A stretch of DNA of 64,000 nucleotides, from assembly GCA_903916735.1 (NCBI GenBank), contig CAIWXX010000164.1, positions 62,001-126,000 on the forward strand, given 5' to 3'. Below the pieces are notes generated by a model, which saw only the letters and a list, made by a program, of their open reading frames with translations, searched no databases and had not been told where the DNA came from. This document shows positions 1 to 64,000 of this stretch, piece after piece. The translations under genes were made by a program, and so were the position numbers. The first letter of the stretch is position 1. The number at the start of each line of letters is the position of its first letter. The stretch is from an uncultured Acidobacteriota bacterium. GTDB taxonomy: Bacteria > Acidobacteriota > CAIWXX01.

Positions 1-228
1 TCAACTTTTCAGACGCTTTCGTCCTCGCCACTTTGCCTCCTTTTTGCCATGCACAGGTCAATCTGGCTGGCAGGCATATCTGATGCACTGCAAATGACTC
101 GCCTTCACGAGAGTGAATCTCGATTGGAAAAACCCCCCAATTAATTCGAACGGATCAATTCGATGTTCAGGCAGAATAGGGCAAATACAAGACTAAAGGC
201 AAGATCAGCCGACCATCCACACAAGACG

Positions 229-279
229 ACGGCAAAGTCGATCCCTGCACGTGATGATGCACCGGCTTGACTTTGCCGT
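229..279. repeat. 11-bp perfect inverted repeat in leader region
   Basis: ACGGCAAAGTC at 229-239 is exactly complementary to GACTTTGCCGT at 269-279, with a 29-nt loop. It lies between the left window edge and the patatin gene. No T-run follows, so it is not a typical intrinsic terminator; it could be an operator or the remains of a transcript end for a gene to the left. Positions 1-354 otherwise hold no recognisable gene: the three plus-strand frames stop within 144 bases and the minus-strand frames give only short lysine/arginine-rich peptides. Confidence 0.5.
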
Positions 280-341
280 TATCCTGTCCCGCCGGACCGC
301 AGACCTTGCCCCAAAACCACAGAGGCAGTAAGGATTTCGGG

Positions 342-347
342 TATACT
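342..347 (+). promoter_or_regulatory. possible -10 box (TATACT) of the patatin gene
   Basis: TATACT fits the sigma-70 -10 consensus TATAAT at five of six positions and is followed by a T-rich stretch. No good -35 box lies 16-18 bases upstream. If it is used, transcription would begin near 354, directly at the most upstream ATG (355), which would argue that the true start of the patatin is the ATG at 394 or 427. Confidence 0.3.
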
Positions 348-393
348 ATTTTTTATGAATTCTGCCCAATATTTTTCAATATTAAAAAGGGTG

Positions 394-2616
394 ATGCAAT
401 TCTCCGGGCGAAATCACTCAACAGGGATGACGACTCTCGGCGCAGTGCTTCTGCTATTCGTCTCCATTGTTCCGGATCTCAGGGCGGAGGAACATGCACC
501 GGAGCCGGAAAAAAGGCCGAAAGTCGGGCTGGTGTTGAGCGGTGGTGGAGCGCGCGGCCTGGCTCATATGGGCGTTCTTGAATGGTTCGAACAACATCGG
601 ATACCCGTGGATTATCTGGCAGGCACGAGCATGGGAGGGCTGATCGGAGGCATGTATGCGACAGGGATGAGCCCCGACGAAATGCGCGTTTTCATCAAAG
701 CGATCAACTGGAACAAGGTTTTCGGCACGGGCATTGACCACCAGGAGCTTTCGTACCGGCGGAAAGAAGATCGTAATTTCTACCAGGTCGATCTTGAATT
801 TGGGTTGCGGCATGGAATTAGGACACCGCCCGGTCTGAGTAGCGGGCATCAGGTGGGATTGCTGATCGACAACCTCACTCTGGCGTATGCGACTCTGAAA
901 AATTTTGACGAGCTTCCGATTCCATTCCGCTGTGTGGCAGCCGACATCATCGCCGCAAAGCCGGTTGTCATGAAAGATGGCCTTCTTTCAACAGCGATGC
1001 GAGCCACCATGTCAATCCCAGGGCTCTTTCCCCCGGTTCAACGCAATGGTCAGTGGCTCGTCGACGGCGGTATCCTCGATAACGTGCCAACAGATGTCAT
1101 GCGCGACTTTCATCCTGACGTCATCATCGCCGTCGACGTCGGAACTCCGCTCGGTGACGAAAATGCCGTCAACTCAATCTTCGGCGTACTTTCGCAGACA
1201 GTTGGAGTCTTTACAGCCGGCAGCTATCGCAGAAATCTGGCTGATGCGGATATCGTGATCACGCCGAATCTCAAAGACCATGCGATCACCGACTTCAACA
1301 ATGTCGACACGACCGCCGATTTGGGAATCCCGGCGGCGGAAGAAAAGGCGAATGTCCTCGAACGGTATTCCCTCGATGAAGCATCCTGGCAGAAGTACCT
1401 CGTCCAACGCACAGCACATACAAAAAGGCAATTGCCGGTTCCGGAGGATCTCCATGTTACGGGGGTGAGTGCCAGAGCTGCCAATGAAATCCGCCGCGAG
1501 CTCCGTGCCTACATCGGTGCCCCGCTCGTGAAGGCTCATATCGAAGAAGATCTGACCAGGCTGGCCGGCGAAGGCCGATATGAAAGCCTTGACTATGGTT
1601 TTATCATCGATGCGTCCGGCCGAAATGTTCTACAGATCCGCGTGCGAGAAAAAACATATGCCCCACCGACCATTGATTTTTCCATCGGCCTGGTAGGATC
1701 CGACATTAACGAAATAAATTTCGCTTTCGGGACTCGTCTGACCCTATTCGACATAGGCGGCTATGGATCTGAGTGGCGCCATGATTTCAATCTGGGAAAC
1801 GGGAGTTCTTTCGCCACCGAGTATTACCATCCGCTCGGCCACACGCATCTGTTTTTCGCGCCGCGCGCGTTTTATTTGAGAGATAAGGAGAATTATTTTG
1901 AAGGGGGAATACGCAGGGCGGTCTTTCAGGTGAATAATTATGGGCTGGGATTTGATGTCGGTGTGGATACATGGCAGAGCGAATTGAGGGTCGGCTATCA
2001 AATCAACCGCCTTGACGCCGGCCTCAGTACGGGTGAGGCGCCGATCGATAAAATCTCCGGAAAGGTACATTTTGCAAAAATCCGCTGGGCGTTCGACGGA
2101 ACCAACAGCGCCACTGTTCCCACGAAGGGCATCCGATTGACGGCAGAAGGACGGTGGTATTTTAATGCCCCACTGATGACCGCCCCTTTTGCGCAAGCCG
2201 ACTTCAAGGGGATCATGTTCAAGCCGGTCTCACGTCGAGACAGCATTTTCGTTTTCTCCGGGGTTGGAACGACATTCGACAAGGAAGCTGCGCCGGCACA
2301 AAAATTCAGCGTCGGCGGTCCATTCTGGCTTGGGGCGTATGACAGCTTCGAATACATCGGGAATCACTATGTCCTGATGTCGACAGGGTATATGCGCCGG
2401 ATTTATCAGCTGCCGCCGCTGGCTGGAGGAGGCATCTACGTGCTGGCATGGTACGATCTCGGCGGGGCGTTCGATGATTTCTCCAAAGCAGATTACCACA
2501 GCGCCGGCTCGGTCGGATTCATCATCGATACACGGCTGGGCCCATTCGGGCTCGTCGGCAGCCTCGGGGGGCATGGGAAAGGGCGAATCTATTTCACATT
2601 GGGGAGATTTTTCTGA
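394..2616 (+). CDS. patatin-like phospholipase with C-terminal Omp85-type barrel (PlpD-like)
   Basis: Serine lipase of the patatin family attached to an outer-membrane barrel, as in type Vd autotransporters such as PlpD. The oxyanion-hole motif SGGGARG, the nucleophile elbow GTSMG and the DGG containing the catalytic Asp are all present, so the lipase looks active. After the lipase domain (about 300 residues) comes a POTRA-like segment and then about 330 residues of amphipathic beta strands ending in an aromatic residue (GRFF), typical of a barrel. An exported N-terminus is visible: hydrophobic segment TLGAVLLLFVSIV followed by DLRA. The start is uncertain; the frame is open from ATG 355, with further ATGs at 394 and 427. 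The likely role is lipid cleavage at or outside the outer membrane. It stands alone, 214 bases before the kgd-type gene. Confidence 0.88.
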   Translation: MQFSGRNHSTGMTTLGAVLLLFVSIVPDLRAEEHAPEPEKRPKVGLVLSGGGARGLAHMGVLEWFEQHRIPVDYLAGTSMGGLIGGMYATGMSPDEMRVFIKAINWNKVFGTGIDHQELSYRRKEDRNFYQVDLEFGLRHGIRTPPGLSSGHQVGLLIDNLTLAYATLKNFDELPIPFRCVAADIIAAKPVVMKDGLLSTAMRATMSIPGLFPPVQRNGQWLVDGGILDNVPTDVMRDFHPDVIIAVDVGTPLGDENAVNSIFGVLSQTVGVFTAGSYRRNLADADIVITPNLKDHAITDFNNVDTTADLGIPAAEEKANVLERYSLDEASWQKYLVQRTAHTKRQLPVPEDLHVTGVSARAANEIRRELRAYIGAPLVKAHIEEDLTRLAGEGRYESLDYGFIIDASGRNVLQIRVREKTYAPPTIDFSIGLVGSDINEINFAFGTRLTLFDIGGYGSEWRHDFNLGNGSSFATEYYHPLGHTHLFFAPRAFYLRDKENYFEGGIRRAVFQVNNYGLGFDVGVDTWQSELRVGYQINRLDAGLSTGEAPIDKISGKVHFAKIRWAFDGTNSATVPTKGIRLTAEGRWYFNAPLMTAPFAQADFKGIMFKPVSRRDSIFVFSGVGTTFDKEAAPAQKFSVGGPFWLGAYDSFEYIGNHYVLMSTGYMRRIYQLPPLAGGGIYVLAWYDLGGAFDDFSKADYHSAGSVGFIIDTRLGPFGLVGSLGGHGKGRIYFTLGRFF

Positions 2617-2830
2617 GTGCCTGGCTGACAAGCGAATATGAGATTCAAATCCTCATCGGTCATATCCACAACGTGTTTCGCAAAAGCCTTGCCAACAGAG
2701 CGCAAAGGCACCCGCGTCATGGCAATCTCCGCTCATCTCTGGCATATTAAGAGTGAGGCTCTGAGTAGGATCTTCCTGGTCAATGTATGAATAGTTACAA
2801 ATTCGAAACAAAAATTCCGCTGGGGTTGTT

Positions 2831-5800
2831 ATGTCCGATATGAGCAAATCCGCTTCTTCTTTCGGTCCCAACATATGGTTGATCGACGAGATGTATAGAC
2901 AGTTTCGCGAGAACCCTGAGTCGGTGGCGGAGAGCTGGCGCGAGTTCTTTTCGGATTATCGCCCTTCATCACGACTGCATCGTTCCGAAGCCGCGGCTCC
3001 GGCAGAGGAGCTTGAACTTCCGGCAGGAGCTGAGCTGATTCGTGGAGGCGCCGCGAGAATTGTCGAGAACATGGAACACAGCCTCCACGTCCCCACGGCG
3101 ACATCGGGTCGCTCCATGCCTGTGACGCTGCTTGTCGAGAACCGTCGCCTCATCAACCAGCACTTGGCCCATACGCTCGGCGGGCGTCTCAGCTTTACTC
3201 ACCTGATCGCATGGGCCGTTCTGCAAGCACTGAAGAAAATACCTGTCATGGCAGCATCCTTTTTCGAAAAAGACGGCGCCTCTTACAGGGTGAGTTCCGA
3301 ACATGTCAATCTCGGCATCGCCGTCGACGTCGCCAAGGCCGATGGATCGCGGACGCTGTTCGTGCCGAACATCAAGCATGCCGAAGCGCTTGGTTTCGAC
3401 ATCTTCTTCGCGGAATACAACGAACTTCTTCGCCGGGTGCACGCCAACCGTATCAGCCCCGCCGACTTCGCAGGAACGACGGTTACACTCACTAACCCCG
3501 GCATGATCGGCACGATGCATTCAGCGCCTCGCCTCATGGAGGGGCAGGGACTGATCATCGCAACCGGCGCTATCGATTTTCCTCCCGAATACCGCTCAGC
3601 CGATCCTCATACAATCGCGCAACTCGGTATCAGCAAAGTTATGTCGGTGATCGCGACGTATGACCACCGCATTATCCAGGGGGCGGAGAGCGGAGAATTT
3701 CTTCACACAATCGATTTGATGCTATCAGGAGGGATGAATTTTTATGATGATGTGTTTGCCAGTCTGAAGATCCCCTACCATCCAATCCGCCTCTCTGCCG
3801 ATGTGAATCCGGCATTCGAACGTGGAACCGGTGGTCTCATCGATAAAAATGCCGGTGTCCTGCAGCTCATCAATATGTATCGAGTGCGCGGGCATCTGCA
3901 GGCGCATCTGAATCCGCTCAGCGACGAACCGTTCACACCCGCCGAGCTCGATCCGGGCCGTTACGGCCTAAGCCTCTGGGACCTGGATCGCGAGTTTGTG
4001 ACGGGTGGGCTTTCAGGGAAGCCGCGCTCCTCCCTGCGAGAAATCCTAGATATCCTACGCGATGCCTACTGCCGTACGATCGGCGTTGAATATATGTTCA
4101 TACAGGAACCAGCGCAAAAATCCTGGATCCAGCAACGGGTTGAGGGGGTTCTTCGAGAGAGTTGGACGACCCCCGAAATCAAGCGCCGAATTCTTGAAAA
4201 GCTGAACGCATCAGAAGCTTTCGAGAAATTTCTGCATACCAAATATGTCGGCCATAAGCGTTTCAGCTTGGAAGGCGCCGAGACACTCATCCCGATGCTC
4301 GATGATCTCCTCTCCCAGGCTGCCGAATCCGGAATCGAAGAAGCCGTCATGGGTATGGCCCACCGTGGCCGGTTGAATGTGCTTGCCAACATCATCGGCA
4401 AGAGCTATCAGAAGATCTTCCGTGAATTTGAAGGCGATATCGATCCCGACAGCCGGCTTGGTTCCGGCGATGTGAAGTATCATCTCGGAGCCAGTGGCGT
4501 CCACACTTCTCCCGGCGGGAGATCCATCAGCCTCACGCTCGCATCCAATCCAAGTCATCTCGAGGCCGTCGATCCGGTTGTTGAGGGCATGACGAGAGCG
4601 AAGCAGGACCTGCGCGGCGATACTGAAAATGCAAAGGTCCTACCCATCCTGATCCACGGCGATGCTGCATTCGCCGGGCAGGGGGTCGTTGCGGAGACGC
4701 TCAACCTGAGTGCGCTTTCCGGCTATTGCACCGGTGGGACGGTTCATATCGTCGTTAATAACGGAATCGGCTTCACAACAGCGACGGTGGATGCTCGATC
4801 GAGTGTCTATGCGACTGATATCGCAAAAATGGTTCAAGCTCCCATCTTTCATGTCAACGGCGATGACCCGGAAGCATGCAATCGAGTCATTGAACTGGCG
4901 TTCGCCTTCCGACAGGAATTCCAGAAGGACGTCGTTGTCGACATGATCTGTTACCGGCGGCACGGGCATAGCGAAGGAGACGAACCTTCATATACGCAGC
5001 CGTTGATGTATGCGAGCATCGATCAGAAAAGATCTGTTCGCAAGCTCTATACTGAAGCGCTCGTCAACGGAGGAGATCTGACCCTGGCTGAGGCCGAAGC
5101 GGCACTCGAAGACTTCCATGAACGCCTGGAGACAGCCTTCAAAGTAACACACGACAGCGCCCCACCATTGGCGTATGTCCCTCGGGAGGCAGGGGTGGAA
5201 GCACACGAGCCGGAGATCGCAACGGGAGTCGATCGAGAGATCTTGGATGAAATCGTTCAGGGTTTGACCAATGTCCCTGCGGGGTTCGAAGTCCATCCGA
5301 AGCTGACCCGGCAGATCGACGCGCGTCGCGGAGTGCTGTCGAACAACGCCGTCGATTGGGCCACGGCCGAGGCACTCGCTTTTGGCTCGCTTCTCCTCGA
5401 AGGCACCCCCGTGAGGCTTTCGGGGCAGGACTCAAGGCGTGGCACGTTCAGCCAACGTCATTCTGTGCTTGTCGATTATAGGGACGGCGCCGTCGATATG
5501 CCGCTCAATCACATTCGACCCGAGCAGGCGCATTTCATGTCATACGACAGCCTGCTCAGTGAATACGCCGTGCTCGGTTTCGAGTACGGTTATTCCGTCG
5601 CTTGGAAGAAGGCGCTGGTCCTTTGGGAAGCTCAATTCGGAGATTTCATGAATGGAGCTCAGATCATCATCGATCAATTCATCGCCGCGGCAGAGGACAA
5701 GTGGGGACAAACCTCGCGGCTCGTCATGCTGCTTCCGCATGGCTACGAGGGGCAAGGGCCTGAGCATTCCAGCGCCCGGATCGAACGGTTTCTCACTCTG

Positions 5801-6370
5801 TGCTCGGGAGACAATTTGCAGGTCTGTGTTCCAAGCTCAGCCGCTCAATACTTTCACCTTCTTCGACGGCAGATCCATTCCACTGTTCCGAAGCCGCTCA
5901 TCTTAGTAACTGTGAAGAGCCTCCTGCGCGCCGAGCCGGCCAAAAGTCCGACATCGGATTTTGTCGGAGGAGGATTCATGGCGGCCCTGGATGATCCTGC
6001 GCCGCCACCTCATGTGAAACGGCTCTTGCTCTGTTCAGGGAAAGTCGCGCACGAACTGTTGGACTTTCGCCGAAAGCACGCCAATAGCGACACAGTCATC
6101 ATTCGAATCGAACAACTCTATCCATTCCCGGAACGGATCTTATCCAATCTCTTCACTCGATACCCGGATGCCGCTGACATCCGTTGGGTTCAGGAAGAAC
6201 CAGGGAATATGGGGGCCTGGAACTACATCCGACCAAGGATCAAAGAAATTCTGCCTTCGATCAAATCAGTGCGATATATCGGGCGGATGCCCAGCGCCAG
6301 CCCGGCAACCGGGAGCCAGCGGATGCATCTGGCTGAGCAGGAGATGCTGATTCAGCAGGCATTTGAATAG
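2831..6370 (+). CDS. kgd: multifunctional 2-oxoglutarate decarboxylase/dehydrogenase (E2-E1 fusion, Kgd type)
   Basis: TCA-cycle enzyme acting on 2-oxoglutarate with thiamine diphosphate. The N-terminal ~45 residues match the E1 docking helix (WLIDEMYRQFRENP). Residues about 95-320 are an acyltransferase (E2) catalytic domain with the active-site motif DHRIIQG (His279). The remaining ~800 residues are an E1 component with GMAHRGRLNVL, HGDAAFAGQG, the thiamine-binding NNGIGFTT, YRRHGHSEGDEPSYTQP, SGQDSRRGTFSQRH and HGYEGQGPEHSSAR. No lipoyl domain is present. At 1179 residues it is close to mycobacterial Kgd (about 1230). Such fusions can give succinic semialdehyde, 2-hydroxy-3-oxoadipate, or succinyl-CoA with a separate E2/E3; sequence alone does not choose. 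No other TCA genes adjoin it. Confidence 0.93.
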   Translation: MSDMSKSASSFGPNIWLIDEMYRQFRENPESVAESWREFFSDYRPSSRLHRSEAAAPAEELELPAGAELIRGGAARIVENMEHSLHVPTATSGRSMPVTLLVENRRLINQHLAHTLGGRLSFTHLIAWAVLQALKKIPVMAASFFEKDGASYRVSSEHVNLGIAVDVAKADGSRTLFVPNIKHAEALGFDIFFAEYNELLRRVHANRISPADFAGTTVTLTNPGMIGTMHSAPRLMEGQGLIIATGAIDFPPEYRSADPHTIAQLGISKVMSVIATYDHRIIQGAESGEFLHTIDLMLSGGMNFYDDVFASLKIPYHPIRLSADVNPAFERGTGGLIDKNAGVLQLINMYRVRGHLQAHLNPLSDEPFTPAELDPGRYGLSLWDLDREFVTGGLSGKPRSSLREILDILRDAYCRTIGVEYMFIQEPAQKSWIQQRVEGVLRESWTTPEIKRRILEKLNASEAFEKFLHTKYVGHKRFSLEGAETLIPMLDDLLSQAAESGIEEAVMGMAHRGRLNVLANIIGKSYQKIFREFEGDIDPDSRLGSGDVKYHLGASGVHTSPGGRSISLTLASNPSHLEAVDPVVEGMTRAKQDLRGDTENAKVLPILIHGDAAFAGQGVVAETLNLSALSGYCTGGTVHIVVNNGIGFTTATVDARSSVYATDIAKMVQAPIFHVNGDDPEACNRVIELAFAFRQEFQKDVVVDMICYRRHGHSEGDEPSYTQPLMYASIDQKRSVRKLYTEALVNGGDLTLAEAEAALEDFHERLETAFKVTHDSAPPLAYVPREAGVEAHEPEIATGVDREILDEIVQGLTNVPAGFEVHPKLTRQIDARRGVLSNNAVDWATAEALAFGSLLLEGTPVRLSGQDSRRGTFSQRHSVLVDYRDGAVDMPLNHIRPEQAHFMSYDSLLSEYAVLGFEYGYSVAWKKALVLWEAQFGDFMNGAQIIIDQFIAAAEDKWGQTSRLVMLLPHGYEGQGPEHSSARIERFLTLCSGDNLQVCVPSSAAQYFHLLRRQIHSTVPKPLILVTVKSLLRAEPAKSPTSDFVGGGFMAALDDPAPPPHVKRLLLCSGKVAHELLDFRRKHANSDTVIIRIEQLYPFPERILSNLFTRYPDAADIRWVQEEPGNMGAWNYIRPRIKEILPSIKSVRYIGRMPSASPATGSQRMHLAEQEMLIQQAFE

Positions 6371-6556
6371 GACAGAATAAGGGCGCCAATAACAATTGCA
6401 ACCTAGAGATCCGGAAATGAGCTTCGATTTGCCGTATGAGTGGCGCTGATTATAAACTTGTGCTTCCAATTTTGAGGGCCACATATCCGAAGAGATTTTT
6501 TTCAGTACCAAGGTGAGGCGACATAATGTTTATGCCCTCACCGCACTGAGGTATCC

Positions 6557-7021
6557 ATGGCGATTATCAAACTCACTATCAATGGTGTCGAACGGACAAT
6601 TGAAGCAGAGCCGGACATGCCGCTCCTCTGGGCGTTACGCGACCTGCTCAGCATGACCGGCACGAAATACGGCTGTGGAATTGGAGAGTGCGGGGCATGC
6701 ACAGTGCTCGTTGATGGCGACCCGATGCAGTCCTGCCTGTTACCTGTTTCAGAAGCCGTTGGAAAAGCAATCGTGACGATTGAAGGCTTATCGACGGAGA
6801 TCGGTCGAGCGCTCCAGCAGGCATGGATCGATGAGGATGTGTCTCAATGCGGCTATTGCCAGCCCGGGCAATTGCTGAGCGCAACCGCCTTGTTGACCCG
6901 AAAACCGCGCCCAACCGATTCAGACATCGACGAAGCCATGAATAGCAATCTCTGCCGATGTGGAACGTACCCTCGCATCCGCCTCGCCATTAAACGCGTC
7001 TCCAGAGGGATTGCACAATGA
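6557..7021 (+). CDS. [2Fe-2S] subunit of a molybdenum hydroxylase (IorA-like)
   Basis: Small iron-sulfur subunit of the xanthine dehydrogenase superfamily. The plant-type ferredoxin motif CGIGECGACTVLVDG and the second cluster CGYCQPGQ...CRCGTYPR are complete, giving eight cysteines for two [2Fe-2S] clusters. At 154 residues it has the standard size for stand-alone subunits of the isoquinoline 1-oxidoreductase type. It carries electrons from the molybdenum site in the next gene, whose start overlaps its stop by four bases (ATGA), so the two are translationally coupled. It has no signal peptide and is probably exported bound to the Tat-bearing large subunit. A GAGGT ribosome site lies just before the ATG. 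Confidence 0.93.
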   Translation: MAIIKLTINGVERTIEAEPDMPLLWALRDLLSMTGTKYGCGIGECGACTVLVDGDPMQSCLLPVSEAVGKAIVTIEGLSTEIGRALQQAWIDEDVSQCGYCQPGQLLSATALLTRKPRPTDSDIDEAMNSNLCRCGTYPRIRLAIKRVSRGIAQ

Positions 7022-9132
7022 ACACAACGCAAAACTCCATCCCCCGGCGCACCTTTCTGAAAATCGTTACCGAAGCCGGCGCCGGATTGACACTCGCCTT
7101 CTTCATGCCGCAAGAGAGAACGTTCAGTCCTCCAATCGTTCCGCAAGCCAAGGAAAGGCTCACCGGCAATGAGTTCGCTCCGAATGCATGGCTGAAAATC
7201 GATCTCGATGGCATGATCACGGTCACGGTCGCACGAGCCGAAATGGGACAGGGTATTCGGACGACGATGGCAATGATCGTCGCCGAGGAGCTGGATGCAG
7301 AGTGGACTAAAATCAGAGTTGAACAAGCCCCAGTCGATAAGAATCGCTACGGCCGGCAGGTTACCGGAGGCAGCAGAAGCGTTCGGACTCTCTGGACACC
7401 GATGCGAACCGCAGCCGCCATCGCTCGCCAGATGCTCGTCACCGCGGCATCGAAGCAATGGGGAGTGCCTCCGGATGCATGCACTATTGAGAAGGGCAAT
7501 GTGATGCACACTCCGAGCGCGAAATCCGCCTGCTTTGCATCATTGGTCAAGCTCGCTTCAACCCTGCCAGTCCCGGATCCCGAGACGATACACACAAAAT
7601 CGCCCGATGCATTCCGCATCATCGGAATTTCGACACACAGTCTTGACCACCCGGACATGGTAAAAGGCAAGGCGGTTTATGGCCTGGATTTCAAATTTCC
7701 AGGAATGCTCTACGCAGTCATCGCCCATCCTCCGGTTTTCGACGCCACCGTCGGAGACATCGATGACACGGCGGCGAAAGCCATACCGGGAGTCACGCAT
7801 GTCATCAAGATCGAAGATGGAGTTGCCGTTGTCGGCAATACTACATGGGCGGCGATGCAGGGGCGCGGGGCCTTGAAGGTGAAATGGAACCGAGGACCCA
7901 ATGCATATCTCGACACCAAGACGATACTCCAGCAGCTCGAATCAGCCGTCTCCGAGGAATCACACCTGCCGGACCCGGGCGGCAAGAAAAAAGTCGTCCA
8001 CGCTATCTATGATCTTCCGTACCTTGCCCATGCATCATTGGAACCCGTTAATTGTGCCGCGTCGGTTCAGCAAGATTCTTGCGAATTGTGGATGCCGACT
8101 CAGGAACCCGATTACATGCGCACTCTTGTCGCCAAGCTGATTGGGATAGACGAAAAGAGCGTGATCATTCATTCCACGCTGCTCGGCGGCGCTTTTGGGC
8201 GGAAGCACTATCCAGACGGACCACTCGAAGCCTCCGAGATTTCCAAAACGATAGGGGCTCCCGTGCAGGTTGTCTGGAGTCGCGAGGATGATATTCGGTT
8301 CAGCCCGTATCGACCCATGAGTCATCACATTCTGGATGCATTCATCGATCCGGCCGGTAAGCCTATGAACATGTCTCATCAAATGGTGACAACCCGGGGT
8401 GGCAAGGCGATCGACCCTGCTTTCGGAAGTCCGCGCAACGAGGGATGGCAATACCAGATTCCAATGTCAAAGATTCAACATTTTAAGATGCCGCAACCGA
8501 TTCCCACAGGCCCCTGGCGATCGGTCATGGATTCGGCTTTGGGATTTGTCTATGAGAGCTTCACCGATGAACTTGCCGCGGCGGCCGGCCAGGATCCCGC
8601 TGTGTTCCGGCGAAGCCTGCTGACCGACGATCGCATGTGCCGGGCACTCGTGCTGGCCACCGAAAAAAGTGACTGGGGCAAACCAATGCCGAAGGGCTCT
8701 GGCAGAGGCATCGCCTGCTATATAGGGCTTGGATCGTATGTCGTCCATGTCGCAGAAGTTTCAGTATCGGAGGCGGGAGATGTGAAAGTACTCAGAGTCG
8801 TGAGCGTGGTCGATTGCGGAATCCCAATCAACCCAACTGGAATCAAGGCGCAAATCGAAGGCGCTGTTCTCGATGGCCTGACAACAACCCTCATGGCGGA
8901 AATCACAATCGATAAGGGCTGTGTCGTTCAGAGCAATTACCACGACTACCCCTGGTGCAGAATGAAGGATATTCCAATTTTTGAGACGCATGTTATTCCG
9001 AGCCGGGAGTCTCCCGGCGGAGTCGGCGAGCTGGGCTATCCGGCTTCACCCCCCGCTATCGCGAACGCGATTTACGCGGCAACTGGCAAACGAATCAGGC
9101 ATCTGCCGATTCGTCGATCGGATCTGGCATAG
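7018..9132 (+). CDS. molybdopterin-binding subunit of a molybdenum hydroxylase (IorB-like, Tat-exported)
   Basis: Large catalytic subunit of the isoquinoline 1-oxidoreductase type, hydroxylating an aldehyde or N-heterocycle with molybdopterin cytosine dinucleotide. A twin-arginine signal, PRRTFLKI at residues 9-16 followed by a hydrophobic stretch, predicts Tat export. Family motifs include the MGQGIRTT cofactor segment, LGGAFGRK, and near the end GGVGELGYP, where the Glu fits the catalytic base. At 704 residues it is slightly shorter than usual (about 730-770). It pairs with the [2Fe-2S] gene upstream by ATGA overlap. No cofactor-insertion or cytochrome genes are nearby, so the electron acceptor is unknown and the substrate cannot be assigned. 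Confidence 0.9.
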   Translation: MNTTQNSIPRRTFLKIVTEAGAGLTLAFFMPQERTFSPPIVPQAKERLTGNEFAPNAWLKIDLDGMITVTVARAEMGQGIRTTMAMIVAEELDAEWTKIRVEQAPVDKNRYGRQVTGGSRSVRTLWTPMRTAAAIARQMLVTAASKQWGVPPDACTIEKGNVMHTPSAKSACFASLVKLASTLPVPDPETIHTKSPDAFRIIGISTHSLDHPDMVKGKAVYGLDFKFPGMLYAVIAHPPVFDATVGDIDDTAAKAIPGVTHVIKIEDGVAVVGNTTWAAMQGRGALKVKWNRGPNAYLDTKTILQQLESAVSEESHLPDPGGKKKVVHAIYDLPYLAHASLEPVNCAASVQQDSCELWMPTQEPDYMRTLVAKLIGIDEKSVIIHSTLLGGAFGRKHYPDGPLEASEISKTIGAPVQVVWSREDDIRFSPYRPMSHHILDAFIDPAGKPMNMSHQMVTTRGGKAIDPAFGSPRNEGWQYQIPMSKIQHFKMPQPIPTGPWRSVMDSALGFVYESFTDELAAAAGQDPAVFRRSLLTDDRMCRALVLATEKSDWGKPMPKGSGRGIACYIGLGSYVVHVAEVSVSEAGDVKVLRVVSVVDCGIPINPTGIKAQIEGAVLDGLTTTLMAEITIDKGCVVQSNYHDYPWCRMKDIPIFETHVIPSRESPGGVGELGYPASPPAIANAIYAATGKRIRHLPIRRSDLA

Positions 9133-9834
9133 GGGCATCGAAGCCTATTGCTGGTTCTATTCACGATGCTGGATTTGAATGATTCACAATTGCTGTGGCT
9201 ATCCCTCTATGAGAGAACGCCCAGTTAAGGCGATTTATGCATATGTGGTTGTTCCGGCATTGGAGTGGCATACCCCAACATGTTGTGTTCGAGAGATGCG
9301 ATGGAGGGGGATCGGTGTAAGCGGGGGATGGAGTGAAGGATTTGGAGAGGAAGACATCCCGGCAGCACGGGCACAGGATCTATCGTGAGACGGCACGAAC
9401 CCGGTCTGGGGCCCCTGGCTTCTCGACCGCATAGCTCGGTGTAATCTGGCCTGCCAACGAGGAGAACATCCCGGACTGGCCCCGTAATGATCTCGAAGTG
9501 CTGAAAGACTGCAATCTTCGCACCGGTTGCGCGTGGGCCATCAAGGAGCTCTTCCGGAACTTCTGGTCGTCCCCGTCCGAACGCGCTGCAATTATTTGTG
9601 CGGAAGTGCACCCCTATCCGCGAGTAAGCACACGCCTATTGCGACCAAATGGCTTCGGAGCCTCTGCGGCACGGCTCGCGAGGATGCCGAGCCGTCATGC
9701 CGGGTCTATCGAGACTATCTGATGGCTTGCCGCCATTTCTTATCCGCGGATTTCGGGTGCATTTTTGGGCTTGCATTTTGAGTTTCTTTATGCTATATTG
9801 TATTATAGCTTATAGACAGAACTGAGGCATCATC
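9133..9834. other. 702-bp region without a recognisable gene
   Basis: Several short overlapping frames on both strands are open here, but none has recognisable motifs, a convincing ribosome site or a family resemblance. It lies directly before the decayed transposable element and may contain further eroded mobile DNA. The only signal I can support is a promoter-like pair near its right end. Confidence 0.5.
9771..9799 (+). promoter_or_regulatory. sigma-70-like promoter before the DUF6788 gene
   Basis: TTGCAT (9771-9776) and TATATT (9794-9799) are separated by 17 bases. The second box sits in an AT-rich stretch, TATATTGTATTATAGCTTATAG, and the ATG of the DUF6788 gene follows at 9835. Confidence 0.5.
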
Positions 9835-10251
9835 ATGGACCTGCGCCAGGCCAGCCGGCAACGTCAGGTCTTGCGAGCCATTATCGAAGAGCATCAGCGT
9901 CTGGCGCTTACCCTTTTGCACCCACGCGAGCTGATCAAGGGGACTCTTTATCAACTCCGGACGCGATGTGGCAAGGAGACCTGTCGATGTGCTCGCACTA
10001 AGAAAGACCGACATGTGAGCACCGTTCTGTCATGGAGTGAAGAAGGCCGGACGCGCCTTCGATCGGTCGCCACATCCGATGAGCACCGTCTGCGGCAACT
10101 TGCGGAACAGTACCGTCGATTTCGCGAGACGCGGGCGAGCCTGGTTCAACTCCATCGTCAGATCCTGGAGGCGATTAACTGTTTGGAGGCCGCTCTGCGA
10201 GTTCCACATCCAGCCCCCAGAAGAAGAAGCTCTGAGAAGAAGAGGATGTGA
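9835..10251 (+). CDS. DUF6788-type small protein of a transposable element
   Basis: A 138-residue basic protein. The segment GTLYQLRTRCGKETCRCAR, followed by a short beta-rich stretch (HVSTVLSWSEEGRTRLRSV), matches the pattern of the DUF6788 family: a charged N-terminus, a CGKxxCxC cysteine cluster and a helical tail. These proteins are often found just upstream of transposase genes; their role is not known. Here the stop codon overlaps an ATG (TGATG at 10249-10253) that begins the remnant transposase, the arrangement expected for a coupled two-gene element. The gene itself looks intact. Confidence 0.65.
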   Translation: MDLRQASRQRQVLRAIIEEHQRLALTLLHPRELIKGTLYQLRTRCGKETCRCARTKKDRHVSTVLSWSEEGRTRLRSVATSDEHRLRQLAEQYRRFRETRASLVQLHRQILEAINCLEAALRVPHPAPRRRSSEKKRM

Positions 10252-10706
10252 TGGATCTTGTGACATCCGAGAATGATCGGGAAGCAGTCGTGACCGCGCT
10301 TCGGGCAGGCTAGCGCGGCTCCTGCCTGGAAAATCAGCACGATTGCCCCGTTCCGTTCTTGGGTGCGATCAACCGTGAAATCGATTCTAACGGCGAAGTC
10401 AAAGATTGGATCATCGTGACGGCGGCATCCGATTGGAGCGCTTCCACGATCCGCTCCACATATGAACTCCGTACCTCAATGGAGGAACGACATCGACAAT
10501 ACAAGTGCTTCTGGGATCTGTCAAAGGTCACTTCTCGCGCCTTCTCTCTGGTCATGGGCCATGTGATTTTCGTCCTCCTCAGCTACACCCTTCTCCAGGC
10601 CTTCCTCTTCCGCGAGGAATGTGAGGGTCCAAGAATCCACTTCTTTGAAGAACCACGATTGAACACGTTCACCTTCTTCCCATCAATGGATCCTCAACAG
10701 AGCTGA
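10251..10706 (+). pseudogene. remnant of an IS4-superfamily DDE transposase (nonsense and internal deletion)
   Basis: The frame beginning at ATG 10251 runs 20 codons and hits TAG at 10311-10313; the same frame continues open to 10706. The C-terminal part contains Y-x2-R-x3-E-x6-K exactly (YELRTSMEERHRQYK), the YREK signature around the last catalytic Glu of IS4-family transposases, followed by the hydrophobic helix typical of their C-termini (VIFVLLSYTLLQAF). The upstream RNase H core with both catalytic aspartates is missing, so at most about 150 codons remain of a normal 350-450. I could not find terminal inverted repeats. The element is not functional on its own. Confidence 0.75.
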
Positions 10707-10710
10707 TTCG

Positions 10711-11301
10711 TCACCTCCTAATTGCATGCATCATGCCTTCCAGACCGATGCGGATCATCATGATGGCGATGCCGGCCATGAAGAGCGATGCGACTTTTGC
10801 AAAGGCGCGGCTTCCGGCCCGGCCCATCAGGCGGCTCAAAAGATCGGCGTATCTGAAAATGGACCAGACGACCAGCATATTCATCAGCAATGCGATGATC
10901 GTCGTGATGTAACCGTAGGATTGGACTTCGATCAGGATGGTCGTCAGGGCTGCCGGGCCCATAATGAGCGGGATCCCGATGGGAACGACCCCGACGGTCG
11001 CATCGGGAGCGCGGCGGTTTTCGTGCGAGAAGATCAGATCATACACAGCCAGCACCAGCAGGACGATCCCTCCGCCGACGCGAAAATCGTTTTCGGTGAT
11101 GCCGAGGAATTGAAAGATATAGTGGCCGCCGATCAGAAAAATAAGTGAAATGGCCGCTGCTGTCAGAGTGGCGTCCGTCACCAGCGACCGCTTCTGCTTT
11201 GCCTCCATGCTCTCAGTGAGCGAAAGGAACAAAGGGATTATTCCTATGGGGTCGATGGCAACGAAGAGGGGGATGAAAGAAAGAAAGAAAGTCTTAAGCA
11301 T
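10711..11301 (-). CDS. MarC family integral membrane protein
   Basis: Multi-spanning inner-membrane protein of the MarC/UPF0056 family, with about six hydrophobic segments. The opening LSFIPLFVAIDPIGIIPLFLSLT and the central GVVPIGIPLIMGPAALTT are characteristic. Its transport role is unknown; the old link to multiple antibiotic resistance in E. coli was not confirmed. I chose the ATG at 11301 (MLKTFFLSF) because GGAGA lies seven bases before it; an in-frame start at 11325 would add eight polar residues. Convergent with the transposase remnant, with only four bases between them. Its 196 residues are typical for the family. Confidence 0.9.
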   Translation of the reverse strand: MLKTFFLSFIPLFVAIDPIGIIPLFLSLTESMEAKQKRSLVTDATLTAAAISLIFLIGGHYIFQFLGITENDFRVGGGIVLLVLAVYDLIFSHENRRAPDATVGVVPIGIPLIMGPAALTTILIEVQSYGYITTIIALLMNMLVVWSIFRYADLLSRLMGRAGSRAFAKVASLFMAGIAIMMIRIGLEGMMHAIRR

Positions 11302-11827
11302 TTCGGGTCTCCAGTCAGTATGCAAGAGTGATCAAGGATTGAGGCACAAAGAAGGCGATCGGCAGAATGAAAAATTCCGAACCGACCTGGATTCCAAATC
11401 CGATTGATGTGATATCGCATAAAATGGATGGTATGATGGATCAGTCCCAGTTTCAATTTAAACTCATTCAACGCCTTTCAATATGCATGATCTCTGCGAC
11501 TCACTGATCCCTGACCCCTTCCCGTGTGGTATCTTTCTTTATCGCAAACCATTATCACTCTTGACTGGAACAGGGGATTAGGGATTTTAACGCGGTATGG
11601 ATTGAGTTATGCTTCATGAGAGACGATCACGCTCGACTTGTTGTCCCCGATAAACTTCGCAGATCGATTTGTGCGATTTCAGATGCGACGCTTCCATCAA
11701 TCAAATGGGCTCCTCAGGTTACAAGGCGGCGTTCCATCTGTCAGAATATTGAGATGGAACCCCCGGCGTTGAAAATTGACAACTCTCATACCCGCACTAT
11801 TTTCGCGATTTCGCTTAGAGGTTGAGC
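11302..11827. other. 526-bp divergent intergenic region
   Basis: Lies between the divergent marC-type gene and the small membrane protein gene, so it must hold both promoters. A short plus-strand frame (11616-11825) is open but has no recognisable features and I do not call it. No convincing hairpins or RNA motifs were seen. Confidence 0.5.
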
Positions 11828-12013
11828 ATGGACGTGTTGCAGGCTTGGGTTGGCGATATCTTTAGAAACCTTGGCGCCGTCGACATTTTTCTTTATCGCC
11901 CATTCATGACAGCCGGGGTCGCACTGAGTCTCATCGGCCTGGGCTTTTGCATCAAGGCTGTTTTCACCAGGGCGCTCCGGCAGCGGGGCGTTCTGAAAAA
12001 TGGGGATGTGTAG
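11828..12013 (+). CDS. small hydrophobic protein of unknown function
   Basis: A 61-residue product with one clear membrane segment (TAGVALSLIGLGFCIKAVF) and a basic C-terminal tail (TRALRQRGVLKNGD), predicting an inner-membrane single-pass protein with a cytoplasmic tail. The ATG at 11828 is preceded in frame by a TTG at 11822. It ends one base before the start of the DUF457 gene and contains that gene's ribosome site (GGGGA at 12002-12006), so the two are likely cotranscribed. I recognise no family. It could instead be a short leader frame, although its composition looks like real coding sequence. Confidence 0.5.
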   Translation: MDVLQAWVGDIFRNLGAVDIFLYRPFMTAGVALSLIGLGFCIKAVFTRALRQRGVLKNGDV

Positions 12014-12014
12014 A

Positions 12015-12626
12015 ATGGCGACACCGATCGGACATGCCCTTGCCGGTGCCATCGTTTATGCCGGATTTCGGCGCGCCGGTTGGAAAACGCCATCCATGAT
12101 TGCAGCCATCGTCGCTGCAAATCTTCCGGATATCGATTTTTTTCCAGGTCTTTTTGTCCATGCCCTCAGGAAATATCATCATGGTGTCACGCACAGCATC
12201 GGCGCCGTCGTTGTCGGAGCAGTGTTGCTGGCTGCTGTTTGGATGCTGGCCAGACGGCTCCGGCTGCGCCGACTTGAGCTGCCGTTTCTGAAACGCGGCG
12301 ATACTCGGCCGGCTTCGACAACCACCGGCATCGGGTTTCTCCGATTAACTCTCTTTTTCGGAGCCTGCATACTCTCTCATGTGCTCATCGACTACATCAC
12401 GGTTGATCGAGGAGGCTTGATCGGTATTCCCCTGTTGTGGCCTTTTGGGAAAGCGTTCTACATCGCTGTGTATCCGATTTTCGGAGATGTCTGGCGTGCA
12501 CCTCTGTTCTCCAAAAAGGTCATCATTCATAACCTCTGCAACGTCATTGTCGAAGTGATCGCGTTTGTCCCTATACTCGTCCTGTTGCTATACTTCCGAC
12601 GAAGAAAAGAGGAAAAGAAGAGATGA
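12015..12626 (+). CDS. YdjM/DUF457-type membrane-bound metal-dependent hydrolase
   Basis: Inner-membrane protein of the LexA-binding/YdjM (DUF457) family. Conserved metal-ligand-type residues are visible: TPIGHALAG near the N-terminus, NLPDIDFF, then HHGVTHSIG and SHVLIDYIT, giving the His/Asp set expected for the family. Four to five hydrophobic segments alternate with these motifs, and the last is followed by a very basic tail (RRRKEEKKR). Biochemical function is not established. The ATG at 12015 is chosen over an in-frame ATG at 12000 because GGGGA sits eight bases before it. It overlaps the next gene by four bases (ATGA). Confidence 0.83.
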   Translation: MATPIGHALAGAIVYAGFRRAGWKTPSMIAAIVAANLPDIDFFPGLFVHALRKYHHGVTHSIGAVVVGAVLLAAVWMLARRLRLRRLELPFLKRGDTRPASTTTGIGFLRLTLFFGACILSHVLIDYITVDRGGLIGIPLLWPFGKAFYIAVYPIFGDVWRAPLFSKKVIIHNLCNVIVEVIAFVPILVLLLYFRRRKEEKKR

Positions 12627-13525
12627 AAAACATACTATGGCTGACGATGCTTTTCGTGTTGTGCTTCCCTCTGTCGCTGCTCACAGCCGCCGAGCCGGCG
12701 CCAGGGAAGGCGGAGCAAGAGATCGAGAAATGGTGGAAGGAGCAGACGGATAATTTCCGCACCTCAGAAACGTCTCCGCTTGCCGCCAGTGGCTCGTTTT
12801 ATTTGAATCCCGGCCAGCGCCTGGCGCTTGTCCCAGGGCAGCCGGGCCGGGCCACTGAACCGATTACACATGGTATTATCTCGGTTTACGCTCCTCCTCA
12901 AGGCTTCGTCGTCACATTCACAGGCATCACGAAGGCAGCTCTTCAAGAAAAGGCCGTCACCTCCACGTCGCTCACGATCGCGGGTAACGGAGAGGTCATA
13001 AAAGCTGATGGCCTGATTATCCGATATTCGCTCCAGGGCGAAACAGGACGCGTCATGGCTTTTCAGCCTGGCACGCCGAAGCAGAAGTCCTTTAAGGGAT
13101 TCACCCGATATCCGATCGATCTCCGGTATCGTGTCCCCATGCAGCTCGTCCCGCTCAAGGTACCTGAACCAGTCATCATGGGAACAAGCCAGGGGCGTAT
13201 CAAGAATTTCCTGCGGGTTGGATATTTTGATTTCGACATCGCCGGAGACAAATTCAAGCTATACGCATATAAGGAGAGTGCGGCGTCAGCTGAATTGTTT
13301 CTGCCGTTTAAAGACGGGAGCGCCGGCAAGGAAACCTACGGTGCCGGCCGCTATGTCGATCCTGAATTGGTGACGAATAACATGTTCATAATCGATTTTA
13401 ATGTCGCCTACAATCCACTCTGTGCTCTTTCACCATACTACAATTGCGTCCGACCTCCGACTGAAAATTGCATCATGGTTCAGATCAAAGCCGGCGAAAA
13501 GGCGCCGCCCGCCGGAAGCCATTAA
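12623..13525 (+). CDS. DUF1684 domain-containing exported protein
   Basis: A 300-residue protein with a clear signal peptide (MKNILWLTMLFVLCFPLSLL, cleavage near TAA-EP). The rest fits the DUF1684 family: an N-terminal acidic helix (IEKWWKEQTDNFRTSETSPLA), a mid-region describing an aliphatic beta fold, and the conserved C-terminal stretch GAGRYVDPE...DFNVAYNPLCALS followed by the Cys/Pro/Asn cluster RPPTENCIMVQIKAGEK. The function of this family is unknown; many members are periplasmic or lipoproteins. Its start overlaps the stop of the DUF457 gene, so both are in one operon. Confidence 0.85.
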   Translation: MKNILWLTMLFVLCFPLSLLTAAEPAPGKAEQEIEKWWKEQTDNFRTSETSPLAASGSFYLNPGQRLALVPGQPGRATEPITHGIISVYAPPQGFVVTFTGITKAALQEKAVTSTSLTIAGNGEVIKADGLIIRYSLQGETGRVMAFQPGTPKQKSFKGFTRYPIDLRYRVPMQLVPLKVPEPVIMGTSQGRIKNFLRVGYFDFDIAGDKFKLYAYKESAASAELFLPFKDGSAGKETYGAGRYVDPELVTNNMFIIDFNVAYNPLCALSPYYNCVRPPTENCIMVQIKAGEKAPPAGSH

Positions 13526-13958
13526 TGGATACTTGTTGGTTTCTGACCCTCATTCTCAGTGCGTCAGTGATTCCTAATTATTATTGTGAATAATTCTTTC
13601 TGTGAGTTGAGACGAATGAAATAGTGATGCGGTCTAAACCTGCGCAGTTTGTGATGGTTGTCCTGTAAGAGAATTTCGTCCTTTCCTGAAGCGACTCGGC
13701 AGATCAGGGCTGGAAGGAGTTGCGATCAAGAAAGGTTCGGATACGATTGTGCTTGTCCGCTGCATTATGAATGATGATCGGACACAAGCCGAGTGGGTAT
13801 CCATCAAAATAAAAACAACGCCTCATAGTCAGCATACTGGCGTTAGTGCTTACGGCCTGATCGCGTGCTCGTCCTGCGAAATACATCTGACGCCCAATGC
13901 GTCCTATCTCATTCGATTGTTATGCGCGTCCGGAGTTGCAGGCGCGGCCGACAGCGAA
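13526..13958. other. 433-bp intergenic region with an unassigned open frame
   Basis: Convergent interval between the DUF1684 gene and lipA. The plus frame from about 13638 to 14003 is open without a start at its 5' end (translation includes FLKRLGRSGLEGVAIKKGSD, then IVLVRCIMNDDRTQAEW) and reads like real protein, possibly a decayed gene. It overlaps the end of lipA by 45 bases. I recognise no family. A weak AT-rich hairpin (AATTATTATTGTGAATAATT, near 13575) follows the DUF1684 stop. Confidence 0.35.
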
Positions 13959-14837
13959 TTATTCAATCCGTGCGTGGTAGGAGCTGCGGACCAAGGGGCC
14001 TGAGTCGACACACTCGAATCCAAGCGATTCCGCCTGGGTTTTAAGATCTGCAAATTCATCTGGAGTGTAAAAACGAGCGACGGAGTGATGTTGCCTTGAC
14101 GGCTGAAGATATTGGCCAATGGTGAGATATCGACAACCAACTGATCGAAGGTCTTTGAAAACAGAGAGGACTTCTTCCGGTTCTTCGCCCATCCCGATCA
14201 TGATCCCGCTTTTCGTGATGGAGGACGAATTGAGCTCCGCGGCGAGGCGCAGCACATCTAGTGAACGCTCATAGCGGGCAATCGGTCGGACTTTGTCATA
14301 GAGCCGAGGGACTGTTTCGATATTGTGGTTGAAAACGTCCGCATGGGCCTCGACGACCCGCTCTACCGATTCGCGTCTTCCGGCGAAATCCGGTACGAGC
14401 AGCTCAATTTTTGTTTGCTGGCACGTCCGACGGATCGCGTGAGCCGTCAGATAAAAAATCTCCGCTCCTCCATCATTAAGATCATCTCGCGTAACGCTCG
14501 TCACAACGGCATGCCGTATGCCCATCAGCTTAACGGCGTCGGCGACGCGTGCTGGCTCATCCGGATCGACGCGAGCCGGTTGCCCACTGGTGACGGCGCA
14601 ATACATGCAATGGCGCGTGCAGATGTTTCCCAGGATCATGAAGGTGGCTGTTCCAGAGCTCCAGCATTCTGAGATGTTCGGGCACAGAGCGCTTTCACAA
14701 ACCGTGTGCAGTCCGGAACGACGCATGATCGATTTTAAGCGGAAGTAGGCTTCTCCTGACGGCAGGCGGATTTTTAGCCAGTCGGGCCTGGGTGTGCGAC
14801 TTTCAGAGTGAGAATTCGGTGGAGTCGGTTCGTTCAT
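13959..14837 (-). CDS. lipA: lipoyl synthase
   Basis: Radical SAM enzyme that inserts two sulfur atoms into octanoyl groups on E2 and H proteins to make lipoyl groups. Both iron-sulfur binding sets are visible: the auxiliary cluster cysteines in CESALCPNISEC and the SAM cluster in CTRHCMYC. The C-terminal RSSYHA motif, whose serine ligates the auxiliary cluster, is intact. The 292 residues match the usual length. It follows an unknown coiled-coil gene by five bases and is probably cotranscribed with it. No octanoyltransferase (LipB/LipM) is in the window. Confidence 0.96.
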   Translation of the reverse strand: MNEPTPPNSHSESRTPRPDWLKIRLPSGEAYFRLKSIMRRSGLHTVCESALCPNISECWSSGTATFMILGNICTRHCMYCAVTSGQPARVDPDEPARVADAVKLMGIRHAVVTSVTRDDLNDGGAEIFYLTAHAIRRTCQQTKIELLVPDFAGRRESVERVVEAHADVFNHNIETVPRLYDKVRPIARYERSLDVLRLAAELNSSSITKSGIMIGMGEEPEEVLSVFKDLRSVGCRYLTIGQYLQPSRQHHSVARFYTPDEFADLKTQAESLGFECVDSGPLVRSSYHARIE

Positions 14838-14842
14838 GGGCG

Positions 14843-15307
14843 CTACTTAAAGATCTCCAGGATTTCATCAAGCTGGCACATCTTTTTCTGAGACGACTCG
14901 ATCGCAGCCTCCATCTGCCCGATCTGCTTTTTGTTGTCTTCGATGGCGTGACGGTGGAGCTCGATTTCTTTCATGAGAGATGCTTTGACACGTGTCGTGT
15001 CTCCGAGTACCTCTTCGACGGAGACACCCATCGCGGCCATCGTCTTTCGAACGATCGCCGCTCCTGTCTTGCGATTCACCTCAGGAGGCAGCTCCCGTAT
15101 AAGGTTGATCAGCGTATCGACTTGTGGATTCAATCCTGTCACCGAGCTCGCGTTTACCTGTGGAGTCTCAATTGATGTGGCCGTGACCGGTTCGGGCGGA
15201 ACGGCCTGCTCGTCATTGGACGCTTCTCCGGCCGAGCCGATGACCGCCTTGAGGATCTTGTGTCCCCAACCTTCCTCTTTGTTCTGATCGCTCATTTCAT
15301 CGTTCAT
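14843..15307 (-). CDS. hypothetical coiled-coil protein upstream of lipA
   Basis: A 154-residue soluble protein I do not recognise. The first third is polar with low complexity (Glu, Asn, Pro, Thr). Residues about 55-95 (VDTLINLIRELPPEVNRKTG then AIVRKTMAAMGVSVEEVLGD) look helical, and the last 50 residues form a heptad-like helix (KEIELHRHAIEDNKKQIGQM and on), so a C-terminal coiled coil is likely. GGAG precedes the ATG at 15307 by about seven bases. It is the first gene of a pair with lipA and divergent from hemW; a link to lipoylation is inferred from position only. Confidence 0.75.
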   Translation of the reverse strand: MNDEMSDQNKEEGWGHKILKAVIGSAGEASNDEQAVPPEPVTATSIETPQVNASSVTGLNPQVDTLINLIRELPPEVNRKTGAAIVRKTMAAMGVSVEEVLGDTTRVKASLMKEIELHRHAIEDNKKQIGQMEAAIESSQKKMCQLDEILEIFK

Positions 15308-15479
15308 ATCAATCTCCAGGGAAGAACATAGTCAAGAGGATCGATGGCTGTCAATGCCGTCGCCGTTTAGAAAGTGGGTTTGAGAAAGAGGATCTGAGAA
15401 TCAGGAAACATGAAAAGAATGTTTCTCTTGACTCACTGCTTCCACAGGATTTAGAGTGAGCTTCACATCGGTTGAGATA

Positions 15480-16586
15480 ATGCAGCGAGCAGGATTGTAT
15501 GTCCACATCCCTTTTTGCACAACGAGGTGCGGCTACTGTCATTTTGCGACAACAGTAGAGAGTGCACACGAACAGTACGTATCGGCGCTTCTTACCGAAG
15601 TGAAGAGCATTTCCTCTGCGCCGCCAGTCAGGGATCTGATCTATGATTCCATCTATTTCGGAGGAGGAACCCCGAGCCTCCTGCGGCTGGATCTATTTGA
15701 AAGGATCGTCACGGCACTTCGTGCCTCTTTCCGTATCGATGATGATTGTGAATTCACGATCGAAGCCAATCCGGAGCGTCCGGGAGGTGTCGGCGAACAT
15801 GCCGCGTTCTATTCGGGCCTCGGCGTCAACCGCGTCAGCATCGGTGTGCAGAGCGCGGTTCCATCCGAGCTTGTCGCCCTTGATCGCCGCCATACTATTG
15901 AGGAAGTGGAAGAGACAGTCGCGTTGGTGCGTGGCCAAATTGAAAATGTCAACCTGGATTTCATCCTCGGGGTTCCAGGACAAGATCAGAAGAGTCTCGC
16001 GCTCTCTTTGGAGCTCATCCGCCGTCTGGGGACATCCCACGTTTCACTCTATATTCTGGAGATTTTTCCAGAGACCCCAATCAGCCGCCTCCCGCCTTCC
16101 GACGACGATCTCGTTGCATCTCTGTATCAGGATTCGTGCCGATTTCTGGCCAACAGCGGTTATCGCCACTATGAAATATGCAACTTTGCGCACCCGGGCC
16201 GTGAAAGTCGCCATAACCGAAAATATTGGAATGGATCCTCTTATATCGGCCTGGGGCTTTCGGCGGCATCTTTCTATGATGGGATCAGGCTCACCAATAC
16301 ATCCGGCTTTTCTTCCTATTTGGCCGATCCGAGTCGGGATCGCGAGATGATCCATATGGATCGTGACAGCATCTCTCGCGAATTGTTGTTCTTAGGGCTC
16401 CGAACCGTCGAAGGGATTGACTGTTCTTACTTTGAAAATGCATTTGGCTATGATCCCGCGACTCGGTTTCGGAAAGACTGGGAAGAGCTCATGGACCTCG
16501 GGCTTGTTGTCAAGGAGGACACTCGGTTTCGAATTCCCGAGGAAAAAATGCTTCTGGGCAACGAGGTTTTCATGAGATTTCTGTAG
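15480..16586 (+). CDS. hemW: radical SAM heme chaperone HemW (coproporphyrinogen oxidase-like)
   Basis: Radical SAM protein of the HemN/HemW family. The opening GLYVHIPFCTTRCGYCHF gives the CxxxCxxC cluster with the aromatic residue before the SAM site, and GGGTPS, the GxQ segment SIGVQS and NLDFILGVPGQ all fit. At about 370 residues it matches HemW rather than the longer true oxygen-independent oxidase HemN (about 455), so heme transfer is the more likely role. The frame is open from a GTG at 15456; the ATG at 15480 begins the conserved part nine residues later. It is divergent from the lipA pair and ten bases before the giant regulator. Confidence 0.88.
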   Translation: MQRAGLYVHIPFCTTRCGYCHFATTVESAHEQYVSALLTEVKSISSAPPVRDLIYDSIYFGGGTPSLLRLDLFERIVTALRASFRIDDDCEFTIEANPERPGGVGEHAAFYSGLGVNRVSIGVQSAVPSELVALDRRHTIEEVEETVALVRGQIENVNLDFILGVPGQDQKSLALSLELIRRLGTSHVSLYILEIFPETPISRLPPSDDDLVASLYQDSCRFLANSGYRHYEICNFAHPGRESRHNRKYWNGSSYIGLGLSAASFYDGIRLTNTSGFSSYLADPSRDREMIHMDRDSISRELLFLGLRTVEGIDCSYFENAFGYDPATRFRKDWEELMDLGLVVKEDTRFRIPEEKMLLGNEVFMRFL

Positions 16587-16595
16587 GACAATTGC

Positions 16596-19500
16596 ATGAA
16601 GCACACAGGCGTCTCCGAGGAACGCGCGACTTCGCTCGCGCCCTTACCTCCAGGGCATGGGATAACCTCCAATCGGCAATCGGTTTTGTATCGATCCCAG
16701 GATGGACTCGGCCGAGATTCGGCTGTGCGTGTGTTCGCACGAAATAGCGGGCTGCCCCTGGATTCATCCGCCTTGCATGCCTATTCGCAGCTCGATCATG
16801 CGCACCTCCAACGTATTTTTTCAACCGGATGTCTGAATGCCGGAGGCTTCTACATCGCGGCTGAATGGCTCGATGTCGACGCCACCATGACCTCCCGCTG
16901 GCCTCTGCCGATGGATGTCGTGCGACAGACAGCTTGTCAACTGCTGGCTGCACTTGCATTTCTCCACAACCAGAAATTATTCCATCAGAACATCAGTCCT
17001 CTCGCTGTATCCTTGCTGCCGGGTCGAGCCGTTTTCGCCGTCTCTGAACAGATGATCACTGCTGTGCCTGGGTCGACCGGCGGTGGCCGATGCGCATTGA
17101 AGGATATTCATGATCTGGGGCTGCTCCTTCTGAGGCTGGCCGTTGGATGCGACGGTGAATGTGAAGCGGATCAGGGTAGGCTCCGAAAAGCGCTTCAGGC
17201 TGTTCCGAATTCTGATCTACGGGATTTCATCGAGTGTCTGTTGGATGAGAGTGCATCGATCTCGGCCGAGGAGGCCCTTGTGAAGTGCTCCCGCTGGATT
17301 GATGCTCGCAGACCGGAGGCACTGCGGAGTTGCATTGGTCGAATCCGATGGATCGATCCTAGGCTCGTGATGGCCTACGAAGCGGCGGTGGCGGAGTTGC
17401 GGCGAGGCCGGTCTTCTTTTCTTTTCGTCGAGGGCCGATGGGGGACAGGACGTCAGCAGATGCTTGTGGATCTTCTGGATTGCCATGGAGAGAGGACGCT
17501 GCCTCTTGCTGCCCGTTCAATCAGCGGCGTTTTGGAAACAGCCGCTGTGCGGCTGGAAGATGCTGTGCGCCGATTGGCATCGGCCTTCGGAGGAGAGATC
17601 GCAACTGCCGGCGCCATCGGGAAACGGATATCACGTATGGCGCAGGGCATTCTGGAGCGATCTGGTCGCGATGCCGTCGTCTTGTCCATTGAAATCGACG
17701 ATGACCCTGGCTCTGATGACACGAATTTTTTGGACGATCTGCTGCCCTATTTGAACGGCTCCCCGGTGATGGTTCTGGCGCATTCCTCATCAACCCCGGC
17801 TCGTCTTCCGGGCGAAGCGGCTGTTTGCCGGTTGGATTATCCTGATGCTTCGGCGCTTTCGCGGCGTTTTTTTCTTCCTGGCCGAGGGGCCGTTTCGATC
17901 ATGAAACGGCTGGCTGTTGAAGCCGGGGGCAATGTGGAGCTTTTCAAAGATGGGCTCCATTCGGCTCTTCTCATGCGCGGCGCTCGTGCTCTTGACGGGA
18001 CCTGGAAAGGGGGCGGTGCGACGATCCTCGTGTCCAGCCCGGGACACATTTTCGATGCATTGCCGGAGACTCAGCGACATCTTGTGACTCTCCTCTTGAG
18101 CGCAGAATCTCCACTTCCAAGAAATCTCTTGACTGATGAAGAGTGCGAGTGCCTCTCCTCCTTGGCACTGCTCATCAACAGTGATGGCGATCAAGTTTCT
18201 CTCAGAGCAGAAACACGGCATGCCCTTCGGCGAACTGCCGGCCTGACGCGCGCCGGCGCCTTGAGTCTGCTGGCGCGGCTCCGTGATCATGGCTCTCAGC
18301 TCGCCCCTCTGACGATGGCTATGCTTCTCATGGGAGCGGGAAGGTATGCAAACGCCATCATGGCACTCAGAGAGACCGGCACGGCCCGTCTTCGATTCGT
18401 GCCTCGGGCACAGGCACATCGGCTCTTTGATCGCCTGGCGCCGCATGCCAACCGTTCCCAAGATGCCGACTTTTGGGAGCTGCGCGGTGATTGGGCGACG
18501 TCAGTCGAGCTCTATCGTGAAGGAATCGCGGCCTATCGACGGGCGATGTCTTTTCAAATACCGGGAGGTGGCACGATTATCTGCAAATATGTACGTGCCG
18601 CCGAATCGGCAACAGATTACCGCCTTGCGGTACGGATTGCCGAAGAAGCTGTGGGCGAAGCGACGGGATCGGCTGCAGTTGAGCTCCGCTGTGCCGCGGC
18701 GCGCTGCCGATACCTCATCGGTGATACAGAAGCCGCCGGCGCACACTGGAACATCGCGCAGGCGTTCTGCCGGCGGCCGGCAGTCGATCCGTTGATTGCC
18801 GGAAAATGCCTCCGCGATTACGGATACTTTCTTCTTCGCCGGGATGATGACAAAAAGAAAGCCAGAGAAGCCCTCCTCGACGCCGAAAAGATACTGACTC
18901 AGATTGATGGGGCAGCCGCAGAAGCTGCACAGGCCCGGCACTATCTCGGCATTCTCCAAAAAAACGAAGGCGAACGCGACAAAGCCCTTAAGAGTTTCCG
19001 CGTTGCCGCGGGTCTTTACGCCGAGGAGGGGAACCTTTTGCAGCAGGGCAAAGTGGCGTCCGATCTCGGTGTCCTCTATATGGATCAGGAAATGTGGAGT
19101 GAGGCGCGGCGTGAGTTGGAGACCAGCCTGAGTCTCTTCCGAAAAATCCGAAATCGCCGCTCTCTCACACTCGCCAGTTTCAATCTGGCCGAAGTGATGT
19201 TGTCGACGGGAGAATACGAAGAGGCGCAGCGGCTTCTAGAGTTATGTTTGGATGCTGATCGCGCCAGTGGGAATCTCCGCTCGACGGCCTATGACCTGTC
19301 GAGTCTGGGAATGGTGGCTCTCTGCAAAGGTGATGTTGAAGAAGCTCGTCTGCGGCTGGCTGAAGCGTCTGAAATTTTTGCCGCCCAGAAGGATCGGGTC
19401 GAGATGATTGACACGATGTTGAAGCAGGTTCGCCTGCAGCTGCTCGACAATTCTCTGGATGCAGCCGCCTCACTCCTCGATACAATCTCCGCACATCGGC

Positions 19501-21389
19501 AATCGTTTCCCATGATTCCACGACTGGTTGCTGATTATGAAATATTGCGTGGCCGCTACGAGTACCGGAAGGGACGATTCCCGGAAGCAGCTGAAGCAGC
19601 TCGTTTGGCTCTCGCCTCTGCTCACCAGCGACCATCGGCGGAAAGCGAAGCCGAACTGCTCCTGGCTCAGACGTTTGAAAGAACGGGCCGGAAGAGGGAT
19701 GCGCATCAGCGATACCGGATCGCTCTGGCGGCAGCCCGGCGTTCGTCCAATCCGTTTGTGCAAGCCGATGTGATGTTGACGATCATCGACACGATGCCGG
19801 ATGAATTCCTCAAAGATCCCGCCTTTATTGAAGAGCTGGAAGAGATCATCGAACGTTCATGCAATCCGCGGCTGGTCCAGCGGTATCGGACGTGGCATGA
19901 AGGCAATGCGGCGTGTTTTGGCCTGGGTCCTGCACGTTGCTTCGCACCGCCGGGCGTGGAATCCGAAGTGTTTCGTATCAGCCGGAAAGCGGGGCAGGGG
20001 ACATCCGATGAGTCTGTGGCATTGCTTATTCTGGATGCGATGAGAGAACGCCTGAGCGCTGCCATGTGCCTGCTCGTTTTGAAAAAAAATAGCGGAGAAA
20101 TCGCTGTCGTCGCGAAACGAGGCGAGGTCAGAGTGAAGGAGGAGAGTGAACTTGGGGTTACACGGATCGCGATCGAGAACCGGAACAATGTCGTGCTGGG
20201 CGAGTTGGAAACTCTTCGCGCAGGCATGCCGGGAATTGTCTCTGCCATGGCCGTTCCGCTTTTTAGAAAAGGGTCGACGATCGGGGCGATCTATCTGGAC
20301 CGCCGCGCTCCATCGGAGGCTTTGACGCATGGAGATGCTGAGTTTGTTGCGGCGCTTGCCGACGGGCTCGCACTCGGGCTGCGCGGCGCTCTCTCGGATC
20401 AAACCCGGCAGAAGGATGCGCTTTTCCAGAAGCATCCTGCTCTCGGCCGTTTCATCGCCGTCTCGGATCGCATGGAAGCGCTCCTGCAGGCGGCTTGCCG
20501 TGTCGCGCCACGCGATGTCAACGTCCTCATCTCCGGCGAAAGTGGTACCGGAAAGGAAATTCTGGCTCGATCCATTCACGATATGAGTGGAAGGGCCAAG
20601 GATCGGTTTATCGGGGTCAATTGCAGTGCCATTCCAGAGGCGCTTCTGGAAAGCGAATTCTTCGGATACCGCCGCGGCGCCTTTACGGATGCCAGGAGTG
20701 ATCGAGCCGGGTTGATAGAAGAGGCCGATGGCGGGACATTCTTTCTGGATGAGATCGGTGAGATGCCGCTGCGACTTCAGGCCAAACTGCTGAGGGTTGT
20801 GCAGGAGCGTGAGTTCCGCAGGATTGGAGAGACTCGGAATCGGTCGGTGGATCTGCGGTTCATCAGCGCAACCAACAGGGATTTGCCTGCCGAAGTTACT
20901 GCCGGGCGTTTTCGCGAGGATCTCTTCTACCGGCTTCAAGTGGTGACACTGTTGATTCCGCCGTTGCGCGAGCGACGCGAGGATGTCCTCCCGCTTGTCG
21001 ATCATTATCTTTCGATATTTTCACGAAATTATGGGCTGCCGGCTCCTCGGCTTGGAACGGCTGCCCGCACCTGGATCCTGAGGCAACGATGGCCCGGGAA
21101 TGTGCGGGAACTGCAAAATGCATTACAGCGAGCACTTCTTGCCGCCGGAGATTCTCCTGTCCTGGAACGAGAGCATTTCGAAGAAACCTCGAAACATGAA
21201 GCGATGGCGCTTTCCATCTCCAGCATGCCGTTCGCCGATGCCTGTGCGCACTTCGAAAGGGATTTTCTTATCGAGAGCCTGCGCCGCGCCGGCGGTAGTC
21301 GAACCACGTGCGCCCGTGACCTCGGCCTGAGTCGACAAGGCGTTTTCAAACTCATCAAGAGGCTTGGGATCAAGGATGATGGTCCATAG
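16596..21389 (+). CDS. giant sigma-54-type activator: pseudokinase, ATPase-like, TPR, GAF, AAA+, Fis HTH
   Basis: A 1597-residue regulator. Residues ~25-245 follow the protein kinase fold, but the VAIK lysine is Arg45 (AVRVF), HRD is HQN (130-132) and no DFG is visible, so it is probably a pseudokinase. Residues ~265-450 look like a signalling NTPase in which the Walker A reads GRWGTGRQ (280-287) with Arg for Lys. TPR-like helices fill ~560-1080, a GAF domain ~1127-1270. The sigma-54 AAA+ domain (~1285-1510) has Walker A GESGTGKE, Walker B DE at 1385-1386 and FREDLFYRL arginine fingers, but the loop is GAFTDA (from 1361) instead of GAFTGA. A Fis-type HTH ends the protein. The input is unknown; targets may include the permeases downstream. 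Confidence 0.88.
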   Translation: MKHTGVSEERATSLAPLPPGHGITSNRQSVLYRSQDGLGRDSAVRVFARNSGLPLDSSALHAYSQLDHAHLQRIFSTGCLNAGGFYIAAEWLDVDATMTSRWPLPMDVVRQTACQLLAALAFLHNQKLFHQNISPLAVSLLPGRAVFAVSEQMITAVPGSTGGGRCALKDIHDLGLLLLRLAVGCDGECEADQGRLRKALQAVPNSDLRDFIECLLDESASISAEEALVKCSRWIDARRPEALRSCIGRIRWIDPRLVMAYEAAVAELRRGRSSFLFVEGRWGTGRQQMLVDLLDCHGERTLPLAARSISGVLETAAVRLEDAVRRLASAFGGEIATAGAIGKRISRMAQGILERSGRDAVVLSIEIDDDPGSDDTNFLDDLLPYLNGSPVMVLAHSSSTPARLPGEAAVCRLDYPDASALSRRFFLPGRGAVSIMKRLAVEAGGNVELFKDGLHSALLMRGARALDGTWKGGGATILVSSPGHIFDALPETQRHLVTLLLSAESPLPRNLLTDEECECLSSLALLINSDGDQVSLRAETRHALRRTAGLTRAGALSLLARLRDHGSQLAPLTMAMLLMGAGRYANAIMALRETGTARLRFVPRAQAHRLFDRLAPHANRSQDADFWELRGDWATSVELYREGIAAYRRAMSFQIPGGGTIICKYVRAAESATDYRLAVRIAEEAVGEATGSAAVELRCAAARCRYLIGDTEAAGAHWNIAQAFCRRPAVDPLIAGKCLRDYGYFLLRRDDDKKKAREALLDAEKILTQIDGAAAEAAQARHYLGILQKNEGERDKALKSFRVAAGLYAEEGNLLQQGKVASDLGVLYMDQEMWSEARRELETSLSLFRKIRNRRSLTLASFNLAEVMLSTGEYEEAQRLLELCLDADRASGNLRSTAYDLSSLGMVALCKGDVEEARLRLAEASEIFAAQKDRVEMIDTMLKQVRLQLLDNSLDAAASLLDTISAHRQSFPMIPRLVADYEILRGRYEYRKGRFPEAAEAARLALASAHQRPSAESEAELLLAQTFERTGRKRDAHQRYRIALAAARRSSNPFVQADVMLTIIDTMPDEFLKDPAFIEELEEIIERSCNPRLVQRYRTWHEGNAACFGLGPARCFAPPGVESEVFRISRKAGQGTSDESVALLILDAMRERLSAAMCLLVLKKNSGEIAVVAKRGEVRVKEESELGVTRIAIENRNNVVLGELETLRAGMPGIVSAMAVPLFRKGSTIGAIYLDRRAPSEALTHGDAEFVAALADGLALGLRGALSDQTRQKDALFQKHPALGRFIAVSDRMEALLQAACRVAPRDVNVLISGESGTGKEILARSIHDMSGRAKDRFIGVNCSAIPEALLESEFFGYRRGAFTDARSDRAGLIEEADGGTFFLDEIGEMPLRLQAKLLRVVQEREFRRIGETRNRSVDLRFISATNRDLPAEVTAGRFREDLFYRLQVVTLLIPPLRERREDVLPLVDHYLSIFSRNYGLPAPRLGTAARTWILRQRWPGNVRELQNALQRALLAAGDSPVLEREHFEETSKHEAMALSISSMPFADACAHFERDFLIESLRRAGGSRTTCARDLGLSRQGVFKLIKRLGIKDDGP

Positions 21390-21560
21390 GCCGGCGGCAA
21401 TGGTTTTTCATATCAGCGCTTATCGTTCGATGGCCGCCGAGAGGCAGAGGAGTGGAGGCGCAGAGGGGACCGCAGCTTCTCCAAGCATCGCTGCCTCTCC
21501 TTTCATCATGCCGCCGGCGCATCATAAGAAGAGATTGCCTGGCTTTCGGAGACCAGAAAC

Positions 21561-22490
21561 ATGATTCGATATCTCCTCCGCAGGCTTCTGCTGGCCATCC
21601 CACTCGTCGTTGCCGTCGTGATTGCGGTCTTTTTATTGATTCATCTGATTCCCGGCGACCCTATCCGGGCGATGCTGGGAGATGGAGTGCCGGTTGCGGA
21701 TGTCATGGCTCTCAGAAAGAAGTTCGGACTTGATCAGCCTCTGACTCTCCAGTTCTTTCATTACGCGAAGGGCCTTTGTACACTCGATTTGGGACTTTCA
21801 CTCCATACGTCACAGAAAGCCTCCCGCCTCATCGCAGAGAGATTCGCGTATACTTCGCAACTGGCTGCTGTCGGCTTTTTAATCACGCTGGGGTTATCCG
21901 TGCCTCTCGGTATGCTCGCAGCTCTGAAAAGCCGAAGCGCCATTGGGTTGGGCATTTCACTCGCATCGAGTATTGGGTGGCTTCTTCCAGCCTTCTGGCT
22001 CGCCCCTGTGCTCATTGTCATCTTTTCCGTAAAACTAAGACTGCTGCCGGTGTCGGGAGCCTCCACGACGGCGCATCTCATTCTGCCGGCCATCACACTG
22101 GCTGTGCCTGCCACCGCTTCGCTCACACGGCTTATTGCGGTACGGGTTAAGGAGGAGCTCGCGTCGGAGGTTATCAGAGCCGTTCGATGCCGTGGTGTAT
22201 GCGAAAGGCGCGTCATGGTACGGCATCTGCTGCCGAATGCGCTGGCGCCACTCGCGAGCGCTTTCGCTCTCCACTCCGGCGCCTTTCTTTCCGGCGCCGT
22301 TGTCACCGAGACTGTTTTCGCATGGCCCGGCCTCGGAAGGCTGCTCGTTGAGTCGATTGCCCGGCGTGATTATCCGGTCGTGCAGGGGTGTCTTCTGCTT
22401 CTCAGTCTACTTTATCTCTCGGTCAACATCGCCGCCGATCTCGTCCACGCAGCACTTGACCCACGCGTCAGAGAGAAGATGCCATGTTGA
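21561..22490 (+). CDS. ABC transporter permease, DppB/OppB type
   Basis: Integral membrane subunit of a peptide/nickel-type ABC importer. The N-terminal MIRYLLRRLLLAIPLVVAV and LIHLIPGDP are hallmarks of the DppB/OppB family, and the cytoplasmic EAA loop appears around VRCRGVCERRVMVRHLLPNA. About six membrane segments are expected in the 309 residues. It overlaps the second permease by seven bases. No substrate-binding protein and no ATPases are adjacent, so those subunits must be encoded elsewhere; the substrate is not readable. Confidence 0.92.
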   Translation: MIRYLLRRLLLAIPLVVAVVIAVFLLIHLIPGDPIRAMLGDGVPVADVMALRKKFGLDQPLTLQFFHYAKGLCTLDLGLSLHTSQKASRLIAERFAYTSQLAAVGFLITLGLSVPLGMLAALKSRSAIGLGISLASSIGWLLPAFWLAPVLIVIFSVKLRLLPVSGASTTAHLILPAITLAVPATASLTRLIAVRVKEELASEVIRAVRCRGVCERRVMVRHLLPNALAPLASAFALHSGAFLSGAVVTETVFAWPGLGRLLVESIARRDYPVVQGCLLLLSLLYLSVNIAADLVHAALDPRVREKMPC

Positions 22491-23392
22491 TGGGATGGCC
22501 GATCCATGGGGCTCGCCGGCTCAAAGCCGAATTGGCGCCTGTTCAAACGGTCGGGAAACCACCGCAGACCATTCGTCGACGCCCTGCTGGGCATCTCAGG
22601 ATCGGCCTTGCCTTGCTGGCCATCCCGTTTTTAGTAGCAGTGATACCGAGCGTCATCTCGACGGGGAATGGTGTCGACATGTGTTTGTCGGACCGGTTGC
22701 AACCCGCTTCCTGGCGCCATCCTTGTGGGACTGATGATCTCGGCCGTGACGTTTTTCTTCGCAGCGCCATTGGCGCTCGATGGTCACTTCTCTCCGCGGT
22801 CCTTGTGGTGGCTTTGTCCGCGGTGATTGGAGTTTCAGCGGGAAGTCTCTCCGGCTTCTCGGCTGGAATCGTTGATCGCTCAATTCAATTAGTCCTGGAT
22901 CTCGTCCAGTCATTTCCTGGAATTCTTCTGGCCCTCGCACTCGTGACGCTCCTCGGGCCGGGCCGGAAGAATTTGGTCGTGGCGCTCATCTTCACGGGAT
23001 GGATTGGGTACGCTCGGCTCTCCCGTTCTCTCACGATCGGGTTGCGATCGTCCGGATACATCGAGGCACAAAAGGCGATCGGATCGACTCGATGGCATAT
23101 CATTGCCCGACATGTGATACCAAATATCACAGGGCCGATCATTGTGCTGATGGCCCTCCACCTGCCGTCTGTTGTTCTCGCCGAAGGAACACTCAGCTTT
23201 CTCGGCATGGGGGCTCCGCCGCCGCAGGCAAGCTGGGGATCGATGATCGATGAAGGACGGCGGCATCTTCTGGATCAACCATCGCTGATCCTCTTTCCCG
23301 GGTTTTTGTTGATGATGACACTGATGGGGATGTCGCTGGCCGGCGAGGCTCTCTCTGAAGGGCTGGATCCACGGCGGGACTCAAAAGGGTAG
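22484..23392 (+). CDS. ABC transporter permease, DppC/OppC type
   Basis: Partner permease of the previous gene. The N-terminal region carries the DppC-type motif PCGTDDLGRDVF, and the EAA loop is AIGSTRWHIIARHVIPNITGP. The C-terminus FLGMGAPPPQASWGSMIDEGR is highly typical. 302 residues is normal. The first ~40 residues before the first membrane helix are basic and less conserved, as usual. It overlaps the upstream stop codon, so translation is coupled. The pair ends about 215 bases before pilM and nothing of the importer follows. Confidence 0.92.
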   Translation: MLMGWPIHGARRLKAELAPVQTVGKPPQTIRRRPAGHLRIGLALLAIPFLVAVIPSVISTGNGVDMCLSDRLQPASWRHPCGTDDLGRDVFLRSAIGARWSLLSAVLVVALSAVIGVSAGSLSGFSAGIVDRSIQLVLDLVQSFPGILLALALVTLLGPGRKNLVVALIFTGWIGYARLSRSLTIGLRSSGYIEAQKAIGSTRWHIIARHVIPNITGPIIVLMALHLPSVVLAEGTLSFLGMGAPPPQASWGSMIDEGRRHLLDQPSLILFPGFLLMMTLMGMSLAGEALSEGLDPRRDSKG

Positions 23393-23413
23393 AAAGGGGG
23401 CAGAAAACTTTTT

Positions 23414-23552
23414 TTGACAAATGTAAAAATAAGTCTTGCGCGAGGTCACATTTATGGGGTAAAACTGATAACCAGAAGCTCAGGGATGTTCAGATGGGTA
23501 TTTCTTTTTTAGCAAAATTTTACTTGACAGCCGTAAAATATGCTGGTACGTT
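23414..23552 (+). promoter_or_regulatory. pil operon upstream region: promoter and repeated TTGACAnnnGTAAAA
   Basis: TTGACA at 23524-23529, a 17-base spacer and TACGTT (23547-23552) form a plausible sigma-70 promoter about 55 bases before pilM. The sequence TTGACA-nnn-GTAAAA occurs there and also at 23414-23428, 110 bases upstream. The duplication suggests either two promoters or two copies of a binding site. A sigma-54 match (GG, ten bases, GC) was looked for and is absent at this spot. Confidence 0.45.
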
Positions 23553-23606
23553 TGCTACCGCATTACCGGTGTTCAAGCCTAACCTTCAAAGGCAGGGGTA
23601 AAAAAA

Positions 23607-24680
23607 GTGCTTTTCGGAAAATCAAAAAACCTGGTCGGGTTGGATATCGGAAGCAGTTCGATCAAGGCCGTTGAACTGCAGTCGAGTGGGCGGCCTGGAA
23701 GGGAAACATACAAACTCAAGAGTCTCGGAGTTGAACCCCTTCCACCTCAGACGATTGTCGAGCGCGATATAATCGACAATCTGCAAGTGAGTGAAGCCAT
23801 CAAAAAGGTCTTCCTCGATCACAAGATCAAGAATCGGGATGTCTGTACCGGCATTGCCGGCAATTCCGTCATCGTGAAGAAATTCAGCTTGGCGCAAATG
23901 ACGACTGAAGAGCTGGCGGAATCGATTCACTGGGAAGCAGAGCAGTATATCCCATTCCCGATCGCAGAAGTCAATCTTGATTATCAGGCGCTGGAGTCCT
24001 CACGGGCGGCCGATCAAGGGAAGATGGAAGTTCTCTTGGCGGCGGCAAAGAAAGACAAGATCAGCGGCTATACGAGCGTCATCTCGCAGGCCGGCAAAAA
24101 CACGATGGTTGTTGATGTGGATGCGTTCGCTGTGCAGAACGCCTATGAGATCAATTACGAAATGCCGATCAATCGGGTTGTAGCGTTGCTCAATATCGGT
24201 GCGAGTCTCATGAACATCAATATCCTCTACCAAGGCGTTTCCATTTTCAGCCGCGACATCTCCATTGGCGGCAACAACTATACCGACGCCATTCAGAAGG
24301 GCCTGAACTTGAGTTTTGAACGTGCAGAGGCCGCCAAGAAGGGTGATTCACACGAAGGTGTCTCACCGCAGCAGGTGGCGACGATCATGAACGAAGTCTC
24401 AGACGATCTGAAGAACGAGATCCAAAAAACTTTTGAGTTTTTCAAGGCCACTTCAGGCCAGGAAAAAATCGATCAGATCATGCTCTCCGGAGGGACTGCC
24501 AAAGTGATCGGGCTGGCCGACCTGCTCGCGGACAAATTCAACACCCCAGTTGAAATCCTCAACCCATTCCGGAATATCACCTTCAATTCGAAGGTGTTCG
24601 ATCCGGATTACATGGCGGATATTTCTCCGTTCTCGGCGGTCGCGGTCGGGTTGGCCCTGAGAAAGGTGGGAGACCGATGA
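23607..24680 (+). CDS. pilM: type IV pilus assembly protein PilM
   Basis: Cytoplasmic actin-like ATPase of the type IV pilus alignment complex, binding the N-terminus of PilN. The family signature appears at the start: LVGLDIGSSSIKAVEL, the phosphate-1 loop of the actin fold. Later segments IMLSGGTAKVIGLADLLADK and EILNPF correspond to the adenosine motif and C-terminus. 357 residues is standard. The start is GTG at 23607, preceded by AGGGGT. It overlaps pilN by four bases (ATGA) and opens the operon pilMNOPQ. Confidence 0.95.
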   Translation: MLFGKSKNLVGLDIGSSSIKAVELQSSGRPGRETYKLKSLGVEPLPPQTIVERDIIDNLQVSEAIKKVFLDHKIKNRDVCTGIAGNSVIVKKFSLAQMTTEELAESIHWEAEQYIPFPIAEVNLDYQALESSRAADQGKMEVLLAAAKKDKISGYTSVISQAGKNTMVVDVDAFAVQNAYEINYEMPINRVVALLNIGASLMNINILYQGVSIFSRDISIGGNNYTDAIQKGLNLSFERAEAAKKGDSHEGVSPQQVATIMNEVSDDLKNEIQKTFEFFKATSGQEKIDQIMLSGGTAKVIGLADLLADKFNTPVEILNPFRNITFNSKVFDPDYMADISPFSAVAVGLALRKVGDR

Positions 24681-25282
24681 TCAAGATTAACCTGATCGGG
24701 AAGGAGAGGCCCGAACCGGGGCGGGCAGCTGCTGAAAAGCAGAACCGAACCGCATTGTTTTTCTCACTGATCGTTGTCGCCACAGTGGCGGGACTCGCGT
24801 CCTGGTATATGTCGTTGGACAGGCAAATCGCGGATCTTGAGAAAAGGAAGGAAGAAGCCATTGCGGAAAAGCAGCGGCTGGAAGCGGTCATCAAAGAGGT
24901 CGAAGGATATGAGGTTCAGAAAAAGGCTCTCGAAACCAAGGTGCAGGTTATCGATGATCTGAAGAAAAATCAGACCGGCCCCGTCCACATGCTGGACGAG
25001 ATCAGCAAGAATTTACCGGATTTTCTCTGGCTGGAGAGACTGACTCAATCCACCGGGAGCCAGATTCGTCTGGAAGGGAAAGCGACTTCCTACAACGCCA
25101 TTGCGGATTTCATCACCAATCTTGATCGCAGCGGATATTTCACGAGCATTGGGATTGTGAATACGGGTCGTGTTGCGGAAGGGAAGGAGCTATATAGCTA
25201 TCAGATCCAGGCGACCTTCCGACCGGTGCCTGTACTGCCGGGAAGCGGCGGCGCTGGATCGACAACAGGCGCGGCTCAGTAA
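24677..25282 (+). CDS. pilN: type IV pilus assembly protein PilN
   Basis: Bitopic inner-membrane protein of the pilus alignment complex. The short cytoplasmic N-terminus begins MIKINLIGKERPE, the INL motif that PilM binds. One membrane helix follows (ALFFSLIVVATVAGLASWY), then a coiled coil rich in Glu/Lys and a small ferredoxin-like periplasmic domain (LPDFLWLERLTQ...). 201 residues is usual. Its C-terminal tail is Gly/Ser-rich. It lies between pilM (overlap) and pilO (25 bases). Confidence 0.93.
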   Translation: MIKINLIGKERPEPGRAAAEKQNRTALFFSLIVVATVAGLASWYMSLDRQIADLEKRKEEAIAEKQRLEAVIKEVEGYEVQKKALETKVQVIDDLKKNQTGPVHMLDEISKNLPDFLWLERLTQSTGSQIRLEGKATSYNAIADFITNLDRSGYFTSIGIVNTGRVAEGKELYSYQIQATFRPVPVLPGSGGAGSTTGAAQ

Positions 25283-25307
25283 CGATCATGGAACAGAGAG
25301 AAAAGCT

Positions 25308-25958
25308 ATGGCATTAGACCTCAATAAATTACCCTGGTACGGCCAACTCGGGATCTTCGGAGGCATTTCCGTTCTCTTCGTCGTCATCTTCTACTATTAC
25401 TTCTATGGCGACATGCAGGGGCGGATCAATGGTTTGAACGACGAGCTTCAGACGCTTCAGAACGATATTAATAAAGGTCACGTGATGGAAGCGAAGAGGC
25501 CTGAGTTCCAGCAGGAAATCGAGAGACTGAATCTGAAGCTTGAAACTCTGAAGAGGATCTTGCCCGAGAGGCAGGAAGTGGATGACATTCTACGGAAACT
25601 CCAAGGACTGGCAGCGGAATCTAGTCTCAATATTTTGCGCTTCACGCCGGGCGCGGAAACCAGGCGCGAATATTACATCGAGTGGCCCATTCAAATTGAG
25701 ATCAATGGGACCTACCATAATCTCGCGATGTTTTTTGATAAGATCGGCAAATTTTCCCGCATCTTCAATATTACCAACTTGGTGATTTCAAGCGTAAACC
25801 CTCCTAAGGAGAACTTGAGTATTACCTCTCAATGCACCGCGGCCACCTTTATTTACGTAGAGGGGAACCCGCAGGCAGCAGCCAAGCCGGCGGCACCCGC
25901 TCCCCGAGCACCTCGCACCCCTAGCAAGGATGCAGGTGGCGGCAAAGAGGAATCCTGA
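25308..25958 (+). CDS. pilO: type IV pilus assembly protein PilO
   Basis: Bitopic inner-membrane partner of PilN. Starts MALDLNKLPWYGQLGIFG, a single membrane helix (GGISVLFVVIFYYYF), then a coiled coil (LNDELQTLQNDINKGHVMEA) with LPERQEVDDILRKLQGLA, the classic PilO segment, and the periplasmic ferredoxin-like domain (EINGTYHNLAMFFDKIGKF). The C-terminus is a Pro/Ala linker. The frame is open farther upstream (25170) but the AGAGAG ribosome site and family alignment support ATG 25308, giving 216 residues. Confidence 0.94.
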   Translation: MALDLNKLPWYGQLGIFGGISVLFVVIFYYYFYGDMQGRINGLNDELQTLQNDINKGHVMEAKRPEFQQEIERLNLKLETLKRILPERQEVDDILRKLQGLAAESSLNILRFTPGAETRREYYIEWPIQIEINGTYHNLAMFFDKIGKFSRIFNITNLVISSVNPPKENLSITSQCTAATFIYVEGNPQAAAKPAAPAPRAPRTPSKDAGGGKEES

Positions 25959-25977
25959 TTGTTAGATGGAAGGAGCT

Positions 25978-26484
25978 ATGCTTAAAAGAGTTTTGATAGC
26001 GAGCATTCTTGTTTGCCTGATAGCATGCGTGGTTCCCATGACAGTCGCACAAGAGACTGCAACAGGCGATGCATCGGCGCAATCCAAAACATCTGGCGAC
26101 CGGAAGCCCGCCCTGGAGCCAGCGGTTACTCCGGGGGGATTCACTTATAGTCCAAGCGGGAGGCGCGATCCCTTCGTGAGCCTCTTGATCGGCAGGACAC
26201 TCGGAAGCAAGAAAGCAAAGCCTGGACTCCAGGGGATGCAGATTTCGGAGGTGGCCCTGCAAGGGATCGCCAGAGACTCACAAGGCTATATCGCCATGCT
26301 GGCCGGCACCGATAGTAAGGTTTATTTTGTTCGTATCGGGGCGGAGTTGGCGGATGGGAAGATCATCAACATGACCCAGAATAAGGTTATCTTTCGAGAA
26401 GAAATCAAGGATCCTTTTTCAACCAAGCCATTCCGTGACATAGAGAAAAGCCTCACCCCGGGCGAAGAGGAGGAGAAACGATGA
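25978..26484 (+). CDS. pilP: type IV pilus lipoprotein PilP
   Basis: Periplasmic lipoprotein that joins the inner-membrane PilNO complex to the PilQ secretin. The N-terminus MLKRVLIASILVCLIAC ends in a good lipobox (LIAC). The mature protein has a disordered linker, then the PilP beta domain with SGRRDPFVSLL, LQGIARDSQGYIAML and a terminal IEKSLTPGEEE. ATG 25978 is used because AAGGAG lies just upstream; an in-frame ATG at 25966 would cover that site. It overlaps pilQ by four bases. Confidence 0.88.
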   Translation: MLKRVLIASILVCLIACVVPMTVAQETATGDASAQSKTSGDRKPALEPAVTPGGFTYSPSGRRDPFVSLLIGRTLGSKKAKPGLQGMQISEVALQGIARDSQGYIAMLAGTDSKVYFVRIGAELADGKIINMTQNKVIFREEIKDPFSTKPFRDIEKSLTPGEEEEKR

Positions 26485-29153
26485 TCCGAATCCAGAAAGT
26501 TCTAGTACCGATCCTTCTGGTCATGGCGTTCACTTGGACCACAGCCATGGCCCAGGATGCGAAGGTTTCCTCCGAGGTGGTGAAAATCAAGTCCATCAAC
26601 TCCTCGGTCCTGCCCGACAAAACGCAAGTCGTCGTGGAAACCTCGGCCCCGCTTTCACTGCCGTCCTCCTATAATCTTGACCCACTCGTTCTGGTACTCG
26701 ACATCCCCGGCGCGGACAGCTCGGGACTGCAGAAGCAGTATGTTGTGGGTTCACCATGCGTTGATCGTATCAACGTCTACCAGCTGGAAGAAGGTGGTCG
26801 GAAATCCATCACGCGACTTGAGATTCTCATGACATCGCTTGTGCCTTATCGGATCTATTCTGAAGGCTCGCGGCTCTTTATTGATTTTGAGCATCTGCAG
26901 AATGCATCCAAGCCGGCAAAGGTTCGGGAATTTTTTAAGAAGCCTTCCGAACAGACATTGCCATCAGAATCAGTATCACAACCAGCGAAAACCGAACCGG
27001 CACTCAAGAACAAGCCACTTTCCGGAGAAGCTGCCAAAATCCAGAAAATCGACATTCAAAAGGGCAGTGGCAATCTGCAGGTGGTGGTCGATTACAAGGG
27101 TGACATCGATTACAAGTGTTTCGAACTACAAACACCTCATCGTCTGGTGCTTGATCTGATCAACGCCGTGACCACGGTGCCAATCGAAACGATCCATGTG
27201 AAACATCAATTGGTTGAAACGATCCGGGTGGCTCAGTTCCAATCGGGTCAACCGAAAGTCGCGCGCGTTGTTTTTGATCTTAACGCCCAGCCTCGATATG
27301 ACATCGTCCCATCGGCCAATCAGCTGCGGATCATCTTCCGTACGAATCATGAAGCCGAAGCCAAGGCAGCCGGTGATTCGAAGGAGCCAATTCCAGCGGA
27401 CGCCGTGAGCGCCGAAATATCCACGGCTGAGAAAGCGCCTGCTCCGGAAGCTGCGAAAACTGCGCCGACGCCAACGGCTGAAACGACCGGTGAGCCCGCC
27501 ACTTCGACAACGCCCGCGACGATAGAGACACCACAGGCTCAGGAAGCAACCTCTTCGCCGGCTCCAACCGATGCACCGCCTCTGACAGTTCAAGCGTCGA
27601 CCTCCGAACCAGGCACACCAATACCATCCGAAGCCACTTCCCCACAGAGCGCCGATCAAAGGACAGAACAGACGTTATCGACCAATATGCCGCCATCAGA
27701 AGCAAGTGCAACTCCAACTCTGCGCACAGGGAAGCGACATGGGAAGAAAGGCATCGAGATGGCCGAAGTTCCGGCGCCGCTTCAAGTGGAAGAGCAGAAG
27801 CCTGTTCCTCAAGAAACACCCTCCCCGGAGCCCCCACCACCTGCATCGATGGCAGGCACACGCTTTGAAATCCAGACGATTACTGGAGGGGAAACTGCCT
27901 ACAGCGGCGAACCCATCAATATGGATATGGTGGATGCCCCGATCGAGCAGGTGTTCAGGCTTATTTCTACAATCAGTGGTCTTAACGTCATCACGGATCC
28001 TGGCGTCACGGGGCGGGTTACGGTGCATTTCCAGGGAGTTCCGTGGGATCAGGCTCTTGATCTCATCCTGAAAACAAATGGACTCGGCTACACTCTCGAA
28101 AACAGGGTAGTCCGCATTGCGAAGCTCGATACGCTTGCCTCTGAGGAACAGAAGAAAAGAGCCCTCCGCGAGGCACGGCTCCTGTCGGTTGATACTAAAA
28201 CAATTGTTCAGCCACTCAGCTATGCCAAGGTTGAGGATATGGAACCGGTGCTCCGGAAGATGCTTTCGGCTCGTGGTGAAATTATCACTGATGCCCGGAC
28301 GAACACGGTGATCATTACCGATATTCCTGATAAAACCAGCACGATCGAAAAACTAATCGGGACACTCGATACTCCGACACCCCAGGTTACTATCCAAGCC
28401 AAGATTGTGGAATCCACGGCCAACTATACTCAGAATATCGGCATTCAGTGGGGATTCCAAGGGATCGCTGATGCGCGTCATGGAAATCAGACTTCCCTCA
28501 AATTCCCCAACAATATTCTGGTTGATGGAGGTGCGGTCGGTGGTACAACGGGTGGAGGCCTCGTTGGACCGCTTGGCGGCTACGCTGTCAACCTGCCGGC
28601 GCCTTCGTACACAAGCGGTATCGGGATTTCGATCGGAAATGTTCTGGACACTTTTAGATTGGATGCAGCATTAACCGCGCTGGAAAATTCCGGACGCGGT
28701 CGCATCCTATCGGCTCCCAAAATCACAACTCAAAACAACATGAAGGCCAGCATTATCCAGGGCCGCGAAATCCCTGTTCAGACGACCGCCAACAATACAA
28801 CGACAACAACATTCAAGAACGCAGCCCTCGAACTGAATGTCACACCTCAGATTACCGCTGAAGGAACGATCATCATGGTTGTCGACGTCAAGAACGATCA
28901 GGCGGATTTCTCCAACCTGGTGAATGGTATTCCACCGATCATCACTCAGAAAGCATTGGCCACGGTGCAAGTGAGGGATGGCGGAACTTCCGTTCTGGGC
29001 GGCATCTATCGAGCTGAGGATTCGTTCACTTCTAATAAAGTTCCGGGATTGCATAAGATTCCTCTTCTTGGCTATCTCTTTAGGAATAGCCAGAAGATAC
29101 GTAACAATCGTGAGTTGCTTATATTCCTGACGCCACGAATCGTTCGGGAATAG
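26481..29153 (+). CDS. pilQ: type IV pilus secretin PilQ
   Basis: Outer-membrane secretin forming the pilus exit channel. A signal peptide (VLVPILLVMAFTWTTAMA) is followed by two AMIN domains (residues ~30-140 and ~185-290) that bind peptidoglycan. A long linker rich in Pro, Thr, Ala and Glu (about 295-455) comes next, then the secretin short domain (INMDMVDAPIEQVFRLISTI), an N-domain (QPLSYAKVEDMEPVLRKML) and the secretin core ending with LLIFLTPRIV. The 890 residues exceed the usual ~700 mostly because of the linker. The linker is unusual in length but similar ones occur in other phyla. Confidence 0.96.
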   Translation: MIRIQKVLVPILLVMAFTWTTAMAQDAKVSSEVVKIKSINSSVLPDKTQVVVETSAPLSLPSSYNLDPLVLVLDIPGADSSGLQKQYVVGSPCVDRINVYQLEEGGRKSITRLEILMTSLVPYRIYSEGSRLFIDFEHLQNASKPAKVREFFKKPSEQTLPSESVSQPAKTEPALKNKPLSGEAAKIQKIDIQKGSGNLQVVVDYKGDIDYKCFELQTPHRLVLDLINAVTTVPIETIHVKHQLVETIRVAQFQSGQPKVARVVFDLNAQPRYDIVPSANQLRIIFRTNHEAEAKAAGDSKEPIPADAVSAEISTAEKAPAPEAAKTAPTPTAETTGEPATSTTPATIETPQAQEATSSPAPTDAPPLTVQASTSEPGTPIPSEATSPQSADQRTEQTLSTNMPPSEASATPTLRTGKRHGKKGIEMAEVPAPLQVEEQKPVPQETPSPEPPPPASMAGTRFEIQTITGGETAYSGEPINMDMVDAPIEQVFRLISTISGLNVITDPGVTGRVTVHFQGVPWDQALDLILKTNGLGYTLENRVVRIAKLDTLASEEQKKRALREARLLSVDTKTIVQPLSYAKVEDMEPVLRKMLSARGEIITDARTNTVIITDIPDKTSTIEKLIGTLDTPTPQVTIQAKIVESTANYTQNIGIQWGFQGIADARHGNQTSLKFPNNILVDGGAVGGTTGGGLVGPLGGYAVNLPAPSYTSGIGISIGNVLDTFRLDAALTALENSGRGRILSAPKITTQNNMKASIIQGREIPVQTTANNTTTTTFKNAALELNVTPQITAEGTIIMVVDVKNDQADFSNLVNGIPPIITQKALATVQVRDGGTSVLGGIYRAEDSFTSNKVPGLHKIPLLGYLFRNSQKIRNNRELLIFLTPRIVRE

Positions 29154-29170
29154 CGGAAGGAGGAATGGCA

Positions 29171-29773
29171 ATGTATTTAACAGAAAAACGAATTGGAATG
29201 GCAGGTCTCCTTCTGGCGATATTGCTGGTAGGAAGTGCATGTAACAAAAACGAGAGCAATAACCAATCAGGTAGCTTGGTGACTATCCAGCAGATGCTTG
29301 CAAAGGGCTCGGATGGAACTCTGGGAACCTATTGCGCTTCTGATGTCGTCACGGTGGTCAATGACGTATCGACGGTTATCCAGGACAGTGGGCAGGTGCA
29401 AATCAGAAATGCGCCGATGAATCCAGATCAGAGTAGTAGTTCCGCCTGGATGGATGTGGTTATTAATAGATACCGAGTCCGATACACACGCGCGGACGGA
29501 AGAAATATGGAAGGCGAGGATGTTCCGTGGGCCTATGAAGAGTCGTGCACCGTCACTATCCCTGCCAACGGAACTGCAGCCTTTCCTTTCGTTCTAGTTC
29601 GCGCGGTCGCTAAAACAGAGTTGCCGCTGATCCGCTTGGCGGAAGGCCCGATAGGTGAAGCTCAAATTATTTCAACCGCCACTGTAGATTTTTATGGCCA
29701 CAATTTAAGCGGCAATTCAGTGACGGTCACTGGAACAATCGGCGTTCACTTTGCGAACTGGGCCGATAAATAA
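29171..29773 (+). CDS. lipoprotein of unknown function after pilQ
   Basis: A small predicted lipoprotein: the hydrophobic stretch MAGLLLAILLVGSAC ends in a lipobox (GSAC). The rest (about 170 residues) is beta-rich with many Val, Thr and Arg, including VVINRYRVRYTRADGRNMEG and a C-terminal VTVTGTIGVHFANWADK; it resembles a single immunoglobulin-like sandwich. I do not recognise a named family. It is 17 bases after pilQ and before a PKD lipoprotein, so it likely belongs to the pilus operon. The ATG at 29171 is seven bases after AAGGAGG; ATG 29165 is also possible. Confidence 0.8.
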   Translation: MYLTEKRIGMAGLLLAILLVGSACNKNESNNQSGSLVTIQQMLAKGSDGTLGTYCASDVVTVVNDVSTVIQDSGQVQIRNAPMNPDQSSSSAWMDVVINRYRVRYTRADGRNMEGEDVPWAYEESCTVTIPANGTAAFPFVLVRAVAKTELPLIRLAEGPIGEAQIISTATVDFYGHNLSGNSVTVTGTIGVHFANWADK

Positions 29774-29818
29774 CTTGAGCTGAAACGTGAGGACTCTAAT
29801 CAACGCTGGAGGCACGAG

Positions 29819-31759
29819 ATGAAGCTATTAACAACGAAACAAACCGTGATAAAAGTCAGCACCCTTTTCACCGCCCTCATTCTCATGGTTCTGGTGACAT
29901 CGGGGTGCAAACGCAGCGCGGTTGATGATCCTGGATCCCCTGTTGGACCGAGCGGGTCGAACTATTACATCATTGTTTCTGCAAGCCCCAGCGTCTTGCC
30001 TTCGAATACGGGAGAGAAGTCGTCGATTACGGCTTTTCTGCGTTATTACGATGGAACTCCGCTGGCCGGCAAGAATATCCGATTCGAAATCACAAGCGGA
30101 ATCAGCACGACGAACATTGGTACTCTTTCCACCAAGGCCGGTGTCACTGATGGGAATGGCGCCGTCAGGACGGTTTACACGGTGCCAAAATTGGATGTCG
30201 AAGGAATAATCGATATCAGAGCTGTCTGGACCGATTCACCCTGGACAGAACGCTATTTCTCGCTTATTCCCATCAGCCTCCGTTACAAGGATGGGCCACC
30301 GATCTTCTCGGAATATCCTGTAGCCACCTTCACGATCGTCACACCCGGACCTTACAAGGTGAAGCAGGAAATCACCTTTGATGGCAAGGATTCTTCCGAT
30401 CCGGATGGCATCATCGTAAAGTATATTTGGGATTTCGGGGACTCGCGGACGGTCGTTGACTTCGAAAGCCTGGATAATCTGGATGCCTCTCTCAACCAGC
30501 CAATCGTAACGCACAGGTACAAATTGCAAGGCGGTTACATCATTACGCTCAAGGTTGTCGATAATACCGGCTTATATGACGTTGATCAGCAGCCTATCAA
30601 AATAGGCGATATTGCCGGACTCGCTCCAACCTCTTGTTACTCGATTACCACGAAGCCCAACCCCACCGGCGGATATAGTCCCGATACCGACATCATTTTC
30701 GATGCGACGTGCTCGAGTGATCCGGATGGCGTCATCCGACGGTATGATTGGGATTGGGGCGATGGCAAATTCTCCTATAATGGCGGTCGCATAGTGACAC
30801 ACAGTTGGCACAAAGTTAGTAGCTACCCGGTTTCGCTAACAGTGACCGATGATAGTGGCCTGAAGGGTGTGTCATCTCAAAACATCCTCATCGGATCAGG
30901 AGGCGGGGCAAATCCGACGGCATCGTTCACATTCATGCCAACCAATCCGGACATCGCTCAGGAAGTTGTATTCGATGCAACGTTATCGAGCTCTCCAAAC
31001 GGAGTCATTACGGCATACAACTGGTCATTCGGAGATACAAGCGAGAGCAGCCTGGGTCCGATCGCATACCACGCGTACAATCGCGCTGGTTATTACACCG
31101 TCGTACTCACGGTCACTGACTCCACTGGCCTACAGGGTGTCACTTCAGCGACGGTTCCCGTTGCCGGCGGCGGACCAGGCAACAATCCGACTGCCTGCTT
31201 CGTGATGACACCGGATCCAAGCAGCGGTTCTGTCGTGAAGGGTGATATCATCAAGTTCAGTGGAAGCTGTTCAACAGATCCTGATGGCGAGATTAGACAA
31301 TGGCGATGGGATTTGGGCGATGGCACAGTGGATACGACAAGCGGCACGGTTGTCACCCATGCTTACTCGCTGGCTGCCACGTTCACAGTCTTCCTCACCG
31401 TCACAGATGACGATGGTTTAACTGGTGTTGTCTCCAGAACCTTCAAGATTTTATCGGGAATTCCGCCGGTTGCGGATGCCGGATCGACGCAGACATTCCC
31501 AACGATAGGCCTCTGCGCGACAAGCCCGACCAAAACCGTTTCGTTCAATGGCTCGGGCTCATCGGATGCGGATGGGCACATCGTTTCGTACGATTGGAGC
31601 TTTGGAGATGGAACATCGAGTGGCAATATGGCGAGTCCGTCAACAACTCATACGTATACGATATCAACAACAACAACTTTCAATATCACACTCACAGTCA
31701 CTGACGACGACGGGTTGATGGCAACCGATACAACAACCGTAACAATAGCCTGTACATAG
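29819..31759 (+). CDS. PKD-domain lipoprotein
   Basis: A 646-residue predicted lipoprotein (lipobox VTSGC after a hydrophobic segment). The N-terminal ~110 residues after the anchor look like a bacterial Ig-like domain (SVLPSNTGEKSSITAFLRYY, VTDGNGAVRTVYTVP). Five PKD domains follow, each with the pattern SSDPDGxI..YxWDFGDG...H.Y...G.Y...L.V.D..G. They start at about residues 165, 260, 360, 455 and 555. Such repeats usually mediate binding to surfaces or polysaccharides. It ends the pilus operon and a hairpin follows its stop, so it may help anchor or decorate the secretin or the cell surface. Confidence 0.88.
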   Translation: MKLLTTKQTVIKVSTLFTALILMVLVTSGCKRSAVDDPGSPVGPSGSNYYIIVSASPSVLPSNTGEKSSITAFLRYYDGTPLAGKNIRFEITSGISTTNIGTLSTKAGVTDGNGAVRTVYTVPKLDVEGIIDIRAVWTDSPWTERYFSLIPISLRYKDGPPIFSEYPVATFTIVTPGPYKVKQEITFDGKDSSDPDGIIVKYIWDFGDSRTVVDFESLDNLDASLNQPIVTHRYKLQGGYIITLKVVDNTGLYDVDQQPIKIGDIAGLAPTSCYSITTKPNPTGGYSPDTDIIFDATCSSDPDGVIRRYDWDWGDGKFSYNGGRIVTHSWHKVSSYPVSLTVTDDSGLKGVSSQNILIGSGGGANPTASFTFMPTNPDIAQEVVFDATLSSSPNGVITAYNWSFGDTSESSLGPIAYHAYNRAGYYTVVLTVTDSTGLQGVTSATVPVAGGGPGNNPTACFVMTPDPSSGSVVKGDIIKFSGSCSTDPDGEIRQWRWDLGDGTVDTTSGTVVTHAYSLAATFTVFLTVTDDDGLTGVVSRTFKILSGIPPVADAGSTQTFPTIGLCATSPTKTVSFNGSGSSDADGHIVSYDWSFGDGTSSGNMASPSTTHTYTISTTTTFNITLTVTDDDGLMATDTTTVTIACT

Positions 31760-31778
31760 TGACTCAAGGGGTAGAGAC

Positions 31779-31827
31779 ATTCTGCCCCCCGCTCTGGATG
31801 TTGATCATCCGGGGCAGGGGGCAGAAT
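31779..31827 (+). terminator. hairpin after the pilus operon
   Basis: ATTCTGCCCCC (31779-31789) pairs exactly with GGGGGCAGAAT (31817-31827); inside, GGATG (31796-31800) pairs with CATCC (31806-31810). The GC-rich stem begins 20 bases after the PKD gene stop. Only a weak T tract follows (TCATTTTC), so termination is likely but not certain. Confidence 0.6.
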
Positions 31828-31995
31828 TCATTTTCAACGCCCCGGGAATTTTTCAGAAGGAGAGATACCAAGCCGCAGACAAGGGATTCAATTATTAATG
31901 AGGGTTGGTGGGCGCAATCAAGAGGAGGAATTCCTCTCAGCGTAAGCTCGCCCTGACTGATGGAATCTCTACGAGCGATGCGAGCATAATTCAAA

Positions 31996-33255
31996 ATGGC
32001 CATTGGAGGGTTCAGTTCGCCGCGAATTACTGAGCTTGAAAAAAGGCTCAAGAAGGATCCGTCCTCGCTCATTTTCGTTCAGCTGGCGGAAGAATACCGG
32101 CGGAGTGGAGCCAACGAGCAAGCCATTCAGATCTGCCGGGATGGGCTCCTTCGACACCCGACATACATCTCCGCCAACATGTTGCTTGGGCGTGTCTATT
32201 TCGAGATGCGGCGCTTCAAGGAGGCTCGCACTGAGCTCGAGAAAGTAATCGTCGCAGCTCCTGAAAACCTCATGGCCCATCGTATGCTCGGTGACATCCA
32301 CTGGCAGGATGAGAGCTGGGAATCAGCCGAGAAACAATATCGGATGGTATTTTTATTGAATCCATCCGATGTTGAATGTGGTCAGAGGCTGAGGATCATA
32401 GAGGGGAAGCTTCGTGAGATTCAACGGCATGTGCAATTCGCTTTGGATGTCCCGGCGATTGGTCACATCGGCCCCAATGAGCGCGTTCCCGTTCCAGGTG
32501 TCGATGTTCCGCTGATCGATGTTCAATCCTACGGTGAGATGCCGCATGAAATGCCCGAGCCAGCAAAACCTCTGGGCAAGGAGAAGCCGGCCGAAGCTGC
32601 TCCTGGGACTGTGGTTCTTGCGCCAGGGCTTGAGGAAATCAAGGTTTCGGCACGAGAGCCGCCTGCCGACGTGGGTGAGGAAATAGAGCCGGAAAAGCCA
32701 GCCGGCTTTTATGCTGTGAGAACGGAAGAAGAAAGAGCCTCCGGGCAAGTCGTCGCAGACCTCGATGATACAACCGTCTTTCCATCAGCGTTCTTGGACC
32801 AAACCACCACGCAGCCGGTTGGTGAGCAGGATACAGCGATTGAGCCTCCGCAGCCAGCCCAAGCTGAACAAGAAGAAACTGTCGCTCTTGTAAAAAATAT
32901 CCTCTCAAGAGGACCGGACGTGTTGGAACTGCCAGGCCCTGCGCAACCCAGAACTGAAACGCAACCGATTCGTCCACCTCAAGCCGAACTGGCCACGATC
33001 ACCCTTGCTGAATTATATGCATCACAAGGATATTATGAGAAGGCTGCTGAAGTTTATCGAGTTCTGCTGGAGAGGGCCCATGGGGATGCTTGGCTGGAGT
33101 TGAAATTGCGGGAGATGGAAGCCCGTATTACGCATAAGCATGAGGCTGTCCCAGCGAAGGAGTTGACCGGTGAGGCAAAAATTGCGATACTTCAACGCTG
33201 GCTGGCTGCAATCCGCTTGAATCAAATGCCGGTCGCGGTCGCGGGTCGTCAATAG
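31996..33255 (+). CDS. tetratricopeptide-repeat protein
   Basis: A 419-residue cytoplasmic protein. Residues ~10-125 are TPR helices (IFVQLAEEYRRSGANEQAIQ, LLGRVYFEMRRFKEARTELE). A long, acidic, Pro/Glu-rich disordered region (about 150-320) separates them from a last TPR-like helix pair near the C-terminus (LAELYASQGYYEKAAEVYRV). It lies twelve bases before a roadblock/LC7 gene, with accB and accC after that. A TPR protein beside a roadblock protein often indicates a small GTPase or motility/polarity module, but no Ras-like GTPase is nearby. I do not know the function. Confidence 0.8.
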   Translation: MAIGGFSSPRITELEKRLKKDPSSLIFVQLAEEYRRSGANEQAIQICRDGLLRHPTYISANMLLGRVYFEMRRFKEARTELEKVIVAAPENLMAHRMLGDIHWQDESWESAEKQYRMVFLLNPSDVECGQRLRIIEGKLREIQRHVQFALDVPAIGHIGPNERVPVPGVDVPLIDVQSYGEMPHEMPEPAKPLGKEKPAEAAPGTVVLAPGLEEIKVSAREPPADVGEEIEPEKPAGFYAVRTEEERASGQVVADLDDTTVFPSAFLDQTTTQPVGEQDTAIEPPQPAQAEQEETVALVKNILSRGPDVLELPGPAQPRTETQPIRPPQAELATITLAELYASQGYYEKAAEVYRVLLERAHGDAWLELKLREMEARITHKHEAVPAKELTGEAKIAILQRWLAAIRLNQMPVAVAGRQ

Positions 33256-33267
33256 GGAAAGAAGAAT

Positions 33268-33627
33268 ATGTTCGACGAGGTTTTGAACCGGATGGGCGCG
33301 TCAGTTCCTGGTAGTCGGGGTATCATGATCGTTGGAATTGATGGAATTCCTGTTGAGCAATGGGTGGCCGGGCCGGACGTTAACCTTGACCTCGTCGCAA
33401 CCGAGTTCACGAATCTATTGAAAGGCAGCAGGCGGAATTCTCGTGATACAGGCTTGGGAGATCTCCAGCAAATAATAATTCTTGCTGAAAACGGCATCCT
33501 TATCATTGGAGATATCACTCCGGATTATTTTCTACTCTTTTTGCTCGATCCAGCCGGCAACTTGGGGAAAGCACGTTTCGAGCTCAGGAAAGCGAAAATC
33601 GTACTTGAGCCCGAGCTTACTCTTTGA
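33268..33627 (+). CDS. roadblock/LC7 domain protein
   Basis: A 119-residue protein of the roadblock/LC7 (MglB-like) superfamily. It shows the expected pattern: an N-terminal helix (MFDEVLNRMGASVPGSRGIM), two beta strands (IVGIDGIPVEQWV, a 'sense the GTPase' face in other members), a central helix (NLDLVATEFTNLLKGS), then strands with IIILAENGILIIGDI and FLLFLLDPAGNLGKAR. Such proteins usually regulate Ras-like GTPases or act in dimers. It is twelve bases downstream of the TPR gene and 76 bases before accB. Confidence 0.82.
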   Translation: MFDEVLNRMGASVPGSRGIMIVGIDGIPVEQWVAGPDVNLDLVATEFTNLLKGSRRNSRDTGLGDLQQIIILAENGILIIGDITPDYFLLFLLDPAGNLGKARFELRKAKIVLEPELTL

Positions 33628-33702
33628 ATCTCCGCAGGGCGGCGGCCTTGATATGGAGACACTGATCGATTTTCCTGTACAATTTTCAGGAGAGGTAATC
33701 AA

Positions 33703-34206
33703 TTGAATCTCAAAGAGATCAAAGAACTTATCGATCTTATCACCGAGAAAAGCCTCGCTGAGTTCGAAATGGAAAAGGCCGGCTTCAAGATTAAAATTGT
33801 TCGGACGCAGATATCGGGTTCATCCCCTGCATCAGTTGTTGCAGCAGCAGCCCCTAACTATCTGCCCCACCAGCCGGTGGAGGCCACCCACCTATCTCCG
33901 ACAGTGAAGGAGACACGGGATGCGAACCCGACCGTTACAGCCCCGACTGAATCTCGTGAGGGCCTCACAGCAGTGAAGTCACCAATCGTCGGCACATTCT
34001 ATCGCGCTTCGGATCCCAACGCGTCGCCGTTCGTCAAGGAAGGCGATAAGGTTGCCAAAGGACAAACCCTCTGCATCATTGAAGCGATGAAGCTCATGAA
34101 TGAAATCGAAGCCGAAACCGAGGGGGAAATTGTCAGGATTCTCGTCGAGAACGGGCGCCCTGTCGAATTTGGGCAGGAGCTCTTTCTCATCAGGCCGCGT
34201 GTCTGA
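33703..34206 (+). CDS. accB: biotin carboxyl carrier protein of acetyl-CoA carboxylase
   Basis: Carries carboxybiotin from AccC to the carboxyltransferase in the first step of fatty acid synthesis. The N-terminus MNLKEIKELIDLITEKSLAE is the conserved helix, followed by a Pro/Ala linker and the biotinyl domain with the thumb (SPIVGTFYRASDPNASPFVK) and the biotinylated lysine in EAMKLMNEIE. It is 167 residues, normal. The start is TTG at 33703 with GGAGAGG seven bases before it; no upstream ATG fits. The accC gene follows 54 bases later. Confidence 0.96.
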   Translation: MNLKEIKELIDLITEKSLAEFEMEKAGFKIKIVRTQISGSSPASVVAAAAPNYLPHQPVEATHLSPTVKETRDANPTVTAPTESREGLTAVKSPIVGTFYRASDPNASPFVKEGDKVAKGQTLCIIEAMKLMNEIEAETEGEIVRILVENGRPVEFGQELFLIRPRV

Positions 34207-34260
34207 TTCTCCACGTTTGCCTGGTGGCTTGATCATCATCCTTGGAAGGGCTTAACGACT

Positions 34261-35622
34261 GTGTTCAAGAAGATTCTCGTGGCTAACCGCGGTGAAATTG
34301 CGGTCCGGATTATTTGGGCATGTCAGGAAATGGGAATTCGCACTGTGGCCGTATACTCGGAAGCAGATCGTGATGCCATGCATGTGCAATGTGCCGATGA
34401 GATTGTTTGTATCGGGCCCGCACGCAGCGCCGATAGCTATTTAAGAATTCCGAATGTGATTTCCGCCGCCGAAATCACCGATTCGGATGCCATTCATCCG
34501 GGATATGGATTTCTTTCCGAAAACACACACTTCGCCGAGATCTGTGAGGCCTGTAAAATCAAATTCATCGGGCCACCTCCGCGAATTCTTAATCTCATGG
34601 GTGATAAGGCCAAGGCTCGTGAGACGATGAAAAAGGAAAAGGTTCCTGTCATTCCGGGCAGCAAGGGAGTTCTTCATAGCGAAGAAATGGCTCTAAAACT
34701 GGCCGAAGAGATCGGCTATCCCGTGATGCTGAAGGCCTCGGCCGGGGGTGGAGGCCGCGGCATGAGGATCGTGCGGGCTGCTGAAGAGTTGTCGACGGCT
34801 TACCGTACAGCGCAAAATGAGGCCGAAAAGGCTTTCAGCTGCCCGGACCTTTATTTAGAAAAGTATCTCGAATCTCCGAAACACATCGAAGTTCAGGTGA
34901 TAGGAGATGAGCACGGTAACGTTGCCGTGCTCGGCGAAAGAGAATGCTCGATGCAGCGCCGGCATCAGAAATTGATTGAAGAGGCTCCATCACCTTCGAT
35001 CACCGATAAGCAGCGGAGGAAATTGCTCAAGACGGCACTCCGGGCTGCCAAGAGCGTTGAATATTCGAGTGTCGGTACGTTTGAGTTCCTGTTGGATAAG
35101 ACCGGCGAGTTTTATTTCATCGAAGCCAATACAAGAATTCAGGTCGAACATCCGGTGACGGAATTCGTCATGTCTATCGATTTGATTCAGGAACAGATTC
35201 GAATCTCAGCCGGCGAAAAACTGGGACTGCCGGCGTTGGACATGCAGCCGCGAGGCCATTCGATTGAGTGCCGGATTAATGCCGAAGATGCCGACACTTT
35301 TATGCCGGCCCCGGGCAGGATCGAAAGCGTCACGTTCCCTGGAGGCCCGGGTGTGCGCGTCGACTCGGCTGTATACCCCGGCTATGTGATTCCGCCATAC
35401 TACGATTCTTTATTGGCGAAGGTGATTGTGTGCGGGAAAACGCGAGACGAGGCGATTGAGAAAATGAAGCGGACACTCGAGTTCAGTCGCATCAGCGGGA
35501 CAAAGACGAATATTCCACTGCACTTGAAGATACTTCAGGATCCGGAATTTCGTGATGGCACCTATACAACCAGTTTTATGGATCGGTACTTCCCAAAGCG
35601 CGATCGAACTCCTGAGAAGTAA
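34261..35622 (+). CDS. accC: biotin carboxylase subunit of acetyl-CoA carboxylase
   Basis: ATP-grasp enzyme that carboxylates biotin on AccB. Start [20 protein letters not shown], then the glycine-rich ATP loop [33 protein letters not shown], the metal-binding [16 protein letters not shown] and [10 protein letters not shown]. At 453 residues it is full length. The start codon is GTG with GGAAGGG about ten bases upstream. It ends the accBC pair; the carboxyltransferase genes accA/accD are not in the window. Confidence 0.97.
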
Positions 35623-35786
35623 TCGCTGCAAAACCGTTTGGGTGCCTTTCGGAGCAGCAAGGCAACGGTGGCCTGTGACATGGTGCCCGAGGTGTGGAGA
35701 TTGGCGATAGAATCGGTTTTATTCCCATATTTTGGGATTGTTCCTCTGCGCATCTTCGGATCAAGGAATCCGCCGTCGAAAAATGC

Positions 35787-35815
35787 TTGACCCGTCAAAT
35801 CCCCGATGATAAAAT
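35787..35815 (+). promoter_or_regulatory. sigma-70-type promoter of rplU
   Basis: TTGACC (35787-35792), 17 bases, TAAAAT (35810-35815). This is a near-consensus promoter in the only sizeable gap (222 bases) before rplU and probably drives the rplU-rpmA-obg-rsfS run. Confidence 0.65.
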
Positions 35816-35847
35816 CAATTGTTTAGGCAGAAAGATAGGGAGGCATG

Positions 35848-36168
35848 ATGTACGCAGTCATTCATACAGGCGGCAAACAATACAGGGTTGAGCCCGGCAG
35901 CACGATCAAAGTCGAGAAGATCGAATCCGCTGCGGGCGACAAGGTTGAGATCACTGCTGTTTCCCTGATCCGGAACGATGAAGGCAGCCTTGTTCTTGGG
36001 ACACCATGGATTGAAGGCGCCAGGGTTCTGGCCACCGTGATCGGTCAAAAGCAGGACAAGAAGGTCAGGATCTTCAAGAAGAAAAAGAGAAAGCAATACA
36101 AGCGGACAACCGGCCACCGGCAGGAGTTTACGTCCATCCGTATTGAACAAATCGAGGCTGGTCGGTGA
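35848..36168 (+). CDS. rplU: 50S ribosomal protein L21
   Basis: Primary ribosomal protein that contacts 23S rRNA and L20. Starts MYAVIHTGGKQYRVEPG, the L21 signature, and continues with KVEKIESAAGDKVEI and a basic tail that ends in TGHRQEFTSIRIEQI. About 106 residues. The two ATGs at 35845 and 35848 are adjacent; the second is better spaced from GGGAGG. It is followed after 30 bases by rpmA. Confidence 0.97.
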   Translation: MYAVIHTGGKQYRVEPGSTIKVEKIESAAGDKVEITAVSLIRNDEGSLVLGTPWIEGARVLATVIGQKQDKKVRIFKKKKRKQYKRTTGHRQEFTSIRIEQIEAGR

Positions 36169-36198
36169 GAATCTGCACCGCCTGAAGAGGAGATTGCA

Positions 36199-36459
36199 AT
36201 GGCTCATAAAAAAGCTGGAGGAAGTTCTCGGAACGGCCGCGACAGCAATTCGCAGCGGCTGGGAGTAAAACGCTTCGGAGGGCAACTTGTGGAAGGCGGT
36301 ACGATTCTGGTGCGTCAGCGCGGAACCGTCTTCAAGCCGGGTCTCTATGTTGGCCGTGGCAAGGATGACACTCTATTCGCCAAGGTCAAAGGAATCGTTC
36401 GCTACCAGAATCGAGGCAGCCGCGGCCGATTCATCGCAATAGAGCCAGTACAGGCCTAG
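36199..36459 (+). CDS. rpmA: 50S ribosomal protein L27
   Basis: Small basic protein near the peptidyl transferase center. Starts [20 protein letters not shown], the classic L27 N-terminus, with no cleavable Firmicutes-type extension. The remaining motifs LGVKRFGGQ and [20 protein letters not shown] are conserved. 86 residues is normal. GAGGAG precedes the ATG. It is 24 bases before obg, the standard order rplU-rpmA-obg. Confidence 0.98.
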
Positions 36460-37866
<1,407 letters not shown>

Positions 37867-37870
<4 letters not shown>

Positions 37871-38802
37871 ATCCTTTTGAAATGGTGCTGACAGGAGATC
37901 CCGCGATGAAGGACATCCTGGCAATCGCTGCGCGGGCCGCAGTGTCGGACAGCACCATTCTCATTGAGGGCGAAAGTGGAGTGGGCAAAGATCTGCTTGC
38001 GAACGCGATCCATTATGCCAGCGAACGTGCGCATGGCCCCTTCGTTCGTATTGACTGCCCAAATCTGAACGAAGATCTTCTCGAATGCGAGCTGTTCGGT
38101 TACGAACCAGGCGCTTTCACGGATGCCAAAGGAAGTAAGCAAGGAAAATTCGAACTTGCCAAAGGCGGCACACTTTACATCGATGGGGTCGATCATCTTT
38201 CAATCACGCTCCAAGCCAAGCTGCTGAGGCCGCTGCAGGAAAGGATCATCGAAAGGCTTGGCTCTTCGATACAGCGCCGGCTTGATGTTCGTGTCATCGC
38301 ATCCACGCAGCGTGATCTCATGGAGGATGTCAAAACCGGCACTTTCCGAGGGGATCTTTTCTTTCGACTTCAGGTTATTCATCTGAAGATACCACCTCTC
38401 CGGGAAAGGCCTTCCGATATCTCGCTTCTTGCAACACGGCTTGCGGCGGAAACCGCCGGCCGGCTAACGAAGGCTTCATTTCAAATTGCGGATGATGCAC
38501 TTCCGTTGCTTGAAAAATATCACTGGCCGGGAAATGTGAGAGAGCTGAGAAATTTAATTGAACGACTCGCCATCACACTACCCGGGCCAATGGCGGATCG
38601 CGAGGCAGTATTAAAAGGCCTTCCGGCCGGTGGGGAGACGTCCCATCATCAACTCCTCTCGCTTCGTCAGGTTGAATCCCATTACTTGCAAGAGGCGCTT
38701 AAGCAAGCCCACGGAAACAAAAGCCGCGCTGCCACTCTCCTCGGCATCAGTCGTAAGAGCTTTTATGATCGTCTCAAGCGGGATCAGGTGAAACATCAGT
38801 GA
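37867..38802 (+). CDS. sigma-54-type activator without receiver domain, Walker B glutamate missing
   Basis: A 311-residue protein that begins almost at once with the AAA+ domain (LTGDPAMKDILAIAARA). Walker A is GESGVGKD and the arginine-finger region FRGDLFFRL is present, but Walker B reads LYIDGVDHLS: the second acidic residue of DE is Gly (Asp106-Gly107). The sigma-54 contact loop is GAFTDA, as in the giant regulator. A Fis-type HTH (NKSRAATLLGISRKSFYDRL) ends it. The GTG start at 37867 overlaps the rsfS stop (GTGA); ATG 37882 is an alternative. No sensor domain is present, so it may be controlled by partner proteins or by expression only. It likely still binds DNA and ATP; hydrolysis is doubtful. 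Confidence 0.85.
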
Positions 38803-38804
38803 AG

Positions 38805-39260
38805 ATGAAGTTCATCTGGGTTGGCAAAACACGAGACAGCCGAGTGCGCGAGCTCGAATCCGACTATCTCGCAAGAGTGCTGCATTACTATTTCTGCGAA
38901 GTGAGCATCGCAAAGCCCTCTCATGATGGCTCCAATTCCGATCGCCTCACGCGGGAGGCAATTGAAATTCGAACCCGATTGAAGCCCGGCTGCTATACAA
39001 TCGCCCTGGATTCGCACGGCACCAGGATGGACAGCATTGCCTTTTCCCGCTTCCTTGGATCTCTTGCCGATACAGCCGTCAAAGATGTGACCTTCATTAT
39101 TGGCGGACATCTTGGAATCGAAGCCCCCCTGCTCAAGTCGATCAACCGCATTCTGTCGCTCTCTCAGATGACATTTCCCCATGAACTTTGCAGGGTTTTG
39201 TTGCTTGAACAGGTTTACCGAGCCTGCTCTCTGATCAACGGAACGCCATATCATAAATGA
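38805..39260 (+). CDS. rlmH: 23S rRNA (pseudouridine1915-N3) methyltransferase RlmH
   Basis: SPOUT methyltransferase acting on the ribosomal decoding-center side of helix 69. Motifs: KFIWVGKTRDSRVRELESDY, LDSHGTRMDSIAFSRFLGSL, the knot region VTFIIGGHLGIEAPLLKSI and SLSQMTFPHELCRVLLLEQVYRA. 151 residues. The ATG at 38805 lies just after the stop of the activator gene; GTG 38799 overlaps that stop and is an alternative. Its position after rsfS fits a translation-quality group. Confidence 0.95.
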   Translation: MKFIWVGKTRDSRVRELESDYLARVLHYYFCEVSIAKPSHDGSNSDRLTREAIEIRTRLKPGCYTIALDSHGTRMDSIAFSRFLGSLADTAVKDVTFIIGGHLGIEAPLLKSINRILSLSQMTFPHELCRVLLLEQVYRACSLINGTPYHK

Positions 39261-39272
39261 GGAGTAACCGTT

Positions 39273-39623
39273 ATGGACAAGAAGAAAATGGACGATTTCA
39301 AAAAACAGCTTCAGATGAAGAAGCAGGAGTTGATCGAGACCGTCACCCAAGATCAATCGGACGGGCGTGTGTTCGATGAGACGGGCACGCAGGATCTTGC
39401 CGATAAAGCCACCAATTCTTACACGAAAGAATTCCTCTTTGGATTGAGTGATGCTGAGCGGATTCTGCTCCAATCAGTCGATGATGCTTTGACACGAGTC
39501 CGAGAGGGAACATATGGCACATGCGTGACGTGCGGCGGGCCTATACAAGCCAAACGCTTGGAAGCGATTCCGTGGGCGTGCCATTGTCTAGGCTGCCAGG
39601 AAAAGCTTGAAAAGGAGAAGTAG
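39273..39623 (+). CDS. TraR/DksA-family zinc-finger protein
   Basis: A 116-residue protein with an N-terminal helical hairpin (MDDFKKQLQMKKQELIETVT) and a C-terminal four-cysteine zinc finger, CVTCGGPI...CLGC, plus GTYGTC, which is typical of DksA/TraR proteins. In E. coli DksA the hairpin tip carries DxxDxA; here the region DETGTQDLADKATNS may play that role. It probably modulates RNA polymerase, possibly with ppGpp, but its partner is not shown. RBS: GAGGAG before the ATG. Confidence 0.88.
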   Translation: MDKKKMDDFKKQLQMKKQELIETVTQDQSDGRVFDETGTQDLADKATNSYTKEFLFGLSDAERILLQSVDDALTRVREGTYGTCVTCGGPIQAKRLEAIPWACHCLGCQEKLEKEK

Positions 39624-39644
39624 TCAGCTTTCGCGGGGTAGCCT

Positions 39645-40442
39645 GTGTTGGACGAACATGAGGAGGCCTCCCTCGGGGACGCGGAACCGACGAATCTGAA
39701 ATCCTCAATGGAGAGGCGACAGCCCATCGCAAAACACATCGGCACCAGTATTATCGGGCACGCTCTTGCTGTGGTGCTCCCGGATGAGTGTGTTGCCTGT
39801 GGGACGCCACTCGAAACAGCCTATGAACGCAGAATTTGTGCGGCATGCTGGCTGTCGGCACGCCGCCTTAGTGAACCCCTTTGTACGTGTGGATATCCGC
39901 TGGCAGATACCGACTCTCAGTGCGCTGCATGCGCTGCAGTGCCATCGCTGTTTCAGAGAGGCCGATCGGTTTTTGTCTATGAGAGTCCAATCCGCGAGAT
40001 CATTCATGCGTTCAAATACGGAGGCCACCGGTCATTGGCGCGGCAGCTTGTCCGACATTCGACGAACACGCTCACGCCGGCCTCTGATGGAATACTCGTG
40101 CCCGTACCTTCACACTGGTGGACGAAATGGAAGAGGGGTTTCAATCCAGCCGATGACGTGGCACGCGAATTGGCGCATCGTTGGAATCTGAATGTGAAGC
40201 GTGTCCTTCGAAAGGTCAAGCGAACGCTCCCGCAGATGGCATTGACGGCGCGTGAAAGGACTGTCAATCTCCGAGGGGCTTTCGCTCTGCGGGGCGGCGC
40301 CGCGCGAGTTGTGCGAGGCCGGTACATCATTCTTATCGATGATGTGTACACGACTGGATCGACTCTTCGAGAGTGCGCGGGTGTTCTATCGCGAGCCGGG
40401 GCTAAACGGATTGATTTTCTGACGATGGCTCGAACTCTCTGA
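39645..40442 (+). CDS. comF: ComF family phosphoribosyltransferase-like protein
   Basis: DNA-uptake-type accessory protein. It has a zinc-finger-like cysteine set (CVACGTPLE, CAACW, CTCGYPLA, CAACAAV) and the phosphoribosyltransferase motif IILIDDVYTTGSTLRECAGVL, plus VPVPSHWWTKWKRGFNPA and RERTVNLRGAFAL. 265 residues from the GTG at 39645; ATG 39708 is an alternative. The presence of type IV pilus genes in the same window makes a role in transformation possible, though this family is present in many non-competent bacteria. Confidence 0.9.
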   Translation: MLDEHEEASLGDAEPTNLKSSMERRQPIAKHIGTSIIGHALAVVLPDECVACGTPLETAYERRICAACWLSARRLSEPLCTCGYPLADTDSQCAACAAVPSLFQRGRSVFVYESPIREIIHAFKYGGHRSLARQLVRHSTNTLTPASDGILVPVPSHWWTKWKRGFNPADDVARELAHRWNLNVKRVLRKVKRTLPQMALTARERTVNLRGAFALRGGAARVVRGRYIILIDDVYTTGSTLRECAGVLSRAGAKRIDFLTMARTL

Positions 40443-40660
40443 ATTTATTTTGCCTTCGGCTCTGGCTTGAAACCTACGGTGGAGCCTTATGGAAAAATAT
40501 GAATGCTGCTGCATACAATAGAATTCAACCTTGAACACGGTGGAGGTGTGTTTTGGCCGAGCTGTCATAATGGATAAAATAGGCTTCTCAAAGTACTTTT
40601 TAAGAGTGGTATTGTTACTGCCTCTTCTGTAGTGTATATTTTCCGATGTTCGCTATATTG

Positions 40661-40693
40661 TGGCATTGACATGGCTGAATGTTTGAGTAATAT
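40661..40693 (+). promoter_or_regulatory. promoter of the acidic protein gene, with overlapping sigma-54-like match
   Basis: TTGACA (40666-40671), 16 bases, TAATAT (40688-40693) is a strong sigma-70 match; the ATG follows at 40723. The same stretch also reads TGGCAT...TGGC with exactly ten bases between GG (40662-40663) and GC (40674-40675), the spacing of a sigma-54 -24/-12 element. The second match is imperfect (TGGC for TTGC). Confidence 0.6.
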
Positions 40694-40722
40694 CAATGCT
40701 CCAAGCCGTTTTGGAGGTGGCT

Positions 40723-40968
40723 ATGATCGAGGATGTCCTGATGCAGTCAAAATGGATCGACGACCAGTCAACCCCGCTTCGCCTACGCCGTGACCGTAAT
40801 GATGATTCCGATTCGGAAGATGACAATGAAGAAGGCGATGAGATCGATGACGAAGACGAGGAGGATGAGGGTTCCGACGACGAGGAAGAGGAAGACGACG
40901 ACTACTACGAAGATGATGACGACGATGATCTGGACGATGAGGACCTAGACGACGACGACGACGATTAA
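40723..40968 (+). CDS. very acidic low-complexity small protein
   Basis: An 81-residue protein. The first ~25 residues (MIEDVLMQSKWIDDQSTPLR then LRRDRN) look ordinary; the last ~55 are almost entirely Asp and Glu with a few Tyr, Ser and Gly (for example EEDDDYYEDDDDDDLDDEDL). A near-perfect ribosome site (GGAGGT, seven bases) and a strong promoter show it is expressed. The GAC/GAT and GAG/GAA codons are mixed, unlike a simple repeat expansion. Such tails can bind basic proteins, metals or nucleic-acid-binding surfaces, for example ribosomal or RNA polymerase factors. I recognise no family. Confidence 0.75.
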   Translation: MIEDVLMQSKWIDDQSTPLRLRRDRNDDSDSEDDNEEGDEIDDEDEEDEGSDDEEEEDDDYYEDDDDDDLDDEDLDDDDDD

Positions 40969-41022
40969 TAAGGATTTCCGGGTTCAGGGGGGATACAAGC
41001 TCTGGCTCCGGTATTCAGGCCT

Positions 41023-41817
41023 TCAGAGACGATCCAGGAATCTGTCGATCAGATCCTCGCTGACATAGTACGTGCCGAGCGGGCATGGATGCGTATCGCT
41101 GTGATAGTCGGAACCTCCTGTGGTCAGCAGGGAATATTTCTTGGCCACGTGTCGGAACGGTATGGAATCCGCATCCGGATGCCAGAAATTGCAGACTTCG
41201 ATGCCTTGGAGCCCATGCTCTATCGCGGACTCAACGAAATGATGGAGCTCAGCCAGAGGAGGATGGGCCCATATTGAAATGCCACCAGCCTGATTGATCA
41301 GTTCGATGGCATGCATCATTGGAGTTGTGGGCAGAGGCACAACAGACTCCCCTCTTTTGAGAAATCTCTGAAAGGCTTCCTTTTCGGATGCAACAACGCC
41401 GATGCCGGTCATGTAGCGTGCAACATGAGCCGATGTCAAAACGCGGCTGGTCTGGCGCGCCAGGAAATCATCAAAGTTAAGCCCAATTCCTCTCGCGCCC
41501 ATACGACGAAACGCCTCTCTCATCCGCTCCCTGCGCTCGTCTGCAATTCCCTCGATATATCTGATGAAACCGGCGGCTGGGGCTGCCTTGAAGTACCCCA
41601 GGATATGGTACTCGCATCCATTGTGTGAAGTCGTGAATTCACACCCGACGATGAGGCGGAGATTGGCGCTGGGCAGCCCATCGCCGTATGCCAGGAGGGA
41701 ATCGTGATCGGTCATACTGAGAATATTCAGCCCGGCCTTCTCGGCCGCCTTGATCACATCCTTCGGCGCATAGACTCCATCGGAGATGGATGTATGAACA
41801 TGCAGGTCTGCTTTCAT
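41023..41817 (-). CDS. PHP-domain phosphoesterase
   Basis: A member of the PHP superfamily resembling the YciV/RNase AM group. The conserved metal ligands are visible: DLHVHTSISDG at the N-terminus, SMTDHDSLLAYG, VGCEFTTSHNGCEYHILGYF, ISIWAHPPLAELHHFVE, and near the C-terminus GGSDYHSDTHPCPLGTYYV. At 264 residues it is a single domain. Likely substrates are 5'-phosphorylated nucleosides or small oligonucleotides; this is family knowledge and not shown here. It lies alone, convergent with the acidic gene. Confidence 0.88.
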   Translation of the reverse strand: MKADLHVHTSISDGVYAPKDVIKAAEKAGLNILSMTDHDSLLAYGDGLPSANLRLIVGCEFTTSHNGCEYHILGYFKAAPAAGFIRYIEGIADERRERMREAFRRMGARGIGLNFDDFLARQTSRVLTSAHVARYMTGIGVVASEKEAFQRFLKRGESVVPLPTTPMMHAIELINQAGGISIWAHPPLAELHHFVESAIEHGLQGIEVCNFWHPDADSIPFRHVAKKYSLLTTGGSDYHSDTHPCPLGTYYVSEDLIDRFLDRL

Positions 41818-42136
41818 GAGCGGTTCTCTCTGAGGAAAGAGGAGACTATCTCATCCCATCAGGTAGCTGTCAATAGCACCAAACGGAAAGAGATGACAGA
41901 GCATTGACGTTGCAGATGAGATTTCGTTTTCTCTGTGCAATGAGCGATGCTCAGAAATATCTGCTCACCTCCGCTCCTCTGCACCTTAGCTTTTCCGCAG
42001 CAACTGACATAGGACCCAATTGGTTCGGCAAAACCCGGGAGATCAGAAGGGCCTTTTGTGCTCTGTGTAATCCTGCCTTATGACAAGGGATCTCGATGTT
42101 GGTTGCTGTCTGAACGGCGTCGTATTACTGTAAGAG
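41818..42136. other. 319-bp divergent intergenic region
   Basis: Lies between the PHP gene (minus) and rlmN (plus) and must carry both promoters. I see no hairpin or RNA motif and no convincing -35/-10 pair. The rlmN start at 42137 follows AAGAG; the alternative at 42167 follows TGAGGA. Confidence 0.4.
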
Positions 42137-43258
42137 ATGGAGGAATCCAAGCGGAATGAGGATACGATGATAGAGAACAATGGAACAGATGTCACAGGGT
42201 CCCAGAATCTCCTGGGCCTGGAATACGAGGATATCTCTCGTGTGATCGCGCAACTTCCCGGGATAAAGTCCTATTCCGCCAGGCAGCTCTACAGTTGGAT
42301 CTATTCGAAACATGCGCAGTCATTCGATGTGATGACCAACATGCCGCTTCCTCTCAGGAAGGCACTGTCCATCGGATATCGAATTTCCAAGCCGCTTCTG
42401 GAACGCGTATCAACGTCGACTGATGAAACACGGAAATATCTCTTCAGGCTGGAAGATGGTGAACTGATTGAATCGGTCTGGATTCCGGAAGAGTCCCGCA
42501 ATACGATGTGCCTGTCAACCCAGGTGGGCTGTCGCATGGGCTGTATCTTCTGTGCCACAGCTCAGCTGGGATTCAAGCGCAACCTGACCAGTGGTGAAAT
42601 CGTCGGGCAGTCGCTCCACATCCTCGATGAGATCGGCTATCGAGATAGGCGCGTCAATGTCGTGTTCATGGGAATGGGAGAAGGGCTGGACAACTATGAA
42701 CAGCTCATGCGCGCATTCCGGTTGCTGGCTGATCCTTCAGGCCTGGCCATCTCACCGCGCCGCATAACGCTGTCCACCGTGGGGCTGGTTCCTGGAATCG
42801 AGCGGTTGGCATTGGAACCGCGCGCGCCCAAGCTTGCTGTTTCCTTAAACTCGCCCTTTGATGATGAGAGAAGCAGGATCATGCCGGTTAATAAAAAATA
42901 CTCGATTGCACAGCTTCTGAAAGCGGTCTCGGGATTCATGGCGACGCGGCATGATGGCGAGAAGATCCGATTCAATGAGAGAGTCACCTTCGAATATGCC
43001 CTACTCAAAGGGGTTAATGATACGCCTGCACACGCTCACGAGCTGATCCGGCTACTCCGAAATGTGCCTGCAAAACTTAATCTTCTGGCCTTCAACCCAA
43101 CTCCGACTCTTCCCTACGAACGACCGGATGATCAGTGGATTGAAAGTTTCAAGGAGATTCTGCTCGGCGCCGATGTCCCTGTCTCATTCAGGAAGAGCCG
43201 TGGGCGAGATATTGAAGCTGCGTGCGGTCAACTCGCCGCCCAGCAAAGCAATAAATAA
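42137..43258 (+). CDS. rlmN: 23S rRNA/tRNA (adenine-C2)-methyltransferase RlmN
   Basis: Radical SAM methyltransferase modifying A2503 of 23S rRNA and A37 of some tRNAs. The cluster motif CRMGCIFCAT with GFKRNLTSGEIVGQ, the SAM loop VVFMGMGEGLDNYE and the ISPRRITLSTVGLVPG block are diagnostic. The methyl-carrying C-terminal cysteine is present in DIEAACGQLAAQ. An N-terminal accessory domain (YSARQLYSWIYSKHAQSFD) is intact. 373 residues, normal. Convergent with mtaB. Confidence 0.96.
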   Translation: MEESKRNEDTMIENNGTDVTGSQNLLGLEYEDISRVIAQLPGIKSYSARQLYSWIYSKHAQSFDVMTNMPLPLRKALSIGYRISKPLLERVSTSTDETRKYLFRLEDGELIESVWIPEESRNTMCLSTQVGCRMGCIFCATAQLGFKRNLTSGEIVGQSLHILDEIGYRDRRVNVVFMGMGEGLDNYEQLMRAFRLLADPSGLAISPRRITLSTVGLVPGIERLALEPRAPKLAVSLNSPFDDERSRIMPVNKKYSIAQLLKAVSGFMATRHDGEKIRFNERVTFEYALLKGVNDTPAHAHELIRLLRNVPAKLNLLAFNPTPTLPYERPDDQWIESFKEILLGADVPVSFRKSRGRDIEAACGQLAAQQSNK

Positions 43259-43293
43259 AAAACTAAAAGGAAACGGGTCTTCGACGAGAAGAT

Positions 43294-44529
43294 CTAATAA
43301 GATATGCGTGCCTCCGTCGAATCGGGGAGCACGCGAGTGATGAGAATTGAAGCGCGACCGGAGGGAACGTCCTCTGGAAGGCGCACGGGAATATAGTTTT
43401 CGGTGATGGCTTGTACGCCGTCCTCATCTCTTGCTTTCAAGACGACCGCGTCGAGGACTCTGCCCATAAACCGGCTGCGGAAAGCATAATTGAGCTCTCT
43501 TGAGACTCCTCTCAGATGCTTCGACCGCTCTGAGATGATATGCCCTGGGAGTGCGTCCGGTCGGCTGGCTGCCGGCGTACCAGGGCGCGGGGAGAAGGGA
43601 AACACATGGACATATGCGAATTGAAGCTCCTTCATCAAATTCACGCTCTCCTCGAATTCCGCATCCGTTTCACCGGGATATCCGACGATGATGTCGGTGC
43701 CGAACGCGATATCAGGCCGCTGACTGCACAATCGGTCGAACGTCCTCCGAATGTGAGCCATGTCGTGCCGGCGATTCATCCTTTGAGCGACTGTTGCCGA
43801 ACCTGTTTGCAAGGGGATATGGAGATGCGGCCGAATGAAAGCCGTGTCGCAAAGAAGATCGGCAAGTCTGGAATTCAAATGCCATGGCTCGATGGAGCTC
43901 AGTCGCAGAGGCGGACAGTTTCCAGCGACCTGTGCCAGCAGATCATACAAGGTCGTCTGAGGTGAGAGGTCCGAGCCGTAGGAGCCGAGGAGAACTCCCG
44001 TTAAGATAATCTCAGGGTGACAATTCCAGAGATTGATTCTCGCGATGACATCATCAGGCGGCATTGATCGGAGTTGATGCCCCCGCACATAAGGGATAAT
44101 GCAAAACGAGCACGCCATGTCACAGCCGTCCTGAATTTTGAGTATTGGGCGTGTTCGGCTGACGGTAGGATCGGACTGCGTCGTGAACGGTTTGGACGTG
44201 AGCGTCTCGGCGATCGTCGGTTTGGAAATGTTGCAGAATACACCAGTGACACCCGGCAGACCGGCGAAGCCGCTGCCGTCTCTCTCGACGCAACAGCCGG
44301 CAAGGTGGATACGGCGCGATGGCTTCTCAGCAGTGATTTTGGCCACCAGCCGGCGGACACGACGTTCGGCGCTCAACGTCACTGCGCACGTGTTGATGAT
44401 GACATCAGTTGCCCTGTCGAGATCCGCTGTGACATGCCCTCCGCGTCGGCGCAGATTCTCTTCGATTTCGATTCCTTCGGCCTGGTTGACCTTGCAGCCG
44501 AGGTTGAGAACGATGAAGGCAGGGTCCAC
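43294..44529 (-). CDS. mtaB: tRNA t6A37 methylthiotransferase MtaB
   Basis: Radical SAM methylthiotransferase making ms2t6A at tRNA position 37. N-terminal auxiliary-cluster cysteines appear in LNLGCKVNQAEG, INTCAVT and AGCCVE; the radical cluster is CDMACSFCIIPYVRG. RMNRRHD, GTDIIVGYPGETD and the C-terminal TRAM-like strand DAVVLKARDE fit. The GCKVNQ form rather than GCQMN separates MtaB from MiaB and RimO. The start is GTG. Six bases after purE in a purD-purE-mtaB run. 411 residues. Confidence 0.93.
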   Translation of the reverse strand: MDPAFIVLNLGCKVNQAEGIEIEENLRRRGGHVTADLDRATDVIINTCAVTLSAERRVRRLVAKITAEKPSRRIHLAGCCVERDGSGFAGLPGVTGVFCNISKPTIAETLTSKPFTTQSDPTVSRTRPILKIQDGCDMACSFCIIPYVRGHQLRSMPPDDVIARINLWNCHPEIILTGVLLGSYGSDLSPQTTLYDLLAQVAGNCPPLRLSSIEPWHLNSRLADLLCDTAFIRPHLHIPLQTGSATVAQRMNRRHDMAHIRRTFDRLCSQRPDIAFGTDIIVGYPGETDAEFEESVNLMKELQFAYVHVFPFSPRPGTPAASRPDALPGHIISERSKHLRGVSRELNYAFRSRFMGRVLDAVVLKARDEDGVQAITENYIPVRLPEDVPSGRASILITRVLPDSTEARISY

Positions 44530-44534
44530 GAATG

Positions 44535-45059
44535 CTACTTGGGCGAGTTGGCTGTGGCTTGCTGAGGCAGAGATGCCTTCAGCTTCTCCGATTTCGCAAC
44601 AACTTCTTCTGCCATCTGTGTTCGGCGCTCGGCCAGCTTTTCGGCGAGAGCCTCATCGGTGACAGCCAGTATTTCGGCGGCTAGAATCGCGGCGTTTGTA
44701 GCGCCTGCTTTCCCGATGGCCATGCATGCCACAGGAATGCCGGCCGGCATCTGCACCGTAGAATAAAGCGCGTCCATTCCATGGAGAGCGGTGGCATCGA
44801 GCGGAACCCCAATGACAGGGAGGGTCGTATGCGATGCGATGACTCCCGCGAGATGTGCCGCGGCGCCGGCCCCCACGATGATGACTCCGATCCCGCGCCG
44901 CCGCGCCTCCAGGGTCCACTCACGCACGCGGTCAGGAGTCCGATGTGCCGACATGACCTCGACCTCATACGTCATGCCGAAACGCTCCAGTACATCAATC
45001 CCCGCCAGCATGACCGGGGCATCCGAATCGCTTCCCATGATGATGGCTACTTTCTTCAT
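44535..45059 (-). CDS. purE: 5-(carboxyamino)imidazole ribonucleotide mutase PurE
   Basis: Purine biosynthesis. Moves the carboxyl group of N5-CAIR to give CAIR. Motifs: IIMGSDSDAPVM, MSAHRTPDRVREW, IIVGAGAAAHLAGVIAS and GVPLDATALHGMDALYSTVQ. The ATG at 45059 has GGAGGGG before it; the ORF extends to 45071 through the ribosome site. No purK is next to it, so its partner enzyme lies elsewhere. The C-terminal tail is a coiled coil (EKLAERRTQMAEEVVAKSEK). Confidence 0.95.
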   Translation of the reverse strand: MKKVAIIMGSDSDAPVMLAGIDVLERFGMTYEVEVMSAHRTPDRVREWTLEARRRGIGVIIVGAGAAAHLAGVIASHTTLPVIGVPLDATALHGMDALYSTVQMPAGIPVACMAIGKAGATNAAILAAEILAVTDEALAEKLAERRTQMAEEVVAKSEKLKASLPQQATANSPK

Positions 45060-45148
45060 AAACCCCTCCAATGGCGGCTATCGATAAAGGACATTCAACA
45101 TTTGTCTCGTGATGAGCGAATTCCGCTGCACTGATGATTGAGTCCGAT

Positions 45149-46420
45149 TCACGGCTCTGATGGCTTCATAACGGCGATGTCACGTCGGAACTGCATGCCG
45201 TCAAATGATATCTTTTCGATAGCATCATATACAATCCGACGTGCCGCATCATATGTCAGACCGGTTGCGCATACTGATAATACGCGGCCTCCACTTGTGA
45301 CAATTTCTCCTTCGCGACACGCCGTCCCGGCGTGAAAAATGATGGCATCTTTCGGAAGCGGGCTCTCCAACCCGTTCACCCTTTTGCCGGTGTTTGGGTG
45401 TTCCGGATATCCGCCGCTCGCGAGTACGACACAAACCGCCTTCGTGTCACTTTGGACGGGCAATGATGGTTTTTCACCTCGTGCCGCTGTGAGCAGAGCT
45501 TCGCCGAAACCATCGCCCATGTTAAGAACAAGTGGTTGAGTTTCAGGATCGCCGAACCGGCAGTTGTACTCGATAACCTTCGGCCCATCCCGGGTCATCA
45601 TGAGCCCGGCGTAGAGCAGCCCGCAAAATTCGCTCTCCTCGCTCCGAAGCCCATCAAGAGTCGGTTGAATGATTGTCTCCATAATATGAACAGCCAATGC
45701 GCCTGTCATGAGGGGACTTGGGGTTATGGATCCCATCCCACCGGTGTTGGGGCCGCGGTCGCCGTCCAGAAGCCTCTTGTAATCCTGCGCCGATCCGATG
45801 CCAACGGCGCCGGTTCCATATGCGAGTGCGAAGAACGAGATCTCAGTGCCCTGGAGGCATTCTTCGACGATAATGCGTTTCCCGGATTTCCCAAACTTCT
45901 CCTGGACCATCATGCTGGTCACAGCCGATGTTGCCTCATGCTGATTCCCGGCGATAACAACACCTTTGCCGGCTGCCAAGCCGTCTGCTTTCACGACAAG
46001 CGGATATTCGAAATCCGGGGAAGTGAGGAACCGGCAGGCATCTTCCGGTGAATCAAATTCGAAGTAATGAGCCGTGGGTATGCCATATTTCTGCATCAGC
46101 CGCTTGGCGAAAATCTTGCTGCCTTCGACCCTGGCCGCTGAGGCTGAAGGGCCGAAAACTGGGATGCGACGATTGCGCATTTCGTCCGCCAGGCCCAGGG
46201 TCAGCGGTACCTCCGGTCCGATGAGGACCAGATCGAATTTCCGCGACTCGGCCAGGGCCATGAGTCCCGTGGCGTCGGAATCCCTGATGGAATAACATTC
46301 CCCTAGAGACCGCATCCCGCCATTTCCTGGTGCCGACGAAACCGTCCACCCATCGCGAGCCAGCTTCCACGCCAGAGCATGTTCGCGTGCTCCTGATCCA
46401 ATAACAAGTGCTTTCTTCAT
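45149..46420 (-). CDS. purD: phosphoribosylamine-glycine ligase (GAR synthetase)
   Basis: ATP-grasp enzyme of purine synthesis. Begins MKKALVIGSGAREHALAWKL, the PurD signature, with ATP-grasp motifs YPLVVKADGLAAGKGVVIAG, GPNTGGMGSITPSP and VIEYNCRFGDPETQPLV. The 423 residues are normal. It starts the purD-purE-mtaB run on the minus strand. Confidence 0.97.
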   Translation of the reverse strand: MKKALVIGSGAREHALAWKLARDGWTVSSAPGNGGMRSLGECYSIRDSDATGLMALAESRKFDLVLIGPEVPLTLGLADEMRNRRIPVFGPSASAARVEGSKIFAKRLMQKYGIPTAHYFEFDSPEDACRFLTSPDFEYPLVVKADGLAAGKGVVIAGNQHEATSAVTSMMVQEKFGKSGKRIIVEECLQGTEISFFALAYGTGAVGIGSAQDYKRLLDGDRGPNTGGMGSITPSPLMTGALAVHIMETIIQPTLDGLRSEESEFCGLLYAGLMMTRDGPKVIEYNCRFGDPETQPLVLNMGDGFGEALLTAARGEKPSLPVQSDTKAVCVVLASGGYPEHPNTGKRVNGLESPLPKDAIIFHAGTACREGEIVTSGGRVLSVCATGLTYDAARRIVYDAIEKISFDGMQFRRDIAVMKPSEP

Positions 46421-46636
46421 AGAGCGGAATTATAGACCGGTTGATCAAAACGTGAAAGCAGGCAGATGATACCATCATCCTGGAGCAGATGAATTGTTTC
46501 TGAGATATTTATCTTCTTGCAATGGCAGGGGGGAAGAGGAGTAGAGATGCGAAGGAGCCTGTTCACCTTGGTTCCCTCGCAGCAGCCAATGGATCACTTG
46601 ACAAGATATTCGATCAACTTATTAGATGTCGCGAGA

Positions 46637-47914
46637 TCAGAGCGATGCTCGGAAGAAAAGAAAATAGACCATAAAGAATAAGGGAAAGAGAATGGGCAGG
46701 GAATATCGCAGGATGTAGCCGAAGAAACTCGGGCAATGCACATGTGCCTGTTCTGCTATGGATTTCACCATAAAGTTCGGGCCGTTGCCGATATAGGTCA
46801 TCGCTCCGAAGAAGACGGCTCCCATAGATATCGCGATGACATAGGCCGGATGAGACGATAGAAAGAGAGCCATATGTTGAGAATTATCGACGACAAGGTT
46901 GTATTGACCGAAGGCCGCTGAAAGGAAAGCCAGATAGGTTGGCGCATTATCGAGGACGCTCGAAAGCGCCCCAGTCACCCAATAGTAGTGGCTCGGGAGT
47001 GTCAGCCCAATGTGGGCTCCGTTGAGCTCCAGCCAGTCGAGTGCCGGGATCATTGTAGCGAAAATACCGGCAAAGAGAATCGCAACTTCTTTTATGGGAA
47101 TGAAGTTAAAATCGTTACTTCGATGAATGTCATCACGCGTCGTGTAGTAAGAGGCCACCGAGGCCAGGATCATGACGGCTTCGCGTAGAAAGAAAGGAGT
47201 CTCAATGAAAACGGCTGCCAGAATCACCGCGAGGAAGACAAGGTTGTGCATGCCGGAAAAATCAAAGTCCTCCCTGCTCCTCCGCGTTCGGTTCCGGATC
47301 TCGTGCGGTTGATGAGAAAATTGCCATCGATCGATGAGATAAAAGACAGCAAGAACCACTGCGTTTGAAACGGCCCAGATATGCCATCCACGCTTAATGA
47401 CCCAGAGGAATGGAACGCCTTTTAAATAGCCCAAGAAAAGCGGAGGATCACCAATCGGCGTGAGCGCACCACCCATATTGCTGACAATGAATATGAAAAA
47501 CACAATGTGATATGCGGAGATGCGCGCTCGGTTGGCGCGAATGAACGGCCGTATGAGAATCATGGAGGCACCGGTCGTCCCGAGAAGGTTCGAAAGGATC
47601 GCGCCGAGGCCGAGGGTCAGGACATTTTCATAGGGTTTTGCAATGCCCTTGATTCGGATGTGGATTCCGCCGGATACAACGAAGAGCGATCCGATCAGAA
47701 CAATGAAACTGATGTATTCGTGACATGTGAGCAGAAGCCGTGGAGTATTTCTAATGACGAATACATAATAAAAGCCGGTCACCAGCCCCAGCGCGGCGGC
47801 AATGGCGGGATAGTATTTCTCCCAAAAATGCCGGCTGATGAATGGCACAATGGCAATGCTGCTGAGCATTAAGACGAACGGCGTCATCATCCATGGATTA
47901 ACCGGCAGTATCAT
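46637..47914 (-). CDS. sodium:proton antiporter, NhaD type
   Basis: Inner-membrane ion transporter of the ion-transporter superfamily, closest in pattern to NhaD: GATGASMILIRPFI-type motif (SNLLGTTGASMILIRPFIR), SNMGGALTPIGDPPLFLGYL, and ALSSVLDNAPTYLAFLSAAF near the C-terminus with GAMTYIGNGPNFMVKSI. About 11-12 hydrophobic segments in 425 residues. It is 48 bases downstream of an unknown gene on the same strand, so it may be cotranscribed with it. Na+/H+ exchange is inferred from family; the ion is not proven by sequence. Confidence 0.85.
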   Translation of the reverse strand: MILPVNPWMMTPFVLMLSSIAIVPFISRHFWEKYYPAIAAALGLVTGFYYVFVIRNTPRLLLTCHEYISFIVLIGSLFVVSGGIHIRIKGIAKPYENVLTLGLGAILSNLLGTTGASMILIRPFIRANRARISAYHIVFFIFIVSNMGGALTPIGDPPLFLGYLKGVPFLWVIKRGWHIWAVSNAVVLAVFYLIDRWQFSHQPHEIRNRTRRSREDFDFSGMHNLVFLAVILAAVFIETPFFLREAVMILASVASYYTTRDDIHRSNDFNFIPIKEVAILFAGIFATMIPALDWLELNGAHIGLTLPSHYYWVTGALSSVLDNAPTYLAFLSAAFGQYNLVVDNSQHMALFLSSHPAYVIAISMGAVFFGAMTYIGNGPNFMVKSIAEQAHVHCPSFFGYILRYSLPILFPLFFMVYFLFFRASL

Positions 47915-47962
47915 GGCCGTCGGATGTTATCGAAACCCCACCGAAAGTTCAAAAGTAATCGC

Positions 47963-49117
47963 CTACGTGAGGAGCCGGTCGAGCTCCGATTGCCATCCGG
48001 CAGTGTGGATGATCCGCCCAGCGAATCTTTTACGGAGAACCTCAACCGATGGATTCTTTCGTTCGATTGCGTCAATCTGGATTCCATATTTTTCTTGAAG
48101 CGTATCAGCTTTTTCGTAAACCGGCTCTCGCCTGAAATTGATGGAATCGAAGGCTCGTGCGATGTGCATCACGAAGACCCGCTCAAATCGCATCGCCGGG
48201 TACAAAGCCGCAACTTCCCCCCAACGAAAAAGGTAGGTGGCATAATCTTCCTTGTTAAGAACCTCCACGATGAGCCAATCACCGGCGCGAATCATGAGAT
48301 ATATTACCGTATTCGCAATCAACTCCTCATCGTCTGGAATGCCGTGCGTGTCGGTAGCTTCGGCCAGCCCGGCATTAAGTTCGTTGGCACAAAGCCATGC
48401 CGTACCATGGGAGGCTAGATATAACCCCTCCTTTCGCCTCAGCATGCAGGGATGCCGTAAGAATTCGGTCACATTTCCCTGACCCGTCATCGGGATACCT
48501 GGGAGAATGGCGTTCTTCACGTTGAGAAGCGATCGCAGCCGATCTGAGCGAGCTCGATGGTTATCCATCGCCGTCGCCCATAGAGTCCTGAATTCATCGG
48601 TCAGCATTGCCAGCTTGCGGATGTTGATGTTTGTTCCCTCAATGAGCCGCAGATTCACCGTCCACGTTTCCCGATCGAATTCCTCCGCTTGAATATAGGA
48701 CAGTGGAATGTGGAATGGCGGCGCCGTATTGGGATAAAACATGAGTGAGGTCGGATAGATTTCGATTTCGGCTGATTGTGGTTCACCCTCGATGGCAAAG
48801 CTGCATGGAAACGGTTTGGATGGATTGGAGTCATGCTGGAAGAGGCCCGAAAGCAGCCGACGACGCCGTTCGGTTTTCAGTTCTTCACAAAACATCTCGA
48901 TATCCCGGCCAAGCCATTCGATGACAAGCAGTTCTTGGGGATACAGGCGGAGCCCGATCTTGACATCTTCACAGGCAACAGCATCCACATTAAGCAGATC
49001 GATCATACGGTCGATGCCGGTGGCGTTCATGTGAAGAAGGCCCGCATTGAAGGAAATGCCGGCGGCAGTAGGGTTGGCTTCACCATTCGAGACTCGGCAT
49101 GTGTAAGTTCGTCCCAT
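47963..49117 (-). CDS. hypothetical protein, possible tandem PH-like domains
   Basis: A 384-residue soluble protein with no signal peptide or membrane helices that I do not recognise. Two stretches look alike in outline: residues ~15-75 (NAGLLHMNATGIDRMIDLLN) and ~115-185 (EIYPTSLMFYPNTAPPFHI then a W/Y-rich strand and a C-terminal helix DEFRTLWATAMDNH), each strand-rich with a final helix, as in PH-like folds. The rest (about 200-384) is mixed helix and strand. It lies 205 bases after the zinc-ribbon gene and 48 before the antiporter on one strand. Confidence 0.75.
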   Translation of the reverse strand: MGRTYTCRVSNGEANPTAAGISFNAGLLHMNATGIDRMIDLLNVDAVACEDVKIGLRLYPQELLVIEWLGRDIEMFCEELKTERRRRLLSGLFQHDSNPSKPFPCSFAIEGEPQSAEIEIYPTSLMFYPNTAPPFHIPLSYIQAEEFDRETWTVNLRLIEGTNINIRKLAMLTDEFRTLWATAMDNHRARSDRLRSLLNVKNAILPGIPMTGQGNVTEFLRHPCMLRRKEGLYLASHGTAWLCANELNAGLAEATDTHGIPDDEELIANTVIYLMIRAGDWLIVEVLNKEDYATYLFRWGEVAALYPAMRFERVFVMHIARAFDSINFRREPVYEKADTLQEKYGIQIDAIERKNPSVEVLRKRFAGRIIHTAGWQSELDRLLT

Positions 49118-49322
49118 CGACTCAACCTAATCTTGTAGATGGTGCATGATCAGGAGCGTGTTTTTTAAGTCATGCGGGATTGGTCGGCAGTCAGGTGCCT
49201 TGGGCGGAGAAGGAATTGTCTGGGATGCCGGGCCCCTGATTCCCTGGTCTCTGAATCGTTGATGATCCGGCACGGCGATGGCCGGAGCTTGAATCCTTTT
49301 CTTTACCTTCTCCATGAAATGA

Positions 49323-49958
49323 TCATTTGATGAGGCGATCGCCACACTCGGGGCAGAACTTCGATGTCGATGAGGCATCGGCGCCGCATTTCTCACAGGT
49401 GATAACCACCTTCAAGGGTAAGCCGCACTCGGGGCAGAATTTCCCGCCCTCCGCTCTGGCGCCGCAGCTGGGGCATGTCACAGTGCCTGGCGTCTTCATG
49501 TCGATCTTGTCGACATAGTTCGTCTGACGTGCCTTTTCGTGAATTTGTTCTTTGGTGGCCTGAGCCTGAGCGGCGGCGATCTCTTCCTGCGTATCAGGGG
49601 CGCAGTCCTCGCACAAGCCCTTGCTCTTGTTCCAGCAGACCTCGGGACAGACCCATTTCCCGCAGCGTGAGCACTGCATGAAATGGCCTTTCGCTTCCTC
49701 GACCGCCTTACGGAAGGCTTCATCATGCGCCTTCCCCCCGATTGCTCGCTGCATGTCATAAGTCGAGTTACCAATTCGTCCCAGAACCCCGCCAAAAAGG
49801 TTGCCTGCGGCGCGCAAAACATCAGATGCCGTTCCGACAGCGGACATCTGGAACTGTGTCATAAAGCCGTTGCCGCATTTGTCACAACGAAATGTAAACT
49901 GATATCCACGATCGGTCGACAGATCATCATAGTTATGTGTGAATTGGATCAACGCCAT
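49323..49958 (-). CDS. multi-zinc-ribbon protein
   Basis: A 211-residue cytoplasmic protein with four pairs or more of zinc-binding cysteines: CDKC, CSRC, CPEVC, CEDC, CPSC, CPEC, CEKC and CPEC. The C-terminal half has two classic zinc ribbons (TCPSCGARAEGGKFCPECG and CEKCGADASSTSKFCPECG). The N-terminal half starts YQFTFRCDKCGNGFMTQ, an atypical ribbon, followed by a helix. RBS GGAGGT, nine bases before the ATG. Its role is unknown; similar proteins sit beside SPFH-domain or bacterial PH-domain genes, and an unknown protein with possible PH-like segments follows it. Confidence 0.85.
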   Translation of the reverse strand: MALIQFTHNYDDLSTDRGYQFTFRCDKCGNGFMTQFQMSAVGTASDVLRAAGNLFGGVLGRIGNSTYDMQRAIGGKAHDEAFRKAVEEAKGHFMQCSRCGKWVCPEVCWNKSKGLCEDCAPDTQEEIAAAQAQATKEQIHEKARQTNYVDKIDMKTPGTVTCPSCGARAEGGKFCPECGLPLKVVITCEKCGADASSTSKFCPECGDRLIK

Positions 49959-50153
49959 ACTCTTTTACCTCCAGACATCCCTGATCATAATGCGCCTCAT
50001 TTGATGCGTCAACGGATGCCGCCTCATCGTCGGCATCCGGTACCTCATCGATCTGGCTGAAGGCACCATTTATTATTTTTGGACTTCACTCTTGATCAAA
50101 AGCCTCTGTTCCAATAATATGCGTGGGTCCAATTGGACGAGGGAGATTCTGTC

Positions 50154-52079
50154 ATGCTTGACGTCATGCGGCGAAATATAAAATCGCTCGCCTTTACACT
50201 CTGGATCGTCATCGGATCGTTCATCTTTTTCATTTTCGTGCAGTGGGGAATGGGTCGTGCTGAACGAGCGACCGGCAAGTCCGTTATTGCTTCCATCAAC
50301 AATGAACCGATCTATGCCGATACCTATCAGGAAACCTTTCAGGCTCAACTTCGCCGTATGAAGGACATGTTCCAGCAGCGAATGGATCGCCAGATGATTC
50401 AACAGCTCGGGCTGGAGTCATCTGTTATTGAGTCGCTCATTGCTGAAGAGCTCCTGGTGCAAGAGGCGGAGCGGCTTGGGCTCGTGGTCTCCGATTCCGA
50501 TGTGCGGGATGCCATACTGAACAACCCGAATCTGCAGCAAAACGGTCGTTTCATCGGAAAGGAGCAATATGAACGGCTTCTCATGATGAACAAAAAGACT
50601 CCGGCCCAGTTCGAGTCTGAACTCCGGCGAGAGTTGCTCATCAGCAAGCTCCGCCAGCTGGTGACTCTGCCGTTGACGGTCTCTGATGCTGAAGTCCGCA
50701 CATCTTATTATGAGACCAGCGAGAAGGTGAAGATCGCCTTCATGATGATCAAGAGCGTTCCGGATCTGTACCCGGGACTGATCGATGCCGAAGTGCGATC
50801 CTATTTCGAAAAAAACCATCCCCGATTTGATATTCCGGAGCGACGCAAAGGCCGCTATATCCTGCTCGAAGTTGATCGCATTCGCCAGAAGGTTAACCTG
50901 ACACAGAAGGATATCCAGTCCTATTACAGCGATCATATCGAGCAATTCCGGACTGAGGAACAGATCGACGCGCAGAAGATTGTCGTCAAGTGGGAGAATC
51001 GAACCAAGGAGGAGGCCAAAGCTCTTGCAACGGCGCTTCTCGGACGTGCGCGTAAAGGCGAGGACTTTGGCAAGCTTGCTCGGGAGAATTCCGAGGATCC
51101 TCTATCGGCCGCAAACGGAGGGGAAACCGGCCCTCTCACCAAGGGCGGGCTGTCTGAGGCAGAGGAAGCGGTTTTAATTAATCAACCCGAAGGATCCATA
51201 AACGAACCTATCGAAACCGATACAGCCTGGGTGATTTACAAGATCAATAAAAAGACCCCGGCTTCAGAGCGTTCGTTGCAGGAAGCCGAGCCGCAGATCC
51301 GAACAATACTTTCCTGGCAGAAAGCTCGGCAGGCGACGGATAAGAAAATTACCGAAATCCTTCATGCTGCTCAAGAGGCCAAGAGCCTTGATAAGGTAGC
51401 GCAAACCAATAGCCTCACAGTCAAGGATTCCCCTCTCCTCGCAAAGGGAGATGAAGTTCCCGGGCTCGGCGATGCCGGACAGTTCAGTCAGGCTCTCTTT
51501 GGCATCAAGAAGGGAGAAATCGATGGCCCGTTGCACGCTGGAAATGGGGCGATCGTTTATTCAGTCACGGATATCGAAGCACCTCGTCCGGCGAAATTCG
51601 AAGAAGTCGCCGATAAGGTCCGAAAGGCACTCTCGGGTGAGAAACGCCGCGAAGAGGCCATCGCCAAAGCCCAGCAGGCACTGGCCGAGATCCAGGCCGG
51701 TGCGAAGACTGAAGATGTTGCCAAGAAGATGAGCGCCGCCGTAAAGGAGCAGGAGTTCGCTCGGAATTCCTATATCGAGGAAGTCGGCAACAGCTCATAT
51801 TTGGATGACAGAGCTTTTGGAATGGAACCCGGCTCCACATGGACGGGCCCGGTTTCGGTCAAGAACGGAGCGTGTATCTTCCGCGTCGTAGAGAAAAAGC
51901 CTGTGGCCGATGCGGATTTCGAGAATAAAAGGGAATCCACTCGGGAAAGCCTCCTGCAGGACAAAAGAAACAGATTCTTCGATTCCTATCTGCAGCTGCT
52001 GCGCAAGAAGAACCGCGTCACGGTTAATACTGAGGCTCTTGGCGAGGTGAACGATATGCTCCTGAGCCGTTTCTCATAG
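50154..52079 (+). CDS. ppiD: PpiD/SurA-type periplasmic peptidyl-prolyl isomerase
   Basis: Membrane-anchored periplasmic folding factor. An N-terminal membrane helix (SLAFTLWIVIGSFIFFIFV), a SurA-N-like helical domain (ESLIAEELLVQEAERLGLVV), then parvulin domain (ARKGEDFGKLARENSEDPLS, ANGGETGPLTKGGLSEAEE) and helical C-terminal region. 641 residues. The ATG at 50154 follows GGGAGA; the frame begins at 50133. It is divergent from the zinc-ribbon gene and convergent with the ATP-grasp cluster. Confidence 0.9.
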   Translation: MLDVMRRNIKSLAFTLWIVIGSFIFFIFVQWGMGRAERATGKSVIASINNEPIYADTYQETFQAQLRRMKDMFQQRMDRQMIQQLGLESSVIESLIAEELLVQEAERLGLVVSDSDVRDAILNNPNLQQNGRFIGKEQYERLLMMNKKTPAQFESELRRELLISKLRQLVTLPLTVSDAEVRTSYYETSEKVKIAFMMIKSVPDLYPGLIDAEVRSYFEKNHPRFDIPERRKGRYILLEVDRIRQKVNLTQKDIQSYYSDHIEQFRTEEQIDAQKIVVKWENRTKEEAKALATALLGRARKGEDFGKLARENSEDPLSAANGGETGPLTKGGLSEAEEAVLINQPEGSINEPIETDTAWVIYKINKKTPASERSLQEAEPQIRTILSWQKARQATDKKITEILHAAQEAKSLDKVAQTNSLTVKDSPLLAKGDEVPGLGDAGQFSQALFGIKKGEIDGPLHAGNGAIVYSVTDIEAPRPAKFEEVADKVRKALSGEKRREEAIAKAQQALAEIQAGAKTEDVAKKMSAAVKEQEFARNSYIEEVGNSSYLDDRAFGMEPGSTWTGPVSVKNGACIFRVVEKKPVADADFENKRESTRESLLQDKRNRFFDSYLQLLRKKNRVTVNTEALGEVNDMLLSRFS

Positions 52080-52175
52080 GCTTTTTAAAGGCTTCTATCG
52101 AGTAAAAGAAAAAGCAGCCGGGTGACCGGACATTGAAAAACAGTGAGACGAGTCATCCGAAAATAGCGTCGGCGC

Positions 52176-53504
52176 TTATCGGCGGCGGCGAGCAATACGC
52201 AGCTTCCGTGTTTCGATAATTGGAAGCCTGGTATGTTCGGCTAACGGATTAAAAAAAGAAGATTTGGATAGCCTTGCCCAGCCTCCGGCCACCCGTGTGT
52301 CGAAGATACCGATGAGCAGGGAATATCCGAAAGAGTCGATCTGCACCTCATCACGCCAGACTGGAAAATCTTCGACCGGCAATAGGACTCGGGTCTGGAG
52401 CAGCCACTTTCCCCCAAGAGCACGATCGATGGCCGCCTCCCATTGAGCCTGGTCGCATTGCTGTCCCACAAACACCTCCTGCCCGTTCATGGACGTGAGG
52501 CAGAGAAGATGGCGGTTGTGACGAGCAAACCGAGGCAGATCGATTTTGCTGCCCTGATAATAGGTTGTGGCTTCTTCCATGACCCGCGACCAGGGGATGT
52601 GCTTTCTGATGAAAAGGCGCTCTCTGGGGGTGAACAACTCGCGATATCGTTCATGGGTGAGTACATCGAAGATGGCCTTTGACTCGGAGAGCTTCTGTTT
52701 GAAAGGATTGATGAGACAAACCGCATTTTGCTGGACGGCTTCGATAAGAGAAGCAGCATCACCCATATTTGATTCTGTGAGTGGGGCCAGCCGGTAGGCG
52801 ATGTCCACGGCAGATCCGTGTGCCATGAGCCGGCTGTCGTGGAACAGAAGATCGCGGGGATCACAGACAAGTGTTGTTAATCCGGCGCTGTTGAGATGAC
52901 CGTGTATCATGCTGGCTTCAATGGAAATCCCGGCACTCATATCGAGGATGAGTGCGATCGTGGGCGTTTGACTCCGGCCACCCCACCTGGCATATCTGGA
53001 AAGAAACAGCTCATGGATAAGTTCATAAAAAGGCGGGACTTTCATCTGATAGTGTCGTGTGAATTCCCGGCTCGTAGGATTGGAGGATCGGAGTCGCGCC
53101 ATTTCAAAGGCGTTCGCGATATCAGGCAAGCCGTCGGCTATGATGTCAACAATATGCAATCCGTGTCGGGTGAGTGATGTTTCAATTTGTGGAAATACGG
53201 AAAATCCGGAATTTCCATGATCGATTCGTGCCAGTTTTCGCTCTTCGATCGTCAGCCCAAGCCGCTCCAGAAGGGGATCATTGCTAAGTGCCGCTGCACA
53301 GATCTCTTCGATGCATTTGACAAGTAGGCGACCAGCGTGCCTCAGAGTGCGAATCTGATCGAGTGACCCGAAATAGGGCCGCAGGATGACCTCACAATGA
53401 TGCTCCTGCCGTCTTTCCTTTTCAGCCAGCAGCCGCTCAGCCATCTGCCGAGCTCCATCGGGATCACGGCTGAGAATCGTGTGGAAAAGGCCCTTCTCTT
53501 TCAT
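52176..53504 (-). CDS. degenerate circularly permuted ATP-grasp-like protein (paralogue)
   Basis: A 442-residue protein clearly related to the gene two positions upstream (55675-57036). Shared segments include the N-terminal ILRPYFGSLDQIRTLRHAGR, IALILD.., TLVCDPRDLLFHD beside VIICDPRHLELRK, and IPWSRV beside IPWTRK. Where the active paralogue has LVLKPNDDSEESG and YVVQQRI, this one has LCLTSMNGQ and WLLQTRV, so the ATP-binding lysine and the loop are gone. It is probably a non-catalytic partner. The ATG at 53504 overlaps the stop of the TPR-thioredoxin gene (TGATG); a GTG at 53546 would add 14 residues. Confidence 0.75.
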   Translation of the reverse strand: MKEKGLFHTILSRDPDGARQMAERLLAEKERRQEHHCEVILRPYFGSLDQIRTLRHAGRLLVKCIEEICAAALSNDPLLERLGLTIEERKLARIDHGNSGFSVFPQIETSLTRHGLHIVDIIADGLPDIANAFEMARLRSSNPTSREFTRHYQMKVPPFYELIHELFLSRYARWGGRSQTPTIALILDMSAGISIEASMIHGHLNSAGLTTLVCDPRDLLFHDSRLMAHGSAVDIAYRLAPLTESNMGDAASLIEAVQQNAVCLINPFKQKLSESKAIFDVLTHERYRELFTPRERLFIRKHIPWSRVMEEATTYYQGSKIDLPRFARHNRHLLCLTSMNGQEVFVGQQCDQAQWEAAIDRALGGKWLLQTRVLLPVEDFPVWRDEVQIDSFGYSLLIGIFDTRVAGGWARLSKSSFFNPLAEHTRLPIIETRKLRIARRRR

Positions 53505-55591
53505 CAAGGCAGATTTTTCTCTCCCCTTGCCGCGTCGACCAGCCACTCCATGACCTGCATATAATCGTAATCGCTGTTGAAGCCTGTCATTTCAAATCGG
53601 ATTATCCCGGCCGAGTCAATGATGCAAGTATAGGGTATCCCATCGATCCCGAAGTGCTCCCACGGGTTTTGATCGACCAGCATCGGAAATGTGTAATCCT
53701 TGTCCTTTAGAAACTGCTTGATTGCCGGCAGAGGATCCTGAGCATTGACGGCCCACATCGCAAGCCCGGGGTCGATCGAGTGCTTCGTATAAAATTTCTG
53801 GAATTCAGGCAACTCTTCCTGACAGGGTCCGCACCACGAAGCCCAGAGAATAAGCACGGTGATTTTTCCGGAAAAGCTCTTTGAAGAAACCTTGCGTTCG
53901 GAGCCGTAAGTAGAGAGATCAAATTCCGGAAGGGGTCCTTTGTGAGAGGCATGAGTTTCCAGGATCTCTTTCTGGAGTGTATCAACAGAGGACTTCTTTA
54001 GCGCTGTGATATATCCTGACCAATCCTTCTCAGATCCATTCTTTGCGATGTACATCTTTTTAAGGGCGTCTTCAGATGCAGGTTTGAAGAAGCCGAGTCT
54101 GTAGGCTGAACTCAGATACCGCTCGGCTGTTGCCCAGTCCTTTTCTTCGATGGCGATGAGGCCGAGTTTTGTCTGCACAGAGGTGTCACCGGCATCAGCT
54201 TTCACAAGTGCCTCTAGCAGCGGCTTTGCCTGTGCGAAGTTTTTCGTTTCGTAGTAGGCGGTGGCAAGAACCAGATCCTCATCATGAGTATATGCCTCAA
54301 CAATGTTGCCGGGTATCTGGCCTTCCGCGGCCCTTTTTGAGACGAGGGTTTTTATTTCCTGGACCAGCTCGATAGCCCTCTTATAATTCTTGTTCTCCAC
54401 GTAAGCACGCGCCAGACTCAGAGGTTCCGTTGTGAGACAGTCGGGTTGTTCGGATGCTAGATGCTGCAAGGCCGAATCCCATTTTTCAAGAGCTGCATTG
54501 AATTTGGCCTGGTCTGCCCGAACGGCCCGTGCCATCATCGAATAAAGAGATGCTAGGTACCGTGGCTCCTTGGTCTCTTGCAGTGCCGGACGAATCACAG
54601 CTTCGGCCTCGGCTGATCGCCCCTCCTTCAATAGTTGCATCGCCTGACGTATCGCCATCTCGGTCTTCGACATTGCCGCCTGTTGTGAATCTGGGAACTT
54701 CTTCAGAAGCTCATCGCTGTAACAACGCGCTTTTTCTTCTTCCTGCCTGATCATCGCGATTCGAAACGCTCTCATCAAGGATCGCAAATCCCGTTCCTTC
54801 TTATTGAGGATCTCTTCAACCTCAGTCCACATCTGCTCGGGTGTGAGAGGCAGGTTCCACCTCATCTGGAACAATCCCAACTTGAGATCCATCATCCGGA
54901 GGGATGCGGGCTCCAATTTTTCGGCCTGGCGGATGGTTTCAAATGCGGCACTGAATTTCGTCTGGGACATCTGAATGGATGCGATCTCCAGGAGTGGCTC
55001 TATCCAGCCGGGATTCATTTGCGAAGCCGATTGAAAAGCCGCCAATGCTTTCTCGGAATTTTCATTCGAGTTGTTTTCGCCGATGTGGGCCGAACCGAGT
55101 CCATACAGGATGATATCGCTCTGGGGAAATTGCGCTGAGCACAAGCGCAACCATTCGACAGCCTGAGATGGATCTGCCTCGCTGAGAAAGTAGCCTTTGA
55201 GCACGTCTAGTGGGACATTAGTAGGATATTGCTTGAGACCATTTTCGATTTCGACCAGAGCGGCATTGGCATCGGTTTCTCCAAGTCGCTCGGCCCGCAA
55301 GACATAAAAGCACGCTTTATCTCCAAATCGCTTTTCGAGTCCTGCGATTTTCGTATCACGTTCCTGGCCCTTGAGACTATCATCAACAGCGAACACATAC
55401 TCTTCGATGAGAGCATCCGTTGGCTCCACTGCGCTGATCAACGGCATGAGCAAGGCTTCGGCTTCCTTTGCCTTCCCATTCATCCGGAGCAACCGTGCCC
55501 GCTGAACGGTGCTGGTCGTTACTTCTGCATCAACCGAAAGGCATATGAACCCCATGAAAAAGATCACCCACGCCTGCCGCAAAATTCTCAT
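53504..55591 (-). CDS. exported TPR protein with C-terminal TlpA-like thioredoxin domain
   Basis: A 695-residue protein with a signal peptide (ILRQAWVIFFMGFICLSVDA). Residues ~25-540 are TPR-like helix pairs (ARLLRMNGKAKEAEALLMPL, AFETIRQAEKLEPAS, ERYLSSAYRLGFFKPA). The last ~150 are a thioredoxin fold of the TlpA/AhpC type with an intact redox motif WCGPC (Cys587, Cys590), then FPMLVDQNPWEHFGIDGIPY with the cis-proline. It probably works in the periplasm or on the outer side of the membrane, as a thiol reductant or scaffold. GAGGAGG lies seven bases before the ATG at 55591. It lies between two related ATP-grasp-like genes. Confidence 0.88.
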   Translation of the reverse strand: MRILRQAWVIFFMGFICLSVDAEVTTSTVQRARLLRMNGKAKEAEALLMPLISAVEPTDALIEEYVFAVDDSLKGQERDTKIAGLEKRFGDKACFYVLRAERLGETDANAALVEIENGLKQYPTNVPLDVLKGYFLSEADPSQAVEWLRLCSAQFPQSDIILYGLGSAHIGENNSNENSEKALAAFQSASQMNPGWIEPLLEIASIQMSQTKFSAAFETIRQAEKLEPASLRMMDLKLGLFQMRWNLPLTPEQMWTEVEEILNKKERDLRSLMRAFRIAMIRQEEEKARCYSDELLKKFPDSQQAAMSKTEMAIRQAMQLLKEGRSAEAEAVIRPALQETKEPRYLASLYSMMARAVRADQAKFNAALEKWDSALQHLASEQPDCLTTEPLSLARAYVENKNYKRAIELVQEIKTLVSKRAAEGQIPGNIVEAYTHDEDLVLATAYYETKNFAQAKPLLEALVKADAGDTSVQTKLGLIAIEEKDWATAERYLSSAYRLGFFKPASEDALKKMYIAKNGSEKDWSGYITALKKSSVDTLQKEILETHASHKGPLPEFDLSTYGSERKVSSKSFSGKITVLILWASWCGPCQEELPEFQKFYTKHSIDPGLAMWAVNAQDPLPAIKQFLKDKDYTFPMLVDQNPWEHFGIDGIPYTCIIDSAGIIRFEMTGFNSDYDYMQVMEWLVDAARGEKNLP

Positions 55592-55674
55592 GTTGTATCC
55601 TCCTCGATGCATGGTCACAATCAATGGCCCCGATTCGCGTTATGAGATCGATGAGAACTGGAAACAGGATCGAT

Positions 55675-57036
55675 CTAGCCTTCAATAATAAAGGTCGGCA
55701 CCTGAGCCCCGCCATGTGCTATATCGAAGAAGGACGACGCTGAAAGACGGGCCTGAATGCCTCCGACGCTTTTTCCGGCGAACACGTACGAGCCCGTGTC
55801 GACGAGCATATCTTTAAGCCGGAGATTATCACGTGTATCGGGGAATAGCTCTCTGCGGACATCGATCCTTTGTTGGACCACGTAGTCGCCTTCCATTGCC
55901 TTGCGGATTTGCAGGTTCCACTCATCCTGTTCCGTTTCCCATCCGATCGCGATACCGGATTCCTCGCTATCGTCATTCGGCTTTAAAACAAGTTTCCGTC
56001 GATTGCCTTCGATGTAAGCGAGCAGCTCGATTTCCTTGCCATTCAGTATGACGCGGCGATCGGTCACTTTCCTGGTCCAGGGGATATATTCAAGCACGGC
56101 TTGCTTGATGGCGGGCGACATGGCTGCCTGTATCTGATCCTCATAAAGCGCGGCAAAGACAGCTTTTTTGTGAAGGATCATCGTCCGGAACGAATTGACG
56201 ATGCAAACTTTCCCCGCCTTGCCGGCCTCGGCCATCGGAAGACAATCCTTCAGGCGCGCCTGCATCTCGTGAAGACGTAGTGCCCGGTACACGAGATCGA
56301 TGCGGAAGTCGCGATAGTAAAGCTTGCCTTTTCGGAGCTCCAAATGGCGTGGATCGCAGATGATCACCTTGAAGCCATGGCTTTGGATTGAATCCTTAAT
56401 GAGCTCGAGTTCGGAGCGGGTTTGAGAATCTTCCCATGAAATGATCGCGATCTGAGGCTTATTTTTCCCACCCCACTGCTTGTAAGATGCAATCAGCGTA
56501 TGGACAAGCGATGGTTGGCTTGCCACAAAACGCACTTTCCGGGTTTTCCGGAACTGCTTGAACAGTGGAAGATGGGAAAAGGCCTCGGCCATTGCATCGT
56601 CATATCCTATGCCGCTTGGGAATTCAGCGTTGAAATCGATAAACTTAAAAGAGGCCGGCGTGAAAAACGAATCCAGCCGGGCCATGGCAGAAGCCGCTTT
56701 GAAGCCTGGATCAAATCGTATGAGCTGTTTCTCGATGTCGTTCAGACCGAGCCAGTCAAGCCACTTGCTGTCGGAGAGGGCTTTTTCCACGACCAGATCG
56801 AATGCCGGTCGCATGAGCTTAACGACGGCTCGGATCTGTTCATATTCCGGGCGCGATAGAAAGAAGGGACGCAGAAACGGGCAGATGAGGCGATCCCCGG
56901 AAGCAAGACCGCGCTGCCGCATTTCGTCGTGCAACCGGGCAACACCCTCAATGGCGGCGCTCCGGTCCCTGGCAATGAGAGCGTGATAGTCCTTGATTGC
57001 AAGCTGCACGGGTGAAATATCGAGATCGATCGGCAT
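55675..57036 (-). CDS. circularly permuted-type ATP-grasp protein
   Basis: A 453-residue protein. The C-terminal half carries ATP-grasp-like motifs: LVLKPNDDSEESGIAIG (ATP-binding Lys352), DYVVQQRIDVRRELFP, and near the end GSYVFAGKSVGGIQARLSAS. The N-terminal part (ICPFLRPFFLSRPEYEQIRA, FIDFNAEFPSG) precedes a Rossmann-like segment (IAIISW.., VIICDPRHLELR). This order resembles the circularly permuted ATP-grasp proteins related to glutathionylspermidine synthase. Such enzymes form amide bonds through an acyl phosphate. The ATG at 57036 is eleven bases after the previous gene. The paralogue at 52,176 lacks the key lysine. Confidence 0.72.
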   Translation of the reverse strand: MPIDLDISPVQLAIKDYHALIARDRSAAIEGVARLHDEMRQRGLASGDRLICPFLRPFFLSRPEYEQIRAVVKLMRPAFDLVVEKALSDSKWLDWLGLNDIEKQLIRFDPGFKAASAMARLDSFFTPASFKFIDFNAEFPSGIGYDDAMAEAFSHLPLFKQFRKTRKVRFVASQPSLVHTLIASYKQWGGKNKPQIAIISWEDSQTRSELELIKDSIQSHGFKVIICDPRHLELRKGKLYYRDFRIDLVYRALRLHEMQARLKDCLPMAEAGKAGKVCIVNSFRTMILHKKAVFAALYEDQIQAAMSPAIKQAVLEYIPWTRKVTDRRVILNGKEIELLAYIEGNRRKLVLKPNDDSEESGIAIGWETEQDEWNLQIRKAMEGDYVVQQRIDVRRELFPDTRDNLRLKDMLVDTGSYVFAGKSVGGIQARLSASSFFDIAHGGAQVPTFIIEG

Positions 57037-57047
57037 GGATGTTGTGC

Positions 57048-57989
57048 TCAATCGCGGGCCATCTCGCCGCTCAGGAACCGGCCCCATCGCAATTCTCTGG
57101 ATCGGGGCTTGCCGTGGAGGGCATAATCAATCGCCATATCGGCCATCAATTCTACGATCTGTTCAAAATAAAAGGGTGTGATACTTTCTGGATCGAATTC
57201 AGGCACGGGATTCGTGAAATCAACAACGTAGGGGGTGCCGTCGACGATCGCGAAGTCGACGGTGTTGATCTCATAGCCGAGCGCTTCGTTGATAGTCCGG
57301 GCGTCGTGGATGACCCGCGCCCCGGTTTCCGCTGACAAGTGCTGGTGATCAACGTGATAGTGGCGGTTGTGCGGATCGTATTTAACCGGGATGATATTGT
57401 CCTTCCCGATGCAAAAACACCGGATGAAGTGCTCATAGTCGATCTTCTTTTGCAGCATCATGCATTGCTGACCTGTCTGGTCGTAACAATGCCAGAGCTC
57501 ATCCATATTCGAAACTATTGAAAAGTCATCTGGTGTGATTGTTGCCGAAATTGGTCTCAAAATGGCTGGAAATCCAACGTAATCGGCAAGTTGCCACCAA
57601 TCGATGGGATACTTCAGGTTGCGGAGCGATTCGGATGTGATACGCTGGGGGTAGTCCTTGGATGGAATCACGGCCGATCGAGGGACGGTCAAACCAAGGT
57701 GATGCGCGAGCGAAAATCCAAAAAATCGGTCGTCTGCTGAGGCCCAGAATGGATTGTTGATGACGATCGACCCCTGAAGCACAGCCCATTTCAAATAAGC
57801 GCGGTAATAGGGAATATCCAGAGGACTGCGGTCGATGATGACCGCGTATTCAGATGGATCCTCGGCCTTCGTCCCGCCCAGAAGTACAGTTTCAGCACGG
57901 ATTTCGCCGACGGCTTTCCCGTTGATGCGGTCAACAAATGCTGCCGGGAAACTGCGCTCCCGGCCATACAGGATCCCGATTTTCTTCAC
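57048..57989 (-). CDS. RimK-like ATP-grasp protein
   Basis: A 313-residue soluble enzyme. After an N-terminal domain (MKKIGILYGRERSFPAAFVD) come ATP-grasp features: GFPAILRPISATITPDD in the position of the Lys-containing strand but with Arg in place of Lys, CMMLQKKIDYEHFIRCFCIG, and NTVDFAIVDGTPYVVDFTNP, where the metal ligands usually written ExN appear as D-x-T followed by Asn. It resembles a group of uncharacterised ATP-grasp proteins rather than RimK itself. It is the first gene of the minus-strand cluster, eleven bases before the permuted ATP-grasp gene. Substrate unknown. Confidence 0.78.
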   Translation of the reverse strand: MKKIGILYGRERSFPAAFVDRINGKAVGEIRAETVLLGGTKAEDPSEYAVIIDRSPLDIPYYRAYLKWAVLQGSIVINNPFWASADDRFFGFSLAHHLGLTVPRSAVIPSKDYPQRITSESLRNLKYPIDWWQLADYVGFPAILRPISATITPDDFSIVSNMDELWHCYDQTGQQCMMLQKKIDYEHFIRCFCIGKDNIIPVKYDPHNRHYHVDHQHLSAETGARVIHDARTINEALGYEINTVDFAIVDGTPYVVDFTNPVPEFDPESITPFYFEQIVELMADMAIDYALHGKPRSRELRWGRFLSGEMARD

Positions 57990-58501
57990 GTGCCTGGAAT
58001 TCCCCTGTTCCTGTCATTACGGCGAATGTTTAGTATATCTCAATTCACCCGGTGCGACAATATCGTGTTATGGAAAAAGCAGGATGGCATCAAAACCAAG
58101 CCGGTGCCTCATCAGGAAATTTTAGATTGGCGAATTCTAAGTAAAAAGCAAAAAGTAAAAATGAAAACCTCAATCAACACGTTTCCAGAAATTATTGCTT
58201 TTTGCTTTTCATTTTTTACTTCGCAAAATCAGCGCATGATTGCCGACTTCGACGTGGCCTTGATGGGGAAAGACGGGTTGTCGATCATAGCGGTCATTCT
58301 AATGTGCATTCGTGGAATGTTGGAAATGGATATTCTGTGGCGATTTTATTCTGTGTGTCACCTGACTGGCGATGACAATGTATCAACTGCCAAGCAATTC
58401 GAGTGCCCGACTCATTAGAAGCTTGCGATAATCAGCAAGGCAGTGCTAAATTCAATATGAGGCTGGGGATTTCCCCTATCCCATTTTGTTGAGTGAAACA
58501 G
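57990..58501. other. 512-bp divergent intergenic region with AT-rich inverted repeat
   Basis: Lies between the ATP-grasp cluster (minus) and nadE (plus). AAGTAAAAATGAAAA at 58153-58167 is the inverse of TTTTCATTTTTTACTT at 58206-58221, with one base of slippage. The wider arms (58141-58168 and 58197-58224) also share AAAAAGC-type runs. An open frame across this region (57990-58418) is judged accidental. The region must contain both promoters. Confidence 0.55.
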
Positions 58502-60148
58502 ATGAAGATTGCAATTGCACAGATCAACACGACGATCGGAGATTTCTATGGCAATGCCGAAAAAATCCTGGCCTATGCACGAAAGGCGAAGCGGCGGAGA
58601 TGCGATTTGGCCATTTTCCCGGAACTTGCCATCTGCGGATATCCACCGCGCGATCTCGTCGATCGGGAGCATTTTACAGAATCAAACCTGGTCGCCCTGG
58701 ATTCTGTCGCCCGGCGGCTCCCCTCAAATTTAGCCGCGATGGTCGGATTCATCGATCACAATAGCTCAACCACCGGAAAGCCACTCTACAATGCTGTGGC
58801 TGTTCTGCGTGATGGGAATCGTGTCTCGACTCACTATAAGTCTCTCCTTCCAACATATGATGTCTTTGATGAAGGTCGGTATTTTGAACCTGCCGACCGG
58901 GTGACACCGGTGATACTCAACGGTTTGAAACTGGGCGTTACGATCTGCGAAGACATCTGGAACGATAAGCATCTCTGGCGGAAACGCCTCTATCATCAGG
59001 ATCCGATCGAAAAAATCGCTCGGGAAAATATCGACCTTCTTATCAATATTTCGGCTTCTCCATTTTCAGAGAAGAAACAGGAGCTCCGCGAACAGATCCT
59101 CAAGGAGATTGCGACCGAACTGAAAGTTCCGGTTGTCTATGCGAACCTGGTCGGAGGCAACGACAGCCTCATTTTCGATGGGGCGAGTTTTGTTATTGGC
59201 AGCGATGGCAAGAAGCTCGCCCAGGCCTTCGACTTTGAAGAGGATCTGATCGTGTTTTCAGTTGAAACAGGCGTAGGCGATTTTCGGCCGATTTGTGCTG
59301 AGCCGATTGAATCCATCTACAAGGCTCTCGTGCTCGGCACCCTCGATTATTGCCGCAAGTGCGGATTCAAAAGCGCGATTGTTGGACTTTCAGGCGGCAT
59401 CGATTCGGCTCTGGTTGCTTGCATCGCCGCCGAGGCCCTTGGTCCCCGCAACGTTCTGGGCGTCACCATGCCATCGCCTTTTTCATCGAAGGGGAGTACC
59501 GAGGATTCCGAGAAGCTGGCCAGGAATCTCGGCATCGGCTTCGATACCGTACCCATCAGTCCAATCTATCGGACCTATCTGCGGTGCCTCGCTCCAATCA
59601 TGAAAAAACGACAGGCGGATGTGACTGAGGAAAACCTGCAAGCCCGAATCCGCGGCACAATCCTCATGGCCATCTCCAACAAGTTCGGTCACCTGGTTCT
59701 CAGTACCGGGAATAAATCCGAATTGGCCGTCGGCTACTGCACGCTCTACGGCGACATGTGCGGCGGCCTTGCGGTTATCTCAGATGTTCCCAAGCTGATG
59801 GTCTACCAGTTGGCGAATTACATCAATCGAGAGCGCGAGATTATTCCATCGCCTATTTTTTCCAAAGCGCCATCCGCTGAGCTTCGTCCCAATCAGAAAG
59901 ATGAAGACAGCCTGCCGCCGTACCGGCTGCTTGATCCCATAATCAGGATGTATGTCGAAGAGAACCTGCGACGGTCGCAGATTGCCGTCCAGGGATTTGA
60001 TCCGAAGCTTGTCGATAAGGTTGTCCGGCTCATCCATGTAAATGAATATAAGCGCCAACAGGCGGCGCCGGGGCTGAGGGTGACATCCCGAGCCTTCGGC
60101 TTTGGACGCCGTTGCCCGATCGCTGAAAAATTCCGAGGCGGCGCTTGA
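58502..60148 (+). CDS. nadE: glutamine-dependent NAD+ synthetase
   Basis: Last step of NAD synthesis. N-terminal amidase of the nitrilase fold: MKIAIAQINTTIGDFYGNAE, FPELAICGYPPRDL, YKSLLPTYDVFDEGRYF and the catalytic cysteine in TICEDIWND. C-terminal synthetase: IVGLSGGIDSALVACIAAEA, LSTGNKSELAVGYCTLYGDM. 548 residues. The ATG at 58502 begins the conserved first strand; GTG 58493 is three codons upstream. A GC-rich hairpin (CCCCCCT 60168-60174 / AGGGGGG 60202-60208) follows the gene. Confidence 0.96.
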   Translation: MKIAIAQINTTIGDFYGNAEKILAYARKAKRRRCDLAIFPELAICGYPPRDLVDREHFTESNLVALDSVARRLPSNLAAMVGFIDHNSSTTGKPLYNAVAVLRDGNRVSTHYKSLLPTYDVFDEGRYFEPADRVTPVILNGLKLGVTICEDIWNDKHLWRKRLYHQDPIEKIARENIDLLINISASPFSEKKQELREQILKEIATELKVPVVYANLVGGNDSLIFDGASFVIGSDGKKLAQAFDFEEDLIVFSVETGVGDFRPICAEPIESIYKALVLGTLDYCRKCGFKSAIVGLSGGIDSALVACIAAEALGPRNVLGVTMPSPFSSKGSTEDSEKLARNLGIGFDTVPISPIYRTYLRCLAPIMKKRQADVTEENLQARIRGTILMAISNKFGHLVLSTGNKSELAVGYCTLYGDMCGGLAVISDVPKLMVYQLANYINREREIIPSPIFSKAPSAELRPNQKDEDSLPPYRLLDPIIRMYVEENLRRSQIAVQGFDPKLVDKVVRLIHVNEYKRQQAAPGLRVTSRAFGFGRRCPIAEKFRGGA

Positions 60149-60167
60149 ATCTACTATTTGGGCCACG

Positions 60168-60208
60168 CCCCCCTCATTCCCTGATGACCCGGTAATTCCT
60201 CAGGGGGG
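60168..60208. terminator. possible hairpin between nadE and the thioredoxin gene
   Basis: CCCCCCT (60168-60174) pairs with AGGGGGG (60202-60208) across a 27-nt loop. It lies between convergent genes and could end transcripts from either side. No T-run follows on either strand, so confidence is low. Confidence 0.35.
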
Positions 60209-60300
60209 GTTGTCACGAGAACGTTCATCGGCCGGAGTGTGAAAGGCCGCGAGTCATCACTGGGACTATGACCTTGCCGCAAGAATTCGTTAGAACCAGA

Positions 60301-60816
60301 CTACGGCAATTCAGGTTCGATCTGTTTGATCAAACTCACGAGGTCTTTTTCGACAGACTCCTTCGGGTTTTCCACAATGGTGCCCATTTCCGTGCCTCCA
60401 ACCAGAACCACGAAGGTCGGGATGGCTTGCAATTTCCTGCCGTTCACCGGTGGTCTTTCTTCGCCCTCTTTCTTCCGTGCAACATTCCAAAATTCAATTT
60501 CGATGGAAGCATTCTTGGCAAGTTCGAGCGTCTTGATGAGTTTCGGCACATTGGTTTCGCTATCAGAGCACCAATACCCGTAATAGGCTTGGATGGCTAC
60601 AGGCGATTCGACATGTTTGAGGTAATCAATCGAAAGCGAATCCGGCTGGTAAGCATCAGCCAGCGACGCCCAGGTGGGATTCATCTTGAAAAGCTGATCG
60701 ATTGTCACCTTCCCGTAAATAATGTCCGACGTCTCGGGGGCTTTTTCTGCGGCAGCGATGACTGTCGTCGCCGCGATCAATCCTGTGAGAACCATGATGA
60801 TATTTCGAATCGCCAT
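60301..60816 (-). CDS. exported thioredoxin-fold protein with incomplete redox motif
   Basis: A 171-residue protein with a signal peptide (IIMVLTGLIAATTVIAAAE). The thioredoxin fold is clear: SPVAIQAYYGYWCSDSETNV, an early strand and helix, FWNVARKKE, and RKLQAIPTFVVLVGGTEMG with the cis-proline. The active-site position reads WCSDSE, so only the first cysteine of CxxC is kept and the second is Ser. It can bind thiols but cannot act as a normal dithiol oxidoreductase. I use the ATG at 60816 because TAGGAGG is seven bases upstream; the open frame extends farther. It follows an unknown exported-protein gene by 25 bases. Confidence 0.85.
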   Translation of the reverse strand: MAIRNIIMVLTGLIAATTVIAAAEKAPETSDIIYGKVTIDQLFKMNPTWASLADAYQPDSLSIDYLKHVESPVAIQAYYGYWCSDSETNVPKLIKTLELAKNASIEIEFWNVARKKEGEERPPVNGRKLQAIPTFVVLVGGTEMGTIVENPKESVEKDLVSLIKQIEPELP

Positions 60817-60841
60817 AGCCAGGCCTCCTAACGGCTTAATT

Positions 60842-61465
60842 CTAATGCTTCTGGTGATTGCCTTTGACGGCGTCCTGGGCTGTCGTCCATCCGATATCGA
60901 CCTTACCGTCAACGAATGCGCTCTTGCAAAAATCTCTAAAAACCGTGGCGGCAACTTCATTCGCATTGGAGTAGTAGTCACTCAGATCGTCGTTCCAATA
61001 CTGGATGACGTCCTTTTTCATTTCGATGAAAAGGTCAGGGGCCATCGGTGTGTCCTCCATCCGGTGGATTGTGGAAAAGTAAGGATTTGCGCCGAGCACG
61101 TTAGTGAAATGCTTACGAATATTGACGACCGGACCTTTATCGGCGGCTTCCTCAACCGGCAATGCTTCATTCCCGTCAGGACCGAGGACCCTGATGATGA
61201 TGTGTAAATTGCCGATCCTATGGTCGCGTTTGAGGACGATGGAGAGCGATCCGGCGATCGCAGCGGAACACCCCTTCACGTCGATAAAATAATCATCGGA
61301 CCCCTGGTTTTGATAGATATTCCCGACATGAACGCATGGGCCGGCGCCGATGGATTTCAGGAGTCTCTTTTGCAGAGTGTACTCCGGCGGGCTGAGCGCC
61401 CACACCTGTCCAATCACCAATGCGCTGATCACGACCCCGAACGCGACTCGTCCTACTGTCTTCAT
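60842..61465 (-). CDS. exported protein of unknown function beside thioredoxin
   Basis: A 207-residue protein with a signal peptide (VGRVAFGVVISALVIGQVWA). The mature part is mixed alpha/beta with three cysteines (GPCVHVG, VKGCSAAIAG, RDFCKSAF) and no motifs I know. AGGAGGA is seven bases before the ATG at 61465, strong evidence for the start. It is cotranscribed with the thioredoxin-like protein, which suggests that one could act on the other. Confidence 0.75.
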   Translation of the reverse strand: MKTVGRVAFGVVISALVIGQVWALSPPEYTLQKRLLKSIGAGPCVHVGNIYQNQGSDDYFIDVKGCSAAIAGSLSIVLKRDHRIGNLHIIIRVLGPDGNEALPVEEAADKGPVVNIRKHFTNVLGANPYFSTIHRMEDTPMAPDLFIEMKKDVIQYWNDDLSDYYSNANEVAATVFRDFCKSAFVDGKVDIGWTTAQDAVKGNHQKH

Positions 61466-61767
61466 CACTTCGTCCTCCTTTGATATTGATCTATTGTACT
61501 ATCAGTTTGGAAAAGATGCGACTTTTTCAGCGTGCTCAGGGTGCATGACAAAATTGCCGCCGGCAATAAAATCCCTTGACAGTCGCAGATGAACACGGAT
61601 GAACACAGATCGGATATCTCGGTATCCGTGTTTGACTGTGGTTCCATTGTACTTCAGTTTCATCAGTTCAAATATCTTCTGATTAATCACCGATCATGCT
61701 TTGACGTGACTGTGATCAAGGGTATCCGATGTAGCCCTGATGTCGGGTAGAATGTCAATCGCAGTTG
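61466..61767. other. 302-bp divergent intergenic region with repeat element
   Basis: Lies between the minus-strand exported protein and hrpA. It contains GATGAACAC twice in tandem (61588-61596, 61598-61606), a perfect hexamer hairpin CGGATA/TATCCG (61611-61616/61623-61628), and outer complementary pieces (ACAGTC at 61580 and GACTGT at 61634). The GATGAACACGGATGAACACAG-like text is a common kind of extragenic repeat in environmental genomes. It must also hold promoters for both flanking genes. Confidence 0.5.
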
Positions 61768-64000
61768 ATGAAGATGATTATGAAACAACCGAGGGGGGAC
61801 ACGGACAACCCCTTGCGACAATTGGCCTCATCGATCTCACTATGCATGCTGGCAGATCAAGCCGGATTCCGTCGGCGTTTGCAGAGCGTTAATCAGCTTG
61901 TGCGATTACGCCGGCCCGCCGACAAATTCATCCACAAACTCACTGATGACATCGCACAGTCCCGGGCGCGCAAGGAGCGCCGTCAAGCCAATTTGCCGAA
62001 GTCATCCTATCCTGACAATCTGCCCGTTGTCGTCAGGCGGCGTGAGATTGCCCGTTTCATCGCCAGGCATCAGGTCGTCGTCATCTGCGGCGAAACCGGT
62101 TCCGGAAAAACCACCCAGCTTCCAAAGATCTGTCTTGAACTTGGACGCGGTGTTGCCGGTATGATCGGCCATACGCAACCCCGGCGTATTGCCGCCCGTT
62201 CTGTGGCTGCCCGTATCTCCCAGGAGCTCAATTCGCCTCTCGGCATCGCCATTGGCTACAAAGTTCGTTTTTCGGACAAACTCAGTGTCGATACATATCT
62301 GAAAGTGATGACTGACGGCATTCTGCTCGCTGAGACGCAGAGCGATCCTCTCCTTGAGCAATACGACACTCTCATCATCGACGAAGCCCATGAACGCAGC
62401 CTTAATATCGACTTTCTGCTCGGTTACATTAAAAAACTCCTGCCACGGCGCCCCGATCTGAAAATCATCATCACATCGGCGACAATCGACCCGGAACGAT
62501 TCAGCGATCATTTCGATGGCGCCCCAATCATCATGGTTTCAGGCCGCACGTATCCAGTGGAGGTGCGCTATCGGCCATTGCAGAGCGAGGACCCTGATGA
62601 GGAGGATGTCAGGCAGATTGATGGCATTCTTTCCGCTGTCGAAGAGCTGAGTCGTGAAGGCCCGGGAGATATTTTGGTTTTTCTGAGCGGGGAGCGTGAG
62701 ATTCGTGAAACCACTGAAGCCCTGCGGAAACATCATCCTCCGGATACCGAGGAAATACTGCCGCTATACGCACGTCTCAGCTATCAGGAACAAAGTCGCA
62801 TCTTTCAGTCGCATCGTGGCCGCCGCATCATCCTCGCCACCAACGTCGCCGAAACATCGCTGACGGTTCCGGGAATCCACTACGTGATCGATCCCGGCTA
62901 TGCCCGGATCAGCCGCTATAACGCCCGGACAAAAGTGCAGCGGCTTCCGATCGAGGAGATCTCGCAGGCTTCGGCTAATCAGCGCAAAGGCCGCTGCGGG
63001 CGCGTTGCCGCCGGCATATGCATCCGGCTGTATTCTGAAGAGGATTTCCAACGGCGCGCTGAGTTCATGCCACCTGAGATTCTTCGCACGAATCTTGCCA
63101 GCGTCATCCTTCAGATGAAGGCACTCAGGCTCGGGGAGCTCTCGGATTTTCCCTTCGTCGAATCCCCCGATTCGCGCATGATCAAGGACGGCTATCAAAC
63201 ACTGCAGGAATTGCAGGCCATCGACGGCGGCGGTCATTTGACCCCTCTCGGTCATGAACTGGCGCGGCTTCCGATCGATCCGCGCCTCGGCCGGATGGTT
63301 CTCGCCGCTCGCGACGAAGAATGCCTCGACGAGATCCTCGTCATCGCATCGGCGTTGTCGGTACAGGATCCACGCGAAAGGCCGCTCGACGAGCAGGTTG
63401 CAGCCGATGAAGCTCATGTCCGATTCCGGGATGAAAACTCGGACTTCCTCTCGCTCCTCAAACTTTGGGAGTTTTACCACGAGCATGCACGACATCTCTC
63501 GACCGGCAAACTCCGGAAACTCTGCCGAACGAACTTTCTCTCTTTCATTCGCATCCGTGAATGGCATGATATCTACCAGCAGCTCCGCAGCTTGATTGGT
63601 GAACTGCATGTTGACACGTCAAAGTCTGCCGTGCAGGAATCCGCTGCCGTCAATTCACCTCCGCGCGGCCGCAAGCCGGCGCGTCCATCGGCCGATGTCG
63701 TCGCAAAGCACGCGGCCATCCATCGGGCTTTGTTGACGGGGCTGCTCAGCAGCATCGGCATGAAGACCGATGCGTATGACTATATCGGCACGCGATGCAT
63801 GAAGTTTTTTATCTTCCCGGGATCGGGTCTCTTCCAGGTCAAGCCTCAATGGATTGTAGCGGCTGAACTGGTTGAAACCACCAAGCTCTATGCGCGGACC
63901 GTCGCTCGAATACAACCTGAATGGGTGGAACGGCTCGCCGCTCACCTCGTCACTCGCACCTATTCCGACCCTCATTGGCATGAAGAAACCGCTCGCGTTC
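61768..64000 (+). CDS. hrpA: ATP-dependent RNA helicase HrpA (3' end outside window)
   Basis: DEAH-box RNA helicase, partial: 744 codons run to the window edge of about 1300 expected. After an N-terminal basic stretch come motif I GETGSGKTTQLPK, motif Ia QPRRIAARSVAARI, motif II DEAHERSLN, motif III TSATIDPERF, motif IV-V LVFLSGEREI, ATNVAETSLTVPGI, then NQRKGRCGRVAAG (motif VI) and the start of the HA2 domain (LPIDPRLGRMVL). The start is uncertain: ATGs at 61768, 61774 and 61780 are all in frame and none has a strong ribosome site. It processes or unwinds RNA, for example in fimbrial mRNA in E. coli. Confidence 0.93.
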   Translation, partial: MKMIMKQPRGDTDNPLRQLASSISLCMLADQAGFRRRLQSVNQLVRLRRPADKFIHKLTDDIAQSRARKERRQANLPKSSYPDNLPVVVRRREIARFIARHQVVVICGETGSGKTTQLPKICLELGRGVAGMIGHTQPRRIAARSVAARISQELNSPLGIAIGYKVRFSDKLSVDTYLKVMTDGILLAETQSDPLLEQYDTLIIDEAHERSLNIDFLLGYIKKLLPRRPDLKIIITSATIDPERFSDHFDGAPIIMVSGRTYPVEVRYRPLQSEDPDEEDVRQIDGILSAVEELSREGPGDILVFLSGEREIRETTEALRKHHPPDTEEILPLYARLSYQEQSRIFQSHRGRRIILATNVAETSLTVPGIHYVIDPGYARISRYNARTKVQRLPIEEISQASANQRKGRCGRVAAGICIRLYSEEDFQRRAEFMPPEILRTNLASVILQMKALRLGELSDFPFVESPDSRMIKDGYQTLQELQAIDGGGHLTPLGHELARLPIDPRLGRMVLAARDEECLDEILVIASALSVQDPRERPLDEQVAADEAHVRFRDENSDFLSLLKLWEFYHEHARHLSTGKLRKLCRTNFLSFIRIREWHDIYQQLRSLIGELHVDTSKSAVQESAAVNSPPRGRKPARPSADVVAKHAAIHRALLTGLLSSIGMKTDAYDYIGTRCMKFFIFPGSGLFQVKPQWIVAAELVETTKLYARTVARIQPEWVERLAAHLVTRTYSDPHWHEETARV

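Follow-up and report, generated by a model that had tools for sequence, protein, structure and literature searches.

Three ATP-grasp proteins without their glycine-rich loop in an acidobacterial operon with a predicted exported TPR-thioredoxin

Results

A compact operon of ATP-grasp and TPR-thioredoxin genes

The window, that is, the whole 64-kb stretch of DNA that was analysed, belongs to the genome assembly of an uncultured Acidobacteriota bacterium (5.37 Mb in 183 contigs, 98.7% complete). The ORF listing of the window revealed four closely spaced ORFs, all on the minus strand and transcribed in the order P0001, P0002, P0003 and P0004 (Table 1). Taking the likely ATG starts, one obtains spacings of 11, 83 and about -1 bases between them, and P0002 and P0004 have the lengths of 453 and 442 residues that were originally assigned to them, so that the prediction of four tightly packed genes on one strand holds. 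The operon is flanked by two plus-strand genes, named from their sequences as NAD synthase and PpiD-like. No match to a defence system was obtained with PADLOC. Elsewhere in the window, a run of minus-strand genes (positions 43294-49958) includes a gene for a zinc-ribbon protein (49323-49958); in G001, the sister genome, members of these families likewise adjoin the PpiD gene (clusters c8-c12).

Table 1. Genes and sites of the operon, in coordinates of the window
Feature	Position	Strand	Description
NAD synthase gene	58493-60148	+	operon flank
P0001	57048-57989	-	RimK-like ATP-grasp protein, 313 aa; frame intact, glycine-rich loop lost
P0001 loop site	57537-57545	-	residues 149-151, A-T-I, at the GGG position of nearly all relatives
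P0002	55675-57087	-	circularly permuted ATP-grasp protein, glutathione-synthetase/GspS fold (modelled); likely ATG at codon 18 (453 aa)
P0002 loop site	55957-55968	-	residues 374-377, S-E-E-S, replacing Y-G-G-x of the ATP G-loop
P0002/P0003 junction	55592-55674	-	place where G001 carries a GCS2 (YbdK-type) gene
P0003	53504-55624	-	TPR repeats and C-terminal TlpA/ResA thioredoxin domain; likely ATG at codon 12
P0003 C-G-P-C redox motif	53822-53833	-	C598 and C601; intact, from sequence and alignment with the sister genome
P0004	52176-53546	-	second permuted ATP-grasp paralogue; likely ATG at codon 15 (442 aa); most degraded
P0004 loop site	52482-52502	-	CLTSMNG, replacing LKPNDDYGGKG; three residues shorter
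PpiD-like gene	50133-52079	+	operon flank

Folds of the encoded proteins

AlphaFold models of P0001 (pLDDT 90.4) and P0002 (pLDDT 92.8) were compared with known structures using Foldseek. The P0001 model matched RimK, LysX/ArgX and Ddl (best match RimK, 5zct, E = 2e-14; LysX, 3vpd, TM 0.69). The P0002 model matched human glutathione synthetase, a putative GspS, 3n6x, Cp1B, YgiC/YjfC and E. coli GspS, with E values down to 3e-18 and an identity of 11-16%. YgiC and YjfC are described as peptide-spermidine ligases (Pederick 2023, as cited in PMC12568646). The modelled structures therefore confirmed that P0001 has a RimK/LysX/Ddl-like ATP-grasp fold and P0002 the circularly permuted ATP-grasp fold of glutathione synthetase and GspS, as had been predicted for both. 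P0004 is paralogous to P0002, with which it shares 26.7% identity (E about 1e-44), and should by homology have the same fold, so that an ATP-grasp fold is found in the 453-residue protein by modelling and in the 442-residue protein by relationship.

The proteins lie at the margin of the described families. P0002 matched Pfam CP_ATPgrasp_2 (PF14403) with E = 4.7e-6 and 26.2 bits, under the curated cut-off of 32, and GSP_synth (PF03738) with 14.4 bits, under the cut-off of 29.3; PF14403 was matched by 21 of the 22 permuted-ligase members at E values up to 0.01. P0001 and P0004 gave no significant Pfam match. Against TIGR00768, the RimK family model with a cut-off of 143.4 bits, P0001 scored 17.3 bits, and its relative at locus L046 31.5 bits. 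P0001 thus shares fold and size with RimK, LysX and D-Ala-D-Ala ligase, but it is far under the family cut-off, it has lost the G-loop, and no ribosomal or LysW context was seen. Similarly, P0002 shares with GspS, YgiC, YjfC and eukaryotic glutathione synthetase the fold and an R-x-D ... E/D-x-N motif, and its relatives keep the G-loop; it differs from them in its low identity, its scores under both Pfam cut-offs and the lack of an amidase domain, and neither P0002 nor P0004 has a G-loop.

P0003 gave strong Pfam matches to AhpC-TSA and TPR. Its redoxin domain (PF00578) scored 65.1 bits, above the cut-off of 26, which assigns it to the TlpA/ResA thioredoxins, and the CGPC motif is conserved in the alignment with the G001 counterpart. 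Judged from the sequences, P0003 is the only part of the operon with an intact active-site motif. A signal peptide, MRILRQAWVIFFMGFICLSVDA, was recognised by eye, and P0003 is hence a predicted exported protein. Of the exported TPR/TlpA-type thioredoxin proposed originally, the domains and the CGPC motif are supported by Pfam, and export by a reading by eye. Since the three ligases look cytoplasmic and the thioredoxin is predicted to be exported, direct partnership between them remains putative.

All three ATP-grasp proteins have lost the glycine-rich loop

In the ATP-grasp fold the glycine-rich G-loop closes over the phosphates of ATP, with which contacts are expected, and in eukaryotic glutathione synthetases it is near-invariant (PMC2845819). 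The consensus loops of the aligned relatives are LKP..GGGW for the RimK-like and KPNDxYGGxG for the permuted ligases. Instead of LKP..GGGW, P0001 reads LRPISATITPDDF (LRPISATIT at the GGG site). P0002 has KPNDDSEESG, with two glutamates at the expected phosphate positions, and P0004 has CLTSMNGQEV. The GGG is kept in 90 of 91 RimK relatives, P0001 being the sole exception, and the GG loop in all 89 further RimK-like loci, some of which are the same genes as the 91. Among 72 P0002-type permuted ligases, a set that leaves out the deeper outgroups L052-L056, the G-loop is absent from only two, P0002 and P0004. Their G001 orthologues have intact YGG loops (YGGR in that of P0002). The RimK-like protein of G001 keeps GGGW; it is encoded outside the operon and is possibly not orthologous to P0001.

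Other conserved residues were also analyzed. At invariant positions (at least 95% conserved in the family alignment) P0001 has lost 17 of 71 residues (median of the relatives, 1), P0002 11 of 47 (median, 0) and P0004 21 of 47, the heaviest losses in each family. P0004 lacks the R-x-D and E-x-N metal-site motifs as well as the G-loop; P0002 retains R-x-D and D-x-N, and P0001 the D257/N260 pair. It is probable from these alignments that P0001, P0002 and P0004 no longer activate carboxylates with ATP, although weak or altered nucleotide binding may persist in P0002 and P0001 through the metal-site residues that they keep. The original prediction, in which one ATP-grasp protein was inactivated, is too narrow, since all three are without the glycine-rich loop.

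Compensating frameshifts or sequencing errors were rejected as the origin of the lost loops: the changes are multiple in-frame substitutions, and the other frames restore no glycines. Active paralogues as a substitute were likewise rejected, as no further RimK-like or permuted ligase copy was found elsewhere in the host genome.

The GCS2 gene of the sister operon is absent

The operon of G001 has the order CP ligase - GCS2 - TPR/TlpA - CP2 and lies between NadE and PpiD. Because these flanks are common to G001 and the host genome, the two loci are syntenic. The GCS2 gene (PF04107, 220 bits, above the cut-off) sits exactly between the orthologues of P0002 and P0003, and the G001 orthologue of P0002, at 61% identity, is its nearest relative. 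No GCS2 was found in the host genome, 98.7% complete, and the gene could lie in the 1.3% that the assembly lacks. A search for a GCS2 relict in the P0002/P0003 gap of this genome gave no convincing match, nor did one for a RimK relict in the syntenic gap of G001. Given that the flanks are shared and GCS2 is present at the G001 locus but not here, GCS2 would most simply have been deleted in the lineage of this genome.

A three-ligase core is conserved in several phyla

The RimK-like gene was found in 128 of 396 sampled Acidobacteriota genomes, and the collection scan yielded 582 confirmed stretches of the family, the best 80 of which are from Acidobacteriota, Chloroflexota, Gemmatimonadota, Planctomycetota and Armatimonadota. 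A permuted ligase and/or GCS2 adjoins the RimK-like gene on the same strand in 58 of these 80 named loci, and all three ligases occur together in at least 29 (Acidobacteriota, Chloroflexota and Gemmatimonadota); these neighbour counts are conservative, long overlapping ORFs having been missed. The P0003-type thioredoxin and the second permuted ligase were observed only in this genome and G001, the two genomes by which the class is sampled, and among the genomes searched neither was found outside the class. Conservation of the four-gene order over distant taxa, which would have supported the original prediction, was thus not observed. The conserved core consists of the RimK-like protein, the permuted ATP-grasp protein and GCS2, and by gene content the four-gene order is a class-level elaboration of it.

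Several recurrent neighbours of the core make or break gamma-glutamyl bonds. Those related to this chemistry are GCS2, a CofE-like F420 gamma-glutamyl ligase, a BesA-like glutamate ligase and Peptidase C26 (6 loci), the CofE-type and BesA-like genes each in single loci. In 16 named loci, mostly of Acidobacteriota (e.g., L086:3994-5019 and L066:10567-11589), the ligase genes are followed by one for an M29-family peptidase, a possible product-turnover enzyme. In 23 loci, many of them from Chloroflexota (e.g., L063:2903-3622), a gene for a PF00756 esterase-family protein (enterochelin-esterase-like) lies immediately upstream of that for the RimK-like protein. In L036 (9404-12113), two proteins are encoded downstream of the RimK-like and permuted ligase genes: one of 384 amino acids that lacks a Pfam match, and a PGM1/BesA-like ATP-grasp protein. 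Homologues of the 384-residue protein come after the cluster in L088, L102 and L141 as well. In L046 (1927-8726; genome G073), the RimK-like and permuted-ligase genes are separated by three others, one for a succinate dehydrogenase flavoprotein (named by eye) and two that are smaller. A full-text literature search, outside which Iyer et al. 2009 lies, found no paper describing the three-ligase core; that work is reportedly the main paper on predicted amidoligase operons.

The reading frames are open despite accelerated evolution

The end branches of the tree measure 0.51 for P0002 and 2.11 for P0004, versus 0.17 and 0.42 for their G001 orthologues. From a neutral simulation over the branch excess, about 7.6 stops would be expected in P0002 and 38 in P0004, an approximate expectation since branch lengths are rough under saturation; none was observed. 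If the excess in P0002 were only 40 changes, zero stops would still have a probability of 15%. About 1,240 ligase codons and the 706-codon TPR gene are all open. Furthermore, GC by codon position matches that of the neighbouring genes, and GC3 is gene-like.

Discussion

In our reading the operon descends from a widespread cluster of three ligases: the gamma-glutamyl ligase GCS2, a RimK-like enzyme of the ATP-grasp type and one with the glutathione/glutathionylspermidine-synthetase fold. The intact relatives would start from a gamma-glutamyl amide made by GCS2; the RimK-like enzyme would then lengthen this product, and an amino acid or amine would be added as a cap by the enzyme with the glutathione-synthetase fold. 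The same step logic is that of the reference pathway, GshA, then GshB, then glutathionylspermidine synthetase. The core combines ligase classes comparable by fold with those of that pathway; it differs in that its middle enzyme is RimK-like, and this genome lacks GCS2. By analogy of fold and neighbourhood, the core is most likely a gamma-glutamyl peptide or amine-conjugate pathway. In this class the cluster would then have gained a duplicated permuted ligase and the exported TPR-thioredoxin, and in this genome GCS2 would have been deleted, and the ATP G-loop is gone from all three ATP-grasp proteins. The disarmed ligases would most likely be kept as catalytically dead ligand-binding or scaffold proteins, made alongside a redox-competent exported thioredoxin. 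We think it somewhat probable that this is a retired ligase pathway, whose chemistry is lost and whose proteins are kept by selection as pseudoenzymes.

The pathway could instead have been lost outright, with the operon turning into pseudogenes in which no stop has yet appeared by chance. The loss of GCS2, the three degraded active sites and the extreme divergence of P0001, P0002 and P0004 at otherwise invariant positions would all fit such decay. We nevertheless consider it rather unlikely, because the ligase and TPR frames are open throughout when neutral evolution should have left P0002 with several stops and P0004 with dozens, and because the CGPC motif of the thioredoxin, the overall fold of P0002 and its identity to the sister protein have been kept. 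Open frames despite fast evolution therefore favour retained non-catalytic proteins, and selection rather than decay is the favoured inference from this one genome, whose nearest relative is 61% identical at P0002.

An improbable alternative is that the proteins are still ligases, an unusual branch whose nucleotide site has been remodelled, or which uses a different phosphoryl donor, to make a new amide. The folds are intact, some metal-site residues are kept in P0002 and P0001, and glutathione-synthetase folds can change substrate, as in the nematode GS-like effectors (PMC5919673); those effectors, however, kept the catalytic arginine and the ATP pocket. Here the phosphate loop is lost from three proteins at once, P0002 has two glutamates at the expected phosphate place, and there is no GCS2 to carry out its step. 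Least probable of all, and in our estimate very improbable, is the active, envelope-linked amide-forming system of four genes that was originally predicted. The operon, the ATP-grasp folds, the exported thioredoxin, and the intact active sites and amide-ligase neighbours of the relatives speak for it; the loss of all three ligase loops, the absence of GCS2 and the restriction of the four-gene order to this class among the genomes searched speak against it. Descent from a taxonomically broad amide-forming cluster is thus retained from that proposal, whereas amide-forming activity here is not, and the idea that this cluster builds or attaches a small molecule is contradicted in this genome.

If the ligases have indeed been retired, their likeliest present roles are binding or sensing of the ancestral metabolite, or scaffolding. 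That the whole ligase operon has become a set of three ATP-grasp pseudoenzymes which, together with an exported TPR-thioredoxin, have taken on a new role outside catalysis, such as binding or sensing of the ancestral small molecule, is a tentative proposal to which we give less than an even chance. A precedent is TTLL12, an ATP-grasp-fold member of the TTL family that has been discussed as a pseudoenzyme (PMC3520985) and is likewise conserved without the ligase activity of its family; TTLL12 is a single eukaryotic protein, whereas here three operon-mates are disarmed together.

The main point of this locus is that one and the same catalytic element is gone from three ligases whose genes are still open; it is not a new active system. 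If the retired-pathway reading is true, the operon would be an example from nature of a pathway that persists after losing its chemistry, and it cautions against inferring amide synthesis from fold alone. Its intact relatives form a widespread three-ligase cluster, and since their enzyme classes parallel those of glutathione and glutathionylspermidine synthesis, bacteria of several phyla may contain a new gamma-glutamyl metabolite of low molecular weight.
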